Assembly: GCF_946463545.1 (NCBI RefSeq)
Contig: NZ_OX296583.1
Span: 248,001-312,000 of the forward strand
Length of the DNA stretch: 64,000 nt
From: Methanothermococcus thermolithotrophicus DSM 2095
Lineage (GTDB): Archaea > AGJL01 > Methanococci > Methanococcales > Methanococcaceae
Direction: 5' to 3'
Part shown: in pieces, positions 1-64,000 of the stretch
Layout: every line of letters begins with the position of its first letter
Numbering within the stretch: the stretch's first letter is position 1
The notes under the pieces: generated by a model
What the model was told of the DNA's origin: nothing
The model's input: the letters and a program-made list of their open reading frames with translations, nothing else
The model's database searches: none
Program-made: the position numbers and the translations under genes

Positions 1-2
1 AA

Positions 3-512
3 CATTTCTGTAAGGGGATCAAAAAAGGACATTGTGAGGATAATACAATTAAACATGTTATAGAATGTTGTGAAGAGCTGTACTTGGATTCATTGGAGGA
101 AATACTCTTAATGGGTATGGAGCAAAGTTCTAAAACCAAATTAAATAAAACTGAAGAAATCTCATGGGAGGAGAGGGAAGAGTTGGGGAGATATATATTC
201 AAAAGTGAAAATTTAGATGAATTATCCGAAAAATGTAAAGAAATATTAAACTATGATATTTCAGAGAGAATTGAAAGTATTAAAAATAATCTAAATAGAT
301 TAAAACTAAATGACAATAAATACAAAGAAAATGAAAAAGAAATAATAAGATTCCTAGGGGAGCTCAACAGACGAGAACACTTTAGAAAGCTAGATCTAAA
401 AAAAGAAGTGGATAAGCTTATAGGCATCGGAGAAGAAATAAGTAAATACCGAGATGTCCTAAAAGGTGAAGGAGTTGTGGATTTAAAACTACTAAATCAA
501 ATTAATATTTGA
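3..512 (+). CDS. Hypothetical protein, 5' end outside the window
   Basis: The frame is open from the left edge to a TGA at 510-512, so only the C-terminal 169 residues or so are visible. I do not recognise the family. The visible part begins with a Cys/His-rich patch (FCKGIKKGHC, then ECC about 10 residues later) that could bind metal. The rest is a charged, Lys/Glu-rich, probably helical region with no membrane segment. A TTG at 84 could act as an internal start, but the open frame and Cys-rich residues upstream argue that the gene starts earlier. The next gene follows closely on the same strand, so the two may be cotranscribed. Confidence 0.55.
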   Translation, partial: HFCKGIKKGHCEDNTIKHVIECCEELYLDSLEEILLMGMEQSSKTKLNKTEEISWEEREELGRYIFKSENLDELSEKCKEILNYDISERIESIKNNLNRLKLNDNKYKENEKEIIRFLGELNRREHFRKLDLKKEVDKLIGIGEEISKYRDVLKGEGVVDLKLLNQINI

Positions 513-547
513 CTCCCTTAACATCATCATCCATGACACGTGAAAAT

Positions 548-1075
548 ATGATGAAGAAAGAATACATAATATTATTTTTTATAATAATGATTTTAGCCAT
601 ATCACCGTTGATATTGTTAGAATATCAAAAAAGCAGATATACGCCTACAGAAGAGCTGAAAAGATTTGGGGTTTACTCGATAGAAAAAAAAACAATTGAA
701 AATAAGGACGTAATTATAGCATACCAAATTAAAAATAAAATTGAAAATAGGCTCCCAGGAGACATAGATCCAGGTAGTAAAGTCGAAATATGTTATATAA
801 CATGGTATTTGTTTAATAATTTTGAAGACAGGGACGAAGTTCAGATCATATCATATTATAACAATAGTGGTAAGTTAGCCATTTACTACAAGTTTAAAAT
901 TGATAGAAGAGATGCAGAAGTTGCGGGTATTTTAGATGTTCCCAAATCTGAGATTTTCCCAAATGTATATTATTACTATCGTAAAATAATTAAATTAGGA
1001 ACTTTAAAAGTTAAAGATGTAAATATTCCTTACTGGAGGAGGGTAAACAATGGTAACAATAATACCTATCAATGA
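548..1075 (+). CDS. Hypothetical protein with one N-terminal membrane segment
   Basis: About 175 residues, function not recognised. A strongly hydrophobic stretch near the N terminus (ILFFIIMILAISPLILL) follows Lys-Lys-Glu, so the protein is either membrane-anchored or secreted. The remainder is a polar, Tyr- and Asn-rich domain, presumably outside the cell. I chose the ATG at 548 because GTGA lies about 5 bases upstream; ATG 533 and 551 are alternatives in the same frame. The 3' end overlaps the next gene by 26 bases, which suggests translational coupling with the zinc-ribbon protein. Confidence 0.55.
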   Translation: MMKKEYIILFFIIMILAISPLILLEYQKSRYTPTEELKRFGVYSIEKKTIENKDVIIAYQIKNKIENRLPGDIDPGSKVEICYITWYLFNNFEDRDEVQIISYYNNSGKLAIYYKFKIDRRDAEVAGILDVPKSEIFPNVYYYYRKIIKLGTLKVKDVNIPYWRRVNNGNNNTYQ

Positions 1076-1616
1076 AGAAGAGAAAATGAGCATTATTACA
1101 GGTCTCAGGAGCTCAGTACCTGCTACAAAATTAATTACCTTAAAGAAAATTGCAGATATTGCCGATATGAGACCTGAATCATTACAATATATGGAAATGA
1201 CAGACAAGACATCAATAAATGAAATAATCACCAGTATCGAATCAATAGCTGAAATCAACCAAGATGAAGTTTTAAAAAGAGAGGCCATGATAACACTTGA
1301 AAAGATAAAAAAGGCCCTCGGGACAAAATTCACTGAAAATATCATATACTGTAAAAACTGTGAAACTGTTGTAGATGTGGGGTGGGAACACTGTGCAAAC
1401 TGTGGAGCTGATCTTAATAAAATGGAATTTGAAGATGTAGAACCGTGTCCAAATTGTAAAAAGCACACATCTGAAAGTTGGATACACTGTGCACATTGTG
1501 GTGTGTCCTTAAAAGAGGAAAATAAAATATTAAGATGTCCGAACTGTAAAAGGCCGATAGATTCAACTTGGATGGTTTGCCCCTACTGCGGATATAGGTT
1601 AAAGAAAATAAAATAA
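1050..1616 (+). CDS. Triple zinc-ribbon protein
   Basis: 188 residues. The N-terminal half (about 1-95) looks helical and is unrecognised. The C-terminal half holds three evenly built zinc ribbons, each CxxC-x10-CxxC: Cys 101/104 with 115/118, 133/136 with 147/150, and 163/166 with 177/180. Such double-zinc-ribbon modules usually mediate protein or nucleic-acid contacts and are not catalytic. The start at 1050 has a strong GGAGGAGGG site 6-7 bases upstream. It overlaps the membrane protein gene before it, so the pair probably forms an operon. Cytoplasmic location is inferred from the lack of signal or membrane segments. Confidence 0.75.
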   Translation: MVTIIPINEEEKMSIITGLRSSVPATKLITLKKIADIADMRPESLQYMEMTDKTSINEIITSIESIAEINQDEVLKREAMITLEKIKKALGTKFTENIIYCKNCETVVDVGWEHCANCGADLNKMEFEDVEPCPNCKKHTSESWIHCAHCGVSLKEENKILRCPNCKRPIDSTWMVCPYCGYRLKKIK

Positions 1617-1685
1617 GGATAATTAGCCAGTTAACTTAATTTTTTTTGAATTGTTGTATTTAAATCAGTTTTTCGACATGTAATA

Positions 1686-2516
1686 TTAATCTACTATTTT
1701 CTTACCAATAATGGATATTATATGAGAATCATTCAATAATTCAATTTTCAAACCAATTTTTGCAGGAATTACATTAACTCCTCCAGTATTCTCATTAATA
1801 TACTCTGCTTCTTTAATAGGGTTGGTCATCTTTATTCCCATGTGGTTCATAACTACCAATTCAGGTTTTTTACTCATGGCGTTTAGTAAATCTATCAAAT
1901 CATTTGCACATAGATGCCCAATTACACGTTCATTTTTCTTTCTAATAACATTGGCAATAAGAACCCTGGTTCCATCAAAGTCTTCAACTAAAGACTCTAA
2001 TAATTCTGTGTCGCTGGTGTATCCAATATCTCCCTTGTGGGTTTTCATCCTAAACCCTATTCCAAAGGGGTCCCCGTGTTTTGTCCTCGTTGCCATTATA
2101 TCAATATCATAAATACTTACCGAATCCTTGGGGTTTAATACATACCTTTTCTCAGCTCTAGATTGATGATATTTAGATATTGCATTTTCAAAATTTCCAT
2201 AACCTTCCAATACCGAAAGACCTCCTATAATAATACCATTTTTCCGTGTCATTCCATTTGTCATAGCTTCAGCAATAATTTCAGCATCTGCATAGTGGTC
2301 AGGATGACAGTGGGAAATAAAAAGAGCATTTGTATTCCAAGGTTTTATTTTTAATTCCTTCATTCTAACCAATGAACCAGGCCCTGGGTCAACATGTAAT
2401 CTTGTCTGTTCTGTGTGTATTCTAAATCCACCAGTTCCTCTATTCTGGGTTACAGCTTCCCATCTTCCGCCACCGGCGCCTAAAAATAGTATTTCAACCC
2501 TCAACTTCCACCACAT
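1686..2516 (-). CDS. Metallo-beta-lactamase fold hydrolase
   Basis: About 276 residues. The metal motif HCHPDHYAD (HxHxDH) follows the usual first strands LFLGAGGGRW and the HVDPGPGS segment; later Asp (YTSDTE) and His (MNHMG) residues complete a typical two-metal site. Members hydrolyse phosphodiesters or other esters; the substrate here is unknown. The ATG at 2516 is given, but a TTG at 2504 after GGTGG would give MRVEILFLG and is nearly as good. A longer reading from 2573 would overlap the upstream lipoprotein gene and has no clear ribosome site. It lies 16 bases after that gene, in line with uppS and mtxX. Confidence 0.75.
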   Translation of the reverse strand: MWWKLRVEILFLGAGGGRWEAVTQNRGTGGFRIHTEQTRLHVDPGPGSLVRMKELKIKPWNTNALFISHCHPDHYADAEIIAEAMTNGMTRKNGIIIGGLSVLEGYGNFENAISKYHQSRAEKRYVLNPKDSVSIYDIDIMATRTKHGDPFGIGFRMKTHKGDIGYTSDTELLESLVEDFDGTRVLIANVIRKKNERVIGHLCANDLIDLLNAMSKKPELVVMNHMGIKMTNPIKEAEYINENTGGVNVIPAKIGLKIELLNDSHIISIIGKKIVD

Positions 2517-2532
2517 CCTACTTATGAGTTCT

Positions 2533-3015
2533 TTATCGATTTTCCAAAAACACAACATTTTCGTATGATCCATTTACTTCAACAACTTCATAAGGTGACT
2601 GTATAACCATTGAACCTTGTTGATTTGGTGATGTTTCATTTACATACACTACAATAGTATTATTCTTTTCCAGTCTAACTATTTTTGTTATTTCAATACC
2701 ATATCCAATGGTTGGTTTTTTTCCAGAATGTACTTCTATTATTGTTTTATTGTTTGAGACATAACTATTAAATGTTTTTTCGTTTTTTCCATAAACTCCA
2801 TATTCTAAAATCTTAAAAGGAATGATTTCAGTTTTATTTGCACTATTATTTTTTTTCTGTATTGATTCTTTTTCAGCTATTTTAGGATTATTTTGAATCT
2901 TGTTGATACTCTCATTTCCAAAATTAACGGTATTATCAACAGCAGTATGATTTTTTGATACACAACTGCAAAACAGGAAAATGACCAGTAAAAAAATTAA
3001 AGTAGTGTATTTCAT
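2533..3015 (-). CDS. Putative lipoprotein or secreted protein
   Basis: About 160 residues. It starts MKYTT followed by a hydrophobic stretch (LIFLLVIFLFCSC), which looks like a signal peptide; the Cys could be a lipobox although the residues before it are not a perfect match. The mature part is rich in Asn, Lys and Ser and contains mixed beta-like segments; no known domain is recognised. ATG 3015 has a GTGATGAT site immediately upstream and the gene begins 5 bases before the end of uppS (overlap), so it is probably cotranscribed with uppS and the downstream hydrolase. Confidence 0.6.
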   Translation of the reverse strand: MKYTTLIFLLVIFLFCSCVSKNHTAVDNTVNFGNESINKIQNNPKIAEKESIQKKNNSANKTEIIPFKILEYGVYGKNEKTFNSYVSNNKTIIEVHSGKKPTIGYGIEITKIVRLEKNNTIVVYVNETSPNQQGSMVIQSPYEVVEVNGSYENVVFLENR

Positions 3016-3019
3016 ATCA

Positions 3020-3826
3020 TCACTTTCCAAATCTTCTTTCCCTTCTTTGATAGTCCCTTATAGACCTCAAAAAATCTATCCGTCTAAATTGTGGCCAGTA
3101 AGTTTCACAAAAATATAGTTCAGAATAGCTGGATTGCCATGTTAAAAAATTGCTTATCCTTTCTTCTCCAGAAGTCCTTATTATCAAATCAGGATTAGGA
3201 TAAGGTAAATGAGCAGTATATAAATTTTTAGATATTGTTTCTACTGAAATATCGTCTAAATCCATTTCATTATTTTTTATTTTTTTACCTATCCTCTTTA
3301 CTGCATCTACGATTTCCTGCTGTCCGCCGTAAGCAATTGCAACATTAACAAAATGGTTTTTATAGTCTTTTGTCCTGTTTTCAGCGTATTCTATCGCCCT
3401 TTTAACCCGTTCTGGAAGAAGATCAATTCTTCCTATGGCTCGTATATTGATTTTATACTTGTGAACATCCTCGTCATCTGCCAACTTAATAAATTCTCTT
3501 TCAAAAAGATCCATTAATGTATCAACTTCTTCCTTTGGCCTATTAAAGTTTTCAAGTGAAAATGCATAAAGTGTAACCACCTTTATACCTATATCAACAC
3601 ACCATCTTATAAACATTCTAACTTTTTTAGCCCCCAAATAATGCCCTCTTGTAGGTTTATCACCCATAAGCCTTGCCATTCTCCTGTTTCCATCCATAAT
3701 AACACCAATGTGTTTCGGAAGGTCGTCCTTACTAATTTCATTTTCCAGAATTTTCTCGTAAATTTTCAAGACCCCAAACCTACTCAGAATATTATACAAC
3801 TTAAGTAAAAGCAAATTTATCACCAT
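3020..3826 (-). CDS. uppS: Cis-prenyltransferase (undecaprenyl diphosphate synthase family)
   Basis: About 268 residues, the usual size for archaeal family members. It condenses isopentenyl diphosphate in cis onto an allylic diphosphate to make the long polyprenyl (dolichol-type) carrier for glycans and N-glycosylation. The signature HIGVIMDGNRRMAR, with the catalytic Asp, sits near residue 40-50; YAFSLENFNRP, RTSGEERISNFL and the YFCETYWPQF block follow in the normal order. Start is uncertain: ATG 3826, an ATG at 3859 that overlaps mtxX by 23 bases, or a TTG just downstream preceded by GGTGAT. It sits between mtxX and a lipoprotein gene on the same strand. Confidence 0.9.
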   Translation of the reverse strand: MVINLLLLKLYNILSRFGVLKIYEKILENEISKDDLPKHIGVIMDGNRRMARLMGDKPTRGHYLGAKKVRMFIRWCVDIGIKVVTLYAFSLENFNRPKEEVDTLMDLFEREFIKLADDEDVHKYKINIRAIGRIDLLPERVKRAIEYAENRTKDYKNHFVNVAIAYGGQQEIVDAVKRIGKKIKNNEMDLDDISVETISKNLYTAHLPYPNPDLIIRTSGEERISNFLTWQSSYSELYFCETYWPQFRRIDFLRSIRDYQRRERRFGK

Positions 3827-3836
3827 ACTCCCTTCG

Positions 3837-4580
3837 TCAAATTTCTCCAATTTCACCATATTCTAAGAATTTAATAGCATTATAGTATCTAGTCCAATCT
3901 CCGCCCCTACTGGTATCAATGAACTTAATGTTTTTATCAGTTAAAAGAATTGCACCATACCCTTCAAGGCCACATACTAACCCCAAACATCGAAACATGA
4001 GATTGCCAGATATTCCATCTGGAGCCAAAATCACATTAAATCCGTCTTTTAAATATTCCTCTATTAAAATGCCATTATGGCGTATAAATATATTATTATA
4101 CTCGCCAGGGTTGTTTTTAATATGATTTATAATATTTTCACACTCATCCATTGTTTCATCAACTTTCTTACTTCTGCCATAATCTGAAAGTCTCCCTCCA
4201 GATAAGATACCTATTTTTGGCTCTATTTTGTAGTTTTTTAAGAATTTTGCAGAGTATTTTATTATTTGCAGTTTATCATTGATGCCGTTTTCCTCACATA
4301 TTTCATCTATTCCAACAGGTGCCAGTAAAAAAATACCCTCTTTTAGCGGATTCTTTAAAATTGATGCCCTATAGAATTTTCCTATTTTTTTATTTAAGTA
4401 TGGAATAACCTCTGAAGAAGATAAAGTCCCCCTTACTGCCCCTTCAACTTCGTTGTTCAATACCATATCCACGAGCTCTTGAGAATCATCTATCAAGGTA
4501 ACTTGAATATTATCTTTTTTTAATTTTTCATAGGCTTTTAAAATTTCTTCCTTGTTTTTTCCAATTCCAATGGCATACAT
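3837..4580 (-). CDS. mtxX: Methanogenesis marker protein 4 / MtxX
   Basis: About 247 residues. It matches the MtxX family, methanogen-restricted proteins related to the phosphotransacetylase fold and once annotated as methyltransferase-related subunit X. Recognisable blocks are MYAIGIGKNKEEI at the N terminus, VEGAVRGTLSS, IGILSGGRLSDYGR and LAPDGISGNLMFR. Biochemical function is not established. I chose ATG 4580 because GTGAGCACC lies directly upstream; the reading from 4658 would add a hydrophobic extension without a ribosome site. It is followed after 10 bases by uppS. Confidence 0.8.
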   Translation of the reverse strand: MYAIGIGKNKEEILKAYEKLKKDNIQVTLIDDSQELVDMVLNNEVEGAVRGTLSSSEVIPYLNKKIGKFYRASILKNPLKEGIFLLAPVGIDEICEENGINDKLQIIKYSAKFLKNYKIEPKIGILSGGRLSDYGRSKKVDETMDECENIINHIKNNPGEYNNIFIRHNGILIEEYLKDGFNVILAPDGISGNLMFRCLGLVCGLEGYGAILLTDKNIKFIDTSRGGDWTRYYNAIKFLEYGEIGEI

Positions 4581-4712
4581 GGTGCTCACTACAAATGCGT
4601 TAGTAATTATAAAAAAGCACATGAATGTTATATAACTATTGAATATTATAGTAAACAAATATAGAATAATTGTAGTGTAAATTAATATAAAAAATAGTAG
4701 TATAAAAAAGAT

Positions 4713-4913
4713 TTATTTTAAAGCTAATTTGATATCGTCTGCTTTAACAGTTTTTCTGCCAGCATGTTTAGCTAAACTTACAGCTTCTGTAGCGAAATCC
4801 ATTGCGATTTCTTCTAAAGCTTCAGCAAGTAAAACTGCTGCTTCTCTGCTTACTCTTTCAGCACCTGCTTTTTTCAAGATTCTTTCCATTGGAGCTACTG
4901 GTAATTCAGCCAT
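4713..4913 (-). CDS. Archaeal histone
   Basis: 66 residues, exactly one histone fold. The sequence [17 protein letters not shown], then [20 protein letters not shown] and a short C-terminal helix, is the classic HMf-type pattern. It dimerises and wraps DNA in archaeal nucleosome-like particles. The ATG has GAGGTGAGCC just upstream. No tail extensions are present. It is transcribed alone, away from the arfC gene's end, from a probable promoter at about 4961-4970. Confidence 0.97.
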
Positions 4914-4960
4914 AGGCTCACCTCTTCATTAATTATAATTTAATTAGGTATTTTTCCAGT

Positions 4961-4970
4961 ATTTAAATCT
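4961..4970 (-). promoter_or_regulatory. Probable histone promoter (TATA box)
   Basis: Read on the minus strand the sequence is CGAAAGATTTAAATACTGG, a purine-rich BRE-like element followed by a TATA-like ATTTAAATA. It lies about 48-57 bases before the histone start codon, which places transcription initiation about 25 bases downstream and leaves a short leader carrying the GAGGTGA site. Called by eye only. Confidence 0.45.
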
Positions 4971-5019
4971 TTCGGTTTAAATTATATTTTATTTTTAATT
5001 ATGACGCTTTGAAATTGAT

Positions 5020-5067
5020 ACAAATCCCTTACGGGATTTGTTGTCGCACAAAAACCTGAAAGGTTTT
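5020..5067. repeat. Tandem hairpin element (palindromic family, copy A)
   Basis: Two adjoining hairpins: ACAAATCCC-ttac-GGGATTTGT (perfect 9-bp stem, 5020-5041) and AAAACCT-gaa-AGGTTTT (7-bp stem, 5051-5067), joined by TGTCGCAC. The layout resembles other short palindromic elements in this window. It lies between the histone gene and the 3' end of arfC and may also stop transcription. Confidence 0.6.
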
Positions 5068-5134
5068 CGTCAAGATTAGTAATTCAAATTATCTTGATAT
5101 TCTATTTAAATTATTCTATTCGGATATATTAAAT

Positions 5135-5815
<681 letters not shown>

Positions 5816-5853
5816 TCACAGTATATTCGTTCGACATTGAGTAAAAACCTCTT

Positions 5854-6255
5854 CTAAATTTGGTATATATCCCTTCTTCTTAAAATATATCCATAAAGAC
5901 CCTCAATATCCTTTAAATCTCCGTGGCTATATCTTAAAATTTTTTCCCTTATTTTCCTATTAACTTTAATGCCTCTACTTTCAAATTCTTCAATTATGTC
6001 CTTGGCATGTCTCTTGCCCCGTCTATCAAAGTCAGTTAATAAAATAACTTCTCTCACCCCTTCGGCTATGAGCTCATCTGCAATTTGAAAAATAGGTGTC
6101 CCCATAACTTCTATAAAATCCCCATCTATTCCCAGATTTTTTAAAGATTTAATATCCTTTTTTCCTTCAACAAGAATTGGAAATCCTCTTTCCGACTCCT
6201 CTTTAAGTTCGTCGATAGTTTCAAGAAGTTTAATTAAAAATTCTCTTTTATTCAT
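5854..6255 (-). CDS. Small Toprim-domain protein (UPF0292-like)
   Basis: About 133 residues. The whole protein is a single Toprim fold: the conserved Glu lies in ILVEGKKDIKSL (about residue 27) and the DxD motif in LLTDFDRRGKRHA (about residue 75). Toprim domains bind Mg2+ and occur in primases, topoisomerases and small nucleases such as RNase M5; this small stand-alone archaeal group has no proven role. ATG 6255 follows GTGATAAAC. It sits between nadE and arfC on the same strand. Confidence 0.8.
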   Translation of the reverse strand: MNKREFLIKLLETIDELKEESERGFPILVEGKKDIKSLKNLGIDGDFIEVMGTPIFQIADELIAEGVREVILLTDFDRRGKRHAKDIIEEFESRGIKVNRKIREKILRYSHGDLKDIEGLYGYILRRRDIYQI

Positions 6256-6346
6256 GTTTATCACGTGATACGGTAAAACCGAAAATTATCATTTTATCAA
6301 GTAAAACAAGGCATTTATAAAAAAATAAAATTAAATGAATAGTATA

Positions 6347-7108
6347 TTATGGCATTGGCAAAGGCTGTGATTTATGTTTGTTTATCTCTATTCTATAGAT
6401 TATCTCCTTTATTTTTGAAACTGGGACATTCAATTCATCTGAAATCTCTTCAACTTCTTTTCCTTGTTCAATTCCCATTAAAATTTTATCCAATAGTTCA
6501 TAGGATATCCCGAGCTCTGCTTCATCTGTCTGACCTTTCCATAAACCTGCTGAAGGTGGTTTTTCAATAATTTCTTCTGGAACTCCTAAATATTTTGCCA
6601 GTTCTTTAACTTCGGTTTTAAACAGGTTTCCAATTGTTAAAAAATCACTTCCTAAATCTCCATACTTTGTTCCATATCCCATGTAAATTTCGGATTTGTT
6701 GGAAGTTCCTGCAACAAGTAAATTACGTTTATTTGCAAAGTAGTATAATATACACATTCTTATCCTTGGTTTTAAATTGCCGTCTGCTTTTTTATCAAAT
6801 TCTCTTGTTGGAACATACCCCCCAGCTCCAAATGCCTTTAAAACTTCAGTTATATCTGAAATATTGTATTCTATGCCTAATTTATTTGCTACCAATTCTG
6901 CATGTTCTTTGTCTAGTGGATTAGAGTTTTTTTCTGGCATTATTACTCCCAAAACTTTATCCTTCCCTAAAGCTTTAACACACAAATAAGCCACTAAGGA
7001 GCTGTCAATTCCCCCACTTAAACCAACTACTACACCATTAGCATTTGCCTCTTCAACTTTTTCCCTTATGAATTTGGTTATTTTACTTACAGTTTCCTCT
7101 TTATTCAT
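6347..7108 (-). CDS. nadE: NH3-dependent NAD+ synthetase
   Basis: 253 residues, typical of the short ammonia-dependent form without a glutaminase domain. It adenylates nicotinate adenine dinucleotide and amidates it to NAD+. The PP-loop GLSGGIDSSLVAYL is near residue 28-40; GTSNKSEIYMGYGTKYGD and PSAGLWKGQTDE are the other family hallmarks. ATG 7108 follows a GGTGAAACC site. It is the first gene of a possible minus-strand run with the Toprim gene and arfC. Confidence 0.95.
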   Translation of the reverse strand: MNKEETVSKITKFIREKVEEANANGVVVGLSGGIDSSLVAYLCVKALGKDKVLGVIMPEKNSNPLDKEHAELVANKLGIEYNISDITEVLKAFGAGGYVPTREFDKKADGNLKPRIRMCILYYFANKRNLLVAGTSNKSEIYMGYGTKYGDLGSDFLTIGNLFKTEVKELAKYLGVPEEIIEKPPSAGLWKGQTDEAELGISYELLDKILMGIEQGKEVEEISDELNVPVSKIKEIIYRIEINKHKSQPLPMP

Positions 7109-7594
7109 GGTTTCACCATATTTTATTATTTAACTCAATAGTACATATATTATGGTCATGACTTTTAATTTTATTGATTATTTCTTTTTTCTTTAATTAT
7201 AAAATTTTTTATCATATTATAAATTAATAATTATCCAGATAATTTCTTTTGTTGTCTTATTTTATTGATTATCCATCCGCGTATTATTCATTAGGCGTTA
7301 TATGTGGAATCTCGAACCGACTACGTTTTATGATTATTGTATATATTTAGATGTTAGAATTTACTAAGATATTGTTTAGTCATGGTGTTAGAGACCGTTT
7401 TGTCATATTTTCCTTACAATTTTTGTTTATTTTTCTAATGTGATTGATTTTAGATTTTTATTTTAAAGAATAAATCCAATTATCAAGTCGCACGTCTTTA
7501 TATATGGAGCTCCAGATCATAGGTTCGAGATAAAAAGTTTTAAATAAGGGAAAATACAACCTTCTTTATAGGGAAATAAGGAAAATTCTTAACT
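7109..7594 (+). other. AT-rich gene-free stretch, presumed CRISPR leader
   Basis: No convincing gene is seen on either strand. Because the CRISPR repeats become degenerate at the right-hand end of the array, the leader and integration end should be on this left side. The stretch is T-rich and contains a 10-bp perfect inverted pair, ATCTCGAACC at 7309-7318 and GGTTCGAGAT at 7522-7531. The boundaries of the leader cannot be fixed by eye. Confidence 0.5.
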
Positions 7595-8279
7595 GTTAAA
7601 ATAAGACCATAGTGGGATGGAAATACCACAAAATATTTAATAGAATTTGCACAAAATCTAAGTTAAAATAAGACCATAGTGGGATGGAAATTTTAAATAA
7701 TAAAGTTCCTTTGTTAAATCATTATTGCGTTAAAATAAGACCATAGTGGGATGGAAATTCTCCTGAGCAAACAACACAAAGATTGAAATTACTGGTTAAA
7801 ATAAGACCATAGTGGGATGGAAATTTTCTTCGATGTCTTCTTCTGATAAGTTTGCAAACGAGTTAAAATAAGACCATAGTGGGATGGAAATTTTCTTCGA
7901 TGTCTTCTTCTGATAAGTTTGCAAACGAGTTAAAATAAGACCATAGTGGGATGGAAATGCTTCTTTGTTGCGGTATTTTTGATAAGCTATTTTGAGTTAA
8001 AATAAGACCATAGTAGGATGGAAATACGTATATGGTACCATCTTGAGATATAGCAGGGGAGTTAAAATAAGACCATAGTGGGATGGAAATCTAATAGCCC
8101 GTGCTGCTCTAAGATTTGACAGGTTAAAATAAGACCATAGTGGGATGGAAATATATCTTGAAATCTATGTAGCTAGACTTGGAACCTTGTTAAAATAAGA
8201 CCTTGTGGGATGGAAATTATGCGTTGTTTGTGTTTATAACTCTTGTTGCTGTTGTTAAAATCAGACCATTTATTTTTGG
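7595..8279 (+). CRISPR. CRISPR array, 10 repeats plus decayed terminal repeat
   Basis: A 30-bp repeat starting GTTAAAATAAGACC and ending GGGATGGAAAT begins at 7595, 7662, 7729, 7795, 7862, 7929, 7996, 8061, 8123 and 8189. Spacers are 32-37 bp. The repeat at 7996 has one G-to-A change, the one at 8189 is altered around positions 13-16 and one base short, and a last copy at 8254 keeps only its first half. The repeat end GGATGGAAAT resembles the crRNA 5' handle of type I/III systems, so transcription is probably on plus from the left. The spacers at 7825-7861 and 7892-7928 are identical. No cas gene is in the window. Confidence 0.97.
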
Positions 8280-8299
8280 CATTAAGACTTTTTAAAGGC

Positions 8300-8536
8300 T
8301 TGAATTAGACCACCAAATTCCGAAGTAATTTTGAGAAAAACAAAAGATTGAGCATGATAAGTGATAACATAATTAATTTAAATAAAATTATATTATTATT
8401 TAAGAAAATTATGATATTATTTATCGTTTCATTAATGGGAATTACCATGTATTTAATAGGAATAACCATACTTACTAAAACAATCCCTATTTAAGTAAAG
8501 ATTAAAATAAGGCCACCAAATCGAAGGAATTTTGAG
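8300..8536 (+). repeat. Pair of decayed repeat-like segments after the CRISPR array
   Basis: Two related segments of about 35 bp lie at 8300-8335 and 8502-8536; both share ACCACCAAAT/GCCACCAAAT, CGAAG and AATTTTGAG. The second begins TTAAAATAAGGCCA, close to the first half of the CRISPR repeat (TTAAAATAAGACCA). They may be the remains of an older or different array, or the ends of a small element. Between them is a possible 46-codon reading frame. Confidence 0.4.
8354..8494 (+). CDS. Possible 46-residue membrane peptide
   Basis: ATG 8354 to TAA 8492-8494 encodes 46 residues with a long hydrophobic stretch rich in Ile, Leu and Met (about residues 19-40), compatible with one membrane helix. 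It lies between the two decayed repeats. There is no convincing ribosome site, only TTGAG upstream, and in AT-rich DNA such frames arise by chance. Reported as a candidate only. Confidence 0.2.
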   Translation: MISDNIINLNKIILLFKKIMILFIVSLMGITMYLIGITILTKTIPI

Positions 8537-8570
8537 ATTTGAAATAAAAATTAAAAAAGAATAAAGAAAA

Positions 8571-9902
8571 CTATTTTAAAACATTCTCATACTTAAAAAT
8601 CAAATCAGTTATTTTTCTTATGTCTCTACCTTGCATTTTAGCCTCATTTAAATAGGTTGCATAAAGTTGCTTTGTCATTACTCTTGGATTTGATTTCCAA
8701 CTTTCCGAATGAAGCATCAAGTCAAAACATTTAGCCTCACTTTCAGTCATACCGAGACTTCTATATGGGCCAAGATGTGTTTTAAAATTAGGATTTTTTT
8801 CCTTAGGAGTTTTTAAAACTAATTCACATAACTCAGTTGTTGGTATAGGCTCTGCAATACTTATGAAAATATCGTCCAACTCTGCATCAACTATAAAATC
8901 CTTTGTAAGTAAATAATCCATTTCGGTTTCTGTAGGATAGCCAACTATAAAACTTCCTGCAACTTTCACGCCGCAGTCCTTAGCTAATTTTATAGCATTT
9001 AGGTTCTTTTCCACCGTAGTTCCCTTTTTCATTTCCCTTAATATTTTATCGCTTCCACTTTCTATCCCATAGAAAACCCAGCCAATAGTATAGTTTTTCA
9101 CAGCATCAAGAATTTCTTCGTCTATGTAGTCCACCCTCATATCTGGAACAGATAGATGTTCCTTTCCTATGATTTCAGATATTTTCTCCAGGAGCTCGAT
9201 AAACATATTCTTGTTTGATGATTTTTTAAAGTTGTAAAGGCTTCCGGTACCGCCACTGATGGCAATTCTTTTAACTCCTCTCTTTTTAAATTCTTTAACT
9301 TCTTCTAAAATCAAATCCAAAGGCTTGCTTCTAATTTCTTTTCCAAAAAACTTTGGCACCTGACAGAAGGTACAGTTTCCAAAGCATCCCCTGTGTGTTT
9401 CAAGATAAACATTTGCTCCCCTGATGGTCTGAGCTCCGATGTCCCTTGGTATTAAAAGTTTTGAAAAGTCAAGTTCAGGCTTAGACTTAGGGATGTTGAT
9501 TATCACTTCTCCATTTTCCACATATGCCAAACCTTCCTTTTCACCTTCAACAATATTTGGTGTTATCAATTCCCCTTCTCCAACTATAACACCATCTACC
9601 TTCAATTCTCCCAATACAATTTCAGGATATGCAGATACTGGACCCGCAACATATAATTTAGTATTTTTTGCACCATTAGTTTTTTTGATAAAATCAACGA
9701 TATCTTTTATATCATCATCTATCAGATGCATGGTGGAGTACAAACTCAGTACCACAACATCAGAATTTAAAAGTAATTTTTTATCCAGGTTGTTAATCAA
9801 CTTAACATCGTACTTTCCTTTGAATTTTTCTCGTAGAATTCCACCAATCAACATTGAACCATAGGTATAGTAATTTGGCGAATATATTGTAATCCTCTTC
9901 AT
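8571..9902 (-). CDS. B12-binding/radical SAM protein
   Basis: About 443 residues. The N-terminal ~130 residues form a cobalamin-binding-like Rossmann region (MKRITIYSPNYYTYGS, VVVLSLYS, VDGVIVGEGE). The radical SAM core starts with HRGCFGNCTFCQV (CxxxCxxC, about residue 175), followed by ISGGTGSLYNF and FYGIESGSDKIL. The C-terminal part resembles the B12-binding/radical SAM families of methanogens (MJ_0865 type). Some such enzymes C-methylate residues of methyl-coenzyme M reductase, but I cannot assign this one. ATG 9902 lies 2 bases after the stop of the GNAT gene, with GTGGT as the ribosome site, so the two are coupled. Confidence 0.8.
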   Translation of the reverse strand: MKRITIYSPNYYTYGSMLIGGILREKFKGKYDVKLINNLDKKLLLNSDVVVLSLYSTMHLIDDDIKDIVDFIKKTNGAKNTKLYVAGPVSAYPEIVLGELKVDGVIVGEGELITPNIVEGEKEGLAYVENGEVIINIPKSKPELDFSKLLIPRDIGAQTIRGANVYLETHRGCFGNCTFCQVPKFFGKEIRSKPLDLILEEVKEFKKRGVKRIAISGGTGSLYNFKKSSNKNMFIELLEKISEIIGKEHLSVPDMRVDYIDEEILDAVKNYTIGWVFYGIESGSDKILREMKKGTTVEKNLNAIKLAKDCGVKVAGSFIVGYPTETEMDYLLTKDFIVDAELDDIFISIAEPIPTTELCELVLKTPKEKNPNFKTHLGPYRSLGMTESEAKCFDLMLHSESWKSNPRVMTKQLYATYLNEAKMQGRDIRKITDLIFKYENVLK

Positions 9903-9904
9903 CG

Positions 9905-10387
9905 CTACCACATGTTTATAATGATTGGATAATTTTTATTTAAATCAGCTCTCTTTTTTACCATGAGTATGGCATCTGAACCATCGTCATAGTATTTTGG
10001 AAGAAGTTTTTTATCAACGTAACCCCTTTTATAGTAAAATTTCCTTGCATTTGTGTTATCAAATCTTACCTCTAAAACAATGTATTTTGCATTACAGTAT
10101 TCGTACAAATATTTTTCAATAGTATCTAATAAAAGAGTCCCTATTCCCTTTTTTCTATGATTTTCATCAACTGCAATAGAAACAATATGGCCATTACCCC
10201 ACTCCATGACTGCAATTACGTAACCTACAATGTTTCCTTTGTTATCTTCGGCTACTAAAAAACCGTCTGGAAATGAATTATATATGTGTTTAATTAAAAA
10301 TTCGGGATAATTTTTATTAAAAGACTGTTTTTCTATTTCCATAATCTTCTTAAAATCGCTCTCTTGAGATTTCCTTACTCTAACCAT
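9905..10387 (-). CDS. GNAT N-acetyltransferase (RimI-like)
   Basis: About 160 residues, a single GNAT fold. The acetyl-CoA loop is seen in ENHRKKGIGTLLLDTIE (Q/RxxGxG/A type, RKKGIG), with EVRFDNTNARKFYYKRGY as the following conserved block. Members acetylate protein N termini or small molecules; RimI/Ard1-like N-terminal acetylation is the best guess. I chose ATG 10387, preceded by GGGGGATC; a longer frame to 10459 would be hydrophobic and read through a hairpin element. It is directly followed by the radical SAM gene. Confidence 0.85.
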   Translation of the reverse strand: MVRVRKSQESDFKKIMEIEKQSFNKNYPEFLIKHIYNSFPDGFLVAEDNKGNIVGYVIAVMEWGNGHIVSIAVDENHRKKGIGTLLLDTIEKYLYEYCNAKYIVLEVRFDNTNARKFYYKRGYVDKKLLPKYYDDGSDAILMVKKRADLNKNYPIIINMW

Positions 10388-10430
10388 GATCCCCCAAAAC
10401 AAGTTACAAAATGAAAACAAAAAAAGTAAA

Positions 10431-10479
10431 CCGCACATAAATGTGCGGAAGACTACCATATAAGAAATCCTTCGGATTT
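10431..10479. repeat. Tandem hairpin element (copy B)
   Basis: CCGCACAT-aa-ATGTGCGG forms a perfect 8-bp stem at 10431-10448, and AAATCC-ttc-GGATTT a 6-bp stem at 10465-10479. A third weak pairing (GAGATA...TATCTC) follows up to about 10502. The element lies between thi4 (its 3' end) and the GNAT start and may act as a terminator or as a 5' leader structure. Confidence 0.5.
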
Positions 10480-10515
10480 GTCGAGATAATGATTATATCT
10501 CAATCGTATTTAAAA

Positions 10516-11325
<810 letters not shown>

Positions 11326-11340
11326 TTATTTTATTTTGGT

Positions 11341-11384
11341 TTCGTTTACGAAGTAAGCGAGCAACGAAATGCAAAGCATTTCGT
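11341..11384. repeat. Hairpin element upstream of thi4 (copy C)
   Basis: TTCGT-tt-ACGAA (11341-11352), then AGTAAGCGAGCA, then a perfect 9-bp stem ACGAAATGC-aaa-GCATTTCGT (11364-11384). The same right-hand hairpin, with a different loop, is found inside the hef gene at 56062-56082, followed there by a matching TTGCTC segment. That shared stretch ties the two together as copies of one mobile or amplified element. Confidence 0.7.
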
Positions 11385-11416
11385 CTAATATTTATAGGTT
11401 AGAGTTTATTGTAGAG

Positions 11417-12391
11417 TTATTTTTTGTAGAGCTCTACAGTTTTCAAGATGGATGATACCACCATTTCTCTTATATTGCTTACGTCCTTTTCAAGAAGGCT
11501 CAGGGTTTCATGGGCTTTTCGCCTAATGCTGTCACCCCGGTGCCTACTGAAAGGACATTCATCTTTATCTTTGTAGAACTCTACACCACACTCGATAAGA
11601 GCTCTTTTGATTTTTTCTTCAGGTACTGAAAGCAACGGCCGAATAATTGTACTGGCCCTTAAGGATAATTTAAAGTCTTTGAAATCCACAATTGTTTCTT
11701 CAAAGTTTTTTATAGGTTCCAATGCCTTTATTATATCTCCTTTAAATATATTTGCCATTACTGTGTCCGAATTATCTTCTAAAGTATGTCCAAACGCTAT
11801 TTTAACAACATCATTATCATTTTCAATTAACTGTTCCGCATAATTGGTTAAAACATGCCTTCTAACAATTGAACAGGAAAAACATGGTGAATACTCAATA
11901 CCCTTCGTGTTTTCAGATAGTATTTTAGACATCTCTACAACATCCTTGTCAAAACCTATTATTTCGTGTGGAATATTTAGACTTTCACAATGTTTCTTTA
12001 TAATATCCATATTTTTATTGCTTTCGCTCCAAGGCCTGTTATTTTGAATATTTAAATCAACAGTTACTGCGTAGAGCTCTATTCCAAACTTTCTCCTATA
12101 TGGTTCTAAGAGATGTAACAGAGATAGACTATCCTTTCCACCACTTAACCCTACAATTATTTTATCCCTTGGACTTATAATATTGTGTTTCGAAATATAT
12201 CTACCCATCTTTTGAGAGATTTCTTCATAATTTCTTGAATATACAACAGGTATTCCAAAGTCTTCTTCTATTTTTTTCATCTTTTCCTTTGAGAGTCTGG
12301 CCAATCCCTTATTACATACTATTATCTTATCATTTCTGATGGTTAAATAGGATGGGTTACAATACTTCTTCAACTCCTTAATATTGATCAT
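11417..12391 (-). CDS. PP-loop ATPase, TtcA/TtuA-like tRNA thiolase
   Basis: 324 residues. An N-terminal region of about 80 residues precedes the PP-loop IIVGLSGGKDSLSLLHLL; the CxxC pair in SPCFSCSIVRRHV and AFGHTLEDNSDTVMANIF are typical of the TtcA/TtuA family, which activates a tRNA base by adenylation and transfers sulfur. A further Cys (DECPFSRHRGDS) is present near the C terminus. Which tRNA position it modifies is unclear, because a second family member lies at 13876-14808. ATG 12391 has GGTGAGTAC upstream. It is divergent from thiI across a repeated leader region. Confidence 0.82.
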   Translation of the reverse strand: MINIKELKKYCNPSYLTIRNDKIIVCNKGLARLSKEKMKKIEEDFGIPVVYSRNYEEISQKMGRYISKHNIISPRDKIIVGLSGGKDSLSLLHLLEPYRRKFGIELYAVTVDLNIQNNRPWSESNKNMDIIKKHCESLNIPHEIIGFDKDVVEMSKILSENTKGIEYSPCFSCSIVRRHVLTNYAEQLIENDNDVVKIAFGHTLEDNSDTVMANIFKGDIIKALEPIKNFEETIVDFKDFKLSLRASTIIRPLLSVPEEKIKRALIECGVEFYKDKDECPFSRHRGDSIRRKAHETLSLLEKDVSNIREMVVSSILKTVELYKK

Positions 12392-12407
12392 GTACTCACC
12401 AAATATA

Positions 12408-12640
12408 TTAATACCATATTATTACCTTAATTAAAAATTATTAATATATATAGGTTATGGTAGGTGATAAGTTATGTTATATATAATTCACTGAAAAGAT
12501 ATTAATACTATATTATTACCTTAATTAAAAATTATTAATATATATAGGTTATGGTAAATGATAGATTGAGTAACACATAATTCACTAAAAAGATATAATA
12601 AATTACCTTATTATTAAAATTATTCATTATAATTATCGTA
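12408..12640 (+). repeat. 94-bp tandem duplication of the thiI leader, third diverged copy
   Basis: A unit of 94 bp (12408-12501) is repeated at 12502-12595 with few changes; both contain ATTATTACCTTAATTAAAAA and end with ATTCACTGAAAAGATA/ATTCACTAAAAAGATA. A third, shorter and more diverged copy from about 12596 runs into the actual ribosome site. The GGTGATAA of the third copy serves thiI; the same GGTGATAA followed by an ATG occurs in copy 1, whose reading frame stops after six codons. Confidence 0.85.
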
Positions 12641-12652
12641 ATAGGTGATAAT

Positions 12653-13798
12653 TTGCAGACAGTTATAATTAGATATGGAGAGATCGGAACAAAATCCAGA
12701 CAGACTAGAAAGAGATTTGAAGAACTACTTGCAAAAAACATTAGAAAAATATTGGAAAAACATCAAATAGATTCAAATGTTAAAAATGTTCATGCGAGAC
12801 TATTGGTTGATATTGAAGAAGATTATTTAGAAAGAGCTGTTGAACTGTTAAAAAAAGTTCCAGGCATAAGCACATTTAGCCCGGCGGTAAAATGTGAATT
12901 AGATATTGAGTCTATAGTAAGGACTGCAAAAGAGCTCGTTAAAAAAGAGCTTGAAAATCACACCCATACCAAAACTGAAAACATAACATTTGGAGTCAGA
13001 ACCCAAAGAATCCATAAACAATTTCCAATGAACTCTATTGAAGTTAATAGATTTGTTGGAGAAAAAATAATCAATGAATTCGGGCTAAAAGTTGATTTAA
13101 AAAATCCTGATATACCAGTTGATATAGAAATCTTGAGAGATTCTTGCTACATATTTACAAAAAGAATCGATGGTGTAGGGGGAATACCAGTAGGTACCCA
13201 AGGTAAAGTTTTAGTCTTACTTTCAGATGGTATAGACAGCCCAGTTGCAGCATATCTAATGATAAAAAGAGGTTGCAATGTTGTACTATTACATTTAAAA
13301 ACTTCAGAAGAAGGTGCCAAAAAAACAGAAAAAATAGTTGAAATTTTAAGCGACTATGATTGTGATGCTAAATATATAGTTAAGGATTTCAAGGAAGAAT
13401 TGGCAAAAATAAAGAAAAATCTAATTGAAATCGATAAGGAAAAATACACCTGCGTATTCTGTAAAAAATCAATGTTAAGAATAGGTGAAAAATTTGCAGA
13501 AAGGTTAAAGTGTGATGCCATTGTAAACGGAGATAATCTTGGGCAGGTTGCATCCCAAACACTGAAAAATCTAAGAGTAATAAGCCATGGAATAACCTAT
13601 CCAATACTTAGGCCACTTGTAGGGTTTGATAAAAACGAAATAATCGAGATTGCAAAGAAAATAGGCACCTATGAAATTTCAACCAGTAAAGAGGTAAAGT
13701 GTTTTGCAGTTCCAAAGTATCCTATAACCACTGCAAGACTTGAAGATGTTGAAACAATTGATAAAAAGCTGTCTGAGATGAATGAGGAGAAGGAATAA
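12653..13798 (+). CDS. thiI: tRNA 4-thiouridine synthetase ThiI
   Basis: 381 residues. It adenylates U8 of tRNA and inserts sulfur. Order: N-terminal ferredoxin-like and THUMP region (about 1-165), then the PP-loop LVLLSDGIDSPVAAYLM (about 180-196). As in other Methanococcales there is no rhodanese domain; instead a CxxC (YTCVFCKKS, about residue 265) and a further Cys (EVKCFAVP) lie in the catalytic part, consistent with direct use of sulfide or a persulfide on these cysteines. The start is TTG with GGTGATAAT upstream. Confidence 0.93.
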   Translation: MQTVIIRYGEIGTKSRQTRKRFEELLAKNIRKILEKHQIDSNVKNVHARLLVDIEEDYLERAVELLKKVPGISTFSPAVKCELDIESIVRTAKELVKKELENHTHTKTENITFGVRTQRIHKQFPMNSIEVNRFVGEKIINEFGLKVDLKNPDIPVDIEILRDSCYIFTKRIDGVGGIPVGTQGKVLVLLSDGIDSPVAAYLMIKRGCNVVLLHLKTSEEGAKKTEKIVEILSDYDCDAKYIVKDFKEELAKIKKNLIEIDKEKYTCVFCKKSMLRIGEKFAERLKCDAIVNGDNLGQVASQTLKNLRVISHGITYPILRPLVGFDKNEIIEIAKKIGTYEISTSKEVKCFAVPKYPITTARLEDVETIDKKLSEMNEEKE

Positions 13799-13875
13799 TA
13801 CAAAATTGTGACTAAATAATACACCACCAAGCCGCCAACAACAATAAAAAAATAATAAAAAAATAATATTATGAC

Positions 13876-14808
13876 CTATTGGGTGAATTTTGAATTTTTC
13901 AATAGGTCCAAATTATCCAAGAATGTACATGCCTTGCATACTCCAGATGCTGAAGGTTCTTTACAGTACTTACAAACCGTTGTATTATGGTCAATATCCA
14001 AATGCTCTATTAATCTTTCAAAACCTGCCACTATTGAGTATTTTGCTCCAGGGTGTTTTTCTTCGAGCTCATCCACTATATCAGAAACTTCAGCTCTGTA
14101 AGATAGGCATGAATACGGGCAAGGTGCTTTATGGTACTTTAATTCCATCAAATCTGCAAATAATAAAACTTCGTCTTCAGGTATCTTCATTAATGGTTTT
14201 ATTCTTTTTACAAACTGCGGATGTTCAGCATTTTTCCCTAAAAGTACCAATTTTTTAATATTTCCTTCTATGTAGTTCATCATAACGGCATGGGATATGT
14301 CATCTAAATTATGTCCTATCGCCAAATAATCACATTTTTCTTCTAATGCCATTCTGTTTAATATTTTTCTTCTAATGACGCCACAGAAAGAACATGGATT
14401 CATTGTAAGATTTTTTTCCTTTGCTATTTTAACCATTTCATCCAAATTAGTTCCCAAGTACTCTTCAAAAGTCGCGATTTTGTATTCTATTCCGTATTCT
14501 TCACAGAACTTAATTCCTGCCTCTATACCATCTCTTCTAAAGCCCTCGATCCCTTCATCAACCATAAATGCTATTATCTTTGAATTTGGAATTGGCTTAA
14601 AAAATTCGTTCAAAATATGTGCCATTACCAAACTGTCCTTTCCACCGCTTATTCCCATACCTATCTTTATATTCTGTTTTATGATGTCTTTTCCAAGTGT
14701 TTTTCTTACTTTTTTCATGATGTCGCTAATAAAACATTCTTTACAAAAATTCATTCCAGAGTGTTTTTGATAATAAACTGCTTCTTTACCGCATTTATTA
14801 CATTTCAT
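13876..14808 (-). CDS. ncsA: NcsA/TtuA-type tRNA 2-thiolation protein
   Basis: 310 residues. An N-terminal zinc finger (MKCNKCG...FCKECF) and a C-terminal one (VCKYCKEPSASGVCKAC) bracket the PP-loop domain, with GMGISGGKDSLVMAH at about 51-65 and the catalytic CxxC in NPCSFCGVIRRK. This layout is that of the Ncs6/TtuA/NcsA group, which 2-thiolates tRNA U34 or U54. The neighbouring ubiquitin-like gene upstream could supply the sulfur carrier, as in TtuA-TtuB or Ncs6-Urm1 pairs. ATG 14808 follows GGTGAATAG. Confidence 0.88.
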   Translation of the reverse strand: MKCNKCGKEAVYYQKHSGMNFCKECFISDIMKKVRKTLGKDIIKQNIKIGMGISGGKDSLVMAHILNEFFKPIPNSKIIAFMVDEGIEGFRRDGIEAGIKFCEEYGIEYKIATFEEYLGTNLDEMVKIAKEKNLTMNPCSFCGVIRRKILNRMALEEKCDYLAIGHNLDDISHAVMMNYIEGNIKKLVLLGKNAEHPQFVKRIKPLMKIPEDEVLLFADLMELKYHKAPCPYSCLSYRAEVSDIVDELEEKHPGAKYSIVAGFERLIEHLDIDHNTTVCKYCKEPSASGVCKACTFLDNLDLLKNSKFTQ

Positions 14809-14905
14809 ATACTATTCACCTGCTGATTTAGTAGTCCCACAATTGGCTACATTCTGCAATAATTTTTAGAATATCTGTGGGATATTAATTCGTAGAACTA
14901 CCAGA

Positions 14906-15160
14906 TTATCCGCCAGAAACCGGAGGGTAGATTCCAATTTCACTATCTCCATTTATTACATCTTCACCAGTAGTTATTTCGCAATCTTTGGAAACTATCA
15001 CGTTTCCGTTGTTAAAATCCTCTTTTATCGAGATGTTGTATTCATCCTCTAAAATATCGATTAAATCTATTATCCTTATTTCTTCTTTATCCAAGGATAT
15101 TTTAAGTCCTTCACCGTAACATTCCCGGTATTTTGCAAAAAATTTAATATTTAATATCAT
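14906..15160 (-). CDS. Ubiquitin-like sulfur carrier (MoaD/ThiS/SAMP-like)
   Basis: 84 residues with a beta-grasp pattern (MILNIKFFAKYRECYG, ISLDKEEIRIIDLIDILE) and the diagnostic C-terminal Gly-Gly (IYPPVSGG). Such proteins are thiocarboxylated at the terminal Gly and deliver sulfur for molybdopterin, thiamine or tRNA thiolation, or are conjugated to proteins. No E1-like activating enzyme lies in the window. The ATG follows GGTGATATT, and that ribosome site is duplicated on the far side of a hairpin element just upstream. It lies 97 bases before ncsA. Confidence 0.88.
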   Translation of the reverse strand: MILNIKFFAKYRECYGEGLKISLDKEEIRIIDLIDILEDEYNISIKEDFNNGNVIVSKDCEITTGEDVINGDSEIGIYPPVSGG

Positions 15161-15163
15161 AAT

Positions 15164-15221
15164 ATCACCTGAACGTAGTGAAGGTGAGCTATGAAAACCG
15201 TTAGGTTTTCATTTAATCACC
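15164..15221. repeat. Hairpin element inserted at a ribosome site (copy D)
   Basis: A 46-bp core (15170-15215) starting TGAACGTAGTGAAGGTGAGC and holding the perfect 9-bp stem ATGAAAACC-gtta-GGTTTTCAT is flanked by direct repeats ATCACC (15164-15169 and 15216-15221). On the minus strand ATCACC reads GGTGAT, the ribosome site of the ubiquitin-like gene, so the duplication leaves that gene with an intact site. Confidence 0.75.
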
Positions 15222-15269
15222 AAAATCACATGTTAGAATTATAGTTGTTTGCGAATTTTATTGGAATTA

Positions 15270-15317
15270 GTTGAATAATCGTAGATTATTCAACTTCCCT
15301 GCAACTGTAGGTTGCAG
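15270..15317. repeat. Tandem hairpins in a gene-free stretch (copy F)
   Basis: GTTGAATAATC-gta-GATTATTCAAC is a perfect 11-bp stem (15270-15294), followed by CTGCAAC-tgtag-GTTGCAG (7 bp, 15299-15317). Together with copy D this is the only structure I see in the 340-base gap between the ubiquitin-like gene and the ferredoxin gene. It probably marks the end of the ferredoxin transcript or is another member of the palindromic family. Confidence 0.6.
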
Positions 15318-15501
15318 TGGATATTTACATACTCTAAATTCTCAAATGGTTGTTATTAGGCCTATTTTAAAATAAGTTATATCTTTCAATTCATTAAAGG
15401 CATTTTTCAATATCTAACGCAAACAACCGATAGTAATAGTAAAAAATTTCATTATCTGATAAATAATATTAAAAGAGATTAAAAATGTATTTAATATGTA
15501 T

Positions 15502-15900
15502 TTAAATGTCAAAAACCTCAATGGCTTTTACAGGACATACCTTAACGCAGTTTTTACAGCCTATGCATTCCTCTTCGTCAAATACTACGCTGTAGTCCTC
15601 TTTTATTTCAATTGCCCCAACTGGACAATGGACTACACATGCCCCACATTCAACACATGCTTCATCGTTTTTTTGTATTATCTTTGGAATATCCTCAACT
15701 TCACCGTATTTATTCAATATATCTATGGCTTGTTTTATCTGATCCTCGCTCCCATTAAATTCCAATATCAAAAATCCTTCTTGGGGCTCCATTTTAGCTT
15801 TCAATATATTCAATAGAATATTTGTGTTCAATATAACTTCTGAGACTATTGGCTTAGTTACGTTTTTTCCAGAAATCCAATAGTATATCCTTTTTTTCAT
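15502..15900 (-). CDS. NIL-domain 2[4Fe-4S] ferredoxin (homocysteine synthesis)
   Basis: 132 residues. The first ~75 residues form a NIL domain (small-molecule-binding ferredoxin-like fold); then two [4Fe-4S] motifs follow, CVECGACVVHCP and CIGCKNCVKVCP. In methanogens this protein works with the DUF39 protein encoded next to it to make homocysteine from aspartate semialdehyde and sulfide, presumably supplying electrons. The start ATG follows GGTGATTATATT, a ribosome site duplicated around a hairpin element. It lies downstream of the DUF39 gene with an 82-base gap. Confidence 0.88.
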   Translation of the reverse strand: MKKRIYYWISGKNVTKPIVSEVILNTNILLNILKAKMEPQEGFLILEFNGSEDQIKQAIDILNKYGEVEDIPKIIQKNDEACVECGACVVHCPVGAIEIKEDYSVVFDEEECIGCKNCVKVCPVKAIEVFDI

Positions 15901-15905
15901 AATAT

Positions 15906-15966
15906 AATCACCTGAACGAAGTGTAAGGTGAGCTGTAAAAATCCGAAGGATTTTTACTCAATCACC
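15906..15966. repeat. Hairpin element inserted at a ribosome site (copy E)
   Basis: A 47-bp core (15913-15959) starting TGAACGAAGTGTAAGGTGAG and holding the perfect 10-bp stem GTAAAAATCC-gaa-GGATTTTTAC is flanked by direct repeats AATCACC (15906-15912 and 15960-15966). The left copy is the GGTGATT ribosome site of the NIL-ferredoxin gene. The first 20 bases match copy D while the hairpin arms differ, yet remain self-complementary. Confidence 0.78.
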
Positions 15967-15982
15967 GTATTTTATCAAACAC

Positions 15983-17527
15983 TTAAATTTTGCTCACTAT
16001 ATTTGATCTACCGATAAGTTTTGAAAGATCCTCTGCGGTTACAATACCTAGTACTCTTTTATTACTGTCTAAAACTGGGACACCAGATATATTGTGAGCA
16101 GCCATTTTTCTTGCCACTACATCTATTGGTTCATCAACTGTAGAGCTCACAACATACTTTGTCATTATTTCTGCAATTGATTTTTTGTTCTGAGATACGG
16201 CTCTTGCGATATCCCATGATGTGACAATACCAGTTAAAACTCCATTTTCATCTACAATTGGCAGATGGTTTATATTGTTTTCAATTATAATTCTCGAAGC
16301 TTCTTCAACTGATATATTTGAACTTGCCACTATTGGTGGCTTGCTTAATATGTCTCCAACGAGTTTTGCCTTAGCTTTCATAGGTCTTGCAGAACCTTTT
16401 CCAAGTGTAGCCACTCTTTCTGAAAGTAAGAACTCTCCTTTTAAAATCCAGTCTTTAAGTTCTTCTGCGATTTCTCTTGAAACTTTGTAACTTGATACTG
16501 GAGCAGTTTTTACAGATTTCTGTACTTTTTTACCTTCAATCTCTACTTCAATATCTACGCATCCGCTTCTCAATTCCTTGTAATTAACTTTGCCCACTAT
16601 AGGTCTTTCCCTTCTTGGTACCCCATAATCGATAATTGAGACATATATATCTTCATCCCTTACGGCACAGGCTTTTGCAACATCTTCATTTAAAACTGGT
16701 ATTGGAATTCCCATTCCAACAAACAGTGAACTTCCGTATTTTGGTAGTGTTGCACCTCTTAGGTACTTACTATCCATTGTTTTAAGGTCACCACTTACCA
16801 TCAAAGTTCCGAAGGCATTATCAGGACTGTGCTGGGTTCCTTCGCTAACTACGTAGCCAATACCTCCACCTAGGAATATCTTGGTTCCAATTCCTATGGT
16901 GTTGTATGTCTTTGTTTCCCTGTTGTAATCGTTTTGAAGTGGGTTGAGTTGTCCAGCTCCAGAGTAGTTTATATTACCATACTCGGGAAGAAGTGTTCCC
17001 ATGTAGGTGTATATTTTTTCCTCTTTACTGTTTGTAGCTGCATTGTATGATTGGTAGCAGTTTCTTGGGTTAACAAGTATTGCCTGGTTTAGATCATCAA
17101 TTGTTATTGTAGTGGTTACCTTTTTTCTAGGGTAGCAGTCGGTAGTGTAACCTTCAGCTACCAACTCTATTTCTTTTCCTGCCACTAAATCTTCTATTAC
17201 ATGAGCTCCCCCATAATCGATACCTATATCATCATCGGTGTTTGGTTGAGTTGCACCGAGGTAGGTATCTACAGCCGCCAATCCAGAGTAGGATTCAACA
17301 CCGTTTAAATAAGTCTTTATCATTTTTATTGGTGGATCAGCATGACCAAAGTTTAGGAAGACCCCACTTGAGCACATTGCCCCGAATGTTCCAGTTGTAA
17401 CAACATCTACTTTCTCTGCTGCATCCTTTGGACCTAAATCTTCCACAATCTCAATCATCTCTTCGGCAGTTACTACTACTGCATCGCCACTCCTTATTTT
17501 TTCATTAATTTCTTGAATAGTTTTCAT
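15983..17527 (-). CDS. L-aspartate semialdehyde sulfurtransferase (DUF39 + CBS)
   Basis: About 514 residues. The N-terminal ~360 residues are the DUF39/COG1900 catalytic domain with Cys in GAMCSSGVFLNFGHADPP and YTTDCYPRK; one of these is thought to carry the persulfide used to turn aspartate semialdehyde into homocysteine. Two CBS motifs close the protein (about 385-510: ILSKPPIVASSN, LPIVDENGVLTGIVTSWDIA, GVPVLDSNKRVLGIVTAEDL) and probably sense adenosyl ligands such as SAM. ATG 17527 has GGATGATT upstream; the ATG three codons earlier overlaps that site. Asd, which makes the substrate, lies at 50.6 kb. Confidence 0.9.
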   Translation of the reverse strand: MKTIQEINEKIRSGDAVVVTAEEMIEIVEDLGPKDAAEKVDVVTTGTFGAMCSSGVFLNFGHADPPIKMIKTYLNGVESYSGLAAVDTYLGATQPNTDDDIGIDYGGAHVIEDLVAGKEIELVAEGYTTDCYPRKKVTTTITIDDLNQAILVNPRNCYQSYNAATNSKEEKIYTYMGTLLPEYGNINYSGAGQLNPLQNDYNRETKTYNTIGIGTKIFLGGGIGYVVSEGTQHSPDNAFGTLMVSGDLKTMDSKYLRGATLPKYGSSLFVGMGIPIPVLNEDVAKACAVRDEDIYVSIIDYGVPRRERPIVGKVNYKELRSGCVDIEVEIEGKKVQKSVKTAPVSSYKVSREIAEELKDWILKGEFLLSERVATLGKGSARPMKAKAKLVGDILSKPPIVASSNISVEEASRIIIENNINHLPIVDENGVLTGIVTSWDIARAVSQNKKSIAEIMTKYVVSSTVDEPIDVVARKMAAHNISGVPVLDSNKRVLGIVTAEDLSKLIGRSNIVSKI

Positions 17528-17781
17528 AATAATCATCCTAATACTTATATACTATTACACAATATTGCATTGTAGAGTTTAATTTTTTAAATATAATATA
17601 TATAGATTTCGATTCTATTTAGATATTAATGCATAATAGTTTCGTAAAACTAGCAACCTTAGTGCAATAGAAAAAGATAAATACTATTATATGCCATCTT
17701 ATTTGATACATCGAATTAATATAATGATATATTATGAGTATTTTATAAAATATCCTATTTTAAACGCAAGGAGGCCTTATT

Positions 17782-18018
17782 GTGAAGGTATCATCACATG
17801 AAATGGTTCCGAAACATGAGATAATACCCAAAGAAGAAGTTCCTTTGTTACTCGAAAAATATGGTATAAAGATACAGCAGTTACCTAAAATCTTAGATAC
17901 CGATCCGGTTATTCTTGAAATTGGAGCTGAAATTGGGGATGTTGTCAAAATAACAAGAAAAAGCCCTACCGCAGGAGAAACTACCTCCTATAGGTTGGTT
18001 GTTAAAAAGACCATCTAA
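17782..18018 (+). CDS. rpoH: RNA polymerase subunit H (Rpo5)
   Basis: 78 residues, full length. It is the archaeal equivalent of the C-terminal domain of eukaryotic RPB5, at the downstream jaw of the polymerase. The pattern [34 protein letters not shown] and the C-terminal TSYRLVVKK is typical. The start is GTG with AAGGAGGCC upstream. It is first in the rpoH-B2-B1-A1-A2 operon, which begins after a 245-base AT-rich gap shared with the divergent DUF39 gene. Confidence 0.97.
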
Positions 18019-18113
18019 CTTTAATATTATTCAGTTTATTATTAAATTTTTTATAAAGTTGTTAATGCCATGAACATATATTATTTTATCATTTAAAAGC
18101 TAAGGGGGAGATC

Positions 18114-19604
18114 ATGGAATCCCGTACGATTGTTGATTCATTTTTTAAGGAAAACACTTTGGTTAAACACCATATAGATTCCTATAACGACTTTGTAGAG
18201 CACAAGATTCAAAAAATAATTGATGAAGTTCACTCTATAGAAACTGAAATACAGGGTAGATACGATATAGTATTTGGAAAGGTTAGAGTAGAAAAACCAG
18301 TAAATAAAGAAGCGGATGGTTCTGTAAAAGAGATAACACCTATGGAAGCGAGAATTAGAAATTTATCATACTCTGCCCCAATATTTTTAGAAATCACACC
18401 TATTATGGGAAAAGATGAAGAAGAGACCTATGGAGAAACCGTTGAAGTGTACATTGGGGAACTTCCAGTTATGCTTGGTTCAAAAATCTGTCACCTCCAT
18501 GGAAAGACTAAAGAAGAACTAATAGCATACGGGGAAGATCCTGAAGATCCACTTGGTTACTTTATAGTAAATGGGTCCGAAAAAGCAGTTGTAGCTCAGG
18601 AGGATTTAATCCCAAACAGAATATTATGTGAAAAAGTAGAGAAAAACGGGAAGATTATTGATATTGCAAAGGTGTTCTCAACAAGGCATGGTTTCAGAGC
18701 CCTTTGTACCGTAGAAAGAAGCTCCGACGGTCTTTTAAATGTTTCATTCCCAGGAATGTCTGGCAGCATACCGTTGGTAATTTTAATGAGAGCTCTTGGA
18801 GCAGAAAGTGATAGACAGATTATTGAAATGATCTCAGACGAACCTTCAGTAGTAATGCAACTTATTGCAAATCTTCAGGAAGCCAGAGAAGAGCATAATA
18901 TATTTACAACAGAAGACGCTCTCGAATATATTGGTAAAAGGGTGGCACCAGGACAGCCAAAAGAGTACAAGTTAAAGAGAGCTGAAACAATCCTATGCAA
19001 CTACCTATTGCCGCACATGGGTGTAGATATAAAAGACCTACCTAAAAAATGTAAATATTTAGGAAGAATGGCCAAAAACGCTATTCAATTATATTTAGGC
19101 CTCAGGGTTGAAGACGACAAGGACCACTATGGAAACAAAAGATTAAAATTGGCTGGAGACCTAATGGAAGATTTATTTAGGCATTCATTTAACCAGTTGG
19201 TAAAGGACATAAAATACCAGCTTGAAAGACAGGCAATAAGAAACAAAGAACCTTCCATTCAAGCTGCAGTTAGAAGTGATGTTTTAACAGAAAGAATGAG
19301 ACATGCAATGGCCACAGGTAACTGGGTCGGCGGTAGAACTGGGGTAAGCCAGTTGTTGGATAGAACCAGTTACTTAGCAACAGTTTCACAGTTAAGAAGG
19401 GTGGTCTCCCCATTATCAAGATCACAACCACATTTCGAGGCAAGGGACTTGCACGCTACACAGTGGGGTAAAATTTGTCCATCAGAAACACCAGAAGGTC
19501 CAAACTGTGGGCTCGTTAAAAACCTTGCTTTAATGTGTAAAGTTACAACTGATGAAGACGATAGCAAAGTTTTAGAGCTATTAAATGAATTAAAACTTCA
19601 ATAA
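18114..19604 (+). CDS. rpoB2: RNA polymerase subunit B'' (Rpo2N)
   Basis: 496 residues, the N-terminal half of the beta subunit that is split in methanogens. Recognisable blocks include YFIVNGSEKAVVAQE, the RPHFEARDLH-like SQPHFEARDLHATQWG and the C-terminal CPSETPEGPNCGLVKNLAL. It forms the lobe and protrusion of the polymerase. ATG 18114 is preceded by GGGGGAGATC. It ends 62 bases before the start of B'. No intein or frame break is seen. Confidence 0.97.
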   Translation: MESRTIVDSFFKENTLVKHHIDSYNDFVEHKIQKIIDEVHSIETEIQGRYDIVFGKVRVEKPVNKEADGSVKEITPMEARIRNLSYSAPIFLEITPIMGKDEEETYGETVEVYIGELPVMLGSKICHLHGKTKEELIAYGEDPEDPLGYFIVNGSEKAVVAQEDLIPNRILCEKVEKNGKIIDIAKVFSTRHGFRALCTVERSSDGLLNVSFPGMSGSIPLVILMRALGAESDRQIIEMISDEPSVVMQLIANLQEAREEHNIFTTEDALEYIGKRVAPGQPKEYKLKRAETILCNYLLPHMGVDIKDLPKKCKYLGRMAKNAIQLYLGLRVEDDKDHYGNKRLKLAGDLMEDLFRHSFNQLVKDIKYQLERQAIRNKEPSIQAAVRSDVLTERMRHAMATGNWVGGRTGVSQLLDRTSYLATVSQLRRVVSPLSRSQPHFEARDLHATQWGKICPSETPEGPNCGLVKNLALMCKVTTDEDDSKVLELLNELKLQ

Positions 19605-19666
19605 TATATCCAATAACTTATTATTTTAATTTATAGGATAACTTAGGTATTAAAAAGGTGAAAACC

Positions 19667-21502
19667 TTGGAAAAAAATGCAAATATTTATGTTAACGGAA
19701 AACTTGTAGATACAACTGATAATCCAGAACAGGTTGTTAAATTTTTAAGAGAAAAGAGGAGAAAGGGGGAGTTATCCCCATTTACTTCAATCTCATTTAA
19801 CGAAGAGAGTAACGATATTCATATATCTACTGATGGCGGTAGGGCTGTTAGGCCCCTCATTGTAGTTGAAAACGGTAAATCTAAATTAACAGAAGAAATC
19901 ATTGAACAACTAAAAAACGGAGAAATTACATTCTCAGATTTAGTAAGTAAGGGAATTATTGAATATTTAGACGCCGAAGAAGAAGAAAACGCATACATTG
20001 CTGTTTATGAGAAAGAATTAACTGAAGAACATACCCACCTGGAGATAGACCCACTGGCTATTTTAGGTATCGGTGCAGGGGTAGCTCCTTATCCAGAACA
20101 CAACTCTGCTCCAAGGATTACAATGGCTGCGGCGATGGGTAAACAGTCATTGGGTATTCCAATGTCCAATATAAAATGGAGAATGGATACGAGAGGTCAC
20201 CTTCTTCACTACCCTCAAGTTCCAATAGTTAGGACTAAACACCAGGAAATTTTAGGATTCGATAAAAGACCTGCAGGGCAAAACTTCGTTGTAGCTGTTA
20301 TGAGTTACGAAGGATACAACATGGAGGATGCCTTTATCATAAACAAAGCTGCCATTGAAAGAGGTTTGGGAAGGAGCACTTTCTTCAGAAGTTATGAAAG
20401 CTTTGAAAAGAGATACCCTGGCGGACAGTTAGATAGATTTGAAATTCCGGAAAAAGGAATAAGGGGCTACAGAGCAGAAGAAGCTTACAGGAATTTAGGT
20501 GATGATGGTTTAATAGAACTAGAATCTGAAGTTAGCTCTGGAGATGTTATCATAGGTAAAACCTCCCCGCCAAGGTTCTTAGAGGAACACGAAATATCAC
20601 TACAAACTAGATCACAGAGAAGAGATACCTCAGTTACCGTAAGACATGGTGAAGAAGGTATTGTCGATTTAGTTGTTTTAAGTGAAACTAAAGAAGGAAA
20701 TAGACTGGCAAAAGTTAGAGTTAGAGACTTAAGAATTCCAGAGCTCGGAGATAAATTTGCTTCAAGACATGGTCAGAAAGGGGTTATTGGTCTTGTAGTT
20801 CCACAGGAAGACCTCCCATTCACAGAAAATGGAATAGTCCCAGATTTAATTATTAACCCGCACGCAATTCCATCAAGGATGACTATCGGACAGGTTCTTG
20901 AGATGATAGGTGGTAAAGTAGGTGCTTTAGAGTGTAGAAGGGTAGATGGAACCATATTCAGCGGAGAAAAAGAATGGGATTTAAGAAGAACCCTTGAAAA
21001 GTATGGATTTAAACACCACGGTAAAGAAGTAATGTACGATGGAAAAACTGGTAAGAAGTTAGAATGCGAAATATTCGTCGGAGTAGCATACTACCAGAAA
21101 TTACACCACTTGGTTGCAGGAAAAATCCATGCAAGAAGTAGGGGACCAATACAAGTTCTTACAAGACAGCCAACTGAAGGTAGGGCAAGAGAAGGTGGTC
21201 TTAGATTTGGAGAAATGGAAAGGGATGTTCTTGTCGGTCACGGTGCGGCTCTCTTGTTAAAAGAAAGGCTTCTTGATGAATCAGATCCATACCAAGACTA
21301 TGTATGTATAAAATGTGGAGAAATTGCAATTTACGACTACAAGAGGGGAATTAAACACTGTCCACTTTGTGGTGAAACCGAAGATATCCAAGATAACAGA
21401 AAAATACCGCCGGTTAAAATGGCTTATGCATTCAAATTACTGTTGGACGAACTCAAAAGTATGGGAATATATCCAAAATTGAAATTAAGGGATAGAGCAT
21501 AA
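19667..21502 (+). CDS. rpoB1: RNA polymerase subunit B' (Rpo2C)
   Basis: About 611 residues, the C-terminal half of the split beta subunit. [15 protein letters not shown], the switch region [33 protein letters not shown] and the zinc finger YVCIKCG...HCPLCGE appear in order. It carries the wall, hybrid-binding and clamp-anchor parts. I prefer the TTG at 19667, 5 bases after GGTGA; the GTG at 19658 lies inside that ribosome site. It is 62 bases downstream of B''. Confidence 0.96.
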
Positions 21503-21597
21503 TTACTTAAAATTACTTTAATTACTTAACTACTTAATTTCCCATACTTTGAAAGTAAAACATGGTCATAAGATCTAAAAACCCTGATGGTGAAATA

Positions 21598-24267
21598 ATG
21601 GATAAATTCGATATTCCAAAAGAAATTGGAGAACTTATATTTGGTTTACTATCCCCAGAATATACTAGAACCATGTCCTGTGCGAAAATTGTAACTGCAG
21701 ACACTTATGATGATGACGGCTACCCCATTGATGGCGGATTGATGGACACCAGATTAGGGGTTATTGATCCAGGTTTGGTTTGTAAAACATGTGGCGGTAG
21801 AGTTGGAACCTGTCCAGGACATTTTGGTCATATTGAACTCTCAAAACCGGTTATTCATATAGGGTTCGCAAAAGATATTTACAAAATTTTAAAGGCCGTA
21901 TGTCCTCACTGTGGTAAGGTTGCAATAGGGGACTTAAAAAGGATGGAATACCTTGAAAAAATGAAAAAATTGGAAGAAGAAGGCGGTGACAAATGGACAC
22001 TTTGCGATGAGATATTAAAAGAAGCCGCAAAAGGTACCGTATGTCCATCCTGTGGTGAAGTTAAATATGATATCAAGTATGACAAGCCAACAACATACTA
22101 CCAAATTGATGGAAAACACCAAAAACGGCTGACAGCTTCGGAAGTTAGGGAAATCCTTGAAAAAATACCTAATGAAGATTGCATACTATTGGGGATAAAT
22201 CCAGAAGTTGCTAGGCCAGAATGGATGGTATTAACCGTTCTCCCAGTACCTCCGGTTACAGTAAGACCTTCAATTACCCTGGAAAGCGGGGAAAGAAGTG
22301 AAGACGATTTAACCCACAAACTCGTTGATATTATAAGAATTAATCAAAGGTTAGAAGAAAACATTGATGGTGGAGCTCCAAACTTAATTATTGAAGACCT
22401 TTGGGATTTGTTACAATACCACGTAAACACGTACTTTGATAATGAAGCTCCAGGAATACCGCCTGCAAGACACAGAAGTGGAAGACCGTTAAGGACACTT
22501 GCTCAAAGATTGAAAGGTAAAGAAGGAAGATTTAGACATAACTTAGCAGGTAAAAGGGTTAACTTCTCTGCGAGGACTGTTATCTCACCAGATCCATGTT
22601 TAAGTATTAACGAAGTTGGAGTTCCGGAAATGATTGCAAAGGAACTAACTGTTCCAGAAAAAGTTACAAAGCATAATATGGAGAAAATAAGGGAGCTCCT
22701 TAGAAACAGTCCAGATAAACCTCCAGGTATTAACTACATTATAAAGAAAATTAGAATGAAAGATGGAAAAGAAGAAGAATTAAAGATAAAAATAACCGAT
22801 AAAAACAGAGACCATTGGATTGAAAATATCGAAGAAGGAATGATTGTTGAAAGACATCTAATGGATGGAGATATTGTACTTTACAACAGGCAGCCTTCAC
22901 TTCACAGAATGTCAATTATGGCCCATAAAGTTAAGGTATTACCTTACAGAACATTTAGACACAACCTATGTGTATGTCCTCCTTACAACGCGGACTTCGA
23001 TGGGGACGAGATGAACCTTCACGTTCCACAATCAGAAGAAGCCATAGCAGAAGCTGAAAGTTTAATGCTTGTAGAAAAACATATCATATCCCCAAGATTC
23101 GGAGGACCTATTATTGGGGCAATTCACGACTTCATCTCTGGAGCATACATCTTAACAAGTTCCTACTTTACAAAAGATGAAGCTTCAATCATACTAAGAG
23201 GGGCAGGGCTTAAGGCTGAGTTAGGAGAACCGGATATTGTTAAGGATGGAGTACCCTTGTACTGTGGAAAAAAACTCTTCAGTAAAACCTTGCCTGAAGG
23301 ATTGAGCTTAAAATATAGGGCAAAAATATGTAAGAAATGTGACGAATGTAAATTTGAAGAATGTGAACATGATGCCTATGTTGTAATCAAAAACGGCCAG
23401 TTGATAAAAGGTGTTATCGATAAAAACGGATACGGTTCTGAAGCAGGTATCATCCTAAACATGGTTGTTAAAGAGTTTGGATCAGAAGCTGCAAGGAGAT
23501 TCTTGGATACTGCAACAAAGATGGCCATAAGAGCATTTATGATAAAAGGGTTCACAACAGGTATTGATGACGAGGATATTCCAGAAAGTGCAATTGAAGA
23601 AATTCAAAGAGCTCTGGACAAGGCAGAGGAAGAAGTTGAAGAAATCATTGCTCAATATGAAAATGGTACATTGGAACCATTACCTGGTAGAGGCTTAGAA
23701 GAATCTAGGGAAGCATATATCATGCAAATCCTAGGTAAGGCAAGGGATGAAGCAGGTAAAATTGCAGAGAAATATTTAAGTAAAGACAACCATGCGGCAC
23801 TGATGGCTAGAACCGGTGCAAGAGGTTCATTGTTAAACATTACAATGATGGCAGGTTGTGTCGGTCAGCAGTCAGTTAGGGGAGGTAGGATCTTCAGAGG
23901 TTACAGAGGAAGAACATTACCTCACTTTGAGAAAGGTAGCTTAACAGCGAAATCACATGGTTTCGTTAGGAGCTGCTATAAAAAAGGACTTTCACCTACA
24001 GAGTACTTCTTCCACGCGATGGGAGGTAGGGAAGGTCTTGTCGACCAGGCTGTGAGAACTGCTCAGTCAGGTTACATGCAAAGAAGACTGGTTAACGCAC
24101 TTCAGGATATCAAAGCAGAATATGACGGTACTGTAAGGGATTCAAGAGGATTAATTGTCCAGTTTGAATACGGGGAAGATTTAGTAGATCCATCAAAGGC
24201 AGATCATGGAAAAGGAGTAGATTTAGAGAAAATAATTACAAAAGTTAAATCAAAGTATGAAAACTAA
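21598..24267 (+). CDS. rpoA1: RNA polymerase subunit A' (Rpo1N)
   Basis: About 889 residues, the N-terminal part of the split largest subunit. It has the clamp zinc sites (CKTCGGRVGTCPGHFGHIEL; CPHCGK), LAGKRVNFSARTVISPDP and the catalytic metal motif YNADFDGDEMNLHVPQ, whose three Asp bind Mg2+ at the active site. The bridge-helix/trigger region MARTGARGSLLNITMMAG is near the end. ATG 21598 has GGTGAAATA upstream; a reading from 21562 would add 12 residues without a site. No intein, unlike some relatives. Confidence 0.97.
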   Translation: MDKFDIPKEIGELIFGLLSPEYTRTMSCAKIVTADTYDDDGYPIDGGLMDTRLGVIDPGLVCKTCGGRVGTCPGHFGHIELSKPVIHIGFAKDIYKILKAVCPHCGKVAIGDLKRMEYLEKMKKLEEEGGDKWTLCDEILKEAAKGTVCPSCGEVKYDIKYDKPTTYYQIDGKHQKRLTASEVREILEKIPNEDCILLGINPEVARPEWMVLTVLPVPPVTVRPSITLESGERSEDDLTHKLVDIIRINQRLEENIDGGAPNLIIEDLWDLLQYHVNTYFDNEAPGIPPARHRSGRPLRTLAQRLKGKEGRFRHNLAGKRVNFSARTVISPDPCLSINEVGVPEMIAKELTVPEKVTKHNMEKIRELLRNSPDKPPGINYIIKKIRMKDGKEEELKIKITDKNRDHWIENIEEGMIVERHLMDGDIVLYNRQPSLHRMSIMAHKVKVLPYRTFRHNLCVCPPYNADFDGDEMNLHVPQSEEAIAEAESLMLVEKHIISPRFGGPIIGAIHDFISGAYILTSSYFTKDEASIILRGAGLKAELGEPDIVKDGVPLYCGKKLFSKTLPEGLSLKYRAKICKKCDECKFEECEHDAYVVIKNGQLIKGVIDKNGYGSEAGIILNMVVKEFGSEAARRFLDTATKMAIRAFMIKGFTTGIDDEDIPESAIEEIQRALDKAEEEVEEIIAQYENGTLEPLPGRGLEESREAYIMQILGKARDEAGKIAEKYLSKDNHAALMARTGARGSLLNITMMAGCVGQQSVRGGRIFRGYRGRTLPHFEKGSLTAKSHGFVRSCYKKGLSPTEYFFHAMGGREGLVDQAVRTAQSGYMQRRLVNALQDIKAEYDGTVRDSRGLIVQFEYGEDLVDPSKADHGKGVDLEKIITKVKSKYEN

Positions 24268-24366
24268 ATTTAAAACAATAATGTAGCTCAAATCCTTAAG
24301 AGATGCCTATAATTTATTCTTTTATTTTAATTATCCCCCTTTATTTAATTTAAGATGGTGAAATAA

Positions 24367-25539
<1,173 letters not shown>

Positions 25540-25779
25540 CATTTTACAATTATTTCTCTTTAGTTCATTCCTTTATTACACATATAATATTGTGAGCTCA
25601 TATATTATTTTTTGATTGGTGGTTATCAAACTCTTGATAATCTTTATTCAACATTTATCATTTCATTGGATATATAGAAAACTTAATTTTTCGAAATTTT
25701 AAGAATTCATTTAAATCAAAGCCTAGTAATTATCTTTTTTTCATTGTCAAAATTAAATTAACAATAAAAGTTAAATGTT
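25540..25779. other. Gene-free gap at the end of the RNA polymerase operon
   Basis: 240 AT-rich bases between convergent rpoA2 and the DUF389 gene. A short T-rich run (ATTATTTTTTGATTGG) and a weak inverted pairing around TATCAAACTCTTGATA could end transcription. No gene is seen. By gene order this is the left junction of the proposed inversion. Confidence 0.4.
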
Positions 25780-26760
25780 TTATCTAAAAACAGTGATTAA
25801 CATAATAAGCATAATTAAAAGGCTCATCCATACGGATATTGCAATAATTGTCAGTTTTCTAGCTTTTTCTCTTTCCCACCACTTATATGGTGATATGCCA
25901 TACAAAAAGAAAAGTAAAACTGATGAAAGGTTTATAGATATTATATTTGCAATAAACAATAGCAGTATTGGAATTGATTCAATATAATAGCCTGCCCCAA
26001 CGGAGAGCCCAAAAGCTACCAAGGGAGGCAGTAAAGCTATTGCTATCATAACTCCTACTACTGCAGAAGAAATTCCAGATATTGTGGATATGGCCCCAAC
26101 TATACCTGCCGCCAGAGCGATTATGACCTGCTCTATATCTAAGTTCATCCTCGAAGAAATTTGTGGATTTGCAGGAGTTATGGGTAAAAAGTGCCCTAGA
26201 ACTATGGATAATATTAAAACGATTCCCGTTCCTAACAAAAGGTTTTTTATTGATTTTTTTGCAAGATTACTATCTGCTACAGTTATGGAATAAGATAATG
26301 CTATGTTAGGGGATAAAAGTGGGGCGATTATCATAGATCCTATAATCACTGCAACATCATTTTTCCATATACCAATAGATGCCACAATTGCAGATAATAC
26401 TATCATTAAAAAATACTCTTTTGAAATGTTTGTTGTTTCATACATTTTTCCATATATTTCTTGACGAGAGAGTCTTTCCGGTATGTTACCATTTTTTTCA
26501 GTAGGTTCTTCAATTACTTCAGGTACGGTAGTTGTAGGTTGAAATACGATTATTCTAAATTTGGAGCCACCATATTGATTGTTTAGTTTATCCACTATTT
26601 TTTCAGTACTTTTTAGTGTTGTGAGTATTCTTATAAGGGTATAGTTGGCTTCTTCTTCCACATGCGTCCAAATAATATCCAACTGATCGTCTTTGACAAT
26701 ACCATCAAGACCTGCAAAAATGTGTTTTGGAATATAACATTCAATAAGACGGAGCTTCAA
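25780..26760 (-). CDS. DUF389 membrane protein
   Basis: 326 residues. The first ~115 residues form a soluble, ferredoxin-like N-terminal part; from about residue 115 on there are six or so hydrophobic helices (for example FLMIVLSAIVASIGI, VAVIIGSMIIAPLLSP, IALLPPLVAFGLSVG). The GSMIIAPLLSP and ALLPPLVAFG motifs are the signature of the DUF389/TIGR00341 family, whose function is unknown. The start is TTG with GGGGGATTATT upstream. It is a lone minus-strand gene between the RNA polymerase and hydrogenase operons. Confidence 0.88.
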   Translation of the reverse strand: MKLRLIECYIPKHIFAGLDGIVKDDQLDIIWTHVEEEANYTLIRILTTLKSTEKIVDKLNNQYGGSKFRIIVFQPTTTVPEVIEEPTEKNGNIPERLSRQEIYGKMYETTNISKEYFLMIVLSAIVASIGIWKNDVAVIIGSMIIAPLLSPNIALSYSITVADSNLAKKSIKNLLLGTGIVLILSIVLGHFLPITPANPQISSRMNLDIEQVIIALAAGIVGAISTISGISSAVVGVMIAIALLPPLVAFGLSVGAGYYIESIPILLLFIANIISINLSSVLLFFLYGISPYKWWEREKARKLTIIAISVWMSLLIMLIMLITVFR

Positions 26761-26922
26761 AATAATCCCCCAATTAAATTAACATATTTAAAATAGTGGA
26801 ACCAACCATCATAAAAACTTATCTTAAAAACCATGGTTGTTTGATTTTCTTGTAAATAATTAAAAAGAGAATTATGCAGGGATATGATTGTTAGAATGGG
26901 ATATCCTTTTAGAGATGACAAA

Positions 26923-27049
26923 CCAACCTTTAGAAAAGGTTGGATCCAAAGAATGCACTACCTCGTTTTACTTGGCGTGCCTTTAGGTAGTTAATAAGGA
27001 ACTGGTAATCCAATCTCCTTCCAACCTTTAAAAAAGGTTGGATCCAAAG
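26923..27049. repeat. Two copies of a CCAACC hairpin with duplicated frhB 3' end between them
   Basis: Hairpin CCAACCTTT-ag-AAAAGGTTGG followed by ATCCAAAG at 26923-26951 is repeated at 27021-27049. Between them, 26992-27014 repeats 23 bases identical to the frhB 3' end at 27059-27081, and ACTACCT...AGGTAGT forms another stem. A related structure lies at 51728-51784. The whole stretch follows the frhB stop and may also end the hydrogenase transcript. Confidence 0.75.
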
Positions 27050-27057
27050 TAAAGATT

Positions 27058-27906
27058 CTAATAAGGAACTGGTAATCCAATTTCTTTTCTATGTTCGATT
27101 TCTTTTGCGTTTTTCTCTTTTTTAGTTAGTGATAGTTTCTCAACTAATCCTAAACCAGGTTTAACTTCTTCTATTGGTTTAACTTCCAATGCTCCGGCTT
27201 CAACCATTTTGTTAAAGAACTCTTCTCCTTGAGCAGTTCTTATGAATACTGTACTCCAGCCATCTGGGCTTCCCACCGAACCTGTGGAAATATCAGCCAA
27301 TTCAGCTGTGTAATCCATACATACGTGGCAGGATTGTTGTTCGTATGGGTGGGTTTCTTTTAATTTGATGGATTTAACATCTCCCCATTTGGAATATACC
27401 CAGAATTTACCTTTTCCAATATCAGTTTTAGCAACATCTTCCATCTTTATTCCACAGTGTTCCTCGATGATGGTTTTCATACCATTGTATGGGAAGTTTT
27501 CCATACAGAATATTCCCACAATTAATGCCAGTTTATCAGGAACGTGCCTAAATCCTATAGGATATTTCATTAATTTTCTAGTTGCAATTATTTGGCATGG
27601 AGTTCCAACAACTCCAAGTTTTTCACATCCATACTCTCTAACTGCACTCTTTATCACACTTATAGTTGGACAGACTGTGTATTTGGTTCCAGCAGCCTCT
27701 AAAACTTCATCAACTGTTGTTGCAACTTTAGGAGTTGTTTGTAATTTGTCATCTTTATCTGCAACAATAACACCATCCAAGAGGCCATTTTCCAAACCGT
27801 ATATATATGCGGCTGAAACAATACCTCCATCTTGACATTTTTTCAGTATGGTTTTATCTGCAGCTCTTGCAGATACCACAGTTTTATACTTTCCAAAGGG
27901 ATCCAT
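27058..27906 (-). CDS. frhB: F420-reducing hydrogenase beta subunit
   Basis: 282 residues, full length. It carries FAD and a [4Fe-4S] cluster and passes electrons from the hydrogenase core to coenzyme F420. FrhB family features include [33 protein letters not shown] and the Cys-containing [14 protein letters not shown]. The ATG follows GGTGATTAA. It is last in the A-D-G-B operon. Its final codons are partly duplicated just downstream. Confidence 0.95.
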
Positions 27907-28000
27907 TTAATCACCTTTTTAATTTTTAAGAAGTAATTGCTGGATCTTTTCCGAGCGAAGTAATCAAAAATCTACCCCAGATTTCCACCTATGTATTATA

Positions 28001-28687
28001 TTATTCTATTTCCTTGATAATCTCAGGACATCTTATCCTTGGACATTGTACGCTGCATGCTCCACATTTAATACATATATCTTTTATGACGTTTGGTCTT
28101 CCGTCAAGCATCTCCACAGCTCTTGTAGGGCATGATGCTGCACATGTTCCGCATCCCATACAAAGGGACTTGTTGATAACTTTAACTAATAAGTCGCAAC
28201 CACAAGCACCACTTCCATGCTTTGCGAGCTCTGCATATGGTTCTAAGTATTCCATATCTCCGTTTAAAGCTGCATTTATAACTGCTACAATGGCTTCAGG
28301 TGATGGAGGACATCCTGGAATTGCTATGTCACATTTTACAACTTCAGTTAATGGTGCAAAGGCGTCGTGAACTGGTTTTGACATTTGGTTTCCTTTGCAG
28401 AATCTTGTAATGTTGCCACTTGCTGCACAAGCCCCTAATGCCACTAAAATTTTTGCTTTCTTTCTACATTCTAATGCTGTTTCTAATGCGTGGTGATCGT
28501 TTAAGCAGACACTACCTTCAAGTAATATTATATCAACATCGTCAGGAATTTCTCTAACATCCGCTAATGTCTGAGAGTAAACTAAATCAATTTGACCCAA
28601 TACATCTAAAAGTTTTTCATAGGTGTCAGCTAAGGAGACTAGACACCCACAGCAACTACTTAATTGGACGTGGGCAACCTTTAACAT
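28001..28687 (-). CDS. frhG: F420-reducing hydrogenase gamma (small) subunit
   Basis: 228 residues. It carries three Fe-S clusters linking the NiFe site to FrhB. Proximal-cluster Cys are seen in [20 protein letters not shown] and [10 protein letters not shown]; the C-terminal [12 protein letters not shown] and [12 protein letters not shown] bind two more [4Fe-4S] clusters. No twin-arginine signal, so the enzyme is cytoplasmic. The ATG follows a GGAGGAGA site, 27 bases after frhD. Confidence 0.95.
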
Positions 28688-28714
28688 GATTTCTCCTCCT
28701 TATAATTGATCGGG

Positions 28715-29263
28715 TTAATTTCCCCTCAAGTACTCCAATATAATATCTACCGCCTTATCTACGGCCTTTTCAACTTCTTCACTTAACTCAAGTACCACAT
28801 CAGGTTCTGAAATATATTTTGCCTGACAACCCACAACGATTAACTCAATTCCATACTGGTTACAGACTCGTTTTAAAGTGGTCGATAGTGGCCAGTCGTG
28901 AATATCCAATTTGTTATGTTCTGGGCCAGGTAAGTCTTCTTCTTTTAGTATTTTGATCTCTCCAGGTTTTAAACCAAAGTCTATAACATCAACTACAACG
29001 ATCCTTTCTGTTTTTGAATCATCGTCGATTAATGTAAGAACTTGCTGAGGAGCTCCTGCACCTGCATCAACAAGTGCAATATCTTTTTTTTCTTCATCAG
29101 ATAATACTTCATTTAATTTTTCAAGTACATGAACACTGAAGCCATCATCTGCGAATAATATATTTCCGCAGGCTAAAACCATATTTTTCTTTTTTAAATA
29201 GGATGGTGTGAGATCAAATTCTTCAATATCGTTAAATGAATTTTCGTCTAATGAAATACCCAT
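28715..29263 (-). CDS. frhD: Hydrogenase maturation endopeptidase
   Basis: 182 residues. It trims the C-terminal peptide of the large subunit after nickel insertion. Family motif [17 protein letters not shown] (GNxLxxDDGxG type, with the Ni-sensing Asp/Glu) is at about 30-46, and [14 protein letters not shown] matches the second conserved Asp region. The ATG follows GGTGAAAATAT. It sits between frhA and frhG; the gap to frhA carries the SECIS element. Confidence 0.93.
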
Positions 29264-29368
29264 ATATTTTCACCAAATAATAAAACCGTAAGGTGGTTTT
29301 ATTGAAGTTATTCTAAATATAATGTATAATATGTTTCAATGATAATTTTGACACAATCGCATTTTGGT

Positions 29369-29404
29369 CTCTCTCCAGGTCCCATTTGGGTTTCCTTTCG
29401 AGAT
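29369..29404 (-). promoter_or_regulatory. SECIS element in the frhA 3' untranslated region
   Basis: On the minus strand, about 20 bases after the frhA stop, a hairpin forms: TCTC pairs with GAGA at the base, AGG pairs with CCT, then an internal loop with GAA(A) on the 5' side and a single A on the 3' side, then CCC pairs with GGG around the loop AAAT. A GAA/A asymmetric loop below a short GC stem is the archaeal SECIS signature, and archaeal SECIS elements lie in the 3' untranslated region as here. Confidence 0.85.
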
Positions 29405-29421
29405 CATCCCTTTTTTGGAAT

Positions 29422-30651
29422 TTAAATTCTTCTTACTTCGATAACATCTTTTGTTTGGTCATCTTTAACGATGACGTGTGTTGCACATGAAGCTCATATG
29501 TCATATGCTCGCATAATTACTTCCGCATATTGGTGTGGGTAGCCTTCAATAGCCTTTTCAACTATAGGCATGTTCCATGTTGATGCTGCGATGATTCTGT
29601 AAGATTTAATTCTTCCATCTTTTCCTACTTCTGCAAAGTGTGTATTTGTTGCCCTTGGAGCTTCGTGAACTCCGATTCCAGAGCCATCTTTGTATTCAGG
29701 TTCTGTTCTTGTTTTTCCGTTGATGTTCAATTCGTCAAGAAGTTCAAGTGCCCTATAAACTGCTCCAAAGTTTTCCTGTGCTCTTGCAAGGTTTATATCC
29801 ATTGCACCTCCGCCTTCTCTAAAGTTCCCAAATTTAACCATTCTTGCTCTTGGTCCTCCTTCAACAGGAACTCCCATATAGAGTGGAATTTGGTTTGTTG
29901 CGGTTTGAGCAATTTCTGGGTTTTCATAGTATCTCTGTGCAGGGAGCTCAGTAATATCATTCCATCTTAGTGCGTCTCTATTTCCGTATGTTGTATCTGT
30001 TGCAATGTATGGATAGTCATGAGCTCCTAAATCTGGAATTCCTACTTCATCCAAGTATCTTTCAATGAGCGTTTCCAAGAGCTCATACATTTTATGAGCA
30101 TCTTTTTCAAACTCCTTGCAGGCATAGTATAATTTTGATTTCGCCCTTTCTGTAATGTTGGTTTTCATACCGCCTATTACAATGTTTGGAGGGTGTATTC
30201 CCTCTCCCCCTACAACATCAACAATTAACTGCCCCGCTTTTCTCATTTTTTGGATTAGCTTGATACCTTCAACTTTTAAGTCCTGTTCTTCAGGTTTTAA
30301 CAGGTCGTCAATAATTAATAAGTGATGTAATGGGTGGGAGTGCATCCTGTTTCCAAGTCCAACAAGTTCCCTTAATATTCTCCCATCTTCAGGTATTTCA
30401 CATCCTATGGCGTCTTCAACTGCTTCACATGATGCAATACCATGGGTAGTTTGACATATACCACAAATTCTCATAACTGCTATAGGTGCAAAGTCAGCAG
30501 GTTTACCTTTTAACATCGTCTCAAATCCCCTAACTGGGGTGGTGTTTGGATAATAAGCTTTGTTTACTATTCCTTCATCATTTACTTCTAAAATAAGCTT
30601 AGCATGCCCCTCATGCCTTGTAGTTGGGGCAATGGTTATGTTTTCTGCCAC
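29422..30651 (-). CDS. fruA: F420-reducing hydrogenase alpha subunit, selenocysteine form
   Basis: About 409 residues once the in-frame TGA at 29494-29496 is read as selenocysteine. It holds the NiFe(Se) site that splits H2 for F420 reduction. The N-terminal nickel ligands are in MRICGICQTTHG. The C-terminal motif reads YDI-U-ASCATH followed by 17 residues to a TAA at 29422-29424, matching the normal DxC/UxxCxxH box plus the peptide removed by FrhD after His. Without readthrough the second pair of Ni ligands would be lost. The start is GTG 30651, 5 bases after GGAGGTGA; the TTG at 30666 overlaps that site. Confidence 0.95.
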
Positions 30652-30700
30652 GTAAGTCACCTCCAAAGGACATAATTATATTAAATTTCTTTTTTTAACA

Positions 30701-30709
30701 TTATATAAA
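30701..30709 (-). promoter_or_regulatory. Probable fru operon promoter (TATA box)
   Basis: On minus the sequence CCTTTATATAATG is a strong archaeal TATA box about 50 bases before the GTG start of fruA. Initiation would fall near 30677, giving a short leader that includes GGAGGTGA. By-eye call. Confidence 0.55.
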
Positions 30710-30838
30710 GGGATATCTCTTTAAACATTTAGATACGGGTATTTAAAGTTTTAAATCCTTAAAAAATCACATAGTTTAATACGTAATTAATAAAATATAC
30801 TAAAATAGTAATAAATATTAAAAAAATCCTTATGAAAT

Positions 30839-32104
30839 TTAAAAAAGGGGCAATACACTGCCGTTGGTTGGAGCCATTGTTGGAATCTTAAAGTTTTTCC
30901 ATATAGTCATTGCCAAAGAAAGGGCCTGATATCTTTCACCATGCATAACAAAGGCTTTTTTTGGCGTTGGTATTCTCTTTAAATACCTAATTAAAGAGTT
31001 GTAATCACCATGGGCCGAAAATTCTATTTTAACAACTTTTCCATTTACTGGGATTTTATTTTTAAATGGTGTTATCTCACTAGTTCCATCTTCTAAACTT
31101 CTTCCAAGGGTTCCTTCTGCTTGATAACCAGTTAATATAATCTTATTCTTTGGATTTTTAAGAAGTGATAGGTACTGTAAAATAGGCCCACCTTGAACCA
31201 TGCCTGAAGTAGATATTATTATGCCTGGTTCTTTATTGAAGGCTCTTTTGTCGGCTTTTGTTAAGTTTCCAAATGGATTTACCCTATTTTCAATAGAATT
31301 TCTTATTCTTGGATTTAGCCAGTTTGAATATCCCATATATATTCCTGTGGCATGAATTAAGGAACCATCCACCCATATTGGAACTTCTTTTAACATCCCA
31401 CTTCTCATATAGTTGTTTATTATTACAAGTATCTCCTGGGACCTTCCCACGGCAAATACTGGAATTATTACTTTTCCTCCATTCTCTATGGTCTCTGAAA
31501 TTTCGTCTATAAGTTGTTTTTCCAATACCTTCCTAGCTGGTTTTACATCCAATGGTGATCCGTATGTTGATTCAATTATCAAGGTATCTATTTCATCTAT
31601 TTCAGTATCTGCCGGAGATAATGTTTTGGTTTCTATTTCATTAATATCTCCTGTGTACAGTACTTTTTTTCCATCTATATCTAGGTAGATAGAAGAGCTC
31701 CCAAGAATGTGCCCTGCATTATGGAACTTAACTGAAATATCTTCGGTAATTTTTTTACATTCTCTATAATCGAGTGTTTCAACAATCCCCATGGTTCTTT
31801 TGATATCTTCTTCTTTGTAGATTTTTGAAAGATTTACCGTGTCTTTCCATACTGTGTACATTAAATCTGCAGTAGGTGGGGTACAATATACCTTTTTAAA
31901 ATTGTAATAAGGAATTGCTCCACAATGGTCCAAATGGGCATGAGATACAATTACTGCATCTATATTCCCAGGGTCTATATTTGGGACTTCGTTGTTAGTT
32001 GGGTTCATACCACAATCAAGTAGCACTTTTGATTTTTTCGTGTCGATTTCAACACACGACATTCCTATTTGATGACATCCGCCATGAAATCTAACTATAG
32101 GCAC
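30839..32104 (-). CDS. Beta-CASP ribonuclease, aCPSF2-like
   Basis: 421 residues. A metallo-beta-lactamase domain with SHAHLDHCGA (HxHxDH, about 54-60), HNAGHILGSS and YTGDIN, interrupted by a beta-CASP domain (GGKVIIPVFAVGRSQE; STSGMVQGGP) and closed by the C-terminal EFSAHGDY and VMHGE motifs. There is no N-terminal KH region, so it belongs with the shorter aCPSF2 group, not aCPSF1. Such enzymes cut or trim RNA 3' or 5' ends in archaeal mRNA processing. The start ATG lacks an obvious GGTGA; GTGGTATT is present. Confidence 0.87.
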   Translation of the reverse strand: MPIVRFHGGCHQIGMSCVEIDTKKSKVLLDCGMNPTNNEVPNIDPGNIDAVIVSHAHLDHCGAIPYYNFKKVYCTPPTADLMYTVWKDTVNLSKIYKEEDIKRTMGIVETLDYRECKKITEDISVKFHNAGHILGSSSIYLDIDGKKVLYTGDINEIETKTLSPADTEIDEIDTLIIESTYGSPLDVKPARKVLEKQLIDEISETIENGGKVIIPVFAVGRSQEILVIINNYMRSGMLKEVPIWVDGSLIHATGIYMGYSNWLNPRIRNSIENRVNPFGNLTKADKRAFNKEPGIIISTSGMVQGGPILQYLSLLKNPKNKIILTGYQAEGTLGRSLEDGTSEITPFKNKIPVNGKVVKIEFSAHGDYNSLIRYLKRIPTPKKAFVMHGERYQALSLAMTIWKNFKIPTMAPTNGSVLPLF

Positions 32105-32154
32105 AATACCACTTCCAAAATTTAGTTTAAATAGATTAAATCCCGTGTAATGAA

Positions 32155-33282
32155 CTAATATATAACAAAGTTATCAATATCTCCTTTTTCGCATCGCGTT
32201 ATAATTGATGCTACAATGTTTTTTGAATTTTTTATGGAATTGGACTTTTTAATGAACGTAAATACTGGTTTGTATCCTTCTTCTATTAGTCCTACGTTTT
32301 TAAGACCTAATATTTTTCCATTATTTATTGTGGCCATTTTTAGTATTTCTTTTGGTTCTATGTGATATATTTTATATATAAAGTCCATTTCCTTAAATAT
32401 CGATGGAGAATTTGCCATAAAGTTATCTGTTCCAATACCTATCAATAAATCGTTTTTTATAAATTCATTGATATTTGGCAGTCCAACGTTAAAAGAGGCA
32501 TTGGCCCTTGGACAGACTACTATCGGGATTTTGTTCTCTTTAAGTATATTTACTTCCTGGGATGTTGTATGGGTGGCATGTATTATGAAATTCGGGTTTA
32601 ACTTCAAATCAACGATTCTTTCAATCTCTGTTTTTCCATAATTCTCCTTTGAATAGTTTACTGAACCTTCATGTTCGTTTGCATGTATTGAAAATAGTTT
32701 ATTGGATTTTTTGGTGTTTTTACTAATGAACTTAAGTTTTTCGTCTGAATACTCGTTTGCTCCACTTAATCCTATACCGTCACTATTTTTTAGAATCTCT
32801 TTTAATTCATCTCTTAATTCATTTTCTTCATTTTTTGTGGGTCTTCCTAGTATGATGGGCTTTATATCCAATTTAGATTTTGCAACTGCTTCCTTTAGTA
32901 GATTTATTCCATTCAACCCATTTTCCCTGAAATCACAGAAATAGTTTATACCATTTTCATAAAGTTCATACAACCCATCCAACATTCCATTGACCAAATC
33001 TTTTTCATTACACCTATTTAAGAATTTATGTTTTAATCCATTTGGTGGTTTCACGAGCTCGTCTAAATTTTTGTTGATACCGATATCTTTAATAGGTGTA
33101 TCTCCAATATGCGTATGGGCATTTATCAGTGAAGGAATTATAATACCCTCGTATTCTATAACGTTTTTAACGTCTTCATTTGTGAATCCTTTTATTATTC
33201 CGTCTTCGATTACTAAAATACCTTTTTTATATTCGAATTCACTTCCATATAAAAAATTTGATTTTATATATATTGTGTCCAT
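32155..33282 (-). CDS. Amidohydrolase-family deaminase
   Basis: 375 residues. Metal ligands appear in NAHTHIGDTP (HxH, about 54-62), SIHANEHEG, HATHTT and the Asp of GIGTDNFMA, the usual order for TIM-barrel nucleobase or nucleoside deaminases/chlorohydrolases of the cytosine deaminase-like group. The exact substrate is not clear; deamination of an adenosine-type or pterin compound is possible. The start follows GGTGAGCTC. It is divergent from thyA across a region with a 14-bp inverted repeat. Confidence 0.8.
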   Translation of the reverse strand: MDTIYIKSNFLYGSEFEYKKGILVIEDGIIKGFTNEDVKNVIEYEGIIIPSLINAHTHIGDTPIKDIGINKNLDELVKPPNGLKHKFLNRCNEKDLVNGMLDGLYELYENGINYFCDFRENGLNGINLLKEAVAKSKLDIKPIILGRPTKNEENELRDELKEILKNSDGIGLSGANEYSDEKLKFISKNTKKSNKLFSIHANEHEGSVNYSKENYGKTEIERIVDLKLNPNFIIHATHTTSQEVNILKENKIPIVVCPRANASFNVGLPNINEFIKNDLLIGIGTDNFMANSPSIFKEMDFIYKIYHIEPKEILKMATINNGKILGLKNVGLIEEGYKPVFTFIKKSNSIKNSKNIVASIITRCEKGDIDNFVIY

Positions 33283-33294
33283 GAGCTCACCAAA

Positions 33295-33438
33295 TATAGT
33301 CGTTCTGCGAATTAGGCACTAAATATTTACTTACAAATAAAATTTATGTATTCTTATTTAAAAATTCTATTAAAATTAGTAGAATTAATGTTAATTATGG
33401 ATGGGTGTAATAATTATATAACTTGCAGAACGACTATA
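33295..33438. repeat. 14-bp perfect inverted repeat in a divergent promoter region
   Basis: TATAGTCGTTCTGC at 33295-33308 and its exact reverse complement GCAGAACGACTATA at 33425-33438 flank 116 AT-rich bases between the amidohydrolase and thyA genes. Each arm lies on the upstream side of one of the two genes. Confidence 0.85.
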
Positions 33439-33518
33439 AGATCTAAATCAAAACAATCTATATATTACATATTATATCTAATGTTGTTAAAAATATAAGA
33501 AATAACCGTAGTGATAAA

Positions 33519-34184
33519 ATGCTTTGTATTAGAAAACCATCCGTAAGAGCGAGTTATGAGTATTTAGTTGAGAAGATATTAAAAGATGGAGAAGACATGA
33601 CTACCGAAGACGGAGCTCGGTGTAGGGAAATTAGGAATGTAGCAATTGAAATTACAAATCCGAAGTTAAAAAGTATAAGTCCCAAGTATCCATTAGGAAA
33701 GCGTAGTGTTGAGTCCTATACGAATAATCTATTATATGGAAATTCAGGAGATGGGCAATTTGTTTATGATTACTATGAGAGAATTAGGGAATATCCAAAT
33801 TATGATAAATCCTTAAAAAATGATCAAATCGAATATGTGATAAACAAACTTAATACAAATCCAGAATCAAGAAGGTGTGTAATATCCCTTTGGAATCCGT
33901 ACATTGACCAAAAAGTAAAGGATGTTCCATGTTTAAACCATATAGGATTCCAGAAATCTGGAAATGACCTATATATGAGCGTATTATTTCGTTCTAATGA
34001 TATTTTACTGGCTTTTCACTCTAATGCCATAGGTTTGATTAGTTTGGGGGAATATGTGGCAGAAAAAACGAATTCAACATTAAAAAGTTATTGTCATTTT
34101 ATATACAATGCCCATATCTATGTCGATAGAGATGTTGATTATATTAAAAAGTATTTTCCTGAATATTTAGAATATTTAGAATAA
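33519..34184 (+). CDS. Archaeal thymidylate synthase (ThyA-like)
   Basis: 221 residues, shorter than bacterial ThyA, as in the methanogen group. It methylates dUMP to dTMP; methanogens probably use methylene-tetrahydromethanopterin or a related donor. The active Cys is in KDVPCLNHIGFQ (about residue 130), followed by LFRSNDILLAFHSNAIGL, which binds the nucleotide. RRCVISLWNP and YCHFIYNAHIY also fit. ATG 33519 follows GTGATAAA. A gene for a pentapeptide-repeat membrane protein follows after 25 bases. Confidence 0.88.
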   Translation: MLCIRKPSVRASYEYLVEKILKDGEDMTTEDGARCREIRNVAIEITNPKLKSISPKYPLGKRSVESYTNNLLYGNSGDGQFVYDYYERIREYPNYDKSLKNDQIEYVINKLNTNPESRRCVISLWNPYIDQKVKDVPCLNHIGFQKSGNDLYMSVLFRSNDILLAFHSNAIGLISLGEYVAEKTNSTLKSYCHFIYNAHIYVDRDVDYIKKYFPEYLEYLE

Positions 34185-34209
34185 TTTTTTTATTTTTTTG
34201 GGGGAAATT

Positions 34210-36183
34210 ATGGGAAAAGAAATTATTTCTAACGAGGATTTTTATAAAAAATTTATAGAATGTTTAGAAAAGGGGGAGAATTTTAAGTTAGAAAATTGTA
34301 TTGTTAGGGGAGATGTTGATATTAGAGATATTTATAATAGAATTAAGTGTGATGAAAAATTAAAAGGGTTAATTACTGAACAAAAAGATAAAGAAAGTGC
34401 AATCGTAGATAAAAATGTGATAACTATAAATGCAGGTATAAACCTTAGTCTCCATAATGTTGAATTCAATGGTAATTTTCAAATGTTCAAGGACAAAATA
34501 GAAATTGTGGAAACATTTAAGAAAATATCTATTAAAATACTATTGGAAGATGTAAATTTTATAGAATCTACATTTAAAGGAAGAGTTAATTTTAGTTGTT
34601 CAGAAATTCAAGGTGAGGTCAGCATTATAGATTCAACATTTATGGAAGAGGTTATTTTTTGGAAATCAATATTTAAAGAGAACGTCTATTTTGAAAAATC
34701 AGATAAATTTGAAAATAATTTGGTAATTAAAGGTGAAATTAATTTTACTGACTCAATATTTGAGAAAAATGTTTATTTTATGGATTCGATAGTATTTAAA
34801 AAGAAAGTTGATTTTAATAACTCAACCTTTAAGGGAAATGCGCATTTTAAGAATTTAGTATTTGAAAAAATATTAGACTTTAGTAGTTCAACGTTTGAAG
34901 GGAATATTAATTTTAATGGTTTGATAATATTTGAAAGAGAAGTAAATTTTAGAAACTCAACATTTGAAAAAAATGTTGGTTTTTGGTATCCGAAATTTAA
35001 ATGGGATGTTATTTTTGAAGGTTCAGAATTTAAAAAAATGGCGAATTTTCATGGTTTAACAGTAGAAGGAAAAGCGAATTTTAACAGTTCAATATTTAGT
35101 GGAAAAACTTATTTTAGTCATTCGACATTTGAGAAATGGATTAGTTTTAGAGGTTCAGAATTTAAAGGAGATGCCAACTTTAGCGATTCAAAATTTAAAG
35201 AAAAGGCTGAATTTTCTTATTTAACATTTGAGGAGAATGTTAATTTTTCGAATGTTATTTTCAATAAAGCAAAATTTTTCAATGCAATCTTTAAATCTCG
35301 TGCAGATTTTAGAGGAATCTGTTTTGTGTTGTTATCTTTTGTTGATTGCACATTTGAGGATTTAGCGTTATTTAGAAAAGGTAAAATTAAGTTTAAAAAA
35401 TATAAAAGAAATAATATTAGTTTAAAAAAACCAGATAGACAATGGGTACATACAATAATTAATATAATTAAAGATAAATGCTTAGTAATCTTTCTTGATG
35501 TCCAATTTCTAAACAAACATACAAAAATAGAGAATTTCTCATTGTCAAAAACATCCTTTTTAAAGACAGATGTTAGAGAAGTGATGCTATTATGTGACAT
35601 AAAAAAAGAAAAGATTTTAAGCCATAAATTTCTAAAAAATGATGAAAATAATGTAGGAATATGCGAAGAAGCATATAATATCCTTAAAAACCACTTAGAT
35701 TATAAATCTGTTCTTGCAGAATATAGAAATTTAAGAATATCCATTGAAAATAATAGGACCTATGAAGAGGCTTCAAATTTATATAAAATGGAAATGAGGT
35801 TGAAGAAGGAATTTTCAAGAAATAAGTTTGAAAAATTTGCTATTTGGTTATATGGTGCAATATCCGACTACGGAGAATCAATATTCATGCCAATATTCTG
35901 GTTAGTTATATTAATTTTTGTTGTAACACCAAGTGCTTTAATGTATTCTAACACCATTAGTTCGTTTGTTAATACATTAATTCAACAAAATATTTCAAAT
36001 AATGAGTATTTATTTGTCATTAATTATGCTTCATATTTACCGGCGGTATTGGGGGCTAAATTCTACATAGGGGATGGTAAAACCTTATTGAATACAATAA
36101 TATATTGCTTATATAGCATATTATCAATAATTATAATGGGTAATCTCTATATAGCCCTTAGAAGAAGATTAAGCAGAAAATAA
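34210..36183 (+). CDS. Pentapeptide-repeat protein with C-terminal membrane pair
   Basis: About 657 residues. Residues 100-395 or so are a long run of pentapeptide-like repeats with Phe at the core every 5-6 positions (NFSDSKFKEKAEF, NFNSSIFSGKTYF), expected to fold as a right-handed quadrilateral beta-helix. After a soluble segment with EYRNLRISIENN and a charged helix there are two hydrophobic helices (FMPIFWLVILIFVV and TIIYCLYSILSIIIMG) around a short loop YLPAVLGAKFYIGDG, a two-helix channel-like layout without a GYG filter. Similar repeat-plus-channel proteins exist in prokaryotes; the role is unknown. ATG 34210 follows GGGGGAAATT. Phe-rich and very AT-rich. Confidence 0.75.
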   Translation: MGKEIISNEDFYKKFIECLEKGENFKLENCIVRGDVDIRDIYNRIKCDEKLKGLITEQKDKESAIVDKNVITINAGINLSLHNVEFNGNFQMFKDKIEIVETFKKISIKILLEDVNFIESTFKGRVNFSCSEIQGEVSIIDSTFMEEVIFWKSIFKENVYFEKSDKFENNLVIKGEINFTDSIFEKNVYFMDSIVFKKKVDFNNSTFKGNAHFKNLVFEKILDFSSSTFEGNINFNGLIIFEREVNFRNSTFEKNVGFWYPKFKWDVIFEGSEFKKMANFHGLTVEGKANFNSSIFSGKTYFSHSTFEKWISFRGSEFKGDANFSDSKFKEKAEFSYLTFEENVNFSNVIFNKAKFFNAIFKSRADFRGICFVLLSFVDCTFEDLALFRKGKIKFKKYKRNNISLKKPDRQWVHTIINIIKDKCLVIFLDVQFLNKHTKIENFSLSKTSFLKTDVREVMLLCDIKKEKILSHKFLKNDENNVGICEEAYNILKNHLDYKSVLAEYRNLRISIENNRTYEEASNLYKMEMRLKKEFSRNKFEKFAIWLYGAISDYGESIFMPIFWLVILIFVVTPSALMYSNTISSFVNTLIQQNISNNEYLFVINYASYLPAVLGAKFYIGDGKTLLNTIIYCLYSILSIIIMGNLYIALRRRLSRK

Positions 36184-36190
36184 AATGTAT

Positions 36191-37093
36191 TTATTCCTGT
36201 TTTTCTTGCTCTAATTTTTCTTCAGGTTCTATCTCTTCCTGTTTTAGTGGTTCTGGAGCAACCCTTGCAACTGTTATGTATCCAGTATGTCCGATCATTC
36301 TTGTTGAAGGTCTAACTCCCTTATGGCTAATTTCAATATCTCTAACTAAACATTCAACAGTTCTAACATCTAAAAATCCATGTTCCCTCAAAGCTTCAAC
36401 ACTCTTTTTAGCCTGTTCAATGTAAGGAACGTATATCGCAATCCTTCCCTTTGCCATGTTTAGTGATTTTTTTGCATGTTCTACTACATTCCATGGGTCT
36501 GGCATATCTAAAACTATAACATCAACATTTTTCTCTTCGATACCTTCTGTTATGTCTCCAATTTTTTGTGTAACATTGTAAAGTCCATCCTCTTCGATAG
36601 TTTCTTTTTCAGCAATTTTTTCAGCATCTTCTGGAGTGGAAATATCTTCATCCAATCCAATAATTTTCTGGTTCTTTTTTACGAGACCTACCATTTCTAA
36701 ATTCTTCCTTGCAATTTTTGCAAATTCTGGTCTCCTTTCGTATGTTATAACTTTTCCATTCCTACCTACCGCATTTGCCAGATAGATTGTTAGAGCTGCA
36801 GAACCTGTTCCCGCCTCTACAACTGTTTCACCATCTTCTATACCACAAAGAGCAATTATTAGTCCAATGTCTTTAGGTAAAAGTGTGGTTACACTTCTTT
36901 TCATTTTTTTAACTATGTCGTGAATTGTAGGCTCGAATAAATAAAAATTATGGCCTTTATGCGTGTTTAATGCAGTTCCTTCTTTGACATCTTTTAAATC
37001 AACCACACCTAAGTCATTTCCAAATTTATCAACGTCCTTATTTAAGAGGTATTTCTTTTCTCTTTCGTCTATTATGAGTTTTTTAGTCTTCAA
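36191..37093 (-). CDS. trmI: tRNA (adenine-58/57-N1)-methyltransferase TrmI
   Basis: About 300 residues. An N-terminal beta domain precedes a Rossmann methyltransferase with the SAM motif VVEAGTGSAALTIYLA (about 95-110), ITYERRPEFAKIARKN and the catalytic VIVLDMPDPWNVVEHA (about 195). It methylates N1 of A57/A58 in the T-loop of tRNA. The last ~25 residues are an acidic Glu/Gln tail. The likely start is TTG 37093, 4 bases after GGTGA and overlapping the rnhB stop (TTGA); an ATG at 37105 is the alternative. Confidence 0.92.
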   Translation of the reverse strand: MKTKKLIIDEREKKYLLNKDVDKFGNDLGVVDLKDVKEGTALNTHKGHNFYLFEPTIHDIVKKMKRSVTTLLPKDIGLIIALCGIEDGETVVEAGTGSAALTIYLANAVGRNGKVITYERRPEFAKIARKNLEMVGLVKKNQKIIGLDEDISTPEDAEKIAEKETIEEDGLYNVTQKIGDITEGIEEKNVDVIVLDMPDPWNVVEHAKKSLNMAKGRIAIYVPYIEQAKKSVEALREHGFLDVRTVECLVRDIEISHKGVRPSTRMIGHTGYITVARVAPEPLKQEEIEPEEKLEQEKQE

Positions 37094-37887
37094 GATTTCA
37101 CCCATTTTAAAAGGTTCTCATTAGGTTTTTTGTCAAGGTGTTTCGAGTCTTTCAAAAGCCTCTTAGATGTTGCCCAGCTTTTTCTAGCAATTTCAGGCAA
37201 TTCTCCATTTTTCTTAAGGTATTCATTTAAGAAGTTAATGGTTCGGGTATCGCTGGGATATCCGCTACCTATTTCTCCATATTTATTTTTATATTCATCA
37301 ATAATTCTATCCCTTGTTACTTTGGCTATAACTGATGCTGCAGACACTATTTTATAGTTCTCGTCAGCTTTATGTTCTGCTATAATTCTAACTTCACGGA
37401 AGAATTTTTTAGATGAATCTTCAGCCTGTTGCTTGATAACAGATTTCCGATTTACTTGGGATTTATTGATTAATTTTGCCCTTAGCTGGTTTGAAAAGGA
37501 TTTTTCGTTACTACTGCATGCGTCTATGTATATATCCACATCGCCACTACTTTCCTTTAAAAATTTATTTGTTAATTTAGAAAATGCACTGAGCTCGATC
37601 TTGTTTAGATTCATTATTTTCATTAATTCATCAATTCTTTCAGGATGGAGTACTACGGTATCCACCTCAAAATTCTCCTTTATTATATTAAATAATTCTT
37701 CTCTTTTGCTCTTACTCAGCTGTTTACTGTCTTTCAACGGTAGTTTTTGAAGTTTTTCTAAATCTTTTTCATCCACTTTAACTACCGCAAGTACCATTGG
37801 TCCTAAAACTGGACCTCGTCCAGCTTCGTCTAGTCCTAAGATGATTTTGCCCGTATTATTTGGGCCATTATTTTTATTGTTATCCAT
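37090..37887 (-). CDS. rnhB: Ribonuclease HII
   Basis: About 265 residues. It cuts the RNA strand of RNA-DNA hybrids and single ribonucleotides in DNA. The first catalytic pair is in LGLDEAGRGPVLGPM (Asp-Glu, about residue 20), with IYIDACSS and KVTRDRI as later active-site regions. The N terminus has an extra Asn-rich stretch (MDNNKNNGPNN). ATG 37887 follows GTGATAAAT. The stop codon overlaps the start of trmI, a sign of coupled translation. Confidence 0.93.
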   Translation of the reverse strand: MDNNKNNGPNNTGKIILGLDEAGRGPVLGPMVLAVVKVDEKDLEKLQKLPLKDSKQLSKSKREELFNIIKENFEVDTVVLHPERIDELMKIMNLNKIELSAFSKLTNKFLKESSGDVDIYIDACSSNEKSFSNQLRAKLINKSQVNRKSVIKQQAEDSSKKFFREVRIIAEHKADENYKIVSAASVIAKVTRDRIIDEYKNKYGEIGSGYPSDTRTINFLNEYLKKNGELPEIARKSWATSKRLLKDSKHLDKKPNENLLKWVKS

Positions 37888-38006
37888 ATTTATCACATAA
37901 ATAGGGGGTTCGTAACTGCATAACCTACAATAATCTATAAAAAATAGTAATCACTATAATTATTGTATTAGTTTTTGATAAGAAATATAAATACTTTGGT
38001 GGAATG

Positions 38007-39092
38007 ATGATTTCGAAAGAAGAAATAATGGACATCTTTGACGGATACAACAAAGATGAAATAACAATTGCTACCGTTGGAAGCCATACATCTTTACATA
38101 TTTTAAAAGGAGCTAAAATGGAAGGTTTTTCAACTGCGGTAATTACTACCAAAGATAGGGACGTACCCTACAAGAGATTTGGAGTGGCGGATAAATACAT
38201 ATATGTAGACCAATTTTCTGATATTTCAAATGAAGAGATTCAAGAAAAATTAAGAGAAATGAATGCCATCGTTGTCCCACATGGATCTTTTATTGCTTAC
38301 TGTGGTTTAGACAATGTTGAAAACAATTTTAAAGTTCCAATGTTCGGAAACAGAAAAATATTAAGATGGGAAGCAGAAAGAGATTTAGAGGGCAAATTAT
38401 TAAGAGAAAGTGGTTTGAGAATTCCGAAAAAATACAACGGTCCAGATGAAATAGACGGTGCCGTAATGGTTAAGTTCCCTGGAGCAAGAGGAGGAAGAGG
38501 CTATTTTGTATGCTCTTCAGAGGAAGAATTCTGGAAAAAAATAGCTGATTTTAAAGCTAAAGGAGTTTTATCCGACGAAGATGTTGAAAAGGCACATATC
38601 GAAGAATACGTAATTGGGACTAACTTCTGTATACACTACTTCTACTCACCATTGAAAAATGAAGTAGAGCTCATGGGTATTGACAGAAGGTATGAAAGTA
38701 ACATAGATGGTTTTGTTAGAATTCCAGCAAAAGACCAGTTGGAAGTAAGTGTAAACCCATCATACGTTATTACAGGAAACTTCCCAGTGGCAATAAGGGA
38801 AAGTCTCTTACCGCAGGTATTTGATATGGGAGATAAACTCGTAGATAAGGCAGGGGACATGGTACCACCTGGAATGCTAGGACCATTCTGTTTACAAACA
38901 CTGTGCAACGAAAACTTAGAGCTCGTGGTATTTGAGATGAGTGCAAGAATAGACGGCGGTACCAACAGCTTTATGGATGGAAGCGTATATTCCTTCCTAT
39001 ACAATGGAGAACCATTAAGTATGGGGCAGAGAATAGCTAAGGAAATAAAATTAGCATTAGAATTAAAAATGGTTGATAAAATATTGTCCTAA
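38007..39092 (+). CDS. purP: FAICAR synthetase PurP
   Basis: About 361 residues. It formylates AICAR with formate and ATP, the archaeal replacement for the folate-dependent PurH step of IMP synthesis. ATVGSHTSLHILKGAK (AICAR-binding), AVMVKFPGARGGRGYF (ATP-grasp loop), HYFYSPLKNEVELMGIDRRYES and VFEMSARIDGGTNS (Mg2+ ligands) are all in the family order. Two ATGs stand in tandem after GGTGG; 38007 has better spacing than 38004. It is divergent from rnhB. Confidence 0.94.
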   Translation: MISKEEIMDIFDGYNKDEITIATVGSHTSLHILKGAKMEGFSTAVITTKDRDVPYKRFGVADKYIYVDQFSDISNEEIQEKLREMNAIVVPHGSFIAYCGLDNVENNFKVPMFGNRKILRWEAERDLEGKLLRESGLRIPKKYNGPDEIDGAVMVKFPGARGGRGYFVCSSEEEFWKKIADFKAKGVLSDEDVEKAHIEEYVIGTNFCIHYFYSPLKNEVELMGIDRRYESNIDGFVRIPAKDQLEVSVNPSYVITGNFPVAIRESLLPQVFDMGDKLVDKAGDMVPPGMLGPFCLQTLCNENLELVVFEMSARIDGGTNSFMDGSVYSFLYNGEPLSMGQRIAKEIKLALELKMVDKILS

Positions 39093-39157
39093 AATAACTA
39101 AAAAATAAAATATTATAATAAAAATTAGTTATTTTTAACTTATATTTTTTTATTTTA

Positions 39158-40480
39158 CTATAGTCCATCTATAATTGATTTTATTTCGTTTATTTTGTTA
39201 TCCGTTAATTCCTTATTATCAGATTCAAGGTTAAGTCTTAGTAATGGTTCAGTATTTGATGGTCTAACGTTAAACCAGTATTTATCACAATATACTGAAA
39301 TTCCATCTACTTCTTCAATTTTGCATCTATTTGCATACTTTTCTTTTATCTTTTCCATGACATAATTTTGATCCTTTACCCTGAAGTTTATCTCTCCGCT
39401 GTGGAAGTATTTTTTATAATCTGCAGCTATTTTAGAGAGTGCTTTATTTTCATTATCAATGGCACTTAGGATATAGTTTAAAGCAAGTAATGGGCTTTCG
39501 AAGTATCCAACTTCTTTAAAGTAGAAATGATTGCTCAATTCACCTGCAAACTCTGCATCTATTTCATGCATAAGTTTTTTTATAAAGTAGTGTCCAACTC
39601 TGGTTTTTACAGGAATTCCACCATATTTTTCAATAGTTTCAGGAACTATTTTACTACATCTTAAATCATAGACTATTTTGCATTTATCTCTTTTTTCGTT
39701 CAGCATCTCTTTTGATATTATTGCAGTGAGTATATCCCCCGGTAGTACATTTCCTTTTTCGTCTATTATCCCTAATCTATCCCCATCTCCATCAAATATA
39801 ATACCCAAATTACAGTTTTCATTTTTTACTGTATTTATTATGTCTTTTAAACATTCTTTTTTCAAGGTATCGGGCTGGTGTGCTGGAAACGTTCCATCTG
39901 GGTAGTCGTTGATGAAAACATGATTATTTAACAATTCGCTTAGGATTTCCTTTTCTGCAAATGTTGTGGCCCCATTGGCAAAATCTACTGCAATTTTTTT
40001 ATCAGATTTTTTACACCTATTTAAAAAGAAGTTTTTGTAATCTGATTTTACATCTACACTTAAACTATCTAAATCAAGTTTTTCAACTTCTTTTTTCTGT
40101 TCATCGGTTAATTTGCATTCTTTGAAAATAGGTTTTATTTCCTCCACAGGAGAGATTGGAATGGCCTTCCTGTCGCACATCTTGAATCCAGTATATTCTG
40201 CAGGATTGTGTGATGCAGTTAGAATTACTCCTAAATCGTATTTATCTTTAGTTCCAAAGTACATCAACGGCGTTGAAATATCCCCTGCATAATAAACTTC
40301 TGCATTTTCCAATGCTCCGTATATAAAAGGTTTTACAAGGTTTTTTGAACCTATTCTAACATCGTTACCAACAAGGACATTTTCGTACTTCTCACCAAGT
40401 ATCTTACCGAGTGAATATGCAAAATTTTCATCGAGCTCTTCTTTATATATTCCCCTCACGTCGTAGGCTTTGAATACCAA
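39158..40480 (-). CDS. Phosphohexomutase (phosphomannomutase/phosphoglucomutase)
   Basis: About 440 residues. Active Ser is in GVILTASHNPAEYTG (about residue 90), the metal loop in IIFDGDGDRLGII (about 230), substrate contact in FAGELSNHFYF, and phosphate-binding RPSNTEPLLRLNLE near the end, which covers all four domains of the alpha-D-phosphohexomutase family. It could be phosphomannomutase, phosphoglucomutase or phosphoglucosamine mutase; sequence alone does not decide. The start is TTG 40480 after GGTGATAATT, giving MVFKAYDVRGIY. Confidence 0.88.
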   Translation of the reverse strand: MVFKAYDVRGIYKEELDENFAYSLGKILGEKYENVLVGNDVRIGSKNLVKPFIYGALENAEVYYAGDISTPLMYFGTKDKYDLGVILTASHNPAEYTGFKMCDRKAIPISPVEEIKPIFKECKLTDEQKKEVEKLDLDSLSVDVKSDYKNFFLNRCKKSDKKIAVDFANGATTFAEKEILSELLNNHVFINDYPDGTFPAHQPDTLKKECLKDIINTVKNENCNLGIIFDGDGDRLGIIDEKGNVLPGDILTAIISKEMLNEKRDKCKIVYDLRCSKIVPETIEKYGGIPVKTRVGHYFIKKLMHEIDAEFAGELSNHFYFKEVGYFESPLLALNYILSAIDNENKALSKIAADYKKYFHSGEINFRVKDQNYVMEKIKEKYANRCKIEEVDGISVYCDKYWFNVRPSNTEPLLRLNLESDNKELTDNKINEIKSIIDGL

Positions 40481-40489
40481 AATTATCAC

Positions 40490-40876
40490 CGTTAATATGG
40501 ATTTTCAATACACTTTAGAAGTAGATACTACCGGGTGTATTGGATAACTACAATATAAATTACTATTAACATATATAAAAATATAAATTAAAATTTAAAT
40601 AACAATCTATAAACCATAAATAAACGGCACAAAAAAAGCTAAATCTGAAAAATAATAAACTACACTATGTCCACCATGGAACACAGTATCGAAGTACAGT
40701 AATCCTCACCCACTATGGGATGAGGTCATATATAAAGATTGAAGATTTTTTTATATATACCTTTCTATTTAATTTTAAGTTTAAAGAATCATTAAAAAAA
40801 GAGAGATTATTGCAATCCTCATTTTTCAGATTGCAACATTAAAAAGGCTTCTGAAGAGTTAAAATAGTTTTAAAAC
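40490..40876. other. Gene-free stretch with a strong hairpin
   Basis: 387 bases between the phosphohexomutase start and the rps10 3' end; no gene is seen. CCTCA-CCCA-cta-TGGG-a-TGAGG at 40704-40725 forms a 9-bp stem with one bulge. TATA-like runs lie near it (CTTTATATATG on minus at 40728-40738; TTTTTTATATATACC on plus), so a small unrecognised RNA is possible. The right part holds the terminator of the ribosomal operon. Confidence 0.4.
40794..40836 (-). terminator. Terminator of the rpl30e-rps10 operon
   Basis: On minus, 41 bases after the rps10 stop, TTGCAATC-tgaaaaatgag-GATTGCAA forms an 8-bp stem, followed within 10 bases by CTCTCTTTTTTT. A stem plus T-run is a good intrinsic-type terminator; the T-run itself is the main archaeal signal. 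Confidence 0.65.
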
Positions 40877-41185
40877 TTAGTTTCTCAATTCGATTTCAAT
40901 TTGAACTGTGTCAGGAATTCTTACCTTCATGATGTGTTTCATTGTTCTTTCATCAGCTTCAATGTCGATAACTCTTTTGTGGATTCTCATTGACCATCTG
41001 TCAAATGTTGAAGAACCTTCTCCATCTGTTGACTTTCTTGTTGTGATTTTCAATGTTTTTGTTGGTAATGGAATAGGTCCTGCCATATCTACTCCAGTCT
41101 TCTCAGCAATTGCTTTTATTTGGCTACAAACGCCATCTAATTCTTTGTGATCTGTACTGCTCAATTTAATTCTTGCTTTTTGCAT
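40877..41185 (-). CDS. rps10: Ribosomal protein S10 (uS10)
   Basis: 102 residues. [39 protein letters not shown] and the C-terminal [14 protein letters not shown] are standard. ATG 41185 follows GGTGGATACT; a longer frame to 41242 has only a hydrophobic chance extension. It is last in the rpl30e-nusA-rps12-rps7-fusA-tuf-rps10 operon. Confidence 0.96.
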
Positions 41186-41304
41186 AGTATCCACCTTTTT
41201 TATGATATAACTGCATATAATAAAAAAAATAGGTGAAAACACTTTTTGAGGGAGTTTTCACCATAATGTCGTTGATTAAAGAAAAAAGAAATTAGTTAAT
41301 TAAT

Positions 41305-42591
41305 TTATTTGTTTTTTGCTTTAACATCTATACACATACCAGCAGCAACTGTCATACCCATATCTCTGATAGCGAATCTACCGAGTTGTGGGATTTCTCT
41401 TACGTTTTCAATGACCATTGGTTTTGTTGGGATAAGTTTTACAATTGCAGCGTCTCCTGCTTTGATGAAGTCTGGGTTTTCTTCTAATACTTCACCAGTA
41501 GCTGGGTTTAATTTTTTCTGGATTTCTGCAAATGTACATGCTACCTGAGCTGTGTGTGCGTGGAATACTGGTGTGTAACCAACTGTGATAACTGATGGGT
41601 GTTGTAATACAACGATTTGTGCTGTGAATTCTTCTGCAACTGTTGGAGGGTTGTCTACGTGTCCTAAAACGTCTCCTCTTTTGATGTCTTTCTTACCAAC
41701 ACCTCTTACGTTGAAACCAATGTTGTCTCCTGGTTCTGCTTGTGGGAGTTGTTCGTGGTGCATTTCAACTGTTTTAACTTCTCCTGTAACACCAGCAGGT
41801 TCGAATATAACTTTGTCTCCTGGTTTTAAGATACCTGTTTCAACTCTTCCTACAGGAACTGTACCTACCCCTGTAATTGAGTAAACGTCTTGGAGAGGTA
41901 ATCTTAATGGTAAGTTTGTTGGTTTTTGTGGTGGTTGGAATGAGTCAATAACTTCTACTAATGTAGGTCCTTTGTACCATGGTGTTTTGTCTGATTTTTT
42001 AACTACGTTGTCTCCGTGGTAGGATGCAACTGGAACGAAGTTAATGTTGTCTGGGTTGTAACCGAGTATTTTTAATAACTGGTCAGAGATCATCTTTTTC
42101 AATTCTTCGTAAGCTTCTTGGCTGTAGTCAACTGTGTCCATTTTGTTAACTGCAACTGCCAATTGGTTTATACCGAGTGTTCTTGATAAGAACAAGTGTT
42201 CTCTTGTTTGTGGCTGAATTCCTGTTTTAGCGTCGTTTACGTCAACAACTAAAATTGCAGCATCAGCTTGTGAAGCACCGGTAATCATGTTTTTAATGAA
42301 GTCTCTGTGTCCTGGACAGTCTACGATTGTAACTTCGTATTTTCCTGTTTCGAATTTTTTGTGAGCAATGTCTATTGTAACTCCTCTTTCTCTTTCTTCT
42401 TTTAAACCGTCCATAATGTAAGCAAATTCGAAACCTGCTTTACCTTTTTCAGCAGCTTCTTTTCTTAATCTTTCTAATACCTGAGGGTCGATAGCTCCAC
42501 CGTCAATTAAAACTCTACCGACAGTTGTTGATTTACCAGCATCAACGTGTCCAATAAATGCAACGTTCAATATTGGTTTTGTTTTTGCCAT
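41305..42591 (-). CDS. tuf: Elongation factor 1-alpha
   Basis: 428 residues. It delivers aminoacyl-tRNA to the ribosome. GTPase motifs are [15 protein letters not shown] (P-loop, about 10-24), [16 protein letters not shown] and AVNKMDTVD; domains 2 and 3 follow without insertion. ATG follows GGAGGAGATATT. A 169-base gap separates it from fusA, with a TATA-like run (AAAATATATATACC on minus, near 42740-42753) that may give it an extra promoter. Confidence 0.98.
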
Positions 42592-42760
42592 AATATCTCC
42601 TCCAATTTATTTGGTTTCAATTATTTTATTTGTTTTTTAGTTTTAAAAGCGTTTTAGTATTGTTTTATTGATATCTGGCTTATTTTAGAAAATACGATAT
42701 CTGGTCATCATGGTAATAGTGAATAGTGAAAGGGGGTATATATATTTTATGGTAGGGCGT

Positions 42761-44944
42761 TTATTCTGATTTTAACCCCTTTCTATCTCTAATTTCTTTT
42801 ATTATTTTTGGCTGGAGCTCTCCAGGAACTTTCTCGAATCCTGCAAATTCAATACTCCAGAGACATCTACCTTGGGTAGCTCCCCTTATTGCACCAGCAA
42901 ATCCGAACATTTCTGAAACTGGAGCTTTAGCCTTAATTATAGCCATATCTCCTTCTTGTTCCATATCTAAGATTTGTCCTCTTCTGTTGCTCAATTCTCT
43001 CATTGCATCTCCCATGTAGTCCTGAGGAGTGCTGATGAATACGTTTTGCATAGGTTCTAATAATACTGGTTTTGCCTGTGTAATTGCGTCTCTTACACCG
43101 AATCTTACAGCAGGTATAATTTGTGAAGGACCTCTGTGGATTGCATCTTCGTGGAATACCGCATCCATTAACTTAACTTTTACTCCTTGAACTTTTTCAG
43201 CAGCTAATGGACCGTTTCTTACAGCTTCTTTGAAACCTTCTATAATTAATTCTCTAGCTTCATCTAACTGGACAATACCTCTTGTCATGTTGATGAGCAT
43301 GTTTCCTTCGTAGATTGACATTACTCTCTTAGCTTCTTCTTTGTCAAGGCCTGCTTCAACTAACTTAGCTTCAGTTTCTTGTGTGGTTTTCTTTTTGAAG
43401 TCTTCGTCTTGGATTGTACCTTCTTTGTATGCGTTGTATACTGTTTCTTCTAATGGTTCTACTATGAAGTAAAGTTTGTTGTGTTTGTTTGGTGATTTAC
43501 CTTCGATTTCTGGTGATTTTCCTGTCACAGTTTCTCTGTAAACAACTATAGGTTCACCAACATCCACTTCAATACCTGCATCTCTTCCTATTTTTGTGTT
43601 GGTTATAACTTCTATGTGGAGCTCACCCATACCGCTGATTAAGTGTTCTCCAGTTTCTTCGTTAATTTCGACTCTTACGGTATTGTCTTCTCTTGCTATC
43701 TGTCTTAAAACTTCAATTAATTTTGGCAAGTCTTTTGTATTTTTAGCTTCGATAGCTACTGTAATGACTGGTTCACTGACGTGTGTCATGGATTCAAATG
43801 GAGGTTCTAAAATTGTTCCTGGGCTACAAACTGTTTCCCCTGCAGTAGCCTCTTTTAAACCTGTGATAGCACAGATGTTACCTGCTGAAACGCTCTGTAC
43901 TTGCACTCTCTCAGCACCCATGAAGATAGCGACTTGCTGAGCTCTTGCCTTTTGTTTTGAACCTACCAAGTAAAGTTCGTCACCTTGTTTCAATCTACCA
44001 CTGAACAATCTGCAAGCTGAGATTGCCCCTGCGTGTTTGTCAACAATAATTTTTGTAATAACCCCTGCAAGTGGTCCGTTTGGATCACATTTAACCATTG
44101 ATTGACCAATTTCAGATTCCAAGTCACCTTTCCAGATGTTTGGAATTCTGTATTTTTGAGCATTAACTGGGTTTGGTAAGTGTTTAATAACCATATCCAA
44201 TACAACTGCATGTAACGGAGCCTTATCTGCTAATTCTTTTTGGTTTTCCTGTTCACAGTAGTCTATAATATCTTTGAATGTGATTCCTGTTTTTTGCATG
44301 TATGGAACTGAAATTGCCCAGTTGTTGTATGCTGAACCAAATGCTACACTACCATCTGCAACATTTACAATCCATTCGCTTTTAAATTCTTCTGGGGCCA
44401 TTTTTTGGATCAATTTGTTAACTTCTGCAATGATTTTCATGAATCTGTTTTGTAACTCTTCAGGAGTTAACCTTAATTCATTGATAAGTCTGTCTACCTT
44501 GTTGATGAATAAAACAGGTTTTACTTTTTCCCTTAAAGCCTGTCTTAAAACAGTTTCGGTCTGTGGCATAACTCCTTCTACAGCACAGCAAACAACAATA
44601 GCACCGTCAATGGCCCTCATAGCTCTTGTAACGTCCCCACCAAAGTCAACGTGACCTGGTGTGTCTATTAAGTTAATTAAATATTCGTCTCCATCGTATT
44701 CGTGAACCATTGAAACGTTTGCAGCATAGATTGTAATACCTCTTTCGGCTTCTTCTTCATCGAAGTCCAATGCAAGCTGGTCTCCTGCTAAGTCTTTGGA
44801 TATCATTCCAGCTCCTGCTAAGAGGTTATCGGATAATGTTGTTTTACCGTGATCAATGTGGGCACAAATACCTATATTTCTTATTCTATCGTGGGTTTCC
44901 ATTAAATTTTTAACTTTTTCAACCATTTTTGCTCTTCTTCCCAT
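42761..44944 (-). CDS. fusA: Elongation factor 2
   Basis: 727 residues. It drives ribosomal translocation. [17 protein letters not shown] (P-loop), [24 protein letters not shown] and LFINKVDRL are the GTPase motifs. Domain IV contains the diphthamide region with [17 protein letters not shown], where the His before RGPSQ is the usual modified residue. ATG 44944 follows GTGAGATA. It lies about 100 bases after rps7. Confidence 0.98.
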
Positions 44945-45046
44945 TATCTCACTCTTTTATTTTTTTGAGTACTTCACAAATTGTTAACAAAGATTACTAA
45001 ATTCCGATAAAATTGAATATATAAAAAAGTATTATAGTATATAAAA

Positions 45047-45613
45047 TTATCTTGCAGATTGAGCAACTCTTTCTTTTTCTTCTTTTTTCCTTACAGCAAA
45101 GCTCTTTTGCATGTCTGCTTTTGAAGCTGCTATTATTTCATCTGCTATGCATTCTGCAATACTTCTTTTACTCTTGTGAGCGCTTTGTAAAGCTCCAAGT
45201 GCTATATTTCTTAAAGCAGTGTCTAATCTTCTTGATGGTGATACGTCAACGGATTGGAGGAATGCTACACCACCGTAAGAAATTCTTGTAGTTTCTTCCC
45301 TAGGTCCTGCATTTTCCAAAGCTTCAACTAAAACTTTAACAGGGTTTTCTTTTGTTCTTTTGTGGATTATTTCAAATGCTTCTTCCACTGCACTTAAAAC
45401 CAACTGTTTTTTACCGGTGTTGTGCTCTTTTCTCATTAAATTATTTACTAATCTCTCTACAATGTTCATTTTAGCTTTGTCAAACATTTTCTTTGAGTTT
45501 CTTCCTGCTGAATGAGGTACTAAAACTGGAGCTACGTTAATGTATCCTCTTAAGCTTGGATCTTTGACGACAACTTCGGTAGTATCCCACTTGTTAAATA
45601 ACTTAATTTCCAA
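45047..45613 (-). CDS. rps7: Ribosomal protein S7 (uS7)
   Basis: 188 residues, typical of archaeal S7. [39 protein letters not shown] and [14 protein letters not shown] are conserved rRNA-binding parts at the head of the small subunit. The start is TTG after GGGTGAGATC. It lies 57 bases downstream of rps12. Confidence 0.97.
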
Positions 45614-45670
45614 GATCTCACCCTTTTAACTTTTAATTTATTAATTAATTTATTTACTCCATCGATTAAT

Positions 45671-46114
45671 TTATCTTTTAACTTTTTCTTGTCTTCCTCT
45701 AACGAGCTCTTTTAATGAGTTTTTACCTACTTTGATAACTTTGAATCTAACTCCTGGAATATCCCCTTTTGCCTGCCCTTTAGGACCTCCAATACCTTCA
45801 ATAACAACCTCGTCGTGTTCGTCTATGAAGTTGATAGCATGGTTTCCTGGAGCAAATGCTGTAACAACTCTACCGTTTTTAATTAACTGAACTTTAACAC
45901 ATTTTCTAATAGCTGAGTTTGGCTGTTTTGCTTCTAAACCAACTTTTTCGATAACAATTCCTCTTGCCATAGGAGCTCCTTCTAATGGATCTGCTTTTAC
46001 TTTTAAGTTTAATACTCTGTTAACATATTTGTAGTGATGCCATCTGCTTTCTTTTCTTTTTAATAATAATTTTCTTCCTGCAAATTCTCCTCTTGGGGAT
46101 TTACTTCCTGACAT
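45671..46114 (-). CDS. rps12: Ribosomal protein S12 (uS12)
   Basis: 147 residues. The decoding-site loop [21 protein letters not shown]-type segment (written here from KQPNSAIRK) and [18 protein letters not shown] are conserved. The N terminus [19 protein letters not shown] is typical of archaea. ATG 46114 follows GGTGATACATA; 11 bases separate it from nusA. Confidence 0.98.
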
Positions 46115-46125
46115 TATGTATCACC

Positions 46126-46677
46126 TTATTGTTCATTTTTTACATTTTCTTCAGGGGTTTGTTCTTTAGTTTCGGTTTTAGGTTGTTCAGGTGCTTCTTC
46201 TTTAGATGGTGTTCTAGCAGGTCTTCTTTCATCCCTACTGTCTTTTCTCAATCCAGCAACAACTTTAATGTTTTTTACACCAGCCAGTCTGCTTGCAATA
46301 CTTACAGCTCTGTCGATGTTTTTACCCTTATCTCCAATTATTGATTTTCTTAATTTAGGATGTATCCTTATATATACTACTAAATCGTCCCCAAATTTTT
46401 TTATCCAAACATCTTCTAATTTTGCTGGGGCAAAAATGTTTCTAACAAATTGTTTTAAATCATCGGAGTATTCTATCAGGTCTATTTTTTTGCCAAATTT
46501 TTCCATGGCGTTTCTTACGTTTTCTCCGCCTTTCCCAATGGCTGCACCAATGTTTCCCTCTTTAACGACGAAAACAATTTTTTCGTCATCGGAAATACTA
46601 TCCATGACGTGTGCCCCAGTCATTTTTTCAAAAAAGCTTATCTTCATTATGTCGTCTGTGTTTAGTTTGACTTTCAT
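46126..46677 (-). CDS. nusA: NusA-like KH-domain protein
   Basis: About 183 residues. Two KH domains are seen: VKEGNIGAAIGKGGENVR and HPKLRKSIIGDKGKNIDRA (GxxG loops GKGG and GDKG). As in archaea it lacks the bacterial N-terminal and S1 domains. The last ~35 residues are an acidic, Glu/Pro/Lys-rich tail. It probably binds RNA in transcription elongation or termination linked to ribosomal operons. ATG 46677 lies 5 bases after GGTGA. Confidence 0.94.
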   Translation of the reverse strand: MKVKLNTDDIMKISFFEKMTGAHVMDSISDDEKIVFVVKEGNIGAAIGKGGENVRNAMEKFGKKIDLIEYSDDLKQFVRNIFAPAKLEDVWIKKFGDDLVVYIRIHPKLRKSIIGDKGKNIDRAVSIASRLAGVKNIKVVAGLRKDSRDERRPARTPSKEEAPEQPKTETKEQTPEENVKNEQ

Positions 46678-46690
46678 CAAAATCACCTAA

Positions 46691-46990
46691 TTATTCATTT
46701 TTCAAGTTCAAAATAGCGGAGTTTCCTGGTTCAATAACCACTAGTGCAGAAACTGGGAAAGGTTTTCCACAAATAGCCCCTAATTCCAATGATGTTGCAG
46801 GATGGTCATAAACTGGGATTTCGGAAAGTCTTGCATAGTATTCTACGTCTTCCCTAACGTTTTTTGCACAGTTTCCTGCCAGTATTACCAATTTACCTTC
46901 GCCGTGTTTTATATTCTTTATGGCCTGTTTTGTACCTAAAACTACTTTTCCGGTATCTACCGCAACTCTTATAGCTCTGTTTATATCCAT
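46691..46990 (-). CDS. rpl30e: Ribosomal protein L30e
   Basis: 99 residues. [32 protein letters not shown] and the C-terminal GNSAIL segment mark the L7Ae/L30e fold, which binds kink-turn RNA in the large subunit. ATG 46990 follows GGAGGAATAAT. It is now the first gene of its operon; in relatives it follows rpoA2. Confidence 0.96.
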
Positions 46991-47076
46991 ATTATTCCTC
47001 CTTCTCATTTTTTACTCCGGAGTTATTTATCTCTGAGTGTTTCTTAAAATTAGCGATGTGCAGAATATTTAATAAG

Positions 47077-47084
47077 TTATAAAT
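47077..47084 (-). promoter_or_regulatory. Possible promoter of the rpl30e operon
   Basis: On minus CTATTTATAACTTATT contains a TATA-like ATTTATAA about 87-94 bases before the rpl30e start, putting initiation near 47052. An inverted pair GCGATGTGC (47053-47061) and GCACATCGC (47144-47152) brackets it. This would be the promoter that drives the operon in its present position. Confidence 0.4.
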
Positions 47085-47243
47085 AGATTATAGATTGACG
47101 TAAATTATGTTAATTTATCGATGTATTTGTATTTTTTCTTAACGCACATCGCCATATAGTCCCAGAGACTTCCTCCCTTATTTAGATATATGACTCAATA
47201 ACATAGTAAAAAGTTATTTTTATACTTTTTGTATAGACTATCA

Positions 47244-47636
47244 GAGCGTGTCAAAATAAATTTTAATACCTGCCCTCAAAAAATAACAATGCGAGCTCAT
47301 GATAGAAGTAATAAGAAGCGATTAATGAGAAAAAGCCCTTTAAGTGAAATAAGATATCGATAGAGGTTAAGATTTGTACAGACCTTTTATAACATTAAAT
47401 TATCTAAAAGACAGGTGTATGAACCGGTCAGAAAATACTGCCATAAATTTAAAGAGGTTTTAGATTAACCAAGAAGAACATGGGGGGAACTTGGTGGTAA
47501 TCTACGAGACCGATCTAAAAGTTGGAAATGAAACCACCTCTGGATGGTCCGCTACCATAGAGTTTTAAAACAGTTGTTAGTTGGTTAAGAGCTCAATGGT
47601 TTATAATTGGTGAGGTTGTTAAGTTGACACATCCTC
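47244..47636 (+). mobile_element. Decayed insertion element with transposase-like remnant
   Basis: Imperfect terminal inverted repeats are visible: GAGCGTGTCAA at 47244-47254 and TTGACACATCCTC at 47624-47636 (reverse complement GAGGATGTGTCAA). Between them one frame from ATG 47290 reads a basic, helix-turn-helix-like sequence broken by several stops (RLRFVQTFYNIKLSKRQVY, then PRRTWGELGGN, then further on YHRVLKQLL). This looks like a wrecked transposase N terminus, but I cannot name the family. It is far too short to be active. Confidence 0.45.
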
Positions 47637-47683
47637 AAACTCTAATTTATAAGACACTCTCTACTTTTTTAATATTTAAATGT

Positions 47684-47836
47684 TTAGGACTTCATGGGTA
47701 AGTACCACCATTTGATAATTTGATACATACAATAAAAACTCAAAGAGTTTTTATAACTCATCAAGCTACGCTCATCGATAGTTAAAACAGGTGCTTGTAT
47801 TTTGAAATTGCACACTGTCTTTTTTAAATGATCCAT
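47684..47836 (-). CDS. Possible 50-residue reading frame, perhaps a gene fragment
   Basis: ATG 47836 with GGTGTAATTG upstream runs 50 codons to TAA. The product starts MDHLKKTVCNFKIQ; its middle is read through a hairpin element (DERSLMSYKNSLSF). I do not recognise it. It may be a gene remnant in the rearranged gap, or chance. Confidence 0.2.
   Translation of the reverse strand: MDHLKKTVCNFKIQAPVLTIDERSLMSYKNSLSFYCMYQIIKWWYLPMKS
47734..47783. repeat. Hairpin element (copy G)
   Basis: Perfect 8-bp stem AAAAACTC-aaa-GAGTTTTT (47734-47752) next to ATAACTCATCAAGCTACGCTC. On minus the order is GAGCGTAGCTTGATGAGTTAT then the hairpin, which parallels copy D (GAACGTAGTGAAGGTGAGCTAT then hairpin) base for base in most positions, with different arm sequence. 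Confidence 0.6.
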
Positions 47837-47982
47837 CAATTACACCAATAATTTAGTGAGTGATTTTATATCTTAAACACACTACCTGCAATAGTATATT
47901 ATCCTTAAAAAAATATAAATGAATCAAAACATATACATGACATTAAGGTTTTACAACATATATATTAATATGGGGGGAAATT

Positions 47983-48837
47983 ATGGTAAGATATCCTATA
48001 GCTGCTGGCATGTTTTATCCGGCAGATCCTAATGAACTAATTGAAATGATAGAACATTGCTACCTACAACCACTTGGACCAGGATTATTGCCTTCAAAAA
48101 AGGGAATTTTTGAAAAACCTGTTGGATTGGTCTGTCCGCATGCAGGCTACCCGTATTCTGGACCTGTAGCAGCATATTCCTATGAAGCTCTTTCAAAGAG
48201 AGTGGATAACAACATAACAGTAGTAATTCTCGGCCCAAACCATACTGGACTAGGCTCTGGAGTTTCAACAATGAATGATATCTGGAGAACTCCTTTAGGG
48301 GATGTTGAACCAGATATTGAATTTATAGATAGACTTTGGAAAGAATGCGATGTTATGGATTTAGATGAAACAGCACATATTAGGGAACACTCCATAGAGG
48401 TCCAGCTTCCATTTTTACAGCATCTTGAATTATTGAATATTGCAAAGTTTAAAATTGTTCCAATAAGCATGATGATGCAGGACTATGAAACCGCAGCAGA
48501 TGTTGGGTACTTTATAGCAAAAATAGCCAGAGAATTAAACAAAAAGGTTGTAATTATTGCCTCAAGTGATTTTTCACATTACGAACCACAGGAAGTGGCT
48601 TCAAAAAAAGATGCTATTGTAATGAAAGACATCCTAAATATGAACGAAGAAGAGCTCTTCACAGATGTTGCAAGCAACAACATAAGCATGTGCGGGTGCG
48701 GACCAGTAATAGCAATGATTAAAGCTATGAAACTACTGGGTGCTAAAAATTCAAGATTGCTATCCTATTCAACTTCCGGAGATGTTACAGGAGATTATTC
48801 CTCAGTTGTAGGCTATGGATCAATAGTAATTGAATAG
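47983..48837 (+). CDS. MEMO1-family protein
   Basis: 284 residues. The fold is related to extradiol dioxygenases. Metal-site His are in [14 protein letters not shown] and [12 protein letters not shown], with [10 protein letters not shown] and [11 protein letters not shown]. Archaeal MEMO genes often lie near mevalonate pathway genes, but not here; the biochemical role in archaea is unsettled (human MEMO1 binds copper or iron). ATG follows GGGGGGAAATT. The 145 bases upstream are the first gene-free sequence right of the rearranged gap. Confidence 0.9.
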
Positions 48838-48884
48838 ATCTCCATTACTAAAAACTAATAAAAAAGAATGAGAATGAATCATAT

Positions 48885-49133
48885 TTACTCCAACTCTTCC
48901 AAATATCTTTTAAGCTCTTCCTTGACTTCTTCAACTGTTGGAACGTTACCTTCAAAAACTACTTCGTCATCAAATGCAACACCTGGTGCAACAAATATCC
49001 ATTCTGACATTTCGTTGATGTCACTTATTTTTACCAATTCAGCATCTATATTTAACTCTTCTATTGCTTTTTTAACATTTTCATAGGTTTGTGTACATTT
49101 TTGACATCCTAAACCAAATACTCTAACTAACAT
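48885..49133 (-). CDS. Small thioredoxin-like redox-disulfide protein
   Basis: 82 residues. Thioredoxin-like fold with the active CxxC in FGLGCQKCTQTYENVKKA near the N terminus and VAPGVAFDDEVVFEGNVP as the cis-Pro region. This is the MTH895 type of small archaeal redoxin, often coded next to permeases. Start: ATG 49133 with GGTGATAAC upstream. It is the last gene of a three-gene run with the permease and a small zinc ribbon. Confidence 0.88.
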   Translation of the reverse strand: MLVRVFGLGCQKCTQTYENVKKAIEELNIDAELVKISDINEMSEWIFVAPGVAFDDEVVFEGNVPTVEEVKEELKRYLEELE

Positions 49134-49188
49134 GTTATCACCGTTTTTTGTTGTATTAATGGTTTTGTTTTATTTAGTTATTTATTAT

Positions 49189-50262
49189 TTACAAACTTCC
49201 AAATATAACTCCTGCGATGGTTGAGAATAATACAACCAATCCTAAATATGTTAGTGATTTTGCTTTACTCATAACTTTTGCTATAGTTAAAACGCTTGGA
49301 ATACTTAAACTTGGACCTGCTAAAAGTAGTGCTAAAGCTGGTCCATTACCCATTCCCAATTCCATTAATGATTTGACGATTGGAACCTCAGTTAATGTGG
49401 AGAAGTACATTAGAGCTCCTATGAACGAAGCTATAAAGTTTGAACTTAAACTATTGCCCCCAACATAATTGGCTATTATGGCTGGTGGTATTAACGCCTT
49501 TAAAATTCCTGCTAACGCCACACCAAATAGCAGTAGTGGAACAACCATCTTCATAAGTGAAAATGTTTCTTTGAACCATAAATTTATTTCATCCTTGGAA
49601 AACCATTTTACAGTAACTATTGCCAATACTGCCGCCAATATTATAGTTATTAGGTGTTTAACTAAGAACCCGCCAATTAAAGATACACTCAATGCAGGAA
49701 TTAACTTAGGTGATGCAGTTATGACAATTAGCATGAGTAACTGTATGGCAAAGAATATTACAGTTTGATAGGTTGGTTTTGTTGAAACGCTACTTTCCTC
49801 CCTTACTCTAAAGTTCCTCTTTTGTTCTTCGTTTTTAAATATAAGTGCCATTCCTAAACCGACCAATATGGAAAGTATTACTGCAGAGGCTGTTCTAAAT
49901 AATCCTATACCCCATCCTAGCAAGGCAGCTGAATAAAAAATTGCCAGAACATTTATTGCAGGTCCTGAGAATAAGAACGTTGTTGCAGGCCCGATACCTG
50001 CCCCCCTCTTATAGATTCCTGCAAACAATGGAAGAATCGTACAAGAACATACTGCCAGTAAACATCCACTTACAGATGCCACTAAGTAGGATATATGTTT
50101 TGGGGTTTTTGGACCAAAGTACTTCAATATGAAGTTTTTATTTATCATTGAAGCTATTCCCCCGGCTATAAGAAATGCTATTATAAGGGCTATAGTCCTG
50201 TTTAGATTCAAATAGTCCACAAGTGTTTGCCAGGCTACATTGAGTAAATACATTGGATCCAT
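49189..50262 (-). CDS. Permease of the DUF318/ArsP (YraQ) family
   Basis: 357 residues with about eight hydrophobic helices. Family hallmarks are the Cys-rich CLLAVCSCTILPLFAGIYKRGAG stretch (CSC pair, about residue 70), FLFSGPAINVLAI and LLAGPSLSIPSVL. Relatives export trivalent organoarsenicals or other soft ligands, and in many archaea pair with a small thioredoxin-like protein, as here. ATG 50262 follows AAGGAGGAAG, which lies inside the end of the zinc-ribbon gene. Confidence 0.9.
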   Translation of the reverse strand: MDPMYLLNVAWQTLVDYLNLNRTIALIIAFLIAGGIASMINKNFILKYFGPKTPKHISYLVASVSGCLLAVCSCTILPLFAGIYKRGAGIGPATTFLFSGPAINVLAIFYSAALLGWGIGLFRTASAVILSILVGLGMALIFKNEEQKRNFRVREESSVSTKPTYQTVIFFAIQLLMLIVITASPKLIPALSVSLIGGFLVKHLITIILAAVLAIVTVKWFSKDEINLWFKETFSLMKMVVPLLLFGVALAGILKALIPPAIIANYVGGNSLSSNFIASFIGALMYFSTLTEVPIVKSLMELGMGNGPALALLLAGPSLSIPSVLTIAKVMSKAKSLTYLGLVVLFSTIAGVIFGSL

Positions 50263-50263
50263 A

Positions 50264-50431
50264 CTACTTCCTCCTTCTTTTACCCTTTAATGAACCTATA
50301 TCATAGGTCATTTTTTCCCCACAAACCGGGCATTCTGGTAAAGGTACTTCTGAAGCCATACACGGACATACATCCACTTCATACCTCGTCCTCTTACCGC
50401 AGCTCGGACATATTAGATTCCATATAATCAT
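50264..50431 (-). CDS. Small zinc-ribbon protein (55 residues)
   Basis: ATG 50431, with GAGGTGTTACA upstream, to TAG 50264-50266. The product has ICPSCGK, VCPCM and PECPVCGEKM: four to six Cys in CxxC pairs that should bind zinc, then a basic tail (KGKRRRK). Too short for most gene finders, but its ribosome site, Cys spacing and 3' end overlapping the permease ribosome site make it convincing. It is first in the zinc ribbon-permease-redoxin run and could be a metal sensor or chaperone for it. Confidence 0.8.
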   Translation of the reverse strand: MIIWNLICPSCGKRTRYEVDVCPCMASEVPLPECPVCGEKMTYDIGSLKGKRRRK

Positions 50432-50634
50432 TGTAACACCTCGATTATTAGTACTGCGTAATATTTAGATGGATATTGTTATATTTATACCTTTCGATAT
50501 ATCAATAAATCTTAATATATTTTAAAAACATTTGAATATATGCATAAATTATATTCAAAATAATAGATAAACCGTTTATAAGTTTTATAAGTTTGTCTTA
50601 AAAATAGTAAAAAATAAATTTTGTTTATATTTAC

Positions 50635-51681
50635 TTATAAATACTTCTTAACAAATAATTCTGCATTTAAAATACTTGCTCCAGCAGCTCCTCTGATTGT
50701 GTTATGCTCAAGTGCAGTATATTTAACAGTAAATATTGGATCTTTTCTTACTCTTCCTACTACGATTGACATTCCATTTCCTGTGTTTCTGTCCAATCTT
50801 GGCTGTGGTCTGTCTGGCTCTTCCCTAACTACAATAGGTTTTGCATAGCTTGGTAAATCGTACTTTTTTAATGGATCAAATTCATCCATGACCTTTTTAA
50901 TATCTTCAGGTTCTACTTCTTCTTTTGTCTTAACAAATATACTTTCAGTGTGGCCATCTATAACTGGAACCCTATTACAGGAAACTCCAATCTTAAATTC
51001 AGCATTTAACAACTGATTGTTTTCAATTCCACCCAATATCTTCAAACTTTCAGATTCCATCTTTTCTTCTTCGCTACTTATGTATGGAATCAGGTTGTCT
51101 AAAATTGCCATTGAAGATACTCCATCATAACCTGCCCCACTGACAGCCTGCATTGTTGTTATGTTAACTAAATCTATTCCAAATTCATCCATAATTGGTT
51201 TTAATGTAATTACTGCACCAATGGTTGAACAATTTGGATTTGTAATTATTGCCCCATCCCAGTTTCTGTTTTCTCTTTGGGTTTCTATTATATTGAAGTG
51301 TTCATTGTTAACTTCAGGAACTACTAACGGAACATCTTCTTCCATTCTCATTGCTGAGGCATTTGAAAAAACAAGTTTTCCAGCTTTTGCAAACTCAGGT
51401 TCCAAAGTTTTTGCAAGACTTGCTGGAAGTGCAGAGAATACTATGTCAACATCTTCAAATACTTCATGGTTTGGATCTGTCGGAACTACCACCATATTTC
51501 CAATTTCTTCTGGAATAGGTTCTGTTTGATACCAGTAGCACGCATCAGAATATTTTTTTCCTGCACTTCTCTGTGATGCTGCTAAAACCTCTAAATCAAA
51601 AATTGGATGGTTTTCAAGCATTTGTATGAATCTCTGACCTACGTTTCCAGTGGCTCCCAAGACACCTACTTTCATTTTCAT
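50635..51681 (-). CDS. asd: Aspartate-semialdehyde dehydrogenase
   Basis: About 348 residues. It reduces aspartyl phosphate to aspartate semialdehyde, the branch point to Lys, Thr, Met and, in methanogens, homocysteine and aromatic amino-acid precursors. NADP motif [14 protein letters not shown] at the N terminus, active Cys in [11 protein letters not shown] (about 155), catalytic His in [13 protein letters not shown] 51681 lies 5 bases after GGTGA; the GTG in that site would add three residues. Its product feeds the DUF39 sulfurtransferase at 16-17.5 kb. Confidence 0.95.
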
Positions 51682-51727
51682 TTTTTTCACCTTTTATGTT
51701 ATGATGGATAATTTTATGATTATTATC

Positions 51728-51784
51728 CCAACCTTAAAAAAGTGTTGGATCGAAATTTTTTAAAGAGTTTCGGTTGGATCCAAA
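51728..51784. repeat. CCAACC-type hairpin between rtcB and asd
   Basis: CCAACCTTAAAAAAGTGTTGGATC is followed by CGAAA...TTTCG and then GGTTGGATCCAAAA. The GGTTGGATCCAAA end is identical to that of the two hairpins at 26923-26951 and 27021-27049, so this is a third, internally enlarged member. Confidence 0.65.
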
Positions 51785-51791
51785 ATATACT

Positions 51792-53234
51792 TTATCCTTT
51801 AACTACTCCCATAGGCTTCATTCTACTGACTTTCAAGGATATTCCTGAGTTATGACATATATCTGCAACTAGTTCAATGCTCTTATATGCCTCTGAGCAC
51901 TCCTCTGCAATTACTCCTTTAGAGTCAGCCATAACGATTATGCCTCTTTTTTCAAGCTGTTCCTTAATTTCATTTCCATTGTACATCTTCAATGCCTTTG
52001 ATCTACTAAGAGCTCTTCCTGCACCATGGGCAGTTGATCCAAAAGTCTCTTCCATGGCAACAGCTGTACCATGCATAAGGTACGAAGCAGTACCCATATC
52101 TCCAGGTATGATTACAGGCTGTCCAATATCTCTATATCTGGATGGCACGTCATCATTTCCTGGACCAAATGCTCTTGTAGCTCCTTTCCTATGAACTACA
52201 ACATTCTTTAGTTTTCCATTAATTAAATGTTTTTCTTTTTTAGCTATATTGTGAGCTACATCGTATATTAAATCCATTTCTAAATCTTCTGCAGAAGTTT
52301 TAAATACTTTTTCAAAACTTTCCCTTACCCAGTGAGTAACAAGCTGCCTATTTGCCCATGCATAGTTTGCTCCGCAGCTCATAGCTTTAAAGTAGTTTAT
52401 ACCTTCCTCTGACTGTATAGGTGCACATGCCAACTGTCTGTCTGGTATCTTTATACCATACTTTTTGGTAGCACTTTCCATGTACCTAATGTAGTCGGCA
52501 CATATCTGATGACCCAATCCCCTTGAACCTGTGTGAATCATAACTAAAACTTGTCCTTCTTCAACTCCAAAGACTTTTGCGGTTTCTTCATCGAAAACTT
52601 TGTCAACATACTGTATTTCTAAAAAGTGGTTTCCACTTCCCAAAGAGCCCAGTTGTGGAAGTCCTCTCTTTTTGGCACTATCTGAAACAAGTGATGCATC
52701 TGCATCTTTCATGCATCCTCTCTCTTCAATGTGTTCTAAATCCTCATCCCATCCATAACCTTCATCTATTGCCCACTTTACCCCTTCTTCTAAAACATCG
52801 TCTATTTCATTTTTAGTTATTCTTATCTTTCCCTTACTACCCAATCCAGAAGGAACGTTTTTGAACATTTCATTTACGAGCTCTTTTAATTTTGGTTTAA
52901 CGTCATCCTTTGTTAAGTTGGTTCTAACTAACCTTACCCCACAGTTGATGTCAAATCCAACCCCTCCAGGGCTTATTATTCCGTCTCTTTCATCAAATGC
53001 TGCCACTCCACCAATACAGAATCCATACCCATAGTGACAGTCTGGCATTGCAAGAGAGTACTTTTGTATTCCAGGAAGACATGCCACATTGGCTATTTGC
53101 TCAAAAACTCCTTCCTCTAAGTTTTCAAATAATTCATCATTTAAATAAACCCTTCCAGGAACTTTCATCTCGTTTTTATAGTCCTTAGGTAGTTCCCACA
53201 GGTTGTCCTTTACTTTTGTTAGTTTTTCCTTCAT
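51792..53234 (-). CDS. rtcB: RNA-splicing ligase RtcB
   Basis: About 480 residues. It joins tRNA halves after intron removal, using GTP and Mn2+. Metal ligands occur in [14 protein letters not shown] (Cys/Asp), [10 protein letters not shown] and [11 protein letters not shown]; the guanylylated His is in the [26 protein letters not shown] region (HGAGRALSR). No intein is present, although some relatives have one. ATG 53234 follows GGTGAGACT; the frame to 53249 has no site. Confidence 0.95.
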
Positions 53235-53259
53235 AGTCTCACCACACATAATATAGTCG

Positions 53260-53300
53260 TTTCACGAAGTGATTGCAAGTTTCACGTCAAGTGATTGCAA
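53260..53300. repeat. Two tandem 19-21-bp repeats upstream of rtcB
   Basis: TTTCACGAAGTGATTGCAA (53260-53278) is followed by TTTCACGTCAAGTGATTGCAA (53280-53300). Each contains a small TCAC...GTGA inverted pair. They lie 26-66 bases before the rtcB start and could be promoter-proximal regulatory repeats or remnants of the palindromic family. The rest of the 220-base gap to the DUF371 gene is plain AT-rich sequence. Confidence 0.7.
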
Positions 53301-53457
53301 CAATGTTTTTAAAAATTGAAATGCTTATGTATTAAGCTTATTTAATATCTATGTAAATATTGTGAAACAACCTAAAACCGCATCTAAAGTATCCTATTAT
53401 GTAATATACATTATATATTTTATATAATAATCTAACTGTATCATGTACGGTGAGAAT

Positions 53458-53925
53458 ATGGACAATAATATATCTAATAAATATGATGTTAATAATGATA
53501 ACGGTGACAGAGATAACTACTGCATTACAATATACGCAAAAGGACATCCAAATGTACAATCCACACATAAAACTACTTTAGAAATAACTAAAGAAGACTA
53601 TTTAACCCCTACTGGCGATTGCATAATTGGAATCTGTGCAGATAAATCCATGATAGATTTTTCAGAAGAATTTAAGAATGAGCTCAGAAAAAGTGATAAA
53701 ATTATTGTGGAAATCATCGTAGGGGATTTAAAAGAAACCATAATAGGAAAAGGACATAAGGATTTAATTTTAAACCATCCAACCGATATAGTTATTAGGA
53801 AGAGCAATTTTATTTGTCCAAGAACTTTGATGATTGAAGCGGATAAAAGTGCAAAAGATTTAAACCGCGAAATTGTTGAGAGATTGAAAAATGGGGATGA
53901 GTTAATTTTTAGGATACAATTATAA
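53458..53925 (+). CDS. DUF371 family protein
   Basis: About 155 residues. The conserved block YAKGHPNVQSTHKTTLEITK followed by DYLTPTGDCIIGICADKSM is the DUF371 signature; function is unknown, although the family is widespread in archaea. A short Asn/Asp-rich N-terminal tail precedes it. ATG 53458 follows GGTGAGAAT. It is convergent with aroD, their stops nearly touching. Confidence 0.85.
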   Translation: MDNNISNKYDVNNDNGDRDNYCITIYAKGHPNVQSTHKTTLEITKEDYLTPTGDCIIGICADKSMIDFSEEFKNELRKSDKIIVEIIVGDLKETIIGKGHKDLILNHPTDIVIRKSNFICPRTLMIEADKSAKDLNREIVERLKNGDELIFRIQL

Positions 53926-53926
53926 T

Positions 53927-54583
53927 TTACTCCAAGAGCTCCCATATCTTCTTCAACTTAACAACATCAACCTGTCCAGGAGCAGAAGCTCTTCCTTCCA
54001 TAGCTGCAAAGGTCAGAATAGAACCAAACTGAGTTCCTAAAATTCTCGTTAATTTACCTTCTTCGCCCATAGCTATTCCGATAATCCTATTTTTGTACTG
54101 GTCGATTACATTTAAAACCTTTAAAACATCGTTTTTTGAGTTGGCCATTACTGCAAATTTGGCAATATCACCAATTTCAAGTTCCTTTTCAGCAATTTCA
54201 ACCAGTTCATCATAATCTGGTGTTTTTTCGAAATCATGATATGAAACTATAATCTTAGTTTTTGAACCTATTTCATCCCTGTATTCTACCAATTCTTTGT
54301 TTCTTTTTTCGTTTAGCTCAATATCAATATATTTTGCATTGGACTCTATGGCTTTTTTGTAGAGCTCAATTCTTTTATCATCCTCTTTATTCCAGAATCC
54401 ACCTTCCCAGTCTGCCCTAATTGTAACTATACAAGGATAATTTGACATTTTAACAATATCTTCCTCTTCTACTTTTTCAAGCATATCTACTCTAAATTCC
54501 ACAATATCTGCAACCTTTAAAGCATTTTCTGCATTTTTCAAAGCATCGGTTATGTTTTTGTCAATTACCGGAATACAGATCAT
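53927..54583 (-). CDS. aroD: 3-dehydroquinate dehydratase, type I
   Basis: 218 residues. It makes 3-dehydroshikimate by Schiff-base chemistry. [33 protein letters not shown] (catalytic His) and [11 protein letters not shown] (Schiff-base Lys) are seen in order. The start ATG overlaps the stop of the upstream membrane-protein gene (ATGA), so the two are translationally coupled. Confidence 0.94.
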
Positions 54584-55263
54584 TGTTTCACTTCTTTATT
54601 TGTAATTAATATATTTTCTAAATCATTTAATTTAAAAATGTAATCAATATATTTATTTTTATCAAAGAACATATATTTTGGAATATTATTTATTAATACT
54701 ACTTTTTTATGTTCTTTGTCCAATATTTTGATTTGATTATAATTGTAGAATCTACCCCCTATATTAACTCCATTACTGTAAAATGTTATTTTAATTGGCA
54801 CTATTTGAAGCATTGATATACTAAAAGCCCACCATATAATAAAATTATATAAATATTGTGGAATAAATGAAATAATTTCATTTTGCAAATAAATCAAAGC
54901 ATATATGTCAATGAAAATTAAAACCCATAATAAATACCATTTTAATGGATAAAACAACCATTTTTCCTTTAAAAATTTTCCTTTATCAATATTATTTTCT
55001 GATAGTATATTAATATCATATTTTTTTAAGATTTTAAATAGGTTATCCAATATAAAATTTGAAATTAACATTACAATTATAATTAATATTATAACTATCC
55101 ACCAATAGCCAATATACACATTTAAAGGAAGATCAAATGTATGAATTATTATGGCTGACATTTTAAGAATTAACCATATTGTGATAATAGATAAAATTGG
55201 ATTTATAAATTTATATTTGTCTAAAAAATATGGTATAAGATAATGGAATAGCCCGCCCCTCAT
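54580..55263 (-). CDS. Hypothetical membrane protein
   Basis: 227 residues, not recognised. Four or so hydrophobic helices (for example [67 protein letters not shown]), then a soluble C-terminal ~75 residues with a beta-rich pattern ([20 protein letters not shown]) resembling a PH-like or YdbT-type segment. ATG 55263 follows GGTGGAAAA. It is strikingly AT-rich compared with aroD, whose start it overlaps. Confidence 0.7.
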
Positions 55264-55319
55264 TTTTCCACCCTATTAAAATACAATTATTTTAGATATA
55301 TTTTTTATTTTTTCATATT

Positions 55320-57782
55320 TTACACATTATACTCCTTTGTTATAACTTCCCTTATCTTTTTAGCGGTTTTTTCACCAATTCCTTCAACCTTCATTAACTC
55401 ATATTTATTGGCGTTAAATATCTTTTCTATGGATTTAAACTCCAATAACAAACTTTCGGCAAGTGCTGGACCTACTTCAGGAAGACTTTCAACAATGAAC
55501 TTTTGTCTTTCCCTCAAAGACATAGGTCTTTTTCCATACCTTACTGAGACCGCCCTTTTTTCCTTTAACTGTTCCCTTTCTGCTATCTTTATCAAAATAT
55601 TTGCAGTTTCTTTGATGTCCTTTGAAAATAGAACTGGAATACCAAAGTCTAAAATAATGGATAGTATGGTACCTTGAATAACGTTTTGGTGTAATCTATT
55701 AAACTCATTTCCTTCAATGATTAGAATTGGTTTTTCATATTTTTTGAGCTCCGAAAGCTGTTTAAAAAGCCTTTTGTCGATTATGGATTCAGCAAAATCT
55801 TCTGCAATTTTTCTCTCCACTGCAACTCTATCACTTAGTACATAATCCCCAATTTCCAAGGTTTTAAATTCAATGTTTGCTTTATCCACCAAATACCTTC
55901 CAATATGCCTTTCCCTCGTATCTACAATTATTTTTATTTTGTGGTTATCTTTTTCATTTTTCTTTAACAAACTGTCTGAATCCGCTTTTTCAATACCTGT
56001 GCCATAATTTCTTAAATCCAAATATTCTCCTTTAACTCTCCCAGTACCGGTTGTAAGTTGAACGAAATGCTTCGCATTTCGTTGCTCTTCGCTCCTTCGG
56101 AGCTCCGATTGAACAGTTTTTTTAGCATGTTCTTTATATTCCTCTTTCTTCTTTTTATCTTCATTTTTATACCCTAACTGTTCAGCTCGCTTTTCCAGAT
56201 CTTCAGATTTAGTTATTTCATTTACTTCTGAAATAACCTCCTGATGTGTGTCTTGCCATAGCGTCTGTTTTTCTAATCTTCTTTCCTGTTCTCTTTCTTT
56301 AAGCTTCTCATTTAGTATTCTTTGCATATCCTTAAGAATTTTCTTCATATTCTTTTCTTTTGATATCGCAGAACGATAGTAACCTTCGTCCCTACTGTTT
56401 CTTGTTATTAAAATTATGACCTCCCCACCTTCACCTCTCGCAGCTCTTCCCCTCCTTTGGATAAATCTTATCTCCGATGGAACCGGCTCATAGAATATTA
56501 CATAATTTACACTGGATATATCGATACCTTCTTCAGAGACACTCGTTGAAACAAGTACATCAACATTGTTTTTAAACTCTTCAATAGCCTTTACCTGCTC
56601 TTTTTGTGTCATTCCCTTTCCGTCCTTATTCGACTGACCAACAAACATTATAGCATCTATCCCACGATCCTTAAGATTTTTTACAATTTTACATACTGTA
56701 TCCCGATATTGAGCAAAGACTATTACTTTTTCGTTTTCTGTTTTTAGGATTTCCTCCACGATTTCAGCTAATTTATCAAGTTTTGGATGCTCAATATCAA
56801 GTTTCTGTAGACTATTAACCACTTTCAAAATTCTGGCATCGTTTAGGATAGATTTTGCAGATTTTGTATTTTGAGTTTTTAGCCTTTCATAGTAGTTTAA
56901 AAATGTACTTTTTCCCTGAGTTTCAAGTACTTCTATGGCATGTTCTATTTTTAGGGCTTCGGAAGCTATTTTCACCAGTTCATACTTTTTATTGTCATCT
57001 AAAGCCATTATTTTTTTCTGAAGTCCTAAAAGTTCGGTTTTAGTAACATTTATCGAAAATATTATATTATTATCCTTCAATACCCTCAACCTATCCTTTA
57101 AGGCGGATCTCAATAACTTAATATTTTCTTCAAATTCTTCAGGTAAATCGACCCTCTTTGCCCTTAATTTAACCTTGGCAACGTAGGGTTTTACATCGTT
57201 ATCGTCTTCGGTTTTGATTTCAACATGTTCTATACCAAGATTCTCACATACCTCTAAAATTCTATCGATATTTGAACCTGGGGAAGCCGTAAGCCCTAAA
57301 ACATGGGTTTTTTCTTTAAATTTACTTGCTACAAAAGTATAAGAATGGTTTCCAGTTGTATGGTGGGCTTCATCTGCTATTAAAAGAACAAAATCATCAA
57401 TATTAATCCTGCTAGCAATTATATCGTTCTCGACTATCTGGGGAGTGGTGATAAATACCTTACCTTTTTTCCACAAGGCTTCTCTCTTACTTGGGGGCGT
57501 TTTTCCAGTTAAAACCATTATATTGTCTTCACCAATGTTTAAAAACTGGGTCATGCTCCTATAATGTTGTTCAACCAAAGGTCTTGACGGAGCTATAATT
57601 AAAATTTTTCCGTCTTTTTTTGATAGTATGCCTGCAATTGTCAGAGCTGCGATGGCAGTTTTTCCAAGACCGGTTCCTAAAACACATAATGTATTCTTTT
57701 TTAATGCATTTGCAACAACGAGCTGCTGATAAATTCTTGATTCAATTGTATTTGGTTTTATGATGGGATGATCAATATACAT
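55320..57782 (-). CDS. hef: Hef helicase-nuclease (XPF/FANCM-like)
   Basis: 820 residues. It processes stalled or branched replication forks. Helicase part (about 1-500): LGTGLGKTAIAAL (Walker A), IADEAHHTT (DEAH), GLTASPGS, QRRGRAARGEGGEV (motif VI). Nuclease part (about 620-750): VDTRERHIGRYL and VERKIAEDFAESI (ERKxxxD). Two helix-hairpin-helix motifs follow (VGPALAESLLLEF, VEGIGEKTAKKIRE). The linker holds a 17-codon in-frame insertion read from a hairpin element at 56058-56114 (SELRRSEEQRNAKHF). Confidence 0.95.
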   Translation of the reverse strand: MYIDHPIIKPNTIESRIYQQLVVANALKKNTLCVLGTGLGKTAIAALTIAGILSKKDGKILIIAPSRPLVEQHYRSMTQFLNIGEDNIMVLTGKTPPSKREALWKKGKVFITTPQIVENDIIASRINIDDFVLLIADEAHHTTGNHSYTFVASKFKEKTHVLGLTASPGSNIDRILEVCENLGIEHVEIKTEDDNDVKPYVAKVKLRAKRVDLPEEFEENIKLLRSALKDRLRVLKDNNIIFSINVTKTELLGLQKKIMALDDNKKYELVKIASEALKIEHAIEVLETQGKSTFLNYYERLKTQNTKSAKSILNDARILKVVNSLQKLDIEHPKLDKLAEIVEEILKTENEKVIVFAQYRDTVCKIVKNLKDRGIDAIMFVGQSNKDGKGMTQKEQVKAIEEFKNNVDVLVSTSVSEEGIDISSVNYVIFYEPVPSEIRFIQRRGRAARGEGGEVIILITRNSRDEGYYRSAISKEKNMKKILKDMQRILNEKLKEREQERRLEKQTLWQDTHQEVISEVNEITKSEDLEKRAEQLGYKNEDKKKKEEYKEHAKKTVQSELRRSEEQRNAKHFVQLTTGTGRVKGEYLDLRNYGTGIEKADSDSLLKKNEKDNHKIKIIVDTRERHIGRYLVDKANIEFKTLEIGDYVLSDRVAVERKIAEDFAESIIDKRLFKQLSELKKYEKPILIIEGNEFNRLHQNVIQGTILSIILDFGIPVLFSKDIKETANILIKIAEREQLKEKRAVSVRYGKRPMSLRERQKFIVESLPEVGPALAESLLLEFKSIEKIFNANKYELMKVEGIGEKTAKKIREVITKEYNV
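56058..56114. repeat. Hairpin element inserted in frame in hef (copy H)
   Basis: ACGAAATGC-ttc-GCATTTCGT (perfect 9-bp stem, 56062-56082) and GCTCC-ttc-GGAGC (56091-56103) lie between two direct copies of TTGAAC (56058-56063 and 56109-56114). The copies start 51 bases apart, so the insertion adds 17 codons. Removing it would join KKTV directly to QLTTGTG. The left hairpin and following TTGCTC match copy C upstream of thi4. Confidence 0.8.
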
Positions 57783-57927
57783 AAAAACACCTAAAACACC
57801 TTATTGTAAATTCAGCATAATTAAATAAAATAGACTTTAGTGTACGTCATATACAATACATATAATATATTCAAAATTCTATAAATAAATTATAAAAAAG
57901 TTACAACAAAAATAGAATAAATAGGAT

Positions 57928-59226
57928 TTAGCATTGCAAATATTCTTCAATCTTTTCAGCAATTGTATCGTAAATCCACTTTAATTTATCCTCGTCCTTT
58001 TCAAGAAGTGTACTTCTAAATCCATTCAACTCTGAACAGAACGAAGATAGTGGTACAAGACATATTCCAGATGAAGCCAGTAAATAATAAACAAATTTCA
58101 TGTCGTGGTTAACATCTTTGGTAATACCTTCGATAAATCTATTCAATTCCTTATTTTTGATATTTAATTTATTTTTTTCATTCAAATATTCGTTGTTGAA
58201 TACAACACTCATGTAAAAGGCACCACAGGTTTTATTCACGGTTAATCCATCAATAGATTTTAGTCTATTGTATGCTATGTTTGAACCTTTTTCATAGTAT
58301 TTTCTTCTTTCATCAAGATACTTTTCAAATCTTGGATCACCCATAACCTTTGGAATAACCTTTTGAGGAAGTGTCGTAGAACAAACCTCAACCATTTTAA
58401 ATTTGTAAATTCCTTCGACATATTTTTCAAATATAGGATCTTTTTCTGAGTTATAAACTTCGATCCAGCCACATCTTGAACCTGGCCATGGGAACTCCTT
58501 GGATATCCCTTTTAATGAAATTCCGCAAACATCGTCTATAACTTCAGATAGGTAAACGTGTTTTTTCCCATTATAAACCAAGCTGCTGTATATCTCATCG
58601 CACAGGATAAACAAATCGTATTCGTTTGCTATATCTACAATCTCATCAAGTATTTTCTTTGGATAAACTGTACCAGTTGGATTTCCAGGGTTTATAATCA
58701 AAATCCCTGCAATTGATGGGTTATATTTAACTTTATTTCTAAGATCCTCTAAATCAGGATACCAATTGTTATTCTCATCCAATTTGTACATTAGAGGTGG
58801 ACAGCTCGCATACAATCCCTCTGAAGAAGAATGTGTTGGATAGGCAGGTGAGGGACCAATTACCCTTGATTCCTTTTTCAAAAGACCGTAAATTTTTGTA
58901 ATTGCATCACCTAAACCGTTGAAGAATATTATATCTTCGGCAGATATCTGAGCTCCTTTTTTTCTGTTGTTTAATTCTGCTAAAAACTCTCGTGTTTCTA
59001 AAAGTCCCTTAGTTGGACTGTATATATATGAAAAATCATCCATGATAGTTTCAGATATTATTTCCTTTATCCAGTCGGGGACTTTTTCGCCTTTAGCTAT
59101 TGGATCCCCAATATTTTCCCAAATTATATCTATACCATAGGATTCAGTTTTTTTTGCAACTTCTACAATCTCCCTGATTTCGTAAGTTAGTTCGTTAGCC
59201 CCTGAGTGTACAATATCATTTCTCAT
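57928..59226 (-). CDS. PLP-dependent aminotransferase, class I/II
   Basis: About 432 residues. PLP features are IIFFNGLGDAITK, INPGNPTGTVYPKK, LCDEIYSSLVY and the Schiff-base Lys in ISLKGISKEFPWPGSRCGW. It resembles the archaeal aspartate/alanine aminotransferase-like group; the substrate cannot be fixed. ATG 59226 follows AAGGGATATT; ATG 59247 upstream has no site. It is divergent from smc across a 15-bp inverted repeat. Confidence 0.87.
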   Translation of the reverse strand: MRNDIVHSGANELTYEIREIVEVAKKTESYGIDIIWENIGDPIAKGEKVPDWIKEIISETIMDDFSYIYSPTKGLLETREFLAELNNRKKGAQISAEDIIFFNGLGDAITKIYGLLKKESRVIGPSPAYPTHSSSEGLYASCPPLMYKLDENNNWYPDLEDLRNKVKYNPSIAGILIINPGNPTGTVYPKKILDEIVDIANEYDLFILCDEIYSSLVYNGKKHVYLSEVIDDVCGISLKGISKEFPWPGSRCGWIEVYNSEKDPIFEKYVEGIYKFKMVEVCSTTLPQKVIPKVMGDPRFEKYLDERRKYYEKGSNIAYNRLKSIDGLTVNKTCGAFYMSVVFNNEYLNEKNKLNIKNKELNRFIEGITKDVNHDMKFVYYLLASSGICLVPLSSFCSELNGFRSTLLEKDEDKLKWIYDTIAEKIEEYLQC

Positions 59227-59252
59227 AATATCCCTTCTATTATCCATTCTAT

Positions 59253-59372
59253 AATAGAGTCCTATTTAATCATGTGATAATATTATAATTAAAAAAATAT
59301 AGCATAATTCTAAAGAATTTAAGTTCATCGTATATATTATTTACTATTAGGTAACGAAAATAGGACTCTATT
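59253..59372. repeat. 15-bp perfect inverted repeat between aminotransferase and smc
   Basis: AATAGAGTCCTATTT at 59253-59267 and its exact reverse complement AAATAGGACTCTATT at 59358-59372 flank 90 AT-rich bases. The left arm is 27-41 bases before the aminotransferase ATG. The remaining 175 bases up to smc show nothing else distinct. Confidence 0.85.
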
Positions 59373-59548
59373 TAACATTTATAATATTTTGTTGTTTAAT
59401 GAGCCATATAAATGTGCATGCGTAAATGCAGGTGTAAACGCAACTTATAATAATATACAATAAATATCAAAAATAATAACTATTTATCATGTTAGGATAT
59501 AATTTCGGTTTTATTGAGTTTATTATTTTAATCATGTTGGTGAGAAAA

Positions 59549-62500
59549 ATGACTGCTCTGACTCATATACACTTAAGGAACTTTAAATCATTTAAGAATA
59601 CAAAATTAAAAATCCCTTCAGGCTTTACTGCTATTTTAGGTCCCAATGGGTCAGGTAAATCAAATACAATAGATGGTATTTGTTTTGTGTTGGGCAAAAC
59701 ATCTGCAAAATCTCTAAGAGCTGGAAAGTTCAACGAACTAATTACATACCACAACGGAAAAAGGGAAGAGTTTGCAGAGGTGACCTTATTTTTTGACAAT
59801 AAAGATCGAAAACTCCCTATAGATTCCGACAAGGTGGGGATTTCAAGAAAAGTAAAAATAAACGGAGATAACAACTACTATGTAATATGGTATGAGGAAA
59901 AAGAAGTTAAAGAAAAAAACAACAATAATGGAGAAAAAGGCACGGTAAAAAAGCTAGTTGAAAAACGGAAAAGAATAAAAAAATCTCAAATGCTTGAAAT
60001 GATTAGCAAAATTTCATTAAGTGCAGATGGTCCAAACATAATTCTTCAGGGAGATTTAATAAGGCTTATAGAGATGTCACCTGTTGAGAGAAGAAAGGTA
60101 ATTGACGAAATAAGTGGGGTAGCAGAGTTCGACGAAAAAAAGGAAAAATCAAGAAAAGAACTCGAAAAAGCCAGAGAATTCATAGAAAAAATAGACATTA
60201 GGATAAACGAAGTTAGAAGCAACCTTGAAAAACTTAAAAAGGACAAGGAAGATGCAGAAAAATACATGGTATTGAACAAAGAGCTAAAGGCTACAAAATA
60301 CATACTAACATCAAAAAAAATAGAGTTATTAAATGTTGTTTTAGAAGATATACAAGAACAAATCAATGCCTTAAATGAATTAAAAGATAATTTTCAAAAT
60401 AATGTATACAACATAGATAGTGAAATCCTAAATTTAAAAAACAAATTAGAGGATTTGATAAATGAATTAAACGAAAAGGGGAACGAGGAAGTCATAGAAC
60501 TACACAGGTCAATTAAAGAACTTGAATTAAATGTTGAAAACGATAAAAAGCACCTAAATAATATGCTGGATGATTTAAAAACCACGAAAATCCAAATAGA
60601 ATCCAAAAACACCGAACTAACAGAAACACGAACTAAGATAGAAACTATAAGAAAAGAAACCATGGAAAAAGAAGGGGAAATACACAAAATAAAAGAAGAA
60701 ATGGAAAATTTAGAGGTTGAAAGAGGAAAGTTAAAGTCAAAGGTAGATGAAAGTGAAACACAGATAAGAATTTTAAAACAGCAGGAGCAGAAGGTATCTG
60801 AAAATATAAATGAATATCAAAAGGAGCTCTACGAATTAAGAAGTAAATTAAACTCTACTGAAAATGAAATAAACAAAAAGTCATTTGATTTAAACAAAAA
60901 CTGTGAAATTATTGACAGGTTAAAGGAAGAACTTGAATCAATAGAATCCAATACTGAAGATACCAAGGATCTATACAAAAAACTTGAAGATATTGCCGTA
61001 GAACTGGAGTTCTCAAAAAAACAGTTGAAAAAATTGGAAGAAGATAAAAAAACCTATCAAAATAAACTGGATAGTTATTATTCAGAATATGCAAAAGAAA
61101 ATGCCAGAATAAAGGCATTGAAGGAAATGGAAAACTTCAACATCAACAGAACCGTTAAGAGTGTATTGGATGCAAGACTTCCGGGAGTAGTTGATATTGT
61201 AGGTAACCTTGGAAAAACCAAAACCGAATACAAAACTGCAATTGAGATTGCAGGTGGTGGCAGGTTAAACTATATCGTTGTTAAAAGAATGGACGATGGT
61301 GCAAGGGCAATCGAGTATTTGAAGAGAAACAAATTAGGAAGAGCCACGTTTTTACCTATGGATAGAATAAGAGGTCCTGAATGTATACACATAGGTGAAG
61401 AAGGTGTTATAGGTAGGGCTATTGATTTAGTAGAGTTTAAAGAAGAATTTAAGGACATTTTTAAGTACGTTTTTGGAAACACGATAATAGTTAAAGATTT
61501 GGATACTGCAAAAAGACTATCTAAAACATATAAAGCGAGATTTGTAACACTTGACGGTGACGTAATCGAACAATCTGGAGCTATGATTGGTGGAAGTGTA
61601 AGAAGAACTTCAAACATAAAAGTTGAAATAGATACATCTAAGCTGGAAAAAATCGCTGAAGAATTGAAAACCACTGAAAACGAATTAAGTAATGTTAAAA
61701 AAAGCATAGACGAGCTTAACAGAAAAATATCAAATTATTCATCAAAAAAGATGGAATTAGAAAATAAATTAAACCTAACAAGGAAAAACGAACTTAGAAG
61801 GGAAGAAGTACTCAAAAAGAATAGCATAAAAATAAAAGAACTGGAGCTGGAGAACAAAAAACTTGAAGAAGAATTGGAGTATCTGGATGATTTAAAAGTA
61901 GAACTTGAATCCAAAATCGAAGAGCTCGATAAAAAAATTGGTACATCGATGTCTCAGAGGGAAAGAATACTTGGTGAAATAAAATCATTTGAAAGTTCTG
62001 AATACATAGTAAGAATCAGAAAAATTGAGGATGAGCTCGAGTCACTTAAGAACAAAAGGGATAAACTTGAAAATGAAATTAAAAGGGATGTTGTTCTTAT
62101 TAAAGAGGTCCTGATACCTAAAATAAGTGAGTTAAACGAGAAAATAAAAGAACTAAATGAAAAAAAGAATATGCTTGAAAAAAATATCGGGTTTTACAAA
62201 TCCAACATAGAAAAAAATACCGAAATACTCAGAAACAAACGAACAAAATACGAAGAACTTACAAAAGATTTAAAGGAATTAACAGAAAAAAAGGAAAACT
62301 ATGAAAAGAAAATAGAGGAACTAAATAATAGAAAAAAAGAACTAACTGAAAAAATAAGCAATATTGACAAAGAAATAAACAATTTATCCATTGATAGGGC
62401 AAAGTATGAAACAAAGTTAGAAGAAGAGGAGAGAAAACTCTATCTATGTGAAAATATTGAAGATATTGAAGACGACACAATAAATAAATTAAGTAGCATG

Positions 62501-63136
62501 GATACAAACGACCTTGAGAGATACCTAATTGACCTTGAAAACGAGATTAAAAAACTTGAACCTGTGAATATGAGGGCCATTGAGGATTATGAGTTTATCG
62601 TAGATAGATACAACGAACTCTTTGAGAAGAGAAATGAGTACGAAAAGGATGAGAAAAAGTACCTCCAATTAATTGAAGAAGTCGAAATGAGAAAGAAAGA
62701 GGTATTCATGGACGTATTCAACAAGGTTGCAAAAAATTATGAGGAAATATACCGAGAAATTGGAGGAACTGGAAAATTAAGTTTGGAAAATCCTGACAAT
62801 CCATTTGAAGGAGGATTATTGATAGATGCCTCTCCAATGAATAAACAGTTGCAGAGTTTGGATGTTATGAGTGGGGGAGAAAAATCCCTAACTGCATTGG
62901 CGTTTTTATTCGCAATTCAAAGGTTAAATCCTGCACCATTCTATGTTCTGGATGAGGTTGATGCTGCACTTGATACAAAAAATGCTTCGTTGATTGGAGA
63001 GATGATAAAAAATGCATCTAAAGACTCTCAATTTATTGTAATCTCCCACAGAGAACAGATGATAAGTAAAGCCGATACACTTTATGGGGTTTGCATGGAA
63101 AACGGACTCAGTAAAATTGTTGGGGTTAAGTTATAA
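59549..63136 (+). CDS. smc: Chromosome segregation protein SMC
   Basis: About 1195 residues, full length. ATPase head halves: LGPNGSGKSNTIDGICFVLG (Walker A, about 32-50) and, at the end, LDVMSGGEKSLTALAF (signature) and FYVLDEVDAALDTKN (Walker B). Long Lys/Glu-rich coiled coils (about 170-500 and 690-1030) flank a hinge with LPGVVDIVGNLG and SGAMIGGS. It forms the condensin-like complex. ATG 59549 follows GGTGAGAAAA; the upstream reading to 59489 adds a hydrophobic stretch with no site. Confidence 0.97.
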   Translation: MTALTHIHLRNFKSFKNTKLKIPSGFTAILGPNGSGKSNTIDGICFVLGKTSAKSLRAGKFNELITYHNGKREEFAEVTLFFDNKDRKLPIDSDKVGISRKVKINGDNNYYVIWYEEKEVKEKNNNNGEKGTVKKLVEKRKRIKKSQMLEMISKISLSADGPNIILQGDLIRLIEMSPVERRKVIDEISGVAEFDEKKEKSRKELEKAREFIEKIDIRINEVRSNLEKLKKDKEDAEKYMVLNKELKATKYILTSKKIELLNVVLEDIQEQINALNELKDNFQNNVYNIDSEILNLKNKLEDLINELNEKGNEEVIELHRSIKELELNVENDKKHLNNMLDDLKTTKIQIESKNTELTETRTKIETIRKETMEKEGEIHKIKEEMENLEVERGKLKSKVDESETQIRILKQQEQKVSENINEYQKELYELRSKLNSTENEINKKSFDLNKNCEIIDRLKEELESIESNTEDTKDLYKKLEDIAVELEFSKKQLKKLEEDKKTYQNKLDSYYSEYAKENARIKALKEMENFNINRTVKSVLDARLPGVVDIVGNLGKTKTEYKTAIEIAGGGRLNYIVVKRMDDGARAIEYLKRNKLGRATFLPMDRIRGPECIHIGEEGVIGRAIDLVEFKEEFKDIFKYVFGNTIIVKDLDTAKRLSKTYKARFVTLDGDVIEQSGAMIGGSVRRTSNIKVEIDTSKLEKIAEELKTTENELSNVKKSIDELNRKISNYSSKKMELENKLNLTRKNELRREEVLKKNSIKIKELELENKKLEEELEYLDDLKVELESKIEELDKKIGTSMSQRERILGEIKSFESSEYIVRIRKIEDELESLKNKRDKLENEIKRDVVLIKEVLIPKISELNEKIKELNEKKNMLEKNIGFYKSNIEKNTEILRNKRTKYEELTKDLKELTEKKENYEKKIEELNNRKKELTEKISNIDKEINNLSIDRAKYETKLEEEERKLYLCENIEDIEDDTINKLSSMDTNDLERYLIDLENEIKKLEPVNMRAIEDYEFIVDRYNELFEKRNEYEKDEKKYLQLIEEVEMRKKEVFMDVFNKVAKNYEEIYREIGGTGKLSLENPDNPFEGGLLIDASPMNKQLQSLDVMSGGEKSLTALAFLFAIQRLNPAPFYVLDEVDAALDTKNASLIGEMIKNASKDSQFIVISHREQMISKADTLYGVCMENGLSKIVGVKL

Positions 63137-63175
63137 TTTTTATTTTTTAATTTAATTTTATTTTCCGGTGTTGGT

Positions 63176-63868
63176 ATGAATCTTACAGATTTAAAAAAAG
63201 AAATTTTAGAGTTGGCAGATGAAAAAAATGCAGAGCAGTACAAAAGATTTTTTAAAACTGGAAAAGGAGAATATGGGGAAAAGGATAAGTTTTTAGGAGT
63301 AAGAGTACCAAACCTAAGAAAAATTGCAAAAAAATATAAAAACATTGACTATGACAATATTTTAGAGTTGTTAAAATCCGAATTTCACGAAGAACGGCTC
63401 ACAGCACTTTTTATTTTAATTCACAAGTTTAAAAAAGATAGAGAAACGGTTTATAATATTTACATTAACAATTTGAAGTATGTCAATAATTGGGACCTTG
63501 TGGATACCACTGCACCGCACATTGTCGGAGCTCATCTGTTTGATAAGGATAAATCCATATTGTACAAACTTGCAAATTCAAAGATTTTGTGGGAAAGAAG
63601 GGTTGCTATCCTATCTACATTTTACTTTATAAAAAAGAATGAGTTTAAGGACACCATAGAGATTAGCAAAATTTTACTGAACGATAAAGAGGATTTAATC
63701 CATAAGGCAGTTGGCTGGATGTTAAGGGAAGTTGGTAAAAGAGATATAAACGTTTTAGAGGATTTTTTAAAAATGCACTATAAAAACATGCCCAGAACAA
63801 TGTTAAGGTATGCAATTGAGAAATTTCCCGAAGAAAAAAGAAAGAAGTATTTAAATGGGGAAATTTAA
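63176..63868 (+). CDS. DNA alkylation repair protein (AlkD-like)
   Basis: 230 residues. All-helical HEAT-like repeat protein of the AlkC/AlkD family. FLGVRVPNLRKIAKKY, the NNWDLVDTTAPHIVG block with Trp-Asp-x-x-Asp, and KAVGWMLREVGKRD are typical; members remove alkylated purines as glycosylases. ATG follows CCGGTG. It starts 39 bases after smc and is probably cotranscribed. Confidence 0.9.
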   Translation: MNLTDLKKEILELADEKNAEQYKRFFKTGKGEYGEKDKFLGVRVPNLRKIAKKYKNIDYDNILELLKSEFHEERLTALFILIHKFKKDRETVYNIYINNLKYVNNWDLVDTTAPHIVGAHLFDKDKSILYKLANSKILWERRVAILSTFYFIKKNEFKDTIEISKILLNDKEDLIHKAVGWMLREVGKRDINVLEDFLKMHYKNMPRTMLRYAIEKFPEEKRKKYLNGEI

Positions 63869-63955
63869 CCCAATTAAGGAGAATATTACAAAAGTTGTGG
63901 AAATATGTTTTTATTGTTGAAATTTAGGTATGGGTATGAATTAAATGGGGGGATT

Positions 63956-64000
63956 ATGAACAATATATTAAAGAAAACTGGCGAAATTTTAGAAAGAAAA
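63956..64000 (+). CDS. Start of a gene cut by the window edge
   Basis: ATG 63956 after GGGGGATT opens a frame MNNILKKTGEILERK that runs off the right edge. Too short to identify. The ribosome site is good and spacing from alkD is 87 bases. Confidence 0.5.
   Translation, partial: MNNILKKTGEILERK

What the first reader, a model, noticed from the sequence alone, without database searches (positions are those of the whole stretch)
15164..15966. Hairpin elements whose flanking duplications are ribosome binding sites
Copies at 15170-15215 and 15913-15959 are each flanked by ATCACC/AATCACC, that is GGTGAT(T) on minus, the ribosome site of the gene just downstream in each case. Insertion thus duplicated the site and left translation intact. 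Two independent cases, together with a core of shared first 20 bases, suggest that the element targets GGTGAT or that only such insertions persist. The resulting leader places a hairpin between promoter and ribosome site, which may affect expression of two sulfur-metabolism genes.
Basis: partly seen in the sequence, partly recalled or inferred. Interest (0 to 1): 0.7.

Follow-up and report, generated by a model that had tools for sequence, protein, structure and literature searches.

The report
Mobile hairpins carrying ribosome-binding sites
This methane-making archaeon carries dozens of ~50-base jumping hairpin sequences; some landed exactly in a gene's ribosome-binding site, and because the hairpin's own end is also a ribosome-binding site, the gene should still be translated.

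Summary
Two ~52-nt double-hairpin units sit between two GGTGAT (Shine-Dalgarno, SD) motifs just upstream of a ThiS/MoaD gene and a NIL-ferredoxin gene. Orthologues in relatives have one SD and no hairpin, so both are lineage-specific insertions. They belong to a large family: 61 covariance-model matches at E<=0.01 in this 1.7-Mb Methanococcales genome, 12 of 40 other genomes positive, 28 negative. Paralogous empty and filled sites in this genome give the boundary: TTTGAT^TCCAAAACC becomes TTTGAT-[TGAAC-hairpin1-AGCTC-hairpin2-GAT]-TCCAAAACC. Element types ending GGTGAT and CCGAT occupy the same target, so the right-hand GGT is element sequence and at most GAT is duplicated. The element inserts after (G/A)AT; the GAT of a GGTGAT SD is one such target, and there the element's own GGTGAT end replaces the SD. 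Other copies lie in non-SD repeats, in frame inside genes, or at gene ends. Both hairpins covary. Folding predicts unchanged SD accessibility for the two window genes, because the stranded native SD pairs with the element's anti-SD. Closest known kinds: archaeal PATEs and Rickettsia palindromic elements. No Y1 transposase was found in this genome; the mobilising enzyme is unknown.

The parts
15164..15215 (-). double-hairpin element copy 1 (52 nt, T(A)AATG...CAGGTGAT), upstream of the ThiS/MoaD-family gene
   Evidence: sequence; best model match in the genome, 87.3 bits, in a model built from copies including it
15216..15221 (-). left flank GGTGAT of copy 1: the stranded native SD
   Evidence: orthologues carry the empty site, e.g. 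L196 attattttGGTGATattATG
15164..15169 (-). right end GGTGAT of copy 1, the SD now placed 3 nt before ATG
   Evidence: spacing to ATG; GGT is element sequence
15191..15212 (-). hairpin 1 of copy 1: ATGAAAACC-TAAC-GGTTTTCAT
   Evidence: fold and covariation
15183..15187 (-). internal anti-SD TCACC of copy 1, able to pair with either GGTGA
   Evidence: fold; opening energies
14906..15160 (-). ThiS/MoaD-family small sulfur-carrier-like gene
   Evidence: PF02597 ThiS, E 8e-8
15907..15960 (-). double-hairpin element copy 2 (54 nt, TGAGTA...CAGGTGAT), upstream of the NIL-ferredoxin gene
   Evidence: sequence; 77.5 bits
15961..15966 (-). left flank GGTGAT of copy 2: the stranded native SD
   Evidence: orthologues have one GGTGA/GGTGG SD and no hairpin
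15907..15912 (-). right end GGTGAT of copy 2, the SD now placed 6 nt before ATG
   Evidence: sequence
15935..15957 (-). hairpin 1 of copy 2: GTAAAAATCC-TTC-GGATTTTTAC
   Evidence: fold and covariation
15927..15931 (-). internal anti-SD TCACC of copy 2
   Evidence: fold
15502..15900 (-). NIL-domain 4Fe-4S ferredoxin gene
   Evidence: PF09383 NIL and PF00037 Fer4
15983..17536 (-). HcyBio-CBS gene (homocysteine biosynthesis), upstream neighbour
   Evidence: PF01837, E 4e-146
56059..56109 (+). third family member in the window, CCGAT-ended: TGAACGAAATGC-TTC-GCATTTCGTTGCTCTTCGCTCCTTCGGAGCTCCGAT
   Evidence: structure-based scan and sequence

Best explanation
The two features are copies of a dispersed, formerly or still mobile, non-coding double-hairpin element of about 46-60 nt. 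It inserts precisely after (G/A)AT with no target duplication longer than 3 nt: left flank ..GAT, then [T(G/A)AA-hairpin1-A(G/A)CTC-hairpin2-GAT], then the right flank. One common right-end type finishes in GGTGAT. When the target GAT is the end of a native GGTGAT Shine-Dalgarno site, the element's right end becomes the new SD, the old one is stranded about 50 nt upstream, and translation can continue. Shown: the copies, the family, the covarying structure, empty sites, the exact boundary, and that the right-end GGT is element sequence. Inferred: transposition as the mode of spread, neutrality for translation, decay of the stranded SD. Unknown: the mobilising enzyme; a Y1/IS605-type mechanism is only an analogy.
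For: Family: 105 model matches at E<=1 and 61 at E<=0.01 in this genome, none in 28 of 41 genomes. Paralogous empty and filled sites with two right-end types at one target. Orthologous empty sites for both window genes. Target statistics. In-frame copies inside a RACo-type gene shared with G004 and absent in G006 and inside TnpB copies of G004. Covariation of the stems. Right ends GGTGA at SDs 13/28 against 0/18 for CCGA/GATGAT ends. Tandem units at SDs also in G009 and G015.
Against: No closely related strain was available, so no insertion was seen as a recent event. No candidate transposase: PF01797 is absent from this genome. Statistics on SD copies include tandem units that are not independent. 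Several SD copies are predicted to bury the SD, which does not fit strict neutrality. Left-flank GAT leaves a 3-nt duplication possible.
Confidence: 0.8

Rival explanations
1. One reading: a transposable hairpin that makes 6-7 bp target duplications of GGTGAT(T) and specifically targets SD sites.
For: Both window copies and the first unit at 239252 have GGTGAT on both sides; left GGTGAT in 10/13 SD copies against 0/15 others.
Against: Elements ending GGTGAT or CCGAT occupy the same host target TTTGAT^TCC, where the left flank has no GGTGAT. Left flanks are GAT 29, AAT 10 of 54. Fifteen GGTGA-ended copies away from SDs have no left GGTGAT.
Confidence: 0.1
2. A conserved regulatory RNA leader: the internal TCACC pairs with either GGTGA and switches translation of the downstream gene (riboswitch or thermosensor).
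For: Three-segment GGTGA-TCACC-GGTGA pairing; removing the left GGTGA raises the predicted SD opening energy from about 2.4 to 5.2-5.4 kcal/mol; stems covary.
Against: Copies lie antisense and in frame inside genes, inside other repeats and at gene ends. Genes with SD copies have unrelated functions. Orthologues lack the leader. Predicted accessibility of the two window SDs is the same without the element. No Rfam match.
Confidence: 0.1
3. Machinery rival within the mobile-element view: the elements are terminal-only derivatives of IS200/IS605-type transposons (PATEs), moved as single strands by a Y1 transposase now lost from this genome.
For: No terminal inverted repeats, two near-terminal palindromes, no duplication beyond 3 nt, insertion 3' of a short target, all as described for PATEs (PMC3119063). 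TnpB presence tracks model matches, 13/13 against 5/24 genomes. Matching hairpins follow TnpB genes in G026 and G030.
Against: No Y1_Tnp in this genome. The hairpin after this genome's own TnpB scores only 15.9 bits. The TnpB association is not corrected for phylogeny, and part of it is the TnpB-end matches themselves.
Confidence: 0.45
4. Local replication slippage or template switching duplicated the SD segment and built the hairpin in place.
For: Tandem arrays separated by GGTGAT; quasi-palindrome correction could give stem covariation without selection.
Against: The same element lies at many unrelated sites with different flanks and exact empty counterparts. Slippage may explain growth of arrays, not dispersal.
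Confidence: 0.05

Closest known systems
PATEs, palindrome-associated transposable elements of Haloquadratum walsbyi (PMC3119063)
   Same: Archaeal, non-coding, no terminal inverted repeats, near-terminal palindromes, no target duplication, down to 52 bp, heterogeneous sequences, nested with other mobile elements
   Different: No demonstrated kinship to IS605 ends here; no Y1 transposase in the genome; an SD-like right end and SD-located copies are not described in the passages read
Rickettsia palindromic elements (RPE; reviewed in PMC10969869)
   Same: Short palindromic elements with in-frame copies inside unrelated protein genes
   Different: RPEs are ~150 bp bacterial families; here about 50 nt with a (G/A)AT target and SD-ending types
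REP/REPIN elements with RAYT transposases (PMC3733652)
   Same: Short dispersed palindromes with complementary stem variants, singletons and clusters
   Different: No conserved GTAG or CGTC tag; no Y1 (RAYT-type) protein in this genome
Mitochondrial double-hairpin elements and yeast GC clusters (PMC4478555 and its reference to Paquin et al. 2000)
   Same: Two hairpins, sporadic distribution, merging and nesting of units, unknown mobiliser
   Different: Mitochondrial; GC clusters are flanked by AG or ACT repeats; no SD function there
MITEs
   Same: Non-autonomous, short, multi-copy
   Different: No terminal inverted repeats and no clear target duplication here

Membership tests
PATE | no terminal inverted repeats | tested here: met
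   ends are T(G/A)AAC... and ...(GGT/CC)GAT, not inverted copies
PATE | palindromes near both termini | tested here: met
   hairpins 1 and 2
PATE | no target duplication | tested here: inconclusive
   at most GAT; left AAT with right GAT in 10 copies favours none
PATE | termini related to IS605-type transposons | tested here: inconclusive
   38.8-bit matches after TnpB in G026/G030, only 15.9 bits after this genome's TnpB
PATE | moved in trans by a Y1 transposase | tested here: not met
   PF01797 absent from this genome; present in 5 of 37 genomes searched; past presence not testable
REP/REPIN | conserved GTAG (or CGTC) tag beside the hairpin | tested here: not met
   the bases before AG belong to the variable stem: CATAG, TACAG, TTGTAG, TACAA
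REP/REPIN | RAYT (Y1) transposase in the genome | tested here: not met
Rickettsia palindromic element | in-frame insertion in protein genes | tested here: met
   RACo-type gene and membrane-protein gene here; TnpB in G004
Rickettsia palindromic element | sequence kinship to RPE families | not tested
   no RPE sequences compared
MITE | terminal inverted repeats and target duplication | tested here: not met
Rfam RNA family | match at gathering score | tested here: not met
   0 matches in the window

The most novel reading that the evidence does not exclude
The element is adapted to live in Shine-Dalgarno sites: its right end is itself an SD, its target overlaps the SD, and its internal anti-SD is absorbed by the stranded native SD, so that insertion is close to translation-neutral. 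This would be a mobile element with a built-in portable ribosome-binding site.
Probability: 0.3. Interest if true: 0.72.

Novelty: new variant of a known kind. Interest (0 to 1): 0.56.

Why it matters
I know of no description of this family in Methanococcales, and none turned up in the library searched. It gives an archaeal case in which short palindromic elements pass two filters: reading frame inside genes and SD identity upstream of genes. It also offers a clean way to ask whether mobile elements evolve ends that make insertion harmless. Exact empty/filled pairs within one chromosome make target and boundary directly testable.

Tried and rejected
Rfam gathering search: nothing. A structure of wrong length and a reference with a stop were corrected. 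Target duplication of 6-7 bp: rejected. The idea that the internal anti-sequence is templated by the target (TCACC at GGTGA; CCCTTC at GGAAGGG in G004 TnpB) was attractive, but most copies away from SDs have no such match with the left flank, so it was dropped. REP/GTAG membership: rejected. Regulon or riboswitch: rejected on the range of genes and sites. Plasmid tblastn of the ferredoxin was uninformative. My in-frame scan covered only copies with a recognised right end.

Full report
What is there. The window is bases 248001-312000 of a single-contig 1,706,496-base genome. On the minus strand each copy reads GGTGAT, hairpin 1, AGCTCACC, hairpin 2, GGTGAT, then 3 or 6 bases and ATG. The genes are a ThiS/MoaD-family protein and a NIL-domain ferredoxin downstream of a HcyBio-CBS gene. 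Only two GGTGAT pairs with this spacing exist in the window, against 0.09 expected.

A family, not a pair. A strict pattern finds 7 copies in the genome. A covariance model built from 7 copies finds 105 matches at E<=1 and 61 at E<=0.01, with 12 of 40 other genomes positive and 28 negative; the negatives include family members of similar size, a control for chance hairpins (repeated at E<=1e-4). The grammar is T(G/A)AA, a variable stem (for example ACAAAATCC/GGATTTTGT, ATGAAAACC/GGTTTTCAT, ACGAAACC/GGTTTCGT), A(G/A)CTC, then a second hairpin whose end is GGTGAT, CCGAT or GATGAT. Stem changes are compensatory: 148 cells with two-sided changes against 47 in shuffles, 95% of cells paired (that alignment was fitted to the structure, but the seven-sequence MAFFT alignment agrees). 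Compensation could come from selection, conversion between copies, or quasi-palindrome correction; these data do not separate them.

Insertion is shown by empty sites. ThiS/MoaD orthologues in nine relatives have a single GGTGAT (GGTGGT in one) and no hairpin; the closest, L196, reads attattttGGTGATattATG against gattttGGTGAT[element]attATG here. NIL-ferredoxin orthologues in Methanothermococcus contigs have GGTGA or GGTGG just before ATG and no hairpin.

The boundary is shown inside this genome. A dispersed host repeat is empty at L199, L200 and L202-L206 (for example L204, aaaaccttttagaaaaaggtTTTGATTCCAAAACC) and filled at L209 (TTTGAT[TGAACGAAAACCTAACGGTTTTCATAGCTCACCAACTTCGTTGGTGAT]TCCAAAACC) and at L210 and L213 with a CCGAT-ended element at the same base. 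So the target contributes GAT, and the GGT of the right end belongs to the element. Of 54 non-tandem copies the left flank ends in GAT 29 times and AAT 10 times; the right end keeps GA in 46 of 47 (right-end patterns were used to find the ends). This fits insertion after (G/A)AT with no duplication, or with at most 3 nt.

Link to SDs. Among copies read in full, 13 of 28 that end in GGTGA sit at SDs of ORFs (four are inner units of tandem arrays that I assigned by hand), against 0 of 18 with CCGA or GATGAT ends, p=5e-4. One further copy, ending CGTGAT, also sits at an SD and was left out of that table. A left GGTGAT is found in 10 of 13 SD copies and 0 of 15 others, p=2e-5, but tandem units inflate this; clean single cases are the two window genes and the first unit at 239252. 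In the window about 44% of long ORFs have a GGTGA SD but only 5 of 54 have GGTGAT, which fits a requirement for GAT rather than for SDs in general. Tandem units at SDs also occur in G009 and G015. I read this as a target preference for GAT plus survival of insertions whose right end replaces the SD. Other SD copies have degenerate left flanks (GGGAT, GGAGAT, AGTGAC), consistent with decay of the stranded SD; this is inference.

Inside genes. A RACo-type corrinoid activator gene carries two tandem units in frame and antisense. A 91%-identical homologue in G004 shares them with a compensatory change in hairpin 2 (CATC/GATG against CACC/GGTG), and the homologue in G006 lacks them. TnpB copies in G004 differ by a 48-nt in-frame insertion. 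A membrane-protein gene at 1650629 has an in-frame copy.

Translation. Predicted SD opening energies are 2.41 (ThiS/MoaD) and 2.37 kcal/mol (ferredoxin) with the element, 2.74 and 3.08 with it removed, and a median of 3.22 for 24 window genes. Replacing the left GGTGA raises them to 5.38 and 5.20. For these two genes insertion is therefore predicted neutral, because the stranded SD holds the element's anti-SD. Other SD copies are predicted to bury the SD (6-7 kcal/mol), so effects will vary. All of this is folding prediction at 37 and 62 C, not measurement.

Machinery. No Y1 transposase was found in this genome. Two TnpB genes exist, with no transposase partner among ORFs of at least 90 aa beside them. 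TnpB presence tracks model matches across genomes (13/13 against 5/24, p=2e-6, not corrected for phylogeny), and some Methanocaldococcaceae TnpB genes are followed by matching hairpins. An IS605/PATE origin is the best lead, not a result.

Caution. One script joined flanks across two HEPN-type reading frames before I took account of the gene type. That output is not used as evidence, and the step is listed under referred steps.

Noticed in passing
window 15278-15333: A different hairpin-pair element (AGTTGAATAATC..GATTATTCAACTTCCCTGCAACTG..GGTTGCAGTGGATAT) lies upstream of copy 1; relatives of it are nested inside double-hairpin elements at L006 and L010.
   Followed up: partly
window 56059-56109: A third, CCGAT-ended member of the family in the window; its gene context was not worked out.
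   Followed up: partly
window 7595-8230: CRISPR array (repeat GTTAAAATAAGACCATAGTGGGATGGAAAT) in which two neighbouring repeat-spacer units, 7795-7861 and 7862-7928, are identical.
   Followed up: no
window 12401-12588: A 94-nt tandem duplication (87% identical) in the divergent intergenic region between a PP-loop gene and a ThiI-like gene.
   Followed up: no
L179 and L180: In-frame tandem elements add about 30 residues to a RACo-type corrinoid activator; shared with G004 with a compensatory hairpin change, absent in G006.
   Followed up: yes
L106 and L118: Two reading frames that look like HEPN-domain genes are hit by elements, one in frame (1670903), one interrupted (176912).
   Followed up: partly
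L165 about 2139-2198: A double hairpin directly downstream of this genome's TnpB resembles the element weakly (15.9 bits); possibly part of a TnpB guide-RNA region.
   Followed up: partly
L201 upstream of 1501: Yet another hairpin type (TCGAAGCAAATC..., ...TTTTTGTCGAGA) is inserted in the loop of the host repeat; the genome holds several nested hairpin families.
   Followed up: no

Follow-up and report, generated by a model that had tools for sequence, protein, structure and literature searches.

Among the described systems of small dispersed repeats, cyanobacterial SDRs are tiny, transposase-less elements that insert into genes and into each other, while PATEs are archaeal, non-autonomous and palindrome-bearing, and share their ends with an insertion sequence (IS). 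REPs carry a GTAG or CGTC tag, and the GTAG REPs go with the RAYT Y1 transposases. PATEs and MITEs of IS200/IS605 in Haloquadratum are among the subjects discussed in PMC3119063. REPs are short multicopy palindromes, which are sometimes intragenic and then encode 20-30 residues, many of the genes concerned being DNA-repair genes (PMC3733652). The palindromic elements of Rickettsia (RPE) are likewise dispersed but, at about 150 nt, larger, and lie in frame in unrelated protein genes, which stay open and gain tens of residues (PMC10969869). Mitochondrial hairpin elements, known from sponges and Allomyces and as the GC clusters of yeast, consist of one or two hairpins, form tandem and nested copies and include a few in-frame insertions; those of Allomyces show no target duplication (PMC2800124). 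So far, in-frame palindromic elements have been regarded as peculiar to Rickettsia and to bacteria rich in REPs. Methanogenic archaea across the Methanococcales show the same phenomenon, with exact filled and empty alleles.

The window, that is, the whole stretch of 64,000 nucleotides analysed here (C1:248001-312000 of G000), belongs to a Methanococcaceae genome of 1,706,496 bases, the sole member of its genus in our set, of which sequence stretches amounting to about 0.68 Mb of 1.7 Mb were read. Its hef gene encodes an 820-aa Hef-type protein (Pfam DEAD, Helicase_C, ERCC4 and HHH) and carries, in frame within the linker, a palindromic unit with the minus-strand layout TCGGAG-hairpin-CGAAGAGC-hairpin-TTCAA, whose 17 residues follow TVQ (Table 1). 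Folded as single-stranded DNA, the unit is predicted to reach -13.5 kcal/mol, against -6.1 +/- 1.9 for shuffles (z = -3.8). The first-pass annotation had described two hairpins between paired TTGAAC repeats, adding 51 nt to the Hef linker, and the hairpins, the repeats (56058-56063 and again 56109-56114, spaced by 51 nt) and the added length all lie where it had put them. The unit is, however, better bounded as TCGGAG...TTCAA, the second TTGAAC being flanking sequence that matches by chance. In the Hef alignment proposed as a check, 16 family orthologs with a readable linker (L036 and L039 were not usable and were left out) contain no counterpart of the 17 residues, but the linker is hypervariable, its length differing among all orthologs compared, so that hef alone cannot prove insertion. 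The putative insertion in hef rests on the family membership of its unit and not on a clean empty allele.

Table 1. Coordinates of the hef unit, of other family members in the window, and of empty and shared target sites (window positions unless a genome is named)
Feature	Position	Strand	Details and basis
hef gene with insert (helicase, linker, ERCC4 nuclease, HHH)	55320..57782	-	ORF, Pfam and family orthologs
Type A palindromic unit in hef	56058..56108	-	51 nt = 17 codons, SELRRSEEQRNAKHFVQ; R1 covariance-model match, 50 bits, E 1.6e-11
Hairpin 2, AACGAAATGC-GAA-GCATTTCGTT	56061..56083	-	10-bp stem 56061-56070/56074-56083, loop TTC on the plus strand; sequence and folding
Hairpin 1, GCTCC-GAA-GGAGC	56091..56103	-	5-bp stem 56091-56095/56099-56103, loop also TTC; sequence and folding
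Left flank GTTCAA, equal to the unit's right end	56109..56114	-	Sequence and junction statistics; target-site duplication not proven
Second copy, CGTTTACGAAGTAAGCGAGCA-hairpin-CTAA	11345..11388	+	Intergenic, about 40 nt from the neighbouring gene's start codon; R1 match, E 4.4e-7
Type B unit, TCACC...GGTGAGCTA-hairpin-TTTAA	15164..15216	+	4 nt from the start codon of a minus-strand ORF, i.e. on its Shine-Dalgarno site; R1, E 3.8e-13
Type B unit	15907..15961	+	7 nt from the start codon of a minus-strand ORF; R1, E 1.6e-14
Weaker family member, 3-base-loop hairpin with 10-bp stem	47728..47778	-	R1, E 1.3e-5
Empty site 1, polyferredoxin	G000 C1:955428-956948		90 nt = 30 aa at GGAGA^TTATG; 15/15 orthologs ungapped without insert
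Empty site 2, AAA-ATPase of G030			45 nt at GGCTT^TGTTTTTG; empty in G031 and G028
Empty site 3, BioF of G029			57 nt at GGATTTA^TTAAG; empty in G030 and G003
Empty site 4, IS605 left end			Filled in G003, empty in G029 at CCCCTA^ATTC
Empty site 5, Hel308 intein of G028			45 nt; empty in G000 at GCAA^TTTC
GGTTTTGGAA^TCAAAACC target with units	G000:C1:592433, 1004013, 1049345, 1088944, 1135044, 1578263 and others

The units follow a common plan, in which T and CGGAG (type A) or CACC (type B) are followed by hairpin 1, GAGC(T/A)A, hairpin 2 with a stem of about 8-10 bp, and a terminal TTCAA, TTTAA or CTAA, over a length of 44-57 nt. Within the window CGAAATGCNNNGCATTTCG occurs twice (56063 and 11365) against 0.11 expected, the second occurrence being the recurrence that the first pass had reported near 11341-11384, with GAGCAACG adjoining as it had said. 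Throughout G000, arms of the hef-type hairpin account for 10 of the 13 occurrences of ACGAAATGC. Hairpins with a 3-base loop and a stem of at least 9 bp number 59 in 464 kb, compared with about 4.3 in shuffles (some 14-fold), and their loops are mainly C-GAA-G or C-AAA-G or the complements of these. BLAST with a tandem array (L009) as query finds 47 places in G000. The genome-wide hairpin search that had been proposed thus reveals a dispersed family, for which a covariance model of 26 units gives at least 131 places in G000 (E <= 0.05), a lower bound with 150 of 2072 candidates scored. Repeats of other kinds are also present in the window, namely a CRISPR array (GTTAAAATAAGACCATAGTRGGATGGAAAT, 7595-8190) with one repeat-spacer unit exactly duplicated (7795 and 7862), a tandem duplication of 94 nt with copies 87% identical (12401-12588), and coding repeats of 33-nt, or eleven-residue, period in an internally repetitive protein (34567-35257).

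In the order as a whole, family members are found by the covariance model (E <= 0.01) in at least 21 of 36 Methanococcales genomes, with at least 43 copies in G004, 36 in G015, 32 in G006, 23 in G003, 18 in G009 and 17 in G028; with 150 candidates scored per genome, all such counts are lower bounds, and the E-values, from a short calibration, are rough. Six of the seven g3 genomes yielded no copy among the candidates scored with the model. Hairpin richness is lineage-specific in 40-kb samples too, in agreement with the model counts. The genomes covered by the phylum-wide model search were those of the order Methanococcales and none beyond, and plasmid and phage collections searched for units gave no match. 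Pattern scans of GTDB and IMG/VR for CGAAATGCNNNGCATTTCG returned, among the matches listed, mostly unrelated chance or other palindromes, for example termite-gut Desulfovibrio repeats, and these were set aside. The same 19-nt hairpin does occur within larger, unrelated multi-hairpin repeats of Desulfovibrio/Deltaproteobacteria MAGs (L095, L108, L113, L132, L153, L183 and similar).

Units also stand head to tail and inside other repeats, giving arrays and longer mosaics. Mosaics with extra hairpins include an insert in a polyferredoxin gene, and still more hairpins are found in an array at C1:1310899. Different units share one repeated target, GGTTTTGGAA^TCAAAACC, a case of nesting inside another palindromic repeat. 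A second hairpin family, with other termini, forms 3-base-loop arrays joined by TCGA or GACTC (L234, G000:C1:861551-861740; 427097-427200; 1108754-1108893), and dense hairpin arrays with many loop sequences in G004 (L292, 14197-16277) apparently belong to a further, lineage-specific family.

The units inserted whole, as exact filled and empty alleles at five genes or elements demonstrate in a comparison that covered one genome per species. All five inserted pieces begin with T and end with A, and their placement is ambiguous by only 1-4 bases. In BioF of G000 a different unit, of 45 nt, occupies the same spot as the 57-nt unit of G029, and because the two genomes carry different units there, independent hits on one site are suggested. 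BioF is hit at one site by different units in two families (L390, L355), a possible insertion hot spot. The first-pass reading of a short mobile palindrome surviving in frame, as in Rickettsia, was right in substance, in view of the dispersed copies and of the five exact empty sites elsewhere.

Insertion sites are A^T-like: among 61 well-bounded copies, A precedes the unit in 55 and T follows it in 46. Homology across the junction ranges from 0 to 11 nt and averages 3.8 nt, against 3.3 for randomised flanks (48 non-tandem copies). Since this is close to the randomised value and the empty sites leave so few ambiguous bases, we conclude that insertion is not accompanied by target-site duplication. 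The TTGAAC repeat of hef is not diagnostic, because six bases are within chance plus target preference, and looking for a single TTGAAC at an empty site, as had been advised, would mislead. A fixed target duplication, whether TTGAAC in hef or the TCACC flanking some type B copies, was considered and is ruled out by the averages and the empty sites. This absence speaks against a DDE transposase.

Within G000, ORFs of 110 aa or more contain 19 of the 110 strong places, in either orientation and in different frames, although a few of these ORFs may be spurious or touched only near a terminus. Besides hef, at least 12 further genes of this genome contain in-frame copies. The recognisable hosts, eight with Pfam support and the others read from sequence, are Hef, BioF, a CobN/BchH-like protein, a YgiQ-type radical SAM protein, Hel308, a TfrB-like Fe-S protein, CofD, an acylphosphatase, a metallo-beta-lactamase-fold protein, HemC, a 217-aa membrane protein, the intein of a secretion-type ATPase and an ASKHA-type ferredoxin protein with two inserts. 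The polyferredoxin insert, a longer mosaic, was found separately. Hel308 has a copy in its helicase part (C1:1458440) and a longer insertion in its intein, and for both Hel308 and HemC the alignment to solved relatives breaks off at the insert or a little ahead of it. A TnpB-like gene of G028 also has a unit in frame, close to the C-terminus (L410, G028:C1:13499).

About one copy in six is intragenic in a genome that is mostly coding, so that most hits on genes have presumably been lost. The elements do not appear to be built to stay open in many frames, a possibility dismissed because units have 2.08 of their six frames open and shuffles 2.06; units being no more open than shuffles, it appears that selection followed insertion and left the in-frame copies. 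The elements thereby explain odd stretches in methanogen proteins that one would otherwise take for domains specific to a lineage, and conserved enzymes such as Hel308, HemC, CofD, BioF and Hef become a system for asking how 15-30 extra residues are tolerated.

The stems are maintained while their sequences drift. In the 26-unit alignment 95% of cells are paired, with 71 double changes against 1 single, and stem covariation is 0.60 compared with 0.22 in shuffled alignments and at most 0.10 when the partner is slid by one to three columns; as the alignment was seeded from visible hairpins, stem perfection is somewhat inflated. A perfect 8-bp stem is present in 88 of 110 copies, with 54 different arm sequences, and the imperfect pairs in these 110 copies are 11 G.T and 10 A.C. 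RNA-level selection on one strand would be expected to favour G.U over A.C. Because double changes prevail and G.T is not in excess over A.C, upkeep of the stem at the DNA level is the better reading, and the arms of hairpin 2 are most likely kept complementary by arm-to-arm copying when the element is a folded single strand. In hairpin 1, tandem GA/GA mismatches occur in 21 hairpins, against 6 for the next non-complementary type, and the neighbouring pairs change. Sheared pairs are possible for GA/GA and impossible for the complementary TC/TC, which makes the strand bearing the GAA loops the probable functional one.

Type B units form a sub-family with a distinct location. In the stretches read, 10 of about 18 array-leading type B units start 4-7 nt from an opposite-strand start codon, so that their TCACC end is the complement of the ribosome-binding GGTGA. 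Several single type B copies have TCACC on both sides. The units may have come to lie at Shine-Dalgarno sites either by insertion through matching or by survival because the binding site is kept, and from their position an effect on translation is possible.

Taken as a whole, the hef insert is very probably a copy of a mobile DNA element that is non-autonomous and belongs to the order Methanococcales. Such a unit would integrate whole, as T...A, at an A^T-like site and without target-site duplication, as is seen at the empty sites, and head-to-tail and nested integration, likewise seen, would build the arrays and longer mosaics. Most copies would persist between genes or on Shine-Dalgarno sites, and those in genes where they add whole codons, with no stop in the frame used, at a tolerant place such as the Hef linker; the frame is observed and selection would be the sieve. 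One arm of hairpin 2 would be copied from the other within the folded single-stranded element, and the moving form would most likely be this folded single-stranded DNA, on the strand with GAA loops and tandem G.A pairs. The mobilising enzyme would be supplied in trans, none having been found in the searches made. More tentatively, the units could represent a separate class of hairpin DNA of about 50 nt, reaching A^T sites in folded single-stranded form and without a known transposase family, with arm rewriting that leaves stems perfect and sequence drifting, a Shine-Dalgarno-homing lineage whose end preserves the ribosome-binding sequence, and in-frame remains that add protein segments; we hold this wider view to be possible rather than probable.

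As to the mover, an IS200/IS605-type Y1 (HUH) transposase, acting via hairpins near an IS end as for PATEs and REPs, is an unlikely candidate, in spite of the hairpin ends and missing target-site duplication that it would account for, and of the resemblance of the right end TTCAA to the IS608 cleavage site TCAA. Y1 genes are present in G003, G027 and G029 and truncated remains in G004 and G015, and in G003 a unit lies beside tnpA; yet G000, the richest genome, has no Y1 transposase match (PF01797, E <= 0.001) in a search in which control genomes gave matches, and the left base is mostly A, with no fixed tetranucleotide. The unit beside tnpA, at 150 bp, is moreover itself inserted, as the same IS605 left end is free of it in G029, which disposes of the candidate explanation of the unit as an IS605 end. 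Two families have multiple copies of a transposase-like gene whose 3' part holds a unit (L010, L013, L016, L018, L023; G025, G003), and the unit seems to be hitch-hiking on an IS across families. Near-identical short IS605-type end copies with an embedded unit in G027 (L343, L344; six equal-score model matches) read as MITE-like derivatives spreading the unit.

The constant T...A termini at the five empty sites and the strong A^T preference suggest a defined cut, and they weigh against spread in the absence of any transposase, through template switching in replication or through repair with hairpin-forming single strands and short-homology joins. Arms that co-vary as though copied from each other, a flank homology that varies so widely and the common head-to-tail arrays would suit that process, but mean junction homology is not clearly above that of randomised flanks, and we give it only a minor chance. 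Spread by way of RNA, an idea put forward for the double-hairpin elements of fungal mitochondria, is far less probable. Its attraction is the absence of target duplication, the argument used for the Allomyces elements (PMC2800124), together with a reverse-transcriptase-like ORF in G000; against this, RVT_1 has no match in the 36 other genomes searched, of which many contain tens of copies, stems show G.T no more often than A.C, and both orientations of the unit occur within genes. The reverse transcriptase was accordingly rejected as the mover, G000 being the only genome of those searched to have one. The RVT_1 match itself lies at G000:C1:26095-26718 within a 1116-aa ORF, the sole such genome of 37. 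That the palindromes are ancient protein parts, or RNA regulatory stems selected in place, is hardly credible, for although type B units might influence translation from their place on Shine-Dalgarno sites and the Hef linker is variable anyway, orthologs have exact empty sites (the 30 polyferredoxin residues are absent from 15 of 15), the same sequence family appears in unrelated genes and different reading frames, and an Rfam search with the units gave three matches only, all far below the gathering scores and none near cut-off.

The non-autonomous mobile element that we favour can be set beside the systems named at the outset. Like RPEs, the Methanococcales units lie in frame inside otherwise intact, conserved protein genes, as seen in polyferredoxin, AAA-ATPase, BioF, Hel308 and its intein, HemC, CofD, the YgiQ-type protein and Hef. 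They differ from the larger Rickettsia elements in being two-hairpin archaeal units of 44-57 nt that join at a defined A^T and include a sub-family on Shine-Dalgarno sites, the distinction being drawn on such features. The presence of units in hef and hel308 recalls the REPs of DNA-repair genes, but the unit consensus TCGGAG/TCACC...GAGCTA-hairpin-TTCAA has no GTAG or CGTC tag of REP/BIME kind, and the richest genome lacks the Y1 gene (PF01797, E <= 0.001) that a REP and RAYT pair would involve. Insertion without target-site duplication is shared with MITEs derived from IS200/IS605; unlike PATEs, however, the units are insertions in an IS605 end and are not derived from that end, and unlike MITEs of DDE transposases they have differing ends (TCGGAG and TTCAA) and no fixed-length duplication. 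The mitochondrial elements are organellar and have other sequences, and shared ancestry is neither shown nor claimed; the SDRs, from another host domain, are alike by description. The first-pass remark that no such element had been described in methanogens is borne out in the open-licence literature, in which we found no description. Because they lack defining features, as tested, of both REPs and MITEs derived from IS605, the units are regarded as a separate family. They offer a free-living system for asking how tiny hairpins spread without an obvious transposase and why their stems co-vary at the DNA level. Working like RPEs and bacterial REPs, they nevertheless form a separate and apparently undescribed archaeal family.
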